NCBI GenBank assembly: GCA_016194375.1
Contig: JACQBU010000003.1
Span: forward strand, 1 to 33,310
Direction: 5' to 3'
DNA length: 33,310 nt
DNA from: Nitrospinota bacterium
Lineage (GTDB): Bacteria; Nitrospinota_A; UBA7883; JACRGQ01
Under the pieces are notes generated by a model. The model saw only the letters and a list, made by a program, of their open reading frames with translations. It did not search any database and was not told the origin of the DNA. Shown piece by piece: positions 1 to 33,310 of this stretch. Each line of letters opens with the position of its first letter. Position 1 is the first letter of the stretch. The translations under genes were made by a program, and so were the position numbers.

Positions 1-15
1 TGCGATAATTTCCAT
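1..15 (-). CDS. 5' end of an unidentified gene, cut by the window edge
   Basis: Reading the minus strand, an ATG at position 15 is preceded by an AAAAAGGAGG ribosome binding site (about 22-31) at ideal spacing. Only five codons (MEIIA) lie inside the window, so no product can be named. The start is inferred from the strong Shine-Dalgarno match alone. Confidence 0.5.
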
Positions 16-413
16 AGTGCGCCTCCTTTTTCTTTGGTTTAGTGAATTGACACAACAATCCACTATAAGGGGGCGCGCTTTCATATAATCATTCCCGCCC
101 CTCTCTAATGTCATTTCCGCGGAAGCGGGCCGCAATCGTCTTCGCCCGTTACCCTCGTCCCCGAACGGGGGAATCCAGACTATTGGTGGCGCGGACACTC
201 CTGTCTGCGTTTGCCGCGTTAGCGGCAAAGGTTTTGTTGCTTGCGTCCTCCGGACGCAACACGGACAGGAGTGTCCGTGCCACCCAAGAGTGTCCGTGCC
301 ACCGGGGTAAACTCCGGTGGAAAATTAATGCAAAGACCCCGCGTGAATTTAAGTTAAAATGACAACGGCGGAAAAAAAATCGCAGGCGGGTTTGAAAAAA
401 ATGGGAGCCCCAA
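16..413. other. 398-nt gene-free stretch upstream of the acetate-CoA ligase gene
   Basis: This stretch holds the upstream region of the left-edge minus-strand gene, the nested inverted repeat at 185-284 with its partial duplication to about 303, a short hairpin at 299-320, and the leader of the gene starting at 414 with GGGAG at 403-407. I see no convincing sigma-70 promoter pair and no coding signal. Confidence 0.6.
185..284. repeat. Nested inverted repeat, copy 1 (outer stem with two inner hairpins)
   Basis: Outer arms of 25 nt (185-209 and 260-284, starting GGTGGCGCGGACACTCC) pair at about 22 of 25 positions. Inside, a hairpin with an 8-bp stem (210-217 with 222-229) directly abuts the left arm, and a second hairpin with an 8-bp stem (241-248 with 252-259) directly abuts the right arm. 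An 11-nt linker separates them. The same architecture recurs at 25025-25136 with different inner hairpin sequences. Immediately downstream, 286-303 repeats most of the right arm, and a further hairpin (299-305 with 314-320) follows. The ORFs that cross this region on both strands are by-products of the repeat. Confidence 0.8.
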
Positions 414-2528
414 ATGCTTGAAGAGCTTTTATGTCCTGATTCCGTAGCCGTCGTCGGCGCCTCGAACACCCCCGGCAAGGTCGGCTACGCGATTTTAAAG
501 AACCTCCTGGACGGCGGATATCAGGGGAAAATCTTTCCCGTCAATCCCGGCTCGCCGGAAATTCTGGGCGTGACGGCGCACAAGGACTTAAAATCGCTCC
601 CCCAAAAACTGGACTTGAGCGTCATAGCCGTTCCGACGGCCGCCGTAAAGGGGGCGGTCTACGACTCCGTTTCGGCCGGCGCGAAGGCGATCATCGTAAT
701 CACCGCCGGGTTCAAGGAGACGGGGCGCGAGGGAGCGGAGATGGAAAGGGAAATCGCCCGCCATTGTTCGGCGATGGGGGTGAGGCTCCTGGGGCCCAAC
801 TGCCTGGGGTTCATCAACACCCACCACAAGATGAACGTCTCCTTTTCCCGCCAGACGCCCGTCGAGGGGACCATGTCCGTCATATCCCAGTCGGGGGCGC
901 TCTGCACCGCCATTTTGGACTGGGCCGAGTCGCGCCAGCTGGGGTTGGGGAAAATGTTCAGCATCGGCAACAAGGCCGACATCAACGAGGTGGACCTCCT
1001 CAAGGTCCTGCAAAAGGACGAGAAGACCAGGGTCATCGTCTGCTACCTCGAGAGCATAGACAACGGCAACGACTTCATCCGCGCCGCCGAGGACGCGTCG
1101 TCGGTCAAGCCGGTCATCGTGCTAAAGGCCGGCACGACCACCGCCGGCGTCAAGGCGGCCTCCTCCCACACCGGGAGCCTCGCCGGGGCCGACGTCGCGT
1201 ACGGCTCGGCGTTCAAACGCTCCGGCGTTTTGCGCGCCGAGACCTTCGAGGCGTTGTTCGACTACGCCGTGGCGTTGAACATGCAACCGTTGCCGAGGGG
1301 GCGGCGGACGGCGGTGATAACAAACGCCGGCGGGCCGGGCATCATGTCCGCCGACGCGCTGGAAAACTCCGGCATGGTCGTCGCGCGCCTGTCGGAAAAA
1401 ATGGCGGGCGAGCTCAAGAAAAAACTTCCCGCCGCCGCCAGCATCGGCAACCCGATTGACGTCCTGGGGGACGCCGACCCGCAAAGGTACGCGATGGCCG
1501 TCACCGCCGCGCAGGGGGACGACTCCGTGGACGCCGTGATAGTCATCCTTACCCCGCAGTCCATGACGCGCCCTACGGAGACGGCCCGCGCCGTGGCGGA
1601 ATGCGCCGGAGCCGGGGGTTCGAAGCCGTTGCTCGCCTCGTTCATGGGCGGCTCGCAGGTCATCCCGGGCAGGAAGGAGCTGATGGCGGCGGGCATTCCC
1701 GACTACACGTCCCCGGAGCGAGCGGTGGCGGCGTTGAAGGCGATGTGCGAATACTCGGAGTGGCGCCACCGCCCCCAGCGGATGGTCACGCGCTTCCCCG
1801 TGAACCGCATCCGCGTGCAACGCGTGGTCTCCCGCCACGTCAAGACCGGCAGGATGCAGGTCGGCGAGGTGCAGGCGAAGGAGATTTTAAGGGCATACGG
1901 GTTCCACGTGCCGGAAGGCAGGCTGGCCAAGACGCTCGGGGACGCGCTCGAGACGGCCGAGCGGGTCGGCTTTCCCGTGGCGATGAAGATATCCTCGCCG
2001 GACATCATACACAAGTCGGACATAGGGGGCGTGAAGCTGAACCTCACGACGCGCGACATGGTGCGCGACGCGTTCGAGCTCATGATGATGCGGATACCCG
2101 CGCGGTCGCCCCAGGCGCGGATCGAGGGGGTTTACGTCGAGAAAATGGCGAAAAAGGGGCTCGAGGTCATACTGGGCATGAACCGCGACCCGCAGTTCGG
2201 GCCGATGCTCATGTTCGGCCTGGGCGGCATCTTCGTCGAGGTGATGAAGGACGTCGCGTTCCATCTCGCCCCCATCACGGCGGGGGAGGCCATGCAGATG
2301 CTCACCGCCACGCGTTCCTACCAGCTTCTGAAGGGGGCGCGCGGCCAGAGCGGGGTGAACTTGGACGCCATCGCGGAGGGGTTGCAACGCATAAGCCAGC
2401 TTGCGACCGATTTTCCGGAGGTGGCGGAGCTGGACATCAACCCGTTCATGGTGGGGGAGGCGGGCGAGGACGCGGTGGTCGCCGACACGCGCATCACGTT
2501 GCGGGTTGCGGAGCGGGGGGCCGCGTGA
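414..2528 (+). CDS. Acetate--CoA ligase (ADP-forming), fused alpha and beta subunits
   Basis: This 704-residue protein should interconvert acetyl-CoA (or another acyl-CoA), ADP and phosphate with the free acid, CoA and ATP, giving ATP by substrate-level phosphorylation in the cytosol. Domains in order are a Rossmann CoA-binding domain (about 5-130, with GPNCLG at 127-132), flavodoxin-like CoA-ligase domains (about 145-460), and a C-terminal ATP-grasp domain (about 480-700, with MKISSPDIIHKSDIGGVKL and MLMFGLGGIFVEVMKD). H252 in SSHTGSLAG matches the phospho-histidine of the archaeal alpha subunit. Length is typical of alpha-beta fusions. The start ATG has GGGAG six bases upstream. The stop overlaps the GTG start of the next gene by 4 nt, so the two are probably translationally coupled. 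The preferred acid cannot be told from sequence. Confidence 0.92.
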   Translation: MLEELLCPDSVAVVGASNTPGKVGYAILKNLLDGGYQGKIFPVNPGSPEILGVTAHKDLKSLPQKLDLSVIAVPTAAVKGAVYDSVSAGAKAIIVITAGFKETGREGAEMEREIARHCSAMGVRLLGPNCLGFINTHHKMNVSFSRQTPVEGTMSVISQSGALCTAILDWAESRQLGLGKMFSIGNKADINEVDLLKVLQKDEKTRVIVCYLESIDNGNDFIRAAEDASSVKPVIVLKAGTTTAGVKAASSHTGSLAGADVAYGSAFKRSGVLRAETFEALFDYAVALNMQPLPRGRRTAVITNAGGPGIMSADALENSGMVVARLSEKMAGELKKKLPAAASIGNPIDVLGDADPQRYAMAVTAAQGDDSVDAVIVILTPQSMTRPTETARAVAECAGAGGSKPLLASFMGGSQVIPGRKELMAAGIPDYTSPERAVAALKAMCEYSEWRHRPQRMVTRFPVNRIRVQRVVSRHVKTGRMQVGEVQAKEILRAYGFHVPEGRLAKTLGDALETAERVGFPVAMKISSPDIIHKSDIGGVKLNLTTRDMVRDAFELMMMRIPARSPQARIEGVYVEKMAKKGLEVILGMNRDPQFGPMLMFGLGGIFVEVMKDVAFHLAPITAGEAMQMLTATRSYQLLKGARGQSGVNLDAIAEGLQRISQLATDFPEVAELDINPFMVGEAGEDAVVADTRITLRVAERGAA

Positions 2529-4390
2529 AACAAACATACGACCCGGATTGGAGGACCAAATACGCGTCCCTCGTCGTCACGGCCGGGGAGGCGGTGAAGC
2601 GGATACAACCGGGCCACCGCGTGTTCATAGGGAGCGGGTGTTCTGAGCCTCAGGGGCTGGTGCGCGCGCTGACCGAGAGGGCGGGGGAGCTGGCGGACGT
2701 CGAGATAGTCCAGCTTCTGACGCTCGGCGACGCGCCCTACGCCAAGAAGGAGTATTCCGACGCGTTCACCATCAACGCGTTCTTCATCGGCGCCACGGTG
2801 AGGGAGATCATCCGCGAGGGGCTTGGGAGCTACACGCCGATTTTTCTTTCGGACATCCCGCGGCTTTTTTCTTCCGGCAAACTGCCCCTGCACGCCGCCC
2901 TGATACAGGTCAGCCCGCCGGACTCGGAAGGGATGTGCAGTTTCGGGGTCGCGGTGGACATAGTGAAAAGCGCGGCGGAAAACGCGCTCACCGTGATAGC
3001 CCAGGTGAACCCGAACATGCCGCGCACGCTTGGGGACGCCTTCATCAACGTCTACGACGTGGACGCGCTGGTGGCGTCCGAGGAGCCGATAATCGAGATG
3101 CCGGACCTGCCCGCCACGGACGTCAGCCGGCAGATCGGCGAGTACGTGGCCTCGCTGGTGGACGACGGCGCCACCATCGAGCTCGGAATAGGGAAAATCC
3201 CTCACTCCGTCGCGCAGTCGCTCAAGGGGAAGCGGGACCTGGGGATACACACGGAGATGGTCACCGACGCGTTGCTGGACCTCATCCAGTCCGGCGCCGT
3301 CACCGGCGCCATGAAGACCCTCGACAGGGGAAAGGTGACGGCCAGCTTTTGCTTCGGTACGAAGAGGCTCTACGAGTTCGTGGACGACAACCCGATGTTC
3401 TCCTTCCACCCCACGGAATACGTCAACGACGTCGGCCTGATTTCAAGGCAGAAGGGGATGGTCGCGATAAACACCGCGCTTCAGGTGGATCTCACCGGCC
3501 AGGTCTGCGCCGACTCGCTCGGGTCGGAGTTCTACTCCGGCATCGGCGGGCAGGTGGACTTCAACCGCGGCGCGGCCCGCGCCGAAAACGGAAAGGCGAT
3601 AATCGCCCTTCCGTCCACGGCCCACGACGACAAGATTTCCCGCATAGTCTGCACCCTGACCCCGGGCGCCGGCGTGGTGACCACCCGCGGCGACGTGCAT
3701 TACGTGGTGACCGAATACGGCGTGGCCTACCTGCACGGCAAGAGCGTGCAGGAGCGCGCTCTGGCGCTCGTGAGCGTGGCGCACCCCAAGTTCCGCGCCG
3801 AGCTTATGGAGCAGGCCATTAAGGAAAGGTACCTGCGGCCGGAGCTCAAGGACGTGGAGGGGAAGATGATGATAGGGCCAAAGGAGCTTCGCACGTCCAT
3901 GCTCCTCAACGACGGCACCCAGATAAGCTTCCGCGCCATACACCCGACGGACGAGCCGCGGATGCGCGACCTGTTCTACACGCTGTCGCGCCAGACCGTC
4001 TACTACAGGTTCATGGCGGAGTTGAAGTCCATCCCGCGCTCGCAGGTGCAGAACTTCGTGTACATAGACCATTGGAACGCGGTCTCCATCGTCGCCACGC
4101 TTCCCACCGCGTCGGGCGAGGAGATAATAGCCGTCGGCGCCTATTACGTGGACAAAAAGACGAACCGGGCCGAGGTCGCGTTCACCGTGGCGGACGCCTG
4201 GCAAAAAAAGGGGATAGGGGCGTTCCTCATGGCCCACCTCGCCACCATCGGAAAGCGCAACGGCCTAAAGGGGTTCACGGCGGAGGTGCTCCCGCAGAAC
4301 AAGCCGATGCAGAAGGTCTTTTTCAACTCCGGCCTCAAGGTGAGGACCACGCCCGGCGAGGGCGTCATCTCGTTCGAAATGGATTTTTAA
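2525..4390 (+). CDS. Acetyl-CoA hydrolase/CoA-transferase fused to a GNAT acetyltransferase domain
   Basis: The open frame extends far upstream, but the real gene most likely starts at the GTG at 2525, which overlaps the stop of the preceding gene (GTGA). This gives 621 residues. Residues 1 to about 440 resemble 4-hydroxybutyrate/acetyl-CoA transferases (DWRTKYAS start, GIGGQVDF at 339-346, VTEYGVAYLHGKS). E244 in GIHTEM aligns by eye with the catalytic glutamate of the clostridial 4-hydroxybutyrate CoA-transferase. Residues about 460-621 form a GNAT fold with the acetyl-CoA loop motif QKKGIG at 560-565. The same two-domain arrangement is known in bacteria. Substrate is unknown: it may move CoA between acetyl-CoA and a carboxylic acid, while the GNAT part could acetylate a protein lysine. 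The upstream ligase suggests a shared acetyl-CoA/acetate role. Confidence 0.88.
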   Translation: MKQTYDPDWRTKYASLVVTAGEAVKRIQPGHRVFIGSGCSEPQGLVRALTERAGELADVEIVQLLTLGDAPYAKKEYSDAFTINAFFIGATVREIIREGLGSYTPIFLSDIPRLFSSGKLPLHAALIQVSPPDSEGMCSFGVAVDIVKSAAENALTVIAQVNPNMPRTLGDAFINVYDVDALVASEEPIIEMPDLPATDVSRQIGEYVASLVDDGATIELGIGKIPHSVAQSLKGKRDLGIHTEMVTDALLDLIQSGAVTGAMKTLDRGKVTASFCFGTKRLYEFVDDNPMFSFHPTEYVNDVGLISRQKGMVAINTALQVDLTGQVCADSLGSEFYSGIGGQVDFNRGAARAENGKAIIALPSTAHDDKISRIVCTLTPGAGVVTTRGDVHYVVTEYGVAYLHGKSVQERALALVSVAHPKFRAELMEQAIKERYLRPELKDVEGKMMIGPKELRTSMLLNDGTQISFRAIHPTDEPRMRDLFYTLSRQTVYYRFMAELKSIPRSQVQNFVYIDHWNAVSIVATLPTASGEEIIAVGAYYVDKKTNRAEVAFTVADAWQKKGIGAFLMAHLATIGKRNGLKGFTAEVLPQNKPMQKVFFNSGLKVRTTPGEGVISFEMDF

Positions 4391-4456
4391 GGGGCGAACC
4401 GCCGAAAGCTGAGCGTCGCGCCGCCGACCCCCGGAAAGTTAAACCCGCTACTTGTG

Positions 4457-4591
4457 ACCTCCGAAAAAGCCCCAATTATCGGGTCATTGCGAGGAGCGTG
4501 GCGACGAAGCAACCCCTGACATATTGATGGAACACACGGTGAGATTGCTTCGCTCCGCTCGCAATGACGAGTAACCACCCTTTTTCAGAGG
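4457..4591. repeat. Outer inverted repeat flanking the CHERSEAIS-type element
   Basis: ACCTCCGAAAAAG near 4457-4469 is an imperfect inverted match to CTTTTTCAGAGGT near 4579-4591. It lies between the 3' ends of two convergent genes (stops at 4390 and 4595), so it could be a bidirectional terminator split by the palindromic element at 4484-4567. Pairing is imperfect and the reading is tentative. Confidence 0.35.
4484..4567. repeat. Dispersed palindromic repeat of the CHERSEAIS type
   Basis: The left arm starts TCATTGCGAGGAGCG and the right arm ends CGCTCCGCTCGCAATGA, with the usual GAAGCAA / TTGCTTCG segments inside. Translation of the minus strand gives the well-known artefact peptide HCERSEAIS, and ORFs crossing this element are not genes. 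Elements of this kind are found scattered between genes in many unrelated bacteria. This copy sits between two convergent genes. Confidence 0.85.
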
Positions 4592-4594
4592 TTG

Positions 4595-5326
4595 TTACTT
4601 GAAAAACCCCGAGTGTTCGGAGTAGCTGTAGATGGTCTTTGCCATCAAATTCACGTCGCTTTTTCCGTTGTTTAAAATTAGGTTGTAATGCAACGGGTCC
4701 GTGGACGACTGGCCCGTGAAATCCTCCACGAATTTGTTCCTTGCATCCTGGTGCTCCCACAGGTGCTTTTTTGCGTCGGCCTGGCTGAGGTGAAACTTGT
4801 CCATCACCGCCTTAACGCGGAACGGGAAGGAGGCGTACAACCTCGCGTGAACGGCCGTGAATTTGGACGGGTCGAGTCTCCCCGTGATTATTTGGGAGCC
4901 GCCCCCCACCATGATGCAGTTTCCCCTCTCGGCGAGATTTAGGATGAGGGTGCGTATCCGCGTGAAGACCTGCGATTGCGTCGACTGCAGGTAGTCGGGG
5001 ACGAGGCCGTCTATGAACCAGTTCATGAAGGTGTACCGCGTCTCCACGACCTTGTGTATGAGGTCGGCCGCGAGTTCCTCGTCTTCCGCAAGTTTTTCCA
5101 AAATTTGGTGCGTGAAAACCATCCATTTTGTCCCGTGCCTTGCGTTTAATTGATCGCAGAGTTTCGTGGCGACGGCGAAACCGTCGCAACCGAACTCCCT
5201 GGATATCGTCACAAAATGGCTTTTTTGCCTTTTATTTTCCTCTTTCGCCCGGTCCTCAAGCCACAGGCGATAGGCGACGGCGTTGAGCTCCGGAGCCTTG
5301 AAAGTTTCCTCTTTTGTGTTACCCAT
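4595..5326 (-). CDS. Cytidylate kinase-like family protein
   Basis: This 243-residue protein resembles the cytidylate-kinase-like family (Pfam Cytidylate_kin_2). The core starts at about residue 38 with VTISREFGCDGFAVATKL, which occupies the P-loop position, followed by helices and RLYASFPFRVKAVMDKFHL, the region that carries LID-type arginines in this family. The classical GxxxxGK lysine is absent from the P-loop segment, as is common in the family, so nucleotide kinase activity is not assured. The ATG has GGAGAGG seven bases upstream. It is divergent from the methyltransferase gene and convergent with the CoA-transferase gene. The physiological substrate is unknown. Confidence 0.75.
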   Translation of the reverse strand: MGNTKEETFKAPELNAVAYRLWLEDRAKEENKRQKSHFVTISREFGCDGFAVATKLCDQLNARHGTKWMVFTHQILEKLAEDEELAADLIHKVVETRYTFMNWFIDGLVPDYLQSTQSQVFTRIRTLILNLAERGNCIMVGGGSQIITGRLDPSKFTAVHARLYASFPFRVKAVMDKFHLSQADAKKHLWEHQDARNKFVEDFTGQSSTDPLHYNLILNNGKSDVNLMAKTIYSYSEHSGFFK

Positions 5327-5525
5327 CTCTTACCTCTCCAAGATTTTAAGTTTGGTTTTATTCTTTCGCTAGCCACACGATATTGAAACTCCGGGCCTTT
5401 TTCAAGCTGTTTGTTTTGGAAGACCCCGCCTATTTTCCGCCCGACCGCGTATAAGCACAAACCTCCCTACAAAATATGTTATCCTTTTCTAAACGGGATT
5501 AGCGCTTAATAATCGCGGAGTTATT
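5327..5525. other. Divergent intergenic region before the methyltransferase
   Basis: This 199-nt stretch separates the kinase-like gene (minus) from the methyltransferase (plus). It is AT-rich and contains an imperfect dyad around AGCGCT just before the methyltransferase start, and GGAG seven bases before its ATG. I could not pick a convincing promoter pair. Confidence 0.4.
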
Positions 5526-6512
5526 ATGAACATTAAATTTATTGACTTATTCTCGGGAATCGGCGGATTTAGGATAGCCGCGAATCAATCGTTCAAGGAA
5601 AATAATATTTCAGGCCAATGCGTGTTCTCCAGCGAAATTGATGGTTACGCAAGGGAAGAATACTTTGCCAATTTTGGAGAATATCCCTCGGGCGACATAA
5701 AAAAAATTGACGCGAGGTTGGTCCCCGATCATGACCTGCTCCTTGCTGGTTTTCCCTGCCAGCCTTTTAGCATCATCGGCAACGGAAGGGGATTTGAGGA
5801 CACCAGGGGGACCTTGTTCTTCGACATCGCCAGAATATTGGATGAAAAGCGGCCGATGGCTTTCGTGTTGGAAAATGTTAAGCGGTTAGTGGGCCACGAC
5901 AAGGGGAAAACGCTCGAACACATTCTAGGTACACTCAGGAATCTCGGTTATTTCGTGGATTATAAGGTATTGAACGCCCTGGATTATGGCCTTCCTCAAA
6001 AAAGGGAACGCGTATTCATCGTCGGCCTTCAAAAACCGATGGTTTATTTTTGGCCGCCAAAACATAATCACCTGAAACCATTGTCGGAAATTCTCGAGAA
6101 AAAGGTGCATAAAAAACACTATGCTTCGGAAAAAATTGTTGTTAAAAGAAAAAATCGCCACTCATCCAAGCACACTCCTTCCATATGGCATGAAAACAAA
6201 TCCGGAAATGTCAGCTCGTACCCGTTTTCATGCGCCCTGCGAGCCGGAGCCTCCTACAATTATCTCCTTGTCAACGGGGAAAGAAGGCTGACCCCGCGGG
6301 AAATGTTGCGGCTCCAGGGATTTCCGGACGACTTCAAGATCGTTGTCCCCGACGCCCAAATTAGGAAGCAGGCGGGTAACTCCGTCCCTGTCAACGCGGT
6401 GAAGGCAGTGATAGACTCCTTAATTCCGCTTTTAAAAACGGAGTTGCAGATGAGCATGGTATCGGAAAGGACAAAGCCGTACCGGAGAAAGAATGGAAGA
6501 CGAGTCGCCTAA
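5526..6512 (+). CDS. DNA (cytosine-5-)-methyltransferase
   Basis: This 328-residue protein carries the ordered motifs of C5-cytosine methyltransferases, which transfer a methyl group from S-adenosylmethionine to a cytosine in a specific DNA site. Motif I is FIDLFSGIGG (5-14), motif IV is FPCQPF with catalytic C78, motif VI is ENV (116-118), motif VIII is PQKRERVFIVGL, motif IX is RRLTPREMLRLQGFP, and motif X includes QAGNSVPVNAV from Q282. The target recognition region (about 185-245) is short, so the site probably is too, but it cannot be read from sequence. All catalytic motifs are intact. The last 20 nt overlap the next gene, and the region is visibly richer in A+T than its neighbours, which suggests horizontal transfer as part of a restriction-modification pair. 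Confidence 0.95.
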   Translation: MNIKFIDLFSGIGGFRIAANQSFKENNISGQCVFSSEIDGYAREEYFANFGEYPSGDIKKIDARLVPDHDLLLAGFPCQPFSIIGNGRGFEDTRGTLFFDIARILDEKRPMAFVLENVKRLVGHDKGKTLEHILGTLRNLGYFVDYKVLNALDYGLPQKRERVFIVGLQKPMVYFWPPKHNHLKPLSEILEKKVHKKHYASEKIVVKRKNRHSSKHTPSIWHENKSGNVSSYPFSCALRAGASYNYLLVNGERRLTPREMLRLQGFPDDFKIVVPDAQIRKQAGNSVPVNAVKAVIDSLIPLLKTELQMSMVSERTKPYRRKNGRRVA

Positions 6513-7239
6513 ACTAAGGACTGTAAATAAGGTCAAGCCTCCCTACGCCATAAATGATTTCCCCAGAGATTTCGGCCAGATAATTGGCGGTGAGTTGGTT
6601 TATCTTCTGGCAACAAAAGGAAGACCTGACCTTGAGGGGCCGGAATGGGAGGCGATCTTCGCGAAAAGCATCGGCGCCGAGTGGAAACCCTCAAACATCG
6701 GGTTGGACGACGTTGTGTTGGAATCATGCGCCTGGGGCGCCAAGACTGTTAAGGCAAAAGCTCCTAGTAAGCAAAAAAGCGTAAGATTGATATCAGGCAG
6801 AAACTCACCTTATTATTCCTTCGACGTTGAAAATGTCAAAGAAATTCCGCCGAATGAAGTTGGGAATAAAGTCCTTTCCATATGGAACGAAAGGGTTGCG
6901 GATATACGTAAACGACACAAACATTTACGAACGGTGGTCATGGTTAAATCCCATGATTTATCCGAGGTTTTTATTTTTGAGTTTGAAACCGTAAGATACG
7001 ATTCGGAAATCTATGCTTGGAAATGGAATAAGAGCAAAAACCTTGAAGGATTGGAAAAAGGCTCCAACAGGCATAAGTTTACATGGCAACCTTCTGGCGC
7101 TCAGTTCACCATTATCGAGGATGTTCCGGAGGATGGATTGATCATCAGGATAAAAAAGCCGAAAAAACTTGATAAACAAAAGGTGCTTAAGGATATCGGC
7201 TTCGATAAAAGTTGGGTGACGGTTATTAAAAAGCGATGA
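6493..7239 (+). CDS. Unknown protein, candidate type II restriction endonuclease partner
   Basis: This 248-residue protein starts inside the methyltransferase gene (20-nt overlap, different frame), so it was probably acquired and is expressed together with it. I do not recognise a named family. Residues 51-87 hold EWEAIFAKSIGAEW, then GLDDVVLESCAWGAKTVK. The D72/D73, W81 and K84 arrangement, followed by SVRLISGRNSP (about 96-106), could be a divergent PD-(D/E)xK nuclease core, but that is inference from pattern and context. The C-terminal half is lysine-rich and has alternating hydrophobic stretches that suggest beta strands. It has no signal peptide or membrane segment. Alternatives are a DNA-binding or mismatch-repair accessory protein. 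It lies 30 nt from the convergent mqnA gene. Confidence 0.6.
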   Translation: MEDESPKLRTVNKVKPPYAINDFPRDFGQIIGGELVYLLATKGRPDLEGPEWEAIFAKSIGAEWKPSNIGLDDVVLESCAWGAKTVKAKAPSKQKSVRLISGRNSPYYSFDVENVKEIPPNEVGNKVLSIWNERVADIRKRHKHLRTVVMVKSHDLSEVFIFEFETVRYDSEIYAWKWNKSKNLEGLEKGSNRHKFTWQPSGAQFTIIEDVPEDGLIIRIKKPKKLDKQKVLKDIGFDKSWVTVIKKR

Positions 7240-7269
7240 AAAGCCGGCCAATGGCGGTGGGAGCCAAAT

Positions 7270-8067
7270 TCAAGGGTAGAAGCGGAGGGGAGGCTCCCTT
7301 TCGATCACGCCGTGCCTGCGGGCGAGCTGGAAAAAGAGCTTAAGCCCCTCGACGTCGGCCGGGGCGAGGTCGTACCTAATGCGGCGCCTCACGTAGTCCT
7401 CGCAGACTTCGCGCCCGATGGCGGCGGGAATCCCCTTTGCGCCGCATATTTCGTCCGTCATTTTCACCCCGATTTCCTTGGATTTTTTCAACGCGGTTAT
7501 CGCCTCGTCGGCGTTCACCCCGTCGGCCACGCAGAGCACGGAGAAAACGAACGGCTTTCCCGTGAACGCCAGCCATTCCCCGGCAAGGTCGTAAACCACG
7601 CGCTCCGCGCGGGAGACGGAGAACGCGTCGTCCCCTATGACAAGTACGGCGTCCGCGGGTTCACCGGCCGCCACAAACGCGACGTCCCGCTTGAAGAAGC
7701 CCCGGAAAAGCAGTTTCAGAAGCGCGACGGAGGTCCTGCTTCGCTCGTCCGCGGCCACGGAGCTTATTTCGCCCACGGGCTTCTTTGAGTGCATAAGGAC
7801 CGTTTTGACGTCCCCCCTGGCGGCTATCGAGAAGCCGGGGACGATCCTCAAGCCGGGAATGGAGGCGTACTCCACCGCCGGGATAAAGGCGAGGTCGAGG
7901 CCGCCCTCCTTGAGCATGTCCGCAAGCCTTGCGGGGGAGTCGAGGACGATTTCGAACGGCGGTTCTACCGTCCCGTTCAGCAGGGGGCGGATCAGCGGCT
8001 GTGAGTTTAGGAAGTCGTGGCATCCGAACCTCAGCCGCCCCTTGCCCGCCGGATTGGAACCCCCCAT
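7270..8067 (-). CDS. mqnA: Chorismate dehydratase MqnA (menaquinone via futalosine)
   Basis: This 265-residue protein matches MqnA, which removes water from chorismate to give 3-[(1-carboxyvinyl)oxy]benzoate, the first step of the futalosine route to menaquinone. It has the periplasmic-binding-protein-like fold of the family: RFGCHDFLNSQPLIRPLL near the N-terminus, then LADMLKEGGLDLAFIPAVEYA, and VLVIGDDAF in the second lobe. There is no signal peptide, consistent with a cytosolic enzyme. It starts 18 nt after the mqnE stop, so the two genes are very likely co-transcribed in the order mqnE-mqnA. The other pathway genes are not in this window. Confidence 0.88.
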   Translation of the reverse strand: MGGSNPAGKGRLRFGCHDFLNSQPLIRPLLNGTVEPPFEIVLDSPARLADMLKEGGLDLAFIPAVEYASIPGLRIVPGFSIAARGDVKTVLMHSKKPVGEISSVAADERSRTSVALLKLLFRGFFKRDVAFVAAGEPADAVLVIGDDAFSVSRAERVVYDLAGEWLAFTGKPFVFSVLCVADGVNADEAITALKKSKEIGVKMTDEICGAKGIPAAIGREVCEDYVRRRIRYDLAPADVEGLKLFFQLARRHGVIEREPPLRFYP

Positions 8068-8085
8068 TTTGCCGGACGCGCGCGC

Positions 8086-9177
8086 CTAGGCCGCCGCGGA
8101 CGGTTCGGAGCGAAGGACGTTGTACAACGTGTCGCGCCGCACCGGCTCCATCCCGGCCTCGCGTATCATCTCCTCGAGCTGGGAGATGGAGAGCGACTTG
8201 CCCGACTGCGCGCCGGCGGCGTTGGTTATCTTTTCCTCCACCACCGTGCCGTCAATGTCGTCCGCCCCGAAGAAGAGCGAGAGCTGGGAGACGGCGGGGG
8301 ATATCATTATCCAAAACGCCTTTATGTGGTCGAAGTTGTCCAGCATCAGCCGCGAGACGGCCAGCATGCGTATGTCGAGCTGGCCGGAGGTGAAGCACCT
8401 GTCGTCAAGGTCGGTGTTGAGCGGGTGGAACGCCAGCGGTATGAACGCCATGAAGCCGCCGGTCCTGTCCTGCAGGCTCCTCAGCCTCACGAGGTGGTCC
8501 ACGCGGTCCTCGGCGCTTTCGATGTGGCCGTAGAGCATGGTCGCGTTCGACCTAAGGCCCGCGTTGTGGGCGGTTTCCATGACCTCCAGCCAGCGCTCCC
8601 CGGATATCTTGTCCGGGCATATCCTCTTCCTCGTCTTTTCGGCGAATACCTCGGCGCCGCCGCCGGGAAGGGAGCCTAGCCCGGCGTCCTTCAGGTCCGC
8701 CAAAGTTTCCCGCAGGCTCATCCCGGATATGCGCGAGAAGTAGTCAATCTCGACCGCGGTGAACGCCTGAAGATGCACGCGCGGATAGGCGGAATGGAGG
8801 GCCGAGATGATCCCCCTGTAATACGAATAGGGGAGGTCCGGGTGAAGCCCCCCCACGACGTGGAATTCGGACACTAGCGGGTTGTACCCTTTTCCAGCCT
8901 CGTCGAGGACGTCGGCGATTTCCATCGTGTAGGAGCCTTCGGCCCCCTTTTCCCTTTGGAACGCGCAGAACCTGCATTTGTTCACGCAGACGTTGGTGTG
9001 GTTGATGTGGTTGTTGATGATGTAATGGGCGCGGTTGCCGTTCTTCCTCCTTCTTATCACGTCGGCGAGCCGTCCCACCGAAAGGAGGTCGGTGGTTTCC
9101 ATTAGGAAGAGCCCGTCCTCGAAGGAAAGCCGCTCGCCGCCTTCCACCTTACGCCCGATCTGGTCAAAATCCGCCAT
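8086..9177 (-). CDS. mqnE: Aminodeoxyfutalosine synthase MqnE (radical SAM)
   Basis: MqnE joins the MqnA product to S-adenosylmethionine to form aminofutalosine. The radical SAM cluster motif CxxxCxxC is C64, C68 and C71 (VCVNKCRFCAF). SLPGGGAEVF and FIPLAFHPLNTDL are typical of MqnE rather than the related MqnC. I chose the ATG at 9177 (363 residues, MADFDQIGRKVEGGERLSFEDG), which matches the usual N-terminus. The frame stays open to an ATG at 9237, but the extra residues do not look like the family. A TATAAT hexamer lies just upstream of the chosen start, so the leader may be very short. It is the first gene of the pair with mqnA. Confidence 0.88.
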   Translation of the reverse strand: MADFDQIGRKVEGGERLSFEDGLFLMETTDLLSVGRLADVIRRRKNGNRAHYIINNHINHTNVCVNKCRFCAFQREKGAEGSYTMEIADVLDEAGKGYNPLVSEFHVVGGLHPDLPYSYYRGIISALHSAYPRVHLQAFTAVEIDYFSRISGMSLRETLADLKDAGLGSLPGGGAEVFAEKTRKRICPDKISGERWLEVMETAHNAGLRSNATMLYGHIESAEDRVDHLVRLRSLQDRTGGFMAFIPLAFHPLNTDLDDRCFTSGQLDIRMLAVSRLMLDNFDHIKAFWIMISPAVSQLSLFFGADDIDGTVVEEKITNAAGAQSGKSLSISQLEEMIREAGMEPVRRDTLYNVLRSEPSAAA

Positions 9178-9335
9178 TAGGCGGTTATTATACCCCATCG
9201 CCGGACGGAAAAAATCGGTTCCCTTTTCCCGCCGCAAGGGCTGGAACCATGGGGTTGGCTTGCGTACCGGGAGTAGGATTGCAACATGCGGCGGCGGGGC
9301 AAAAGTGGATATGGCGAAGGCGCGGTTCGATTAGG

Positions 9336-9587
9336 TTAAGCCGGGACTTTACGCCTGGCCCACTCCGTGCTCTCCGCCTCCAAATCCCGTATGACCTCGT
9401 TGACGACGTCGTCGGGATACTTTCCGGAGAACTGGGCGCGCACGATGTCCTTGGCGAAGTAGGGGCCGCCGCACGAATATTGGTAGCCGCTCTCCGGACT
9501 TCCGGTGGGGTCGCAAACTTCGGGCTCGACGAAACCCTCCTTGAACCAGTCGTAAATTTCCTGTTTTCTAACGTCCGTATATTTCAT
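9336..9587 (-). CDS. Small protein of unknown function (83 aa)
   Basis: The ATG at 9587 follows a good ribosome binding site (AGGAAGGGG, about 10 nt upstream), which supports real translation. The product is acidic in its second half, has C25 and C39 and a YSCGGPYFAKDIVRAQF segment, and ends with a probable helix (DDVVNEVIRDLEAESTEWARRK). It has no signal peptide or membrane segment. I do not recognise the family. It lies downstream of holA on the same strand after a 92-nt gap that contains terminator-like palindromes, so it may have its own promoter. Confidence 0.6.
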   Translation of the reverse strand: MKYTDVRKQEIYDWFKEGFVEPEVCDPTGSPESGYQYSCGGPYFAKDIVRAQFSGKYPDDVVNEVIRDLEAESTEWARRKVPA

Positions 9588-9649
9588 AAAAATCGCCCCT
9601 TCCTACAATTATATTACCACCAATCTTACGATCGGGGGGAGGAACCTTT

Positions 9650-9677
9650 CGTACCCGGGTACGGGCGGGGGTCCCGT
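9650..9677 (-). terminator. Palindromes after holA, possible operon terminator
   Basis: A perfect 14-nt palindrome CGTACCCGGGTACG spans 9650-9663 and is followed (on the plus strand) by a hairpin with arms ACGGG (9661-9665) and CCCGT (9673-9677) that shares bases with it. The two are alternative folds. They lie directly after the stop of holA on the minus strand. No long T-run follows, so an intrinsic terminator is only possible. Confidence 0.35.
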
Positions 9678-9679
9678 TT

Positions 9680-10530
9680 TCATCGGGTGAGTGAGATTAT
9701 CTCAAGCTCCAAAATATGCCATTCGTCCGCCCCGCCGCCGTGGAGCCTTAGGTTGGCCCGCGACAGGCTGACGATGTTCCTTTTAAGGGTTTCCGAATCC
9801 GACTTGGACGCCTGTTCCGCGTATTTTGGGAAGTAATGCGGGTGTACGCCGCATTTCCCGGCCAGCTCGTAAGTCGGGAGGTTAAGCGGCTTGAGGGTTT
9901 TTATAAGAAGAAGAATCCTAAATTGGCGCGCCATCATCGCCAATATCGGCTCCACCCTCTCCCCGTTTTCCCTGAGCGACTTTAGTTGTACCAGCGAGTC
10001 CGCGGTCCTCTTGTCGGAGACGGCCTCCACGAGGTCGAATACGTTGTCCGCCGACGGCACGCTTATGCACGTCTCCACGTCGGCCGCACCGGCCGCTTCG
10101 TTCCGGCCGAGATACGTCTTGAGCTTTTCCAGCTCCGTATCAAGAAACGCGATTCTATCCCCGAACCTTTCCGCCATCAACGCGGCGGCGGCCGCGTCGA
10201 ACTTTATGCCGCTCGAGGCGAGCTTTTGGTTGACGATTCGCACCCGCTCGTTTTCCTTGGGGTCGAATTTCATCTCCGTCGTTTTCAGGGCGAATTCCTT
10301 CCAGCCCTTCCTCCGACCGTCCACCTTTCCGGCGGCGACCACGAGCACGACGTCGGGCGAAGGTTTTTCGGCGTATCGCAACAGTCCCGCGACGCCGGCG
10401 TCGGGTCCGCCGCCTCGGCGAGCAGTCTTCGTTTTATGTCCGCGACGGCGTCGCTTACGAGCCGCTCCTCCGGGCCGTGTATGAAAAAAACCTGGCCGCC
10501 GGACAGCTTTTTTGACGCCGAGGCCCCCAC
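9680..10530 (-). pseudogene. holA: DNA polymerase III delta subunit, disrupted by a frameshift and internal deletion
   Basis: The delta subunit opens and loads the sliding clamp. Two pieces in different frames together make a short HolA. The N-terminal piece starts at a GTG at 10530, 2 nt after the previous stop, and reads KLSGGQVFFIHGPEERLV then ADIKRRLLAEAADP. The C-terminal piece (about 10410 down to 9680) reads GVAGLLRYAEKPSPDVVLVV, then the rest of the ATPase-like and collar domains. The frame changes near 10390-10425. Compared with normal delta subunits (about 340 residues), roughly 50-60 residues between these pieces are missing, including the stretch before the LVLV strand. As the gene is normally essential, an assembly or sequencing error is at least as likely as a real lesion. 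The nearest simple ORF (from a TTG at 10381) would lack the N-terminus. Confidence 0.75.
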
Positions 10531-10532
10531 GC

Positions 10533-11261
10533 CTACCTGCCCTCGGCGAGTCGTCTTATCAGGTGTTCCGGAAGTTTTGCGCTGGCCATTTTTTTCTGGG
10601 TTTTTGCGATGTCGTACTCCACCCGCCGATAGCCCGCGTTGCGCCCCTTTTCGTCGTAGATTAGGTAGCATGCGTCGCGGTTGGAGTCGCGCGGCTGGCC
10701 GACGCTTCCGACGTTTATTATGTATTTTCGTTTCGCGTCCAGGGTCCAGTACAGGTCGTGAATCGGTATTATGTTGGCCTCGTCGGCGTACTCCAGGATT
10801 ATCGGCTGGTGGGAGTGTCCGACGAAGCAGACGTTCCTCTCCAGCGCCGCGTAGTTTTCCATGGCGTCTTGGAGCGAAACTATGTACAGCCACTCCTCCG
10901 GCTTGAGAGGTGTGGAATGGGCGAGTTGGACGTTGCCGAACAAACCCGAAGGGGAGAGGGTCTTGAGATACGCCTTGTTCTCGTCCGAAAGGACTTCCGT
11001 CGTCCAGACAAGGGACTCGTAGGCCTGCGGGTTGAAGTACGAGGGGTCCGTCAGCCCCACCGCGGCCCAGTCGTGGTTGCCGGCCAAAACGACGTCGGCG
11101 TTCTCCCTGACCATGCCCACGCATTCGTTGGGGTTTGGCCCGTAGCCCACCATGTCCCCCAGAAATATCCTAGCGTCCGGCTCCTCGCGCTTCATGTCGT
11201 CAAGCACCGCGGCGAGGGCCTCCATGTTTCCGTGCACGTCCGAATATACGGCCAGCTTCAT
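10533..11261 (-). CDS. Metallophosphoesterase (YfcE/MJ0936-like)
   Basis: This 242-residue protein has the full calcineurin-like phosphoesterase signature for two metal ions: D8 and H10 (SDVHGN), GDMVGYGPNP, GNHDW, a middle histidine (QLAHSTP) and GHSHQP, followed by INVGSVGQPRD. It probably hydrolyses a phosphodiester or phosphomonoester in the cytosol, but the substrate is not predictable. It starts 5 nt after the nusB stop, and the next gene (holA) starts 2 nt after its own stop, so it is an internal gene of the long operon. Confidence 0.85.
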   Translation of the reverse strand: MKLAVYSDVHGNMEALAAVLDDMKREEPDARIFLGDMVGYGPNPNECVGMVRENADVVLAGNHDWAAVGLTDPSYFNPQAYESLVWTTEVLSDENKAYLKTLSPSGLFGNVQLAHSTPLKPEEWLYIVSLQDAMENYAALERNVCFVGHSHQPIILEYADEANIIPIHDLYWTLDAKRKYIINVGSVGQPRDSNRDACYLIYDEKGRNAGYRRVEYDIAKTQKKMASAKLPEHLIRRLAEGR

Positions 11262-11266
11262 CGTTG

Positions 11267-11659
11267 TCAGCCGCGGGTTTGCTTCGCTATTTTGCCGAGC
11301 ACGCCGTTGATGAACGGCGCCGAATCGGGGGACGAATATTGTTTTGCTATCTCAAGCGCCTCGTCCACGACTACGGCGACCGGGACGTCGGGGCATTCGA
11401 GCAGTTCAAAGGAGGCGGCGCGCAGTATGTTCCTGTCGATGGTCGCCATGCGCTCCAGCGGCCAGTTTTCGCTGGAGCCGGTGATTAGCGAGTCTATCTC
11501 CTCTTTTCTTCTCGCGACCCCGTCGACGATTTTCATGGCGTCCTCCCGCATGGTCCGGGAGGCCTTGTGGCTTCCCCAGTAGTCGTCCGCCTTGGTCTCG
11601 CCGGGAAAATCCATCGAGTACATTATCCGCATGGCGGCTTCCCTGGCGCTTCTGTTCAT
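11267..11659 (-). CDS. nusB: Transcription antitermination protein NusB
   Basis: This 130-residue all-helical protein matches NusB, which binds boxA RNA with NusE (ribosomal protein S10) and supports antitermination in rRNA operons. Recognisable segments are RSAREAAMRIMYSMDF at the N-terminus, ERMATIDRNILRAASFELL in the middle and VDEALEIAKQYSSPDSAPFINGVL at the C-terminus. Length is normal. It follows ribH by 16 nt, the common ribH-nusB arrangement seen in many bacteria. Confidence 0.93.
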   Translation of the reverse strand: MNRSAREAAMRIMYSMDFPGETKADDYWGSHKASRTMREDAMKIVDGVARRKEEIDSLITGSSENWPLERMATIDRNILRAASFELLECPDVPVAVVVDEALEIAKQYSSPDSAPFINGVLGKIAKQTRG

Positions 11660-11675
11660 CCCGGAAACGCGCCGA

Positions 11676-12140
11676 CTACGGCTTTTGGCCGTTGAGGTCT
11701 ATCATTTCGAGCGCGGTCATCGCGGCGTCCCAGCCCCGGTTGCCCGCCTTGCCGCCGGCGCGGTCCGTCGCCTGTTCGACGTTTTCCGCGGTCACGACGC
11801 CGTAAACGACCGGAATCGGGGAGGTGAACGCAAGCGATGCTATCCCTTTGGTGACCGCCGCGGCGAGATGCTCGTAATGCGTCGTCTCCCCCCTGATTAT
11901 CGCGCCAAGGCAGACCACGGCGTCGAACTTTCCCGAGTCCACGGCCTTTCTGGCGGCCGCGGGTATCTCAAACGCGCCCGGGACGCGGATGAGCGTGAGG
12001 TCCGCGTCGGCCGCGCCGTGGCGGACCAAGCAGTCCCTCGCCCCCTCGACGAGCCTCGAGCATATGAACTCGTTGAACCTGCTGGAAACGACGGCCACTT
12101 TGCGGTTTGCGCCGGAAAGCTTCCCCTCGACGATTCTCAC
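11676..12140 (-). CDS. ribH: 6,7-dimethyl-8-ribityllumazine synthase
   Basis: Lumazine synthase condenses 5-amino-6-ribitylaminouracil with 3,4-dihydroxy-2-butanone 4-phosphate. The frame is open far upstream, but the start is the GTG at 12140: it overlaps the ribBA stop (GTGA, 4 nt), has AGGGAGGGGAGA just before it, and gives 154 residues, the normal size. Motifs are SRFNEFI, GAFEIP (55-60) and [13 protein letters not shown] with catalytic H88. It forms an oligomeric cytosolic shell in this family. Coupling to ribBA fits its need for that enzyme's product. Confidence 0.93.
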
Positions 12141-13390
12141 CTTGTCTCCCCTCCCTTTATGTCCAGAATGTGGCCGAGCTTGTCCTTTTTGGTCTTGAGG
12201 TATTTTATGTTGTCCTTCTTCGGCTGGGTCGCCAGCGGCACGCGTTCCACCACCTTCAGGCCGTACCCCTCGAGCCCGACTATCTTTTTCGGGTTGTTCG
12301 TCAACAGACGCATGTTCCCGACGCCGATGTGCTTCAATATCTGCGCGCCTATCCCGTAGTCGCGCAGGTCGGGCAAAAAGCCGAGTTTTTCGTTCGCCTC
12401 CACGGTGTCGTCCCCCTTGTCCTGCAGGGCGTAGGCCATTATCTTGTTGATGAGGCCTATGCCGCGCCCCTCCTGGAAAAGATATATCAACACCCCGGCC
12501 CCCTCGCTTGCTATGGCGTTTAGCGCGGCCTTGAGCTGTTCTCCGCAGTCGCACCTGTTCGAGTGGAAGACGTCCCCCGTCAGGCACTGGGAGTGGACCC
12601 GCACGAGTGTGTCGCGGTCCGGCCTCACGTCCCCCATCACCAGCGCCACGTGTTGGTCCCCGTTTATCGAGTTTTCGTAGCAGGCGATGCGGAACGTCCC
12701 GAAGTCGGTGGGAAGAGTGGCCTCGGCCACCTTTTTCACCAGTGATTCGCGGCTGAGCCTGTAGTTGATTATGTCCTTGACGGTGAGTATGCCCAACCCG
12801 TGTTCTGCGGCGAATTTTTCCAGGTCCGGCAATCTGGCCATCGTCCCGTCGTCCTTCATTATTTCGCATATCACCCCGGCCGGAATCAGCCCCGCGATGC
12901 GGGCGAGGTCAACGGAGCCCTCGGTCTGCCCAGCACGGACCAGCACGCCCCCCTCGCGCGCGCGAAGCGGGAAAACGTGTCCGGGGCTCACGAGGTCCTC
13001 CGGCCTGGCGCCCGGGTTCACGGCAGTCTTGATGGTCTGCGCCCTGTCGGCCGCGGATATTCCGGTGGTGACGCCGTGGCGCGCCTCGATCGAGACGGTG
13101 AACGCCGTGGAGAACCTGGCCCTGTTCTTTTCTGTCATCAGGGGCAGGCCGAGGGAGTCCACCTTTTCGGGCGTGAGGGCCAGGCAGATTAGCCCTCGCC
13201 CGTGTCTGGCCATGAAATTGACGATTTCCGGCGTGACGCGTTCCGCCGCGCAGACGAGGTCCCCCTCGTTTTCCCTGTCCTCGTCGTCGATGAGGATGAC
13301 CATCCGGCCCTTTGCCAGCTCCTCCGCCGCCGTTTTCACCGAGCAGAACTTAGCCGCCTTGGGGCCGGCAACATTGTTTACTGACTTCAT
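12137..13390 (-). CDS. ribBA: Bifunctional dihydroxybutanone phosphate synthase / GTP cyclohydrolase II
   Basis: RibBA provides both branch precursors of riboflavin. The N-terminal half (about 1-205) is the RibB domain with [10 protein letters not shown] and [14 protein letters not shown]. The C-terminal half is GTP cyclohydrolase II with [19 protein letters not shown], whose three cysteines bind zinc, and [12 protein letters not shown] chose the ATG at 13390 (417 residues) because a GGAG lies just upstream and the sequence then starts like other family members. In-frame starts at 13414 and 13525 would add residues without family support. It lies 76 nt after ribE and overlaps ribH by 4 nt. 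Confidence 0.93.
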
Positions 13391-13466
13391 ACAACTCCGT
13401 GCAAAATCGCCCATTGGTCCGCCGAGGCGCCCGTTTAAGGCCGCCCGCGCCCTCGATGATGAGGCG

Positions 13467-14069
13467 TCAACCGCCCCCCTTGAGGGGGGCCAGAAGTTTC
13501 TCGGCGTATTTCGCCATGATATCACATTCGAGGTTGACCCGGGAGTTGGCGGCCAGGGACGAAAGGTTCGTGGCGTCGAGCGTGTGGGGGATCAGGGCCG
13601 TAGTTATCCGGGCCCCCTTGACCCTCGCGATGGTGAGGCTCACGCCGTTGACGGCGACGGAGCCCTTTTCCACGGCGTACCTGGCGAGGCCGGCGGGAAG
13701 CGCGAAGTCAAGCTCCACGTACTCGCCCGATCTCCGCCTGCCGGCGCAACGCCCCACTCCGTCCACGTGCCCCTGCACGATGTGGCCACCGAGCCTGTCC
13801 GAGGCGCGCAGGGCCTTTTCGAGGTTCACCCCGGCCCCCTTTTTGTACTTTCCGATTATGGAGCGGTCGAGGGTTTCCTTCGAAACGTCGAACGCGCATT
13901 CGGCGCCGGACTTTCGGGCGGCCGTCAGGCACACGCCGTCGACCGCGACGCTGTCGCCGATTTTCACGTCCCCCCAGAAACCCTCCGCTTTTATCACGAG
14001 GTCGGCCGACGAGCCCGCCGCGGAAATCCGCGCCACTTTGCCGACGGCCTGAATTATCCCGGTGAACAT
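13467..14069 (-). CDS. ribE: Riboflavin synthase alpha chain
   Basis: Riboflavin synthase dismutates two lumazine molecules to riboflavin and a ribitylaminouracil. This 200-residue protein has the two tandem lumazine-binding barrels, the first starting [12 protein letters not shown] and containing VDGVCLTA, the second starting with [13 protein letters not shown] and containing VNGVSLTI. The start at 14069 was chosen because MFTGIIQ is the conserved N-terminus and its ATG overlaps the ribD stop by one base (TGATG). The longer open frame is not supported. Confidence 0.93.
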
Positions 14070-15172
14070 CAGCGCCTTATGTAGCCTTCGACGAGGAAGT
14101 TTTCCGAGCGGGCCTTCCCCCCCTCCCGGACGGCGGTGAAGGAAACGCAATCGAGCGTCATGGCCTTCGCGAGGCTCCTGCCGGACGCGTCCCCCGTCAA
14201 GCGGGAGGCCCCTCCCAGTATTATCGGCGCGTAGAAGAGGGCCACCTTGTCCACGACCCCCTCCTTCAGGGCCTCCGAGAAAATCGCCGCCCCTCCCTCC
14301 AACAGCAGGGAAAGGACGTTTCTTTTCCCCAGCTCCCTCATCAGCTCCGCGAGGTCGACCTTCTTGTTCTTTTCACGAACGTTGATTATCGTAGCCCCCT
14401 CGTCCTCAAGCTCCCTCGCCTTTTTTTCGTCCCCGCTCGCGGTCGCTATCAGCACCTCGCCGCCGTGGGAGTGGAGGATTCGGGCGCCCGGGGGCGTCTG
14501 GAGCGAGCTGTCCACTATCACCCTCAGCGGTTGTTTGACGCCCTTTTTGTCCAGCCGCACGTTTAGCCTCGGGTCGTCCTTTAGGACGGTGTTCACGCCG
14601 ACCATCACCGCGTCGTTCACGTTGCGCATCTCGTGCGCCCTCAGCCGGGACGTCTCGTTGCTAATCCATTTGGAGACGCCCTCGGAGTCGGCTATTTTTC
14701 CGTCGAGGCTCAGGGCCGCCTTTAGCGTGACGAACGGGGTCTTTTGCGTGACGAACTTGTAGTAGGCCTCGTTGAGTTTTTTCGCCTCCTTCTCAAGCAG
14801 TCCGCGGAGCACCGTTATCCCCGCCCTTTTTAGCAGGGTCATCCCCTGTCCGCTGACGAGGGGGTTGGGGTCCTGCATGGCGACGACCACCTTTTTTATG
14901 CCCGCCTTGATTATCGCGTCGGTGCACGGGGGCGTCCTGCCGTGGTGACAGCACGGCTCGAGCGTGACGTACAAACAGGAGTCCTTCGCCGCCCCCTTGG
15001 CCTTTTTTATCGCCGCGACCTCAGCGTGGTCGCTTCCGGCCTTCTCGTGGTGCCCCTCGGCGATTATCTTGTTCCCCTTGACGATGACCGCGCCGACCAT
15101 CGGGTTCGGGCTGGTGCGCCCCCGCGCCTTTTCGGCAAGCTGGAGTGCGCGCACCATAAATTCGGGCTTCAT
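14069..15172 (-). CDS. ribD: Bifunctional riboflavin deaminase/reductase RibD
   Basis: RibD deaminates the GTP cyclohydrolase II product and then reduces its ribose to ribityl with NADPH. The N-terminal deaminase domain has the zinc site H49-A-E51 and C74/C83 ([13 protein letters not shown]). The C-terminal reductase domain starts near residue 145 with [15 protein letters not shown] and includes [14 protein letters not shown]. Length (367 residues) is typical. It starts 14 nt after the ppdK stop, too close for an FMN riboswitch, so expression should follow the upstream genes. Confidence 0.94.
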
Positions 15173-15186
15173 AAGACCAAGTCAAA

Positions 15187-17841
15187 TCAGGCGGTGCCGG
15201 ATTCCCCCGTTTTGGTTCCCTGGGTGAGCGCCGCGTGCGCGGCGGCAAGCCGGGCGATGGGCAGGCGGTAGGGGGAGCAACTGACGTAGTTCAGCCCCAG
15301 CCTGTGGCAGAGGTTCACGGAAAGCGGGTCGCCCCCGTGCTCGCCGCAGATGCCCACCTTCAGCTTCTTGTTCGTTTTTCTCCCCTTCGCCACCCCCATT
15401 TGCATGAGCTGGCCGACCCCCTCCTCGTCTATGCTCACGAACGGATCCTCCTTGAAGACGCCTTTTTCAACGTACTGCGGCAGGAAGGTGCCGGCGTCGT
15501 CCCTGCTCAAACCGAGCGTCGTCTGGGTGAGGTCGTTCGTGCCGAAGGAGAAAAAGTCCGCGATTGTCGCTATCTTGTCCGCCACCAGCGCGGCGCGGGG
15601 AAGCTCTATCATGGTCCCGATGACGACGGGCATTTTTATCCTGGCCTTCTTAAGCACCTCGCCGGCGACTCTCAAGGCCATGTCGCGGCATATCTTCAGC
15701 TCCTGGAAGGTCCCCACCAGCGGTATCATCACCTCCGGAATTGCGTCCACACGGTTTTTGCGGAGCTCGGAGGCGGCCTCGTAGATGGCGCGCACCTGCA
15801 TCTCGTAAATCTCCGGGAAGGTGATTCCGAGCCTGCCTCCGCGGTGGCCGAGCATCGGGTTCGCCTCGACCAGTTGTTTGGCGCGCTTTTCGACGTCCTT
15901 GGGCGGCAGGTGTATTTCATGCGCCACGGTGGCGAGTTGCTCGTCCGTTTTCGGCAGGAACTCGTGCAACGGGGGGTCCAAAAGCCGTATCGTGACCGGC
16001 AACCCCTCCATGGCCTTTAGAATCCCCTTGAAGTCGTTCCGTTGCATGGGCAAAAGCTTCTTTAACGCGCGGTCGCGGGCCGCTTTGTCGTCCGCTATTA
16101 TCATCTCGCGCACGGCGAGTATCCTGTCCTTGGCGAAAAACATGTGCTCGGTCCTGCAAAGCCCGATCCCCTCGGCGCCGAACCTCCTCGCCAGCGCGGC
16201 GTCCGCCGGCGTGTCCGCGTTGGCCCTGACCCCGAGCGCGCGCATGTCGTCGGCCCAGCCCATCAGCGTGTCAAAATATTCTGACAACGAGGGGGACACG
16301 AGGTTGGTCTTTCCCAGCATCACCTTTCCGGTGCTTCCGTCCAGCGTTATCCAGTCCCCGGCGTGGACGGCCGTCTTGCCCACCGCGAAGAATCCGTGCG
16401 GCTCGTCTATCAGTATTTCCCCGACGCCGGAGATGCAACATTTTCCCATTCCGCGCGCCACCACCGCCGCGTGGGAGGTCATGCCGCCGTGCACCGTGAG
16501 TATGCCCTTGGAGACGCTCATCCCGCTCAAGTCCTCCGGCGAGGTCTCGTACCGGACGAGTATGGGGCTTCCCCCCTTTTCGGCCAGTTGCCTCGCCTCC
16601 AGCGAGGAAAAGACCACTTGGCCCACGGCCGCGCCCGGCGAGGCGGGCAGGCCCGTGGCGATGACGCTCACCTTTGCGTTCGGGTCCACCGTCGGATGCA
16701 GAAGCTGGTCCAGTTGGGCCGGCTCTATCCGTTTTATCGCCGTGTTTTTGGTGATTCTCTTTTCCTTCACCATGTCCACGGCGACCCTGACGGCGGCGGC
16801 GGCGGTCCGTTTTCCGACGCGGGCCTGTAACATGTAAAGCTTTCCGTCTTCTATCGTGAACTCGAGGTCCAGCATGTCGGAGTAATGGTTCTCAAGATTT
16901 TTCGCTATTTTCAGCAGTTCGGCGGTGGCCTCGGGGAACACCTTGCTCATGCCCGCAACGTTTAGCGGGGTTCGAATTCCCGCCACCACGTCCTCCCCCT
17001 GCGCGTTGACGAGGAATTCGCCGAAAAATTTGTTTTCGCCCGTGCTGGGGTTGCGCGTGAAGGCCACGCCCGTGCCCGAGTTGTTCCCCATGTTGCCGAA
17101 AACCATGGACTGCACGTTGACGGCGGTGCCCCAATTGTCCGGGATGTTGTAAAGTCCTCGGTAGTCCCGGGCCCGTTGGTTGTCCCAGGACTCGAAAACG
17201 GCGTTTATGGCCATCGTCAGCTGTCTTTTGGGGTCCTGCGGGAACGGCTTGCCGTAATGCTTGTGAACCGCCCCCTTAAAGTCCTCCACCAGCTCCGCGA
17301 GCGCCTTGGCCGAGAGGTCGGCGTCAAAACGCGCGCCGACCGACAGCTTTTTCTCCTCCAGCAGGTCGCTGAATACGCTCTTGCCCACGTTCAGCACCAC
17401 GTCGCCGAACATGGCGATGAACCTCCGGTAGGAGTCGTACACAAACCGCTCGTTTCCCGACCTTTTGACGAGCGAGGGCACGGTGGCATCGTTGAGGCCG
17501 AGGTTGAGGACCGTGTCCATCATCCCGGGCATCGAGGCGCGCGCGCCGGAGCGAACGGAGAGGAGAAGCGGGTTGTCCGCGGAGCCGAACTTCTTCGCCA
17601 TCCGTGTTTCCAGCCTTTTGAGGTTTTTTGCGATCTCGTCCCTGAGGCCGTCGGGGTATTTCCCCTTGTGGGTGAAGTAGTGCACGCACGCCGCGGTGGA
17701 GATGGTGAATCCGGCGGGCACCGGACAGCCGAGGTTGCACATTTCGGCGAGGTTCGCCCCCTTGCCGCCGAGAAGGTTCTTCATGTCCGCGGCGCCCTCG
17801 GCCCTGCCCGGACCGAAGAAATAGACGTATTTTTTTGCCAT
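15187..17841 (-). CDS. ppdK: Pyruvate, phosphate dikinase
   Basis: PPDK reversibly converts pyruvate, ATP and phosphate to PEP, AMP and pyrophosphate, serving glycolysis or gluconeogenesis. The 884 residues comprise an N-terminal ATP-grasp region (GGKGANLAEMCNLGCPVPAGFTIS), the central phospho-histidine domain with H457 in GGMTSHAAVVARGMGKC, and the C-terminal TIM barrel, where C832 in GICGEHGGDP is the expected acid/base residue. All catalytic landmarks are present. It starts 36 nt after glyS, an arrangement also seen in other bacteria, and is followed 14 nt later by ribD. Confidence 0.96.
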   Translation of the reverse strand: MAKKYVYFFGPGRAEGAADMKNLLGGKGANLAEMCNLGCPVPAGFTISTAACVHYFTHKGKYPDGLRDEIAKNLKRLETRMAKKFGSADNPLLLSVRSGARASMPGMMDTVLNLGLNDATVPSLVKRSGNERFVYDSYRRFIAMFGDVVLNVGKSVFSDLLEEKKLSVGARFDADLSAKALAELVEDFKGAVHKHYGKPFPQDPKRQLTMAINAVFESWDNQRARDYRGLYNIPDNWGTAVNVQSMVFGNMGNNSGTGVAFTRNPSTGENKFFGEFLVNAQGEDVVAGIRTPLNVAGMSKVFPEATAELLKIAKNLENHYSDMLDLEFTIEDGKLYMLQARVGKRTAAAAVRVAVDMVKEKRITKNTAIKRIEPAQLDQLLHPTVDPNAKVSVIATGLPASPGAAVGQVVFSSLEARQLAEKGGSPILVRYETSPEDLSGMSVSKGILTVHGGMTSHAAVVARGMGKCCISGVGEILIDEPHGFFAVGKTAVHAGDWITLDGSTGKVMLGKTNLVSPSLSEYFDTLMGWADDMRALGVRANADTPADAALARRFGAEGIGLCRTEHMFFAKDRILAVREMIIADDKAARDRALKKLLPMQRNDFKGILKAMEGLPVTIRLLDPPLHEFLPKTDEQLATVAHEIHLPPKDVEKRAKQLVEANPMLGHRGGRLGITFPEIYEMQVRAIYEAASELRKNRVDAIPEVMIPLVGTFQELKICRDMALRVAGEVLKKARIKMPVVIGTMIELPRAALVADKIATIADFFSFGTNDLTQTTLGLSRDDAGTFLPQYVEKGVFKEDPFVSIDEEGVGQLMQMGVAKGRKTNKKLKVGICGEHGGDPLSVNLCHRLGLNYVSCSPYRLPIARLAAAHAALTQGTKTGESGTA

Positions 17842-17877
17842 GCAATGCCCCCCTAAGTCTATTTAGTTTGTTTCGCG

Positions 17878-19974
17878 CTAAAAAACCAGTTTGGAAAAAT
17901 CCGCCATGTCCCCGAACAGGCCGGTGACCTTTCGCAACAACGCTATCCTGTTGTACATAAGCTCGGGTTTCGCGGCGTCCATGACCATCACGGAGTCGAA
18001 AAACATGTCAATCTGAAAACGCATTTCCGCAATGGCCTTCAAAGCCTCGCCGTACTCCCTTTTTTGCTTCAGGGGGACGACGGTTTTCTCCAACTCAAGG
18101 CACTTATTATAAAGCTCTTTTTCCGCGGCTTCCGCCAATAAATTTTCGTTCAGCTCCACCGGCCCTTTGACCATCCCTTCCTTCCCCTTGGTAATGTTCG
18201 CCGCCCGGCGGAAGGTTATGGACAGGTCCTGCGCGTACGGGAGTTTTTTCATCTCGGCTAGCGCCACGCATATCCCTAATAGGTCTGCCAAATAATAATG
18301 GGCGGTGTCGGCAAACAAAACGGCGTCCGCCACGTCATGGTCAATATTTCGCCTATTTTTAAACTCGAATTTGACCCGTTCAATATTGAAACTTTGCACC
18401 CCCGCGGCCTTTAGTCCGTTAGGCAGATTCGCGTTTCCGATTTTGACCAAATCTCCGAGAGCCAAGGGCATGTCCTTCTCGAGCAGTATCCTTATTATCC
18501 CCAGCGCGTGCCGGCGGAGGGAGAACGGATCCTCGGATCCGGTCGGAATCATCCCAAGCGCGAAGCATCCGCAAATAGTGTCAATCTTGTCCGCAAGGGC
18601 CGTAACCGCCGCCGTCGGAGTGTCCGGCAGGACGTCCCCGGAAAAGCGCGGGCGGTAGTGCTGGTCGATAACGTCCGCCACGTTTTTCGGCACGCCGCGC
18701 GCCTTTGCGTATTCGCGCCCCATTATTCCCTGCAACTCCGGGAACTCGAACACCATCTGGGTGGCGAGGTCGAATTTGCAAAGCTCGGCCGCCCTCTCCG
18801 CGTCCAGCACCGCCTGCGCGTCGAGGGCGTTCTTCGACTGAAGGGCGCGGGCGACTGACTCGGAAACTTTTCTTATTCTGCCGACCTTGTCGGCTATCGT
18901 GCCGAGACCCTTCATATATGTGATTCCGCCGAGCTTTTGTTGGAAATGCTCCAGCGGGTGTTTCCGATCCTCGTCGAAGAAGAACCGCGCGTCCGACAGC
19001 CGCGCCTCCAGCACCCGCTCGTAGCCGCGCCTCACGTTCCCCATGTCCGCGCACCTCGTGTTGCTGAACGCCACGAATCGGTTCGTTATTTTGCCGTCCG
19101 GCCCCTCGGCGGGGAAGTACCGCTGGTGGTGTTTCATAACGGTCACGAGAAGCTCGCGGGGCAGGTCGAGGTACCCCTCCTTGAAGGAGCCGGTGACGGC
19201 GACCGGTTTTTCAGTCAGGTAGCAGACCTCCTCCTCAAGCCCCTCGTCCCGTATCGGGATGACGCCTGACTTTTTCAACTCCTCAAACTGGGATTCAATC
19301 AGTTTTTTTCTTTTGGCCGGGTCAGCTATTACGCCTGCCTTTTCAAGCGCGGCCTCGTAGTCGTCTGCGGATTTGACCGTCACGGCGCCGTTCGACGCGA
19401 ACCGGTGGCCGAGCGTGGCGACGCCGGACTTCAGCCCCTCGACCGACGCGTCCAGCGCCTCGGCGCCGAACATGGCGACGATCGAGCGTATGGGGCGAGC
19501 GAACCGCAGGTCGCCGTTTCCCCAGCGCATCGTCTTGCGGAAAGGGAGGGCGGTGACGGCCTGGCGCAATATTTCTTCCGCGACCAACGCCGTGTCGCGC
19601 CCGGTCTCCTCGATCGTTAGGTAGAGGTATTCCCCCTTGGGGGTCGTTTCCGTCCTGAGGTCCCCCGGCTTTTTGCCGTGTTTTGCCGCGAACCCCGCCG
19701 CCACCGGCGTGAACGAGCCGTCCGGGGCCACGGCGGCCTTTTTCGGCGGGCCGGTCACTTTTTTTGTCCTCGTCTCCTGCCTTTCGGGCAGGCCGTCCAC
19801 AATCAAGGCCAGCCGTCTGGGCGTGGCTAGGGTGCTGATGGGGCCGTGAGGCAGGCCGGCCTCGGCAAGTTTCTTTTCCGCAAATTCGCGCAGGGCGTCC
19901 GCCGCGGGCCGGATGTACCCGGCCGGAATTTCCTCGGAAAGTATCTCGAACAAAAGTTTTCTGGTTTTCGTCAA
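17878..19974 (-). CDS. glyS: Glycine--tRNA ligase beta subunit
   Basis: The beta subunit of the alpha2-beta2 glycyl-tRNA synthetase binds tRNA and supports charging by the alpha subunit. This 698-residue protein has the conserved N-terminus (LLFEILSEEIPAGYI), the HD-like segment ELCKFDLATQMVFEFPELQGIMGREYA, and the C-terminal anticodon-binding region (FFDSVMVMDA). The start is a TTG at 19974 with GAGGAG about ten bases upstream. The alpha gene glyQ, usually directly before glyS, is absent: the region upstream is divergent fabD. glyS heads the long operon. Confidence 0.94.
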   Translation of the reverse strand: MTKTRKLLFEILSEEIPAGYIRPAADALREFAEKKLAEAGLPHGPISTLATPRRLALIVDGLPERQETRTKKVTGPPKKAAVAPDGSFTPVAAGFAAKHGKKPGDLRTETTPKGEYLYLTIEETGRDTALVAEEILRQAVTALPFRKTMRWGNGDLRFARPIRSIVAMFGAEALDASVEGLKSGVATLGHRFASNGAVTVKSADDYEAALEKAGVIADPAKRKKLIESQFEELKKSGVIPIRDEGLEEEVCYLTEKPVAVTGSFKEGYLDLPRELLVTVMKHHQRYFPAEGPDGKITNRFVAFSNTRCADMGNVRRGYERVLEARLSDARFFFDEDRKHPLEHFQQKLGGITYMKGLGTIADKVGRIRKVSESVARALQSKNALDAQAVLDAERAAELCKFDLATQMVFEFPELQGIMGREYAKARGVPKNVADVIDQHYRPRFSGDVLPDTPTAAVTALADKIDTICGCFALGMIPTGSEDPFSLRRHALGIIRILLEKDMPLALGDLVKIGNANLPNGLKAAGVQSFNIERVKFEFKNRRNIDHDVADAVLFADTAHYYLADLLGICVALAEMKKLPYAQDLSITFRRAANITKGKEGMVKGPVELNENLLAEAAEKELYNKCLELEKTVVPLKQKREYGEALKAIAEMRFQIDMFFDSVMVMDAAKPELMYNRIALLRKVTGLFGDMADFSKLVF

Positions 19975-20000
19975 TTTAACGCCGTCTCCTCAACCCGCGT

Positions 20001-20029
20001 AGTCTAACCGTGTTGCGGCTGGTAGGCAA
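20001..20029 (-). promoter_or_regulatory. Possible sigma-70 promoter for the glyS operon
   Basis: On the minus strand, TTGCCT (20029-20024) is separated by 17 nt from TAGACT (20006-20001), about 27 nt before the glyS start. Each hexamer matches consensus at four of six positions, so this is plausible rather than strong. Confidence 0.35.
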
Positions 20030-20117
20030 GGCAAAGCTGGCGTTTTTTTATCCGGTCCGGGCGCCCCCGCGGGGAAAATTATCGCGTCATGCGGTCGTTT
20101 CCGGGCCTCGCGGGAGT

Positions 20118-20146
20118 TTGACAGCGGCGCGAAGTGCATATAGATT
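20118..20146 (+). promoter_or_regulatory. Likely sigma-70 promoter for fabD
   Basis: A perfect TTGACA (20118-20123), a 17-nt spacer, and TAGATT (20141-20146) precede the fabD ATG at 20158. Transcription would start only a few bases before the ATG, and no Shine-Dalgarno sequence is visible, which suggests a very short leader. Confidence 0.6.
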
Positions 20147-20157
20147 AACAGACTCGT

Positions 20158-21069
20158 ATGTCAAAGATCGCGTTTGTATTTCCCGGACAGGGCGCCCAGA
20201 CGGTCGGGATGGGGAGGGATTTTAACGATGTTCCCTCCTGCGGGGCGCTCCTTGACTCCGCGTCCGCAACCACGGGGCTGGACATGGCAAAATTGTGCTT
20301 CGACGGTCCGGAGGAGACGCTTTCCCAAACCCAAAACACCCAGCCGGCCCTCCTGACGGCCAGCGCGATGGCCCTTTGCGCGTTCAGGCAGAAATCCAAG
20401 TTAAAGCCGGACTTCGTCGCCGGACACAGCCTGGGGGAGTTCACCGCGATCTACGCCGCCGGGGGGGCGTCATTCGAGGACGCGGTCGGTTTGGTGCGCA
20501 AAAGGGGCCTGTATATGTCGCAGGCCAGCGGCGGGGCGATGGCCGCCGTGCTTGGAATGGAAGCGGCCGCGATAGAGGCGGTGTGCCTCGAGGTCGGCGG
20601 CGTTTATCCTGCGAATTACAACGGTGACGCCCAGACCGTCGTCGCCGGCGGCAAGGACGCGCTTGAGAAGGCGCTCCCTGTTTTTCAGGCGAGGGGCGCG
20701 AAAAGGGTGGTCAGGCTAAACGTGTCGGCGGCCTTCCATAGCCCGTTCATGGGGACGGCGGCGGAAAAACTGTCGGCCGACCTGGACGCGACGACCTTCC
20801 ACCCGCTTTCGGCGGGGTTGGTGAACAACGTGGACGCCCGGGTGGCGACCTCCCCGACCGACGTGCGGGAAGGGTTGAAGAGGCAGGTCACGGGCGCGGT
20901 GCGGTGGACGGACGTCATGCGGGTCCTGCTTGAAAACGGCGTGCGAACGGTAATAGAATTCGGGCCGGGAAAGACCCTTACGGGAATGTTCAGGAGGGCG
21001 GACAAAACCCTCGCCCTTCACAACGTCGAGGACGCGACGAGTTTGGAAAAGACGATGGGGGCATTATGA
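20158..21069 (+). CDS. fabD: Malonyl-CoA:ACP transacylase
   Basis: FabD loads malonyl groups from malonyl-CoA onto acyl carrier protein for fatty acid synthesis. The 303-residue sequence starts IAFVFPGQGAQTVGMG, has the nucleophile S91 in GHSLGEF, the conserved histidine in AAFHSPFM, and the oxyanion-side QTQNTQPALL segment. Length is standard. Its stop overlaps the fabG start by 4 nt (ATGA). The other usual cluster members (fabH, plsX, acpP, fabF) are not in the window. Confidence 0.95.
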   Translation: MSKIAFVFPGQGAQTVGMGRDFNDVPSCGALLDSASATTGLDMAKLCFDGPEETLSQTQNTQPALLTASAMALCAFRQKSKLKPDFVAGHSLGEFTAIYAAGGASFEDAVGLVRKRGLYMSQASGGAMAAVLGMEAAAIEAVCLEVGGVYPANYNGDAQTVVAGGKDALEKALPVFQARGAKRVVRLNVSAAFHSPFMGTAAEKLSADLDATTFHPLSAGLVNNVDARVATSPTDVREGLKRQVTGAVRWTDVMRVLLENGVRTVIEFGPGKTLTGMFRRADKTLALHNVEDATSLEKTMGAL

Positions 21070-21806
21070 AAACGCTTGGCGGAAAAACGGCGCTGATAAC
21101 GGGGGGCTCGCGCGGCATCGGACTCGAGATTGTCGCCGCCTTCGCCGAGGCGGGCGCCAACGTCTTCCTGACCTACAACAACACCGCGCCCGACGAGGCT
21201 TTGAGACGGGCCCGGGCGTTCGGGGCCGGGTGCGTCGCGGCCAGGCTGGACGTGTCCAAAACCGACGAGGCCGACGCCGCGGTAAAACAATGCGTGGAGA
21301 AGTTCGGCGGCGTGGACGTCCTGGTAAACAACGCCGGGATAACAAGGGACGGCCTGCTGATGAGGATGAAGGACGAGGATTGGGACGCGGTGATGTACAC
21401 CAACCTGAAGGGGGCTTTCAACATGATGCGCGCCGCGTCGCGGCCGATGATGAAAAAACGGTTCGGAAGAATAATCAACGTCGGCTCCGTGGTGGGCTCC
21501 TCCGGCAACCCGGGGCAGGCCAACTACTGCGCGTCGAAGGCGGGGCTGATAGGGCTGACAAAATCGGCGGCCAGGGAGCTGGCCTCCCGAAACATATTGG
21601 TTAACGTGGTCGCGCCCGGATTCATAACCACCGACATGACGGACGCGCTGGCGGAGGACGCGAAAAAGGCCTTGTTGGACTCCATTCCGTTGGGGAGGTT
21701 CGGGGCCGGCAAGGACGTGGCCGGGGCCGCGCTTTTCCTGGCGTCCGACGCCGCAGGTTACGTCACCGGGCAGGTGTTGCACGTCAACGGCGGCCTTTAC
21801 ATGTAG
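21066..21806 (+). CDS. fabG: 3-oxoacyl-ACP reductase
   Basis: FabG reduces 3-oxoacyl-ACP with NADPH in the elongation cycle. The 246-residue short-chain dehydrogenase has the nucleotide motif TGGSRGIG (12-19), NNAG (88-91), and the catalytic S141, Y154 and K158 (NYCASKAG). The C-terminus ends GQVLHVNGGLYM as in genuine FabG. It is coupled to fabD by a 4-nt overlap. No acyl carrier protein gene follows, which is less usual for this locus. Confidence 0.93.
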   Translation: MKTLGGKTALITGGSRGIGLEIVAAFAEAGANVFLTYNNTAPDEALRRARAFGAGCVAARLDVSKTDEADAAVKQCVEKFGGVDVLVNNAGITRDGLLMRMKDEDWDAVMYTNLKGAFNMMRAASRPMMKKRFGRIINVGSVVGSSGNPGQANYCASKAGLIGLTKSAARELASRNILVNVVAPGFITTDMTDALAEDAKKALLDSIPLGRFGAGKDVAGAALFLASDAAGYVTGQVLHVNGGLYM

Positions 21807-21872
21807 TCGGGCCACCCGCATCCCGGTCCGCGGTCGTGATTTGCCACGCGCGGTCAATCTGGTTTAAGCTTG

Positions 21873-21881
21873 TGGTATTAT
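21873..21881 (+). promoter_or_regulatory. Possible extended -10 promoter before the PpiC gene
   Basis: TGG followed by TATTAT (21876-21881) fits an extended -10 element. There is no good -35 hexamer. The start codon at 21995 would leave a leader of about 110 nt. It lies in the 188-nt gap after fabG. Confidence 0.3.
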
Positions 21882-21994
21882 ATCCAGTCGCCGCGTCCGC
21901 ACCGCCGCCTCAAAGGCGCGGACGGGGCGAAAGAATGAGGCTGACATTGGGGCGGCGTGCTGAGTTAATTAATAGAGTAAGGAGAACGGTTCGG

Positions 21995-23065
21995 ATGATT
22001 ATCAAGAAAAATTTAATAATGTTCGCTTTTGTCTTCGCTGTCGCGCTCCAGTTCGCGGGCGGTCCGAAGGCGGCTTTGGGTGCGGAGGAAAAGGGAAAAC
22101 AGGCGCCGGCCGCCAAACATGCGGAAACGGCCAAGCCGGCCGCGGCCGCCAGCCAGGAGAAGTTCGACGCCGAGAAACTGCCGAAGGTCGTGGCCCAGGT
22201 GAACAAGATTTCCATAGAAAAGGGCCCGTTCGCGCGCATAATGAACAACGCGCTTTCGAACGCGGCCGGGCATGAGATAGTCGGGGATCAGTTGAAGAAG
22301 CTCGAGAAGAACGTCCTGGACCAGCTCATCGCCACCGAGGTGCTTTACGAGGCCGCCACGAACGCCGGAATCAAGCCCGCGGACAAGGACCTGGAAAAGC
22401 AGGTCGGCGAGATAAAGTCGCGGTTTAAGACCGAGGAAGAGTTCAACAAGGCGTTGACAAGCCAGAAAATGACCCTGGACGAGCTTAAAACGGAGGTCCG
22501 CAGGAACATGGCCATCCACAACTACGTGGAGTCCAAGCTCGTCGTCGGCGTGAAGGTCAGCGAGGCCGACGCCCAGAAGTATTACAACGACAACAAGGAC
22601 AAGTTCAAGACCCCGGAAATGGTCCGCGCGCGGCACATAATTTTGATGCTGGACCCCAAGGCCGACGAAAAGACCAAGGCCGAGACCAAGAAAAAAATGG
22701 AGGAGATACAGGGCAAGTTGAAGGGGGGCGCCAAGTTCGAGGAGCTCGCGGAGAAGTACTCCCAAGACGGCTCCAAGTCCAAGGGGGGCGACCTGGGTTT
22801 CTTCCCGAAGGGGGCGATGGTGAAGGAGTTTGAGGACGCCGTCTTCAGCATGAAGCCGGGCGAAGTGAGCGGGATAGTGACCACCCAGTTCGGCCTCCAC
22901 CTCATTAAGTTCGAGGAAAAGAAGCCCGCCGGGACGACGCAGTTCTCCGAGGTAAAGGAGATGGTCGTCAAGGGGCTTGAGGGCGATGCCAAGCGCGACA
23001 AGGTCACCAAGGCCATTGACGAGTTGAAGAAGAAGGCGACGATAAAGGTCAACATCAACATTTGA
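21995..23065 (+). CDS. PpiC-type peptidylprolyl isomerase with signal peptide
   Basis: This 356-residue protein is probably an exported foldase of the SurA/PrsA kind. I chose the ATG at 21995: AGGAG lies about ten bases upstream and the sequence then begins with a signal peptide (KK, then a hydrophobic stretch IMFAFVFAVALQFAG, probable cleavage after AALGA). A low-complexity Ala/Lys/Pro linker follows (about 31-60), then a SurA-like helical domain (about 65-200), and a parvulin domain (about 207-310) with VRARHIILM, KYSQDGSKSKGGDLGFF and GLHLIKFEEK. The C-terminal helix is charged. The upstream in-frame extension lacks support. larE follows within 20 nt. Confidence 0.88.
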   Translation: MIIKKNLIMFAFVFAVALQFAGGPKAALGAEEKGKQAPAAKHAETAKPAAAASQEKFDAEKLPKVVAQVNKISIEKGPFARIMNNALSNAAGHEIVGDQLKKLEKNVLDQLIATEVLYEAATNAGIKPADKDLEKQVGEIKSRFKTEEEFNKALTSQKMTLDELKTEVRRNMAIHNYVESKLVVGVKVSEADAQKYYNDNKDKFKTPEMVRARHIILMLDPKADEKTKAETKKKMEEIQGKLKGGAKFEELAEKYSQDGSKSKGGDLGFFPKGAMVKEFEDAVFSMKPGEVSGIVTTQFGLHLIKFEEKKPAGTTQFSEVKEMVVKGLEGDAKRDKVTKAIDELKKKATIKVNINI

Positions 23066-23084
23066 CGGTTTGTTTTTTTTGGAG

Positions 23085-23942
23085 ATGGACGCCGCGGCGG
23101 ACGCTCGATTGGCGGGTGAGGACGGAAAATTCGCCCACCTTTCCTCGCTGTTGCGCTCCATGGGAAGCCTCGTCGTGGCCTATTCCGGCGGGGTCGACAG
23201 CACCCTGCTCGTAAAGGCGGCGCGTGACGCGCTGGACGGGGGCGGCGCGAGGCTCCTGGCGGTCACGGCGCGGTCAAGCACATATCCGACGGACGAACTG
23301 GCCGCCGCCGTCGCGACGGCGCGAATGATCGGGGCGCCGCACCTGGTGATAGAGTCCGAGGAGCTTGACGTCCCCGGTTTCTCCGACAACCCGCCCGACA
23401 GGTGTTATTTCTGCAAGGGGGAGCTGTTTGGGATTCTGACCAAAATGGCCGCCGAGGGGGGGTACGCCGCGGTCTGCGACGGGGCGAACGCGGACGACCT
23501 GCGGGACCACCGGCCCGGGCGCAGGGCGGCCAAGGAGCTCGGCGTGAGGTCCCCCTTGGTCGAGGTCGGCATGGACAAGGAGGACGTCCGATTCCACGCC
23601 AAAAGACTGGGCCTGCCAAACTGGGACAAACCGGCCGCCGCCTGCCTTGCGTCCCGCTTCCCCTACGGGACAAAAATAACGGTCGAAAAGCTCCGCAGGG
23701 TGGAGCAGGCGGAGAACATTTTGAAGGCCGCCGGCTTTAAACAGTTGCGCGTGCGCGACCACGACGGGGTGGCCCGCGTCGAACTTTCCCACGCCGAGCT
23801 GGCGAGGTTCGTGGGGCGCCCGGAGGTGGAAAAATGGGTCGCGCAGTTCAAGGAGCTCGGCTTCAATTACGTCACCGCCGACTTGGAGGGGTACAGGTCG
23901 GGAAGCCTCAACATTTTTGTGAAGAAGGAAGATGGCCCGTAG
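23085..23942 (+). CDS. larE: ATP-dependent sacrificial sulfur transferase LarE
   Basis: LarE supplies sulfur for the nickel-pincer cofactor of lactate racemase and related enzymes by adenylating the pyridine dicarboxylate substrate and giving up a cysteine sulfur. The PP-loop SGGVDS is at 34-39, and C187 in DKPAAACLASRF is at the place of the sacrificial cysteine of the Lactobacillus enzyme. C107 and C110 (RCYFCKGELF) are also typical. I chose the ATG at 23085 (285 residues); a TTG at 23070 would add five residues. No larA, larB or larC lies in the window, so its target here is unknown. A 54-nt gap separates it from the ABC transporter genes. Confidence 0.85.
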   Translation: MDAAADARLAGEDGKFAHLSSLLRSMGSLVVAYSGGVDSTLLVKAARDALDGGGARLLAVTARSSTYPTDELAAAVATARMIGAPHLVIESEELDVPGFSDNPPDRCYFCKGELFGILTKMAAEGGYAAVCDGANADDLRDHRPGRRAAKELGVRSPLVEVGMDKEDVRFHAKRLGLPNWDKPAAACLASRFPYGTKITVEKLRRVEQAENILKAAGFKQLRVRDHDGVARVELSHAELARFVGRPEVEKWVAQFKELGFNYVTADLEGYRSGSLNIFVKKEDGP

Positions 23943-23996
23943 CGAACGCGGTTTCGAAGGCCCGCCTCCGTGACGGGAGGCGGGGGCGGGGCCGCC

Positions 23997-25004
23997 ATGA
24001 TCGAGGCCGTGAACCTGAAAAAAGAGTTCAGGGTGAACGAGCCGGGGGAGGGGACCTTCGGCGCGTTAAAGGCGCTGTTCAGCACAAGGAAGCGGATAAT
24101 TCGGGCGGTCGACGGGGTGAGCTTCGCAATAAAACGCGGGGAGTTCGTCGGCTACGTGGGGGAGAACGGCGCCGGGAAGTCCACCACCATCAAGATTCTC
24201 ACCGGGATTCTCGTCCCGTCTTCCGGATCCGCCAGGGTCAACGGCATAATCCCCTACGAGGACAGGCGCAGGAACGCCGCCAACATCGGGGTGGTTTTCG
24301 GCCAGCGCACCCAGCTTTGGTGGGACCTGCCGGTGAGGGAGTCGTTCGAAATGCTAAAGGCCATTTACCGAATCAAACCGGACGACTTCGCGCACATGAT
24401 GAAAAAACTCTCGTCGGTGCTGGACCTGGGGCCGATGATGATAATCCCCGTTAGAAAACTAAGCCTCGGCCAGCGGATGAAGTGCGACCTGGCGGCCTCG
24501 CTTCTCCACAGGCCGGGCGTGCTTTTTCTGGACGAGCCCACCATAGGGCTCGACGTGCTGGCGAAGGAGAACATCCGGACTTTTCTCGGGGAGATAAACG
24601 CTACCGAGGGAACCACCATAATCCTGACCACGCACGATATGAACGACATCGAGCGGCTTTGCGGACGGCTGATAATGCTGGACCGCGGACGGGTCATCTA
24701 CGACGGCCTCACAAACGAGCTCAAACAGAGGTTCGCGCGCGAAAAGTTGTTCGAGGTGGAGTTCCGCGTAAGGCCCCCGTCGCTGGCCGACGTGCCGGAG
24801 CTGGAGGTCGTGGAGGAGAGGGGCTCCAAGTTGTCCCTGAGGTTTAGGGACGGCGCGGGGGGCGACCTGGCCGCCGTCATAGGAAAGCTCGCCGCAAAAT
24901 ACGACGTCAAGGACGTGTCGGTGCGCGAGCCGTCGGTCGAGAGCATCGTCAGGTCCATTTACGAAAAAACGCTCTCCCTCCCGCCGTACAGGGCCGACGG
25001 ATGA
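23997..25004 (+). CDS. ABC-2 type exporter, ATP-binding protein
   Basis: This 335-residue ATPase of the COG4586 type has Walker A GENGAGKSTT, the signature LSLGQRMKCDLAAS, Walker B VLFLDEP and a switch histidine (LTTHDMND). The Q-loop region reads VVFGQRTQLWWDLP, typical of this subfamily. A C-terminal accessory domain of about 75 residues follows. I chose the ATG at 23997; a GTG at 23970 would add nine glycine-rich residues. Two membrane proteins follow, making a complete exporter, though a nested inverted repeat separates this gene from them. The substrate is not predictable. Confidence 0.88.
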   Translation: MIEAVNLKKEFRVNEPGEGTFGALKALFSTRKRIIRAVDGVSFAIKRGEFVGYVGENGAGKSTTIKILTGILVPSSGSARVNGIIPYEDRRRNAANIGVVFGQRTQLWWDLPVRESFEMLKAIYRIKPDDFAHMMKKLSSVLDLGPMMIIPVRKLSLGQRMKCDLAASLLHRPGVLFLDEPTIGLDVLAKENIRTFLGEINATEGTTIILTTHDMNDIERLCGRLIMLDRGRVIYDGLTNELKQRFAREKLFEVEFRVRPPSLADVPELEVVEERGSKLSLRFRDGAGGDLAAVIGKLAAKYDVKDVSVREPSVESIVRSIYEKTLSLPPYRADG

Positions 25005-25024
25005 ACCCCTCCCTGTTCATTCTT

Positions 25025-25136
25025 GGTGGCGCGGACACTCCTGTCCGCGTTACGCCCGAAGGGCGTAAGCCCAAAACAAATTTAATTCTTTCGCGTGTCC
25101 TGCGGACACGCCGCGGACAAGAGCGTCCGCGCCACC
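25025..25136. repeat. Nested inverted repeat, copy 2, inside the ABC exporter operon
   Basis: Outer arms of 25 nt (25025-25049 and 25112-25136, starting GGTGGCGCGGACACTCC) pair at 23 of 25 positions. An 8-bp hairpin with a GAA loop (25050-25068) abuts the left arm and another with a TGC loop (25093-25111) abuts the right arm, with a 24-nt AT-rich linker between. The left arm is nearly identical to that at 185-209, but the inner hairpins have different sequences in the two copies. Confidence 0.82.
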
Positions 25137-25173
25137 GACTAATAAATAAAATAGACAACGAAGAGGGCGGACG

Positions 25174-25965
25174 ATGAGTCCGGCGCTGTTCCTTAAATTC
25201 GTGGAGGTCTCGTTTCGCAAGGAGATCGCCTACAGGTTCGACTATTTCGTGATGATACTCAACGGCTTCATATACGTCTTCGTGTTCACGTCGCTTTGGA
25301 GGACGGTGTTCGCCGCCGGCGGCGGCACGTTCGGCGGGTTCACCACAAAGAGCATAATCAGCTACACGGTGGTGGCGATGGTCGTCAGGATATCCTTCTC
25401 GATGGACGACGGCCTGATACCGGGCCGGGTGCGGGACGGAAGCGTGTCGGTGGACCTCATCAGGCCGGTCTCCTTCCAGCTTATGAACCTCGCCCAGAGC
25501 GTGGGGTATTCCGCCTTCCACCTTTTTGCGCGGGGTCTGCCGATATTCGTGGCGTCGGCCTGGTTGTTCGGCGTCCGCGTGCCGGCGGAGGGGTTGCCCG
25601 CCGCGATTGTCTCGCTCGTCCTGGCGTACCTCCTGCTGTTCTTGATAAATTTTACGACGAGCCTGCTGGCCTTTTGGTTCGTCGAAATATTTCCGTTCAC
25701 GCTATTAAAGTACGGGCTGATAAACCTGCTGGCCGGCGGGCTTCTACCGATGGACTTCTTTCCGACGTCCGTGAGGCCGCTCCTGTCCTACCTGCCGTTC
25801 CAGCACATCTTTTACTCCCCCTCGGTGATACTCACCGGCAGGGTGGCGCCGGGAAACGCGCCGGTAATACTGGCGGAGCAGGCGGCGTGGGTGGCCGCCT
25901 TCGCCGTTTTAAGCGCCGTCATGTGGCGCGCCGGCAGAAACAAGCTTGTCATCCAGGGGGGGTAG
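25174..25965 (+). CDS. ABC-2 type exporter, membrane subunit 1
   Basis: This 263-residue membrane protein has about six hydrophobic segments, starting near residue 24 (FDYFVMILNGFIYVFVFTSL) and ending near residue 250. The short VRDGSVSVDLIRPVSFQL segment is characteristic of ABC-2 permeases of the COG4587 kind. It would form the transport channel with the next gene's product, driven by the ATPase encoded upstream. The ATG has AGGGCGG just before it. The stop is directly followed by the GTG of the next gene. Confidence 0.85.
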   Translation: MSPALFLKFVEVSFRKEIAYRFDYFVMILNGFIYVFVFTSLWRTVFAAGGGTFGGFTTKSIISYTVVAMVVRISFSMDDGLIPGRVRDGSVSVDLIRPVSFQLMNLAQSVGYSAFHLFARGLPIFVASAWLFGVRVPAEGLPAAIVSLVLAYLLLFLINFTTSLLAFWFVEIFPFTLLKYGLINLLAGGLLPMDFFPTSVRPLLSYLPFQHIFYSPSVILTGRVAPGNAPVILAEQAAWVAAFAVLSAVMWRAGRNKLVIQGG

Positions 25966-26766
25966 GTGGGGACCATAAAAATTTACTGGGCGCTTGCGAT
26001 GGCCTCCATGCGCGCGCGGTTGCAGTACAAGGCGTCGTTCTTCGTGCTGGTCTTCGCCGTGACCCTGTTCTATGCGGCGCAACTGGCCTCGCTATTCGTC
26101 GTGATGTCGAGCTTCAAGCAGATAAACGGATGGCACACCGGGGACATGGCGTTCCTCTTCGGCCTGCTCACGTTCTCGCTCGGGGTGACGACGCTTCTGT
26201 TCAACGGCCTGCAAAATTTCGACGCGTTGCTCATCAACGGAGAGTTCGACAGGACGCTGGTTCGGCCCCTCAATCCGCTGGCGCAACTGATGTTCTCGAG
26301 GTTCGAGGCCTCCACGGTCGCCCACAGCGTCATCGGCGCCGCCGCCCTCTACTACGGCGCCAAAATGTCCGGAATCGTCTGGACGCCCCAGAAGGCGGCC
26401 TCCCTCCCGTTCGTCATCGTCGGCGGCGTGCTCATCCAAGGGGGGATCAGGATATTCGTGAACGCGGTGGCGTTCTGGACCCTTCGGAACGCCGCCATAG
26501 TACACACGGTGGTCTTTTCCGGCAGGGAGTTCGTGGTCTACCCGATAACGATATACAACGCCGGCGTCAGGTTCTTCCTCACGTTTGTCTTTCCGATTGC
26601 GTTCATAAACTTCTACCCCGCGCAATTTTTTCTGGACAAAACCGGCGAGACGCTCTTCCATCCTGCCCTGAGGTCGCTCACGCCTGCGGTGGGGCTCCTG
26701 GTCATCACCATCTCCCTCTACGCGTGGAAGGCGGGGATAGACCATTACCAAAGCTCCGGTAGCTAG
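25966..26766 (+). CDS. ABC-2 type exporter, membrane subunit 2
   Basis: This 266-residue membrane protein of the COG3694 kind starts with GTG immediately after the previous stop, with a GGGGGG stretch as ribosome binding site. Hydrophobic segments begin at about residue 24 (FFVLVFAVTLFYAAQLASLF) and recur to the C-terminus (VGLLVITISLYAW). GEFDRTLVRPLNPLAQLMFSRFE is the conserved cytosolic loop of these permeases. Together with the two genes before it this gives the usual heteromeric exporter. Its role cannot be told from context. Confidence 0.84.
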   Translation: MGTIKIYWALAMASMRARLQYKASFFVLVFAVTLFYAAQLASLFVVMSSFKQINGWHTGDMAFLFGLLTFSLGVTTLLFNGLQNFDALLINGEFDRTLVRPLNPLAQLMFSRFEASTVAHSVIGAAALYYGAKMSGIVWTPQKAASLPFVIVGGVLIQGGIRIFVNAVAFWTLRNAAIVHTVVFSGREFVVYPITIYNAGVRFFLTFVFPIAFINFYPAQFFLDKTGETLFHPALRSLTPAVGLLVITISLYAWKAGIDHYQSSGS

Positions 26767-26834
26767 GCACATTCTTCCCCCAAAATTGGTGGGAAATCAC
26801 CGCGAAGCGTCAATAATCCAAGCACGGCAAAAAT

Positions 26835-26852
26835 AACGGTTTACAAGCCGTT
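26835..26852 (+). terminator. Weak hairpin after the exporter operon
   Basis: AACGG (26835-26839) pairs with CCGTT (26848-26852), followed by GTGTTTATT, in the 165-nt gap between the exporter genes and the next small ORF. The stem is only five base pairs, so termination here is uncertain. Confidence 0.25.
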
Positions 26853-26931
26853 GTGTTTATTGCGCGTTAGGGGGGGCGGCGTATTTTGGATGCCTGGCAC
26901 GGAAGTTGCTCCGTTTAGTGGTAGGAGAAAA

Positions 26932-27099
26932 ATGTCAAAAAAAATTGTCAAAAAATTTTTGGACGAGACCCAGTCCGAACTTAATAGGATCTTCTACGAC
27001 GAAGCCCGGAAGGTTGAGAAGGACGATCGCGTCGCCCGCCTCCTTGCGGACGAGGCGTTGGAAAACCTAAGGCTTCAGCTCGAACTTTCCGCGGCCTAG
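26932..27099 (+). CDS. Small protein of unknown function (55 aa)
   Basis: The start ATG at 26932 has TAGGAG six bases upstream, a good ribosome binding site, while the longer open frame from 26851 has none. The product is highly charged, with a lysine-rich N-terminus (SKKIVKKF) and then a probable single amphipathic helix (DETQSELNRIFYDEARKVEKDDRVARLLADEALENLRLQ). No family recognised. It may be a small regulatory or complex-bridging protein, but this is not supported beyond its shape. Confidence 0.55.
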   Translation: MSKKIVKKFLDETQSELNRIFYDEARKVEKDDRVARLLADEALENLRLQLELSAA

Positions 27100-27190
27100 C
27101 CGCCCGCGACGTCCCTCCGTAGCCTCCGCATGCGGGGCGGACCCGCGCCTCCCGCCAAACGACCGTTTTTCGTGGTAATCTCGACCACAA

Positions 27191-28204
27191 ATGGGCGAGC
27201 CGCTTGTTTCGGTCGTGGTCGTAACCTTGAACAAGGTGCCCCTGCTTCGGGACTGCCTCTCGTCGCTCTCGGCGCAAAGCCACAAGGCCGTGGAGATTAT
27301 TCTCGTCGACAACGGCTCGACCGACGACGTGAAAAAGTTCGTCGAGGAGGAGTTCCCCGGCGTCTTATTCATCCGCCTGCCCCGGAACGCCGGGTTCGCC
27401 GGCGGAAACAACGCCGGCATCTCCGCCGCCAAGGGGAAGTACGTGGCGCTCATCAACAACGACGCGGTCGCGGACAAGGACTGGATAAGGCTCATGGTTC
27501 GAACGGCTGAGGCGGACGAGGGGGTCGGCCAGGTCGCCCCGATAATAATTGACGGGGACAAGCCGGGAATCCTTGATTCCTGCGGCTTGGGCGTGGCGCT
27601 GGACGGCATGACGCGGCAGGCGCGGAAAGGTGAGGCGGCGCCGAAACTGTCGGAGCCCTCGGAGGTGTTGATGGCAAGCGGGTGCGCGTGCCTTTTCAGG
27701 AGTTCCGCGCTGAGGGAGGCGGGGTTGTTCGACCCGGATTTTTTCCTTTATTGCGAGGACGCCGACCTCGGCCTGCGGTTGCGCCTGCTCGGGTATAAGG
27801 CGGTCGTCGCGCCCGGCGCGGTCGTCACCCACCGCCATTCCATGACGTTGGGAAAATATTCGCCAAGAAAGGTTTATTTTGTCGAACGAAACCATTATTG
27901 GGTGGCGGTCAAGAACTTCCCGTTTTTTCTTCTGCCGCTCGTCCCGGTCATAACCGCGTGGAGGTTCGTCCTTCAGGCCGCCCATCTGCTGGCGGGGGAC
28001 GACGTCGCCGGTTTTTTGGAGGAGGCCGGTTTTTTGGACTTGGCGCGCGCTTATCTTTCGGCCTACGCCGACGCGGTGCGCGGCCTTCCCTCGATGCTCC
28101 GAAAACGGCGGCTCATCATGCTTGGAAAAAAGATAGGCGGCCTCGAAATGGCCCGAATTTTGTTCCGGCACCGCCTCCCCATGAGGAAAATCCTGGGCTC
28201 ATGA
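27191..28204 (+). CDS. Family 2 glycosyltransferase
   Basis: This 337-residue protein resembles rhamnosyltransferase-like GT2 enzymes. The GT-A domain (about 5-240) has VSVVVVTLNKVPLLRDCLSSL, LVDNGSTDD, the donor-site segment LPRNAGFAGGNNAGI, the metal-binding NNDAV, and the acceptor-side LYCEDADLGLRLRLLGY. The C-terminal part (about 240-337) has a hydrophobic segment (FPFFLLPLVPVITAWRFVL), which suggests membrane association. It probably adds a sugar to a surface polysaccharide or lipid-linked glycan. No other glycan genes are near. Confidence 0.87.
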   Translation: MGEPLVSVVVVTLNKVPLLRDCLSSLSAQSHKAVEIILVDNGSTDDVKKFVEEEFPGVLFIRLPRNAGFAGGNNAGISAAKGKYVALINNDAVADKDWIRLMVRTAEADEGVGQVAPIIIDGDKPGILDSCGLGVALDGMTRQARKGEAAPKLSEPSEVLMASGCACLFRSSALREAGLFDPDFFLYCEDADLGLRLRLLGYKAVVAPGAVVTHRHSMTLGKYSPRKVYFVERNHYWVAVKNFPFFLLPLVPVITAWRFVLQAAHLLAGDDVAGFLEEAGFLDLARAYLSAYADAVRGLPSMLRKRRLIMLGKKIGGLEMARILFRHRLPMRKILGS

Positions 28205-28214
28205 GGCGGCGACG

Positions 28215-28243
28215 TTGAAATAATCCGACGGCGGTATGATAAT
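28215..28243 (+). promoter_or_regulatory. Likely sigma-70 promoter for the REC-GGDEF gene
   Basis: TTGAAA (28215-28220), a 17-nt spacer and GATAAT (28238-28243) each match consensus at five of six positions. A 6-bp hairpin (AAACCG at 28274-28279 with CGGTTT at 28295-28300) followed by CTTTT lies between it and the ATG at 28337 and could attenuate transcription. Confidence 0.5.
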
Positions 28244-28336
28244 GAAAGTCGTGAAACGTTATATTGTCCCCCTAAACCGGTCACTTGGGACGCGCGGTTT
28301 CTTTTAAATGCCTCATCCCCGAAGAGAAGGCGGTTT

Positions 28337-29263
28337 ATGATCAACAACGACGTTCGTCCGAAAAGGCAGTCAATAGCCATCATTGACGACTCCAGGGAGA
28401 ACATCCTGGTGTTAAACGAGATACTGAAAGATTTGTGCGAAATAATAGTGGCCACAAGCGGCATGGAGGGGCTTGAGCTCGTGCATTGGCAAAATCCCGA
28501 CGTCGTTCTTCTTGACGTCAACTTGGGCGACATGGACGGCTTCGAGGTTTGCAGGATTCTTAAGTCGGACCCCAAGACGGAAGACATCCCGATTATTTTC
28601 ATATCGGCGCTGAGCGAGGAAGGGGCCGAGGACAAGGGCCTGACGACCGGCGCGATTGACTTCATTCAAAAGCCTTTCAGCCCCCCCATCGTCAAAGCCC
28701 GCGTCAAGAACCATCTCAAGATGAAGGAACAAAGCGACATCCTAAGAAACTTCTCCCTGACGGACGGGCTTACGGGCATCGCAAACCGCCGTCAGTTCGA
28801 GATATATTTGGACGCCGAATGGAGGAGATGCGCCAGGACTTCGGCTCCGTTCTCGGTCATAATGATAGACATTGATTATTTCAAGCCCTACAACGACACG
28901 TACGGGCATTTGCAGGGGGACGAATGTCTTAAGGAGGTCGCAAGGGTTCTCGCCGGCGCAATCCAAAGACCCGGGGACGTCATCGCCCGGTACGGCGGGG
29001 AGGAGTTCATAGGCCTTCTCCCGGGAATAGAGATAAACGGGGCGGTTCACCTTGCGGAAAAGATGCGTAAAAACGTGTCGCAACTCGGCATGCCGCACGC
29101 GGCGTCGCTGGCCGCCGACCACGTCACCATAAGCGCGGGGGCGGCGATGGAGACGTCGTGCAGGGACAAATCCCCCCGCGACCTCGTAAAGGCGGCCGAC
29201 GACCAGCTTTATCGCGCCAAAGAGGCCGGACGGAACCGCGTGATGAGTTCCTTGACGAAATGA
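28337..29263 (+). CDS. Response regulator with GGDEF domain (diguanylate cyclase)
   Basis: This 308-residue PleD-like protein has an N-terminal receiver domain (about 10-130; acidic pair D17/D18, phospho-acceptor D60, conserved K112) and a C-terminal GGDEF domain (about 138-305). The active site is GGEEF (220-224), so cyclic-di-GMP synthesis is expected. The product-inhibition site RxxD is intact at R211-D214, five residues upstream of GGEEF. Phosphorylation probably drives dimerisation and activity. The hybrid kinase gene starts 19 nt downstream, so that kinase is a likely, but unproven, partner. Confidence 0.93.
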   Translation: MINNDVRPKRQSIAIIDDSRENILVLNEILKDLCEIIVATSGMEGLELVHWQNPDVVLLDVNLGDMDGFEVCRILKSDPKTEDIPIIFISALSEEGAEDKGLTTGAIDFIQKPFSPPIVKARVKNHLKMKEQSDILRNFSLTDGLTGIANRRQFEIYLDAEWRRCARTSAPFSVIMIDIDYFKPYNDTYGHLQGDECLKEVARVLAGAIQRPGDVIARYGGEEFIGLLPGIEINGAVHLAEKMRKNVSQLGMPHAASLAADHVTISAGAAMETSCRDKSPRDLVKAADDQLYRAKEAGRNRVMSSLTK

Positions 29264-29282
29264 GGGGGGTCGCGGGCAAAGT

Positions 29283-32200
29283 ATGGGGATAAATCCGCGA
29301 AAATTTCAGGTTTACTTCGTCCTCCTCACGCTTGGCTCGGTCGTCGCGTCCGCCGTCATATTGTTCATGGTCGCCTATAAGCTGGGCTCGGACTCCATCA
29401 AAAGCGAGGCGATGCGGACCGTCTGCGCGACGGCGATAGGAAAAGTGGACAACCTGTTAAACCGCCTGACCTACCAAAAACACACGTTGGACGAATTGAT
29501 GGCCTTGGAGGCGTCTCAATGCGGGGGCGGTGACCCGAAACAGTTTGAACCCTGCGTAAAAAGGGTGGCGGCGCAATTTCTCAAGGTGCAGAAGGTACAG
29601 TCCATCCGTTTCGAAACATCCGACCCAAAGACGGTTTTCCAATTGGGCGAGCCCTCCCCGGAAACGGTTTTCGACCCCGGGCTTAAGAAGGGTCAACTGG
29701 CGCGTTTTTATGCGGGGGGCTCTGACGACGCGTTTTATGTGATACAGGCGGAATCAGCCGACCGTAGGAACCGTGCGGCGGCACGATTCTCGGCCAAGAA
29801 CCTCGACCCGCTGTTCAAGAATGAAAACCTCGGGGTAAACGGGGAATCTTTTCTGGCCGACCCCAAGGGGTTCTTCTTGACGACCCATAAATACAGGGTT
29901 GAATCCGGCAAAAGCCATCCGATTGACGCAAAGCCCATGTCCATGTGCCTTGGGGGGAAGAGCGGGGAGACGGTGGGGTCGGACTACGCGGGCGTCCCGA
30001 TAATCCACGGGTTCCGATACGTGCCGGAAATAGGCGGCGGATGCGTGATGGCCCATATGGACGTAAAGGAGGCTTTTGCCGGGATTGATCGGTTCGCCAA
30101 AAAGTGGTGGATCGCCTCGACGATTATTTGGGCGGTCATGGGCCTGGCCTCGTACGCGATGAGCAGGCGGCTGGGGCGCCAGCTGGGCGAAAACGTCGAG
30201 GAGGTAAAGCGGGTGGAAGCGGAGATGGAGGGCGTCAACCGCCAACTGGCGGAGCGCACCCGACAGGCCGAGGAGGCGAACCGCTCCAAGTCGGAGTTTC
30301 TTGCAAACATGAGCCACGAAATTCGAACCCCGCTCAACGCCATCATAGGCATGACGCACCTGATCGGCCAGACGGCGTTGAACATCAGGCAGAGGGACCA
30401 GCTTTTCAAGATACATTCGTCGGCGGAATTGCTGTTGGGCGTCATCAACGACGTGCTTGACTTCTCGAAAATCGAGGCGGGAATGCTGGAAATTGAATCC
30501 GTCCCGTTCGAATTGTCCGACGCGTTGGAGCATATAAGCGCCATAATTTCGGACAAGGCCAAGGAAAAAAACCTGGAACTGTTGTATTCCATCAGCCCCG
30601 ACGCGCCGCGGATTCTGGTCGGCGACCCGTTGAGGTTAAGCCAGGTGGTTCTTAACCTGCTTTCCAACGCGGTCAAATTCACCCAGCGGGGGCAGGTGGT
30701 GTTGTCCGTCTCCGTCGCGTCCGTGGCGGACGCGGGGAACGTCGCCGTAATAAGGTTTTCAGTGGCGGACTCCGGCGTGGGTATAACCGAGGAGCAGATG
30801 AAAAAACTGTTCAACCCCTTTTCGCAGGCCGACGCGTCCACGACCAGAAGACACGGGGGAACGGGCCTGGGATTGGTCCTTTGCAAGAGGCTGGTCGGGC
30901 TTATGAAGGGGACGATTCAGAGCGTTAGCGAGCCCGGCAAAGGCTCCGTTTTTTCGTTTGAGTTGCCGCTTGGCTTTGAGGGAGGCCCGCCATACTGCCC
31001 GCTAGTGCCGGAGGAGTTGCGCGGAATGCGCGCGCTGGTGGTGGACGACAACGAGGTGGCGCTCGGGGTCATGAAGGCGATGTTGGAGTCCTTTTCGTTC
31101 TCCGTCACGGTCGCGGACTCCGTGAGGGCGGCCGTGGAGGAGCTTGAACGCGCCTCGCTTTCCCTAAACAACCGGTATCGACTGGTGCTTATGGACTGGC
31201 GTATGCCGGACATGGACGGCATAACCGGCGCCAGGCTCATCATAAACGACAAGAAAATCCCCGACCTCCCGGTCATCCTCATGGCCTCCGCGTTCATGGA
31301 CGAGGCCGTTTCGGAACAGGCGAGGGAGGCCGGCGTCGGACATTTCCTGCACAAACCAATACAACCGTCCGCCCTGCTCGGCGCAATTTCCGAGGCGTTT
31401 GGAGTCGAGCCGTCCGGCGCGGATAAGCGCGCCAAAAAATGGGGAGGCGCGGATTTGACGACCAGGTTGCGCGGCTCGATGGTGCTTTTGGTCGACGACA
31501 ACGCCATCAACCGCGAGGTCGGGCGGGCGTTGTTGACCGGCGCGGGGATGGTCGTTGTTTCGGCCAAAAGCGGCGAGGAGTGCATAGAAATATTGGAGGG
31601 CTCCCCCGTTCCGTTCGACGCGGTTTTCATGGACGTCCAGATGCCCGAAATGGACGGCTACGAGACGACGCGCACGATACGGCGGAACCCTCGGTTCGGG
31701 GAACTGCCGATAATCGCCCTTACGGCGCACGCGATGGTGGAGGAAAAGCGAAAATGCATCGAGGCGGGCATGAACGACCATATCTCCAAACCGATTCGGC
31801 CGGAGACCTTGTCCAAGGTCCTCGTCAAATGGGTGGTTCCAAGGCAGGCGTCACAGGGACGGACGAGCGCCGACGGCGGCGTGCCGCACGAGCCGCGCGG
31901 CGCAAAGGTTGCGGACCGGGGCGGGGAGGCGGGTCTGTTGCCGTCCTCCATACCCGGGTTGAATTTGGAACAATTTGTTAAGAGGTGCGGGGGGGACGAA
32001 ATTCTGGCGCTCAGGCTTTTGCGGACGTTCCTAACCGACCAGTCCGGAGCGGCTGAGAAGGTCTATGCGGCGTTGGAAAAAAAGGACGCGGGCTCCGTCG
32101 CCCAAACAGCGCACCTTTTGAAGGGGGTCGCGGGCAACCTGGCCGCACCTAACCTGGAAAATGCTGCGGGCCTGCTTGAAAGAGCCGCCGGCGAGGGGGA

Positions 32201-32534
32201 CACGGGCGAAATTGCAAAAAAAGCGGAGGTCTTTAAAAACGAGTTGAACGCCGTCCTCAAGGCCGTGGCTTCGCTGGACGCGGAGCGCGGGAATTCAAGG
32301 CGCCCCACGCGTCCCGAGGCCGCGGGAGACCCGGCCCTCCTTAGGCGGCGTTGCGAGGAGTTGTACTCCCTTTTGTGCAAGCACAGCATGAAATTCGACG
32401 ACCTTTTAAATACGGTCGTGGAAATGGCGCGCGGAACGGATATTGAGGCGGGCATGGAGAAGGTGTTCGACCACGCGAACCGCTTCGAGTTCGAGAAGGC
32501 CGCCGAGGCCTTAAAGGGGCTGATGACCGTCTAA
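29283..32534 (+). CDS. Hybrid sensor histidine kinase with two receiver domains and Hpt
   Basis: This 1083-residue BarA-like protein starts with a membrane helix (about 11-32), a periplasmic sensor domain (about 35-270, Cache-like by length and position), and a second helix (about 275-294). The cytosolic part has a HisKA domain with H345 (MSHEIRTPLNAIIGM), an ATPase domain (NLLSNAVKFT, DSGVGI, GTGLGL), a receiver with D638, a second receiver with D784, and an Hpt domain with H944 (TAHLLKGVAGNL). The C-terminal 80 residues form another probable helical segment. All phosphotransfer residues are present, so a His-Asp-His relay is possible. The sensor domain has cysteines at 80, 91, 222 and 254, which could form disulfides. 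The signal is unknown. Confidence 0.93.
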   Translation: MGINPRKFQVYFVLLTLGSVVASAVILFMVAYKLGSDSIKSEAMRTVCATAIGKVDNLLNRLTYQKHTLDELMALEASQCGGGDPKQFEPCVKRVAAQFLKVQKVQSIRFETSDPKTVFQLGEPSPETVFDPGLKKGQLARFYAGGSDDAFYVIQAESADRRNRAAARFSAKNLDPLFKNENLGVNGESFLADPKGFFLTTHKYRVESGKSHPIDAKPMSMCLGGKSGETVGSDYAGVPIIHGFRYVPEIGGGCVMAHMDVKEAFAGIDRFAKKWWIASTIIWAVMGLASYAMSRRLGRQLGENVEEVKRVEAEMEGVNRQLAERTRQAEEANRSKSEFLANMSHEIRTPLNAIIGMTHLIGQTALNIRQRDQLFKIHSSAELLLGVINDVLDFSKIEAGMLEIESVPFELSDALEHISAIISDKAKEKNLELLYSISPDAPRILVGDPLRLSQVVLNLLSNAVKFTQRGQVVLSVSVASVADAGNVAVIRFSVADSGVGITEEQMKKLFNPFSQADASTTRRHGGTGLGLVLCKRLVGLMKGTIQSVSEPGKGSVFSFELPLGFEGGPPYCPLVPEELRGMRALVVDDNEVALGVMKAMLESFSFSVTVADSVRAAVEELERASLSLNNRYRLVLMDWRMPDMDGITGARLIINDKKIPDLPVILMASAFMDEAVSEQAREAGVGHFLHKPIQPSALLGAISEAFGVEPSGADKRAKKWGGADLTTRLRGSMVLLVDDNAINREVGRALLTGAGMVVVSAKSGEECIEILEGSPVPFDAVFMDVQMPEMDGYETTRTIRRNPRFGELPIIALTAHAMVEEKRKCIEAGMNDHISKPIRPETLSKVLVKWVVPRQASQGRTSADGGVPHEPRGAKVADRGGEAGLLPSSIPGLNLEQFVKRCGGDEILALRLLRTFLTDQSGAAEKVYAALEKKDAGSVAQTAHLLKGVAGNLAAPNLENAAGLLERAAGEGDTGEIAKKAEVFKNELNAVLKAVASLDAERGNSRRPTRPEAAGDPALLRRRCEELYSLLCKHSMKFDDLLNTVVEMARGTDIEAGMEKVFDHANRFEFEKAAEALKGLMTV

Positions 32535-32547
32535 CCGGGATTGTTTT

Positions 32548-32561
32548 GCGGGGCCTCCCGC
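32548..32561 (+). terminator. Short GC hairpin after the hybrid kinase gene
   Basis: GCGGG (32548-32552) pairs with CCCGC (32557-32561) just after the stop codon. There is no T-run after it, so termination is uncertain. The rest of the gap up to 32766 contains no tRNA or other feature that I can support. Confidence 0.25.
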
Positions 32562-32766
32562 GATCAACCCGACCAACCGCGGCGGGCGCGATTACCACTT
32601 GTGGGAAACGGAATCCCCGGCGAGTCTTACTATAAAGAATAAAAACTTCGCGCGGTTGTCGGAGTGGTTGATATGCAAGGCCCGTTCGAACGCCCGTGCG
32701 CGGCGCGGAAGTTGCACCCTCGATTGTCAAAGGGCGTTTTTGCCCAAACACAACACAGGAGGATTT

Positions 32767-33099
32767 ATGAACATATTAGTTAGGGTTGTATTTCCGGTGG
32801 ATTCCGGCAACGCGGCCGTAGCCGACCCCGGCTTCGGAGGGACCATCCAGAAAATTTTCGCCGACCAAAAGGCGGAGGCCATATATTTTCATCCTTCCGG
32901 CGGACAGAGGGCGATTAGCTACGTGACGGACGTCTCGGACGGTTCCCGCATTCCGTCGCTCGTGGAGCCATGGTGGTTGCGCTATCGCGCAGACGTGACT
33001 CTGACCCCGGTCTTCACTCCCAAGGAGATGGAAAAGGCCGTGTCGGGAATAGCGGCGGACGTCTCAAAATATTACCGCCCCGAACTGGTGGAAGTCTGA
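32767..33099 (+). CDS. Unknown 110-residue protein, possibly DUF3303-like
   Basis: The ATG at 32767 has a strong AGGAGG a few bases upstream, so I prefer it to the longer frame from 32599. The product begins MNILVRVVFPVDSGNAA and contains QKAEAIYFHPSGGQRAISYVTDV and RIPSLVEPWWLRYRADVTLTPVFTP, a pattern of strands and helices that suggests a ferredoxin-like alpha-beta barrel as in DUF3303-type proteins. No catalytic residues, signal peptide or membrane segment are apparent. A small hairpin (GGGC-GTTTTT-GCCC, about 32731-32744) lies just before the ribosome binding site. Function unknown. Confidence 0.65.
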   Translation: MNILVRVVFPVDSGNAAVADPGFGGTIQKIFADQKAEAIYFHPSGGQRAISYVTDVSDGSRIPSLVEPWWLRYRADVTLTPVFTPKEMEKAVSGIAADVSKYYRPELVEV

Positions 33100-33175
33100 C
33101 GACCGATTGCTTTTGTGCGTCTCAACCCGACGTCGCGTGACGACCGGATTTAGCAGGAACCGGCTGTCGCCTTCA

Positions 33176-33199
33176 TCCTCCCCTCATCCAAGGGGAGGA
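33176..33199. terminator. Perfect 9-bp hairpin between convergent genes
   Basis: TCCTCCCCT (33176-33184) pairs perfectly with AGGGGAGGA (33191-33199) around a 6-nt loop. It lies between the stop at 33099 (+) and the stop at 33221 (-), so it may serve both genes. It lacks a T-run and could equally be a dispersed intergenic repeat. Confidence 0.4.
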
Positions 33200-33218
33200 G
33201 CAGGGGAACTGTTGTCAT

Positions 33219-33310
33219 TTATCGGGCGGAAAGTTTATAAACGCTTACTTCTTCCTGCACGCCTTTGACCCTGGCAGTGGCCGATTCCACGCGATGTCCC
33301 GAAAGGACGT
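33219..33310 (-). CDS. 3' end of a gene resembling a class III nucleotide cyclase
   Basis: On the minus strand, an open frame enters from the right edge and stops with TAA at 33221-33219. The visible tail, about 29 residues, reads GHRVESATARVKGVQ then EEVSVYKLSAR. The VKGxxxxVxVYxL pattern is what ends many class III adenylate/guanylate cyclase domains. Only the tail is visible, so the call is tentative. Confidence 0.5.
   Translation of the reverse strand, partial: VLSGHRVESATARVKGVQEEVSVYKLSAR

Follow-up and report, generated by a model that had tools for sequence, protein, structure and literature searches.

Introduction

Delta, the DNA polymerase III subunit encoded by holA, acts as the clamp opener of the clamp loader, and a review describes its residues Leu73 and Phe74 as critical for clamp loading, where they dock in a pocket of the clamp (PMC11139829). 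The gene is listed among the ancestrally essential genes of Enterobacteriaceae (PMC11481867), and its absence has been reported from some insect endosymbionts, as Carsonella and Portiera, described as being without dnaN, dnaX, holA and holB, and Evansia, described as being without dnaX, holA and holB (PMC2175510, PMC5322561, PMC4122945). Broken reading frames in genome assemblies can also be of technical origin: spurious pseudogenes are reported to arise from low coverage, a statement made for frameshifts and internal stops in general (PMC11017572). Heptamers of the A_AAA_AAG kind are reported as a type of frameshift site (PMC5009743).

Here we analyse a holA gene that does not form one uninterrupted reading frame. 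It lies in a stretch of 33,310 nt, hereafter the window, which is contig C40 of a draft genome (G000; 1.91 Mb, 135 contigs, 94.4% complete). The original prediction for this locus held that the N- and C-terminal parts of holA lie in different frames with 50-60 residues missing between them, and offered three explanations: an assembly error, a real lesion backed by another copy of the gene, or a reduced delta subunit.

Results

Geometry of the holA lesion

The delta frame of a genome of the same genus (G001; 343 aa) served as the reference for the break and was compared with the window by tblastn. Two matches were obtained: one, in frame -2, covers 10509-10393 (residues 26-64; 48.7% identity, E 1e-8), and the other, in frame -1, covers 10387-9686 (residues 108-341; 52.6% identity, E 2e-73), which confirms the difference in frame between the two parts. 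Residues 65-107 of G001 delta (43 aa, 129 nt) are missing from the window, in which 5 nt (10388-10392) separate the two matches, and the net loss relative to G001 is about 124 nt, a length not divisible by three. The predicted loss of residues was therefore correct and its predicted size slightly high when measured against G001, while relatives with longer linkers than G001 would, according to the alignment, give a larger missing block. The junction is also seen in a multiple alignment in which the two pieces were entered as separate rows. Past the junction, the frame of the N-part continues out of register until it meets a stop near 10285, and the frame of the C-part is open for 235 codons up to its stop. 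The locus is delimited upstream by an intact gene (Table 1) that presumably encodes a metallophosphoesterase.

Table 1. Features of the holA locus in the window.
Feature	Position	Strand and frame	Basis or remark
N-terminal part of holA	10393..10509	(-), frame -2	tblastn with G001 delta residues 26-64; start codon somewhat upstream
C-terminal part of holA	9680..10387	(-), frame -1	TIGR01128, PF21694, G001 delta residues 108-341
Junction with frame change	10388..10392	(-)	5 nt where G001 delta has 43 residues (129 nt)
Perfect 14-nt palindrome CGACGCCGGCGTCG	10390..10403	no strand	overlaps the holA junction
Intact flanking gene, upstream of holA	10533..11261	(-)	242 aa, 71% identity to G001

Other genes of the window are mentioned here as observations in their own right. 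A frame at 414-2525 with CoA-ligase and ATP-grasp domains precedes, on the plus strand at 2534-4387, an acetyl-CoA hydrolase/transferase frame that carries a C-terminal GNAT acetyltransferase domain. The interval 5526-7236 of this strand encodes a C-5 cytosine DNA methylase and, overlapping it, a 248-aa frame without a Pfam match at E 1e-5, which is perhaps its restriction-modification partner.

Identity of the two parts and content of the missing block

On its own, the C-part scores well above the cut-offs of both NCBIfam TIGR01128 (155.2 bits, cut-off 80) and the Pfam model of the C-terminal domain, PF21694 (70.5 bits, cut-off 27). The N-part in its own frame gave no NCBIfam match and a single, unrelated chance row in Pfam (E 0.15), as it is too short for general models. 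It is nevertheless matched by the family profile (E 0.003, profile positions 17-52) and by an N-terminal query from G001 delta run against the draft (E 1.6e-7), and its identity as holA rests on this G001 match and the family profile. The model of the N-terminal domain of delta, PF06144, which matches the intact G001 delta at 43.9 bits, has zero matches in the whole draft at E <= 10.

Alignment of the family profile with solved delta chains places the E. coli segment MSLF in the missing block. The corresponding motif in 10 relatives is TVSFF, in which T, S and F do not vary and V and the last F hardly vary. The clamp-binding element (Met71, Leu73 and Phe74 in E. coli) thus falls inside the missing block and was not found in the holA of the window. 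Either piece, or both joined, should thus be unable to open the clamp.

Search for a second copy and comparison with relatives

The original prediction proposed a search of the genome for a second holA and an inspection of the same locus in relatives, both of which were carried out. A 10-sequence profile found no second holA in the 94.4% complete draft, its matches being the two holA pieces and holB only; a weak match on contig C6 (E 0.006), considered as a second holA, turned out to be this holB, and a second profile match in a further genome, G002 (contig C39), is dnaX. The N-terminal 96 residues of G001 delta, among them the missing block, match only this locus in the draft. The next best DNA matches of positions 10300-10500 are at chance level (E at least 0.18), and a second copy of the locus was rejected accordingly. 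A real lesion backed by another copy is thus not borne out in this draft, although such a copy could lie on a missing contig.

In 9 of the 10 other genomes of the family, in contrast to the window, holA is a single reading frame (the single stop counted for G001 falls outside the open frame of 343 codons), and the flanking gene adjoins it in all nine relative loci examined. In the tenth genome, G004, holA and the flanking gene are both absent, a pattern that resembles a gap. A contig search, from which the genome of the window itself or very near genomes may be omitted, returned no independent assembly of the same species, its sole match being a distant Bacteroidales record.

Constraint on the C-part and sequence of the junction

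The C-part contains zero stops across 233 matched residues. Its tree branches measure 0.515 for the window and 0.408 for G001 (ratio 1.26), as against 0.278 and 0.161 for the intact neighbour gene (ratio 1.73), and the C-part is therefore without excess rate relative to this neighbour; the same outcome would be expected of a very recent lesion. Differences to G001 at the three codon positions are 0.37, 0.26 and 0.54 in the C-part, compared with 0.12-0.24, 0.09-0.22 and 0.44-0.52 in six neighbours, and GC3 is 0.75 in the C-part, 0.79-0.84 in the six neighbours and 0.73 in G001 holA. The gene is thus a faster one, yet it still looks coding, with its codon-position bias kept. An old pseudogene was rejected, as neither the branch ratios nor the codon-position bias reveals relaxed constraint in the remaining coding parts. 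The C-part lacks signs of decay, so that the break, unless spurious, must be very recent.

The surrounding DNA had been described as rich in short GC repeats. This is weakly borne out, in that positions 10300-10520 hold three direct-repeat pairs of 13-19 nt, all of them imperfect and in two copies, and slippage between direct repeats was discarded for this reason. Exact forward repeats of 11-14 nt from 10385-10406 amount to two 11-mers, the partners of which are 16 and 21 kb away. The palindrome that overlaps the junction is one of 5 perfect palindromes of at least 14 nt in the window; 92 of the 33,305 possible 5-nt positions overlap a palindrome of this length, a figure to be read with the association having been noticed post hoc. 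The palindrome is compatible with the closure of a poorly covered gap at a false short overlap and, to the same degree, with a real foldback deletion. A limited literature search for gap closing at palindromes returned a single paper, on a transcriptome assembler, and none on the subject itself.

Other replication genes and background of similar lesions

Several replication genes of the draft are gapped. The TIGR00594 match, labelled dnaE1 here, is split between two contigs: the part covering profile positions 1-169 extends to the final base of C111 (length 4,414 bases) and the part covering positions 175-1022 starts on C57 (length 43,593 bases), 70 bases from the contig end; the two ends share no exact overlap of 8-399 nt. 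A second gene of the dnaE family is whole. dnaX is represented by a C-terminal stub whose open frame extends from base 1 of C41 (L063 1-600), and dnaN (TIGR00663) has no match in the whole draft, being present in 8 of the 11 family genomes, G001 included; its surroundings differ between G001 and G002. In G001, dnaX has an internal loss of about 90 residues relative to G002 together with a frame change (L057 1131-2409; G001:C38:13554-14832, minus strand), a lesion that much resembles that of holA in the window.

A survey of the frequency of such lesions sampled 244 kb from the draft, 271 kb from G001 and 337 kb from G002. Frame-changed rows were initially obtained for 2 of the 56 genes with a reference in the draft, 3 of 60 in G001 and 0 of 66 in G002. 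Three of them were set aside: in the draft, a kinase plus a response regulator that form a fusion in G002, and in G001, two adjacent genes that we take to be fliQ and fliR and a frame antisense to ribBA/ribH, the latter judged from coordinates. What remained was holA (1/56) in the draft and dnaX (1/60) in G001, both known before sampling, and without these two genes the background is 0/55 and 0/59, respectively.

Discussion

Of the three explanations offered at the outset, an assembly error is the best supported: we consider it likely that the holA break results from the draft having been misassembled locally, across a poorly covered gap, and that the organism has an ordinary holA. This reading is favoured by the geometry of the break, the lack of another copy of the gene or of the missing block elsewhere in the draft, the single-frame orthologues, the C-part without decay, the other broken replication genes of the draft, the internal loss in G001 dnaX, the palindrome at the junction, the essentiality of holA and the precedent of low-coverage pseudogenes. 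In such a process, about 124 nt beside the GC-rich palindrome, presumably poorly covered, would have been dropped in assembly, the two sides of the gap would have been stitched at a putative false short overlap, and the wrong join would leave two frames that mimic a deletion with a frameshift. Against misassembly stands the rarity of such lesions in the draft, in which 0 of 55 sampled genes besides holA carry one, and the facts that the palindrome could equally promote a real deletion and that a very recent real lesion would give the same result in the rate tests.

A real and recent deletion, present in the sampled population or part of it, has a small share of the probability. The cell would then obtain delta from a copy on a missing contig, which a 94.4% complete draft leaves room for, or the variant would belong to a minority or a dying lineage. 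The sequence is contiguous as given, the palindrome could have promoted the event and similar lesions are rare elsewhere in the sampled draft; however, holA is normally essential, a second copy was not seen, a lone single-frame copy is present in 9 of the 10 other genomes of the family, and the C-part shows no excess rate. Far less probable still is that the pieces are used as they stand, either as a shorter protein made through a -1 shift or as two proteins. The frame of the C-part is indeed open upstream of the junction (as a 291-codon open frame) and there is a TTG codon at 10381, but a shift cannot bring back the 43 missing residues, which include the clamp-binding element, for which reason programmed frameshifting was dropped as the main account, and no X_XXY_YYZ heptamer of the A_AAA_AAG kind was seen by eye in the N-part frame between 10360 and 10420. 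A working reduced delta is also unlikely because the pieces, single or joined, are without the clamp-binding element; together with the parts being out of frame, this argues against the third of the original options.

A broader alternative is that the lesion belongs to a whole clamp and clamp-loader system that this lineage is losing in the manner of some insect endosymbionts. The coincidence of an unmatched dnaN, a dnaX of which a C-terminal stub is left and a broken holA is the sole point that keeps this idea alive, to which the broken dnaX of the sister genome G001 may be added. It is countered by the precedents being reduced endosymbiont genomes, by a full-length holB frame, which excludes that dnaN, dnaX, holA and holB are all gone, by the presence of dnaE family genes, by the location of the dnaX and dnaE1 defects at contig ends, and by the single-frame dnaN and holA of G001; dnaN is also missing from two other genomes of the family, and these have the lowest completeness of all 11. 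We therefore regard decay of the system as highly improbable, and with it the reading that a lineage with a 1.9-Mb genome, its holA broken through the clamp-binding element, is dismantling its sliding clamp and loader and replicating without a conventional clamp. If the holA lesion were real, the need for delta as clamp opener would be questioned beyond extremely reduced symbionts. The locus also calls for caution, since essential genes that seem broken in drafts can mislead annotation and claims of gene loss.

Set beside known systems, the locus shares with Carsonella, Portiera and Evansia, as these are reported, a holA that is not intact and a dnaX and dnaN that are incomplete or not found, and differs from them in the 1.9-Mb size of the draft, the full-length holB, a sister with single-frame holA and dnaN, and the position of the dnaX and dnaE1 defects at contig ends. 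With regard to HolA itself (TIGR01128, PF06144 and PF21694), the C-part exceeds the cut-offs of its two models, the N-part resembles G001 delta and the gene neighbour is that of nine relative loci, whereas 43 residues, the clamp-binding element among them, are absent and the frame shifts at the junction. In comparison with the spurious pseudogenes reported at low coverage (PMC11017572), holA of the window loses about 124 nt instead of carrying a small indel or stop, and has in common with them a single lesion in an otherwise coding gene, within a fragmented draft in which replication genes break at contig ends.
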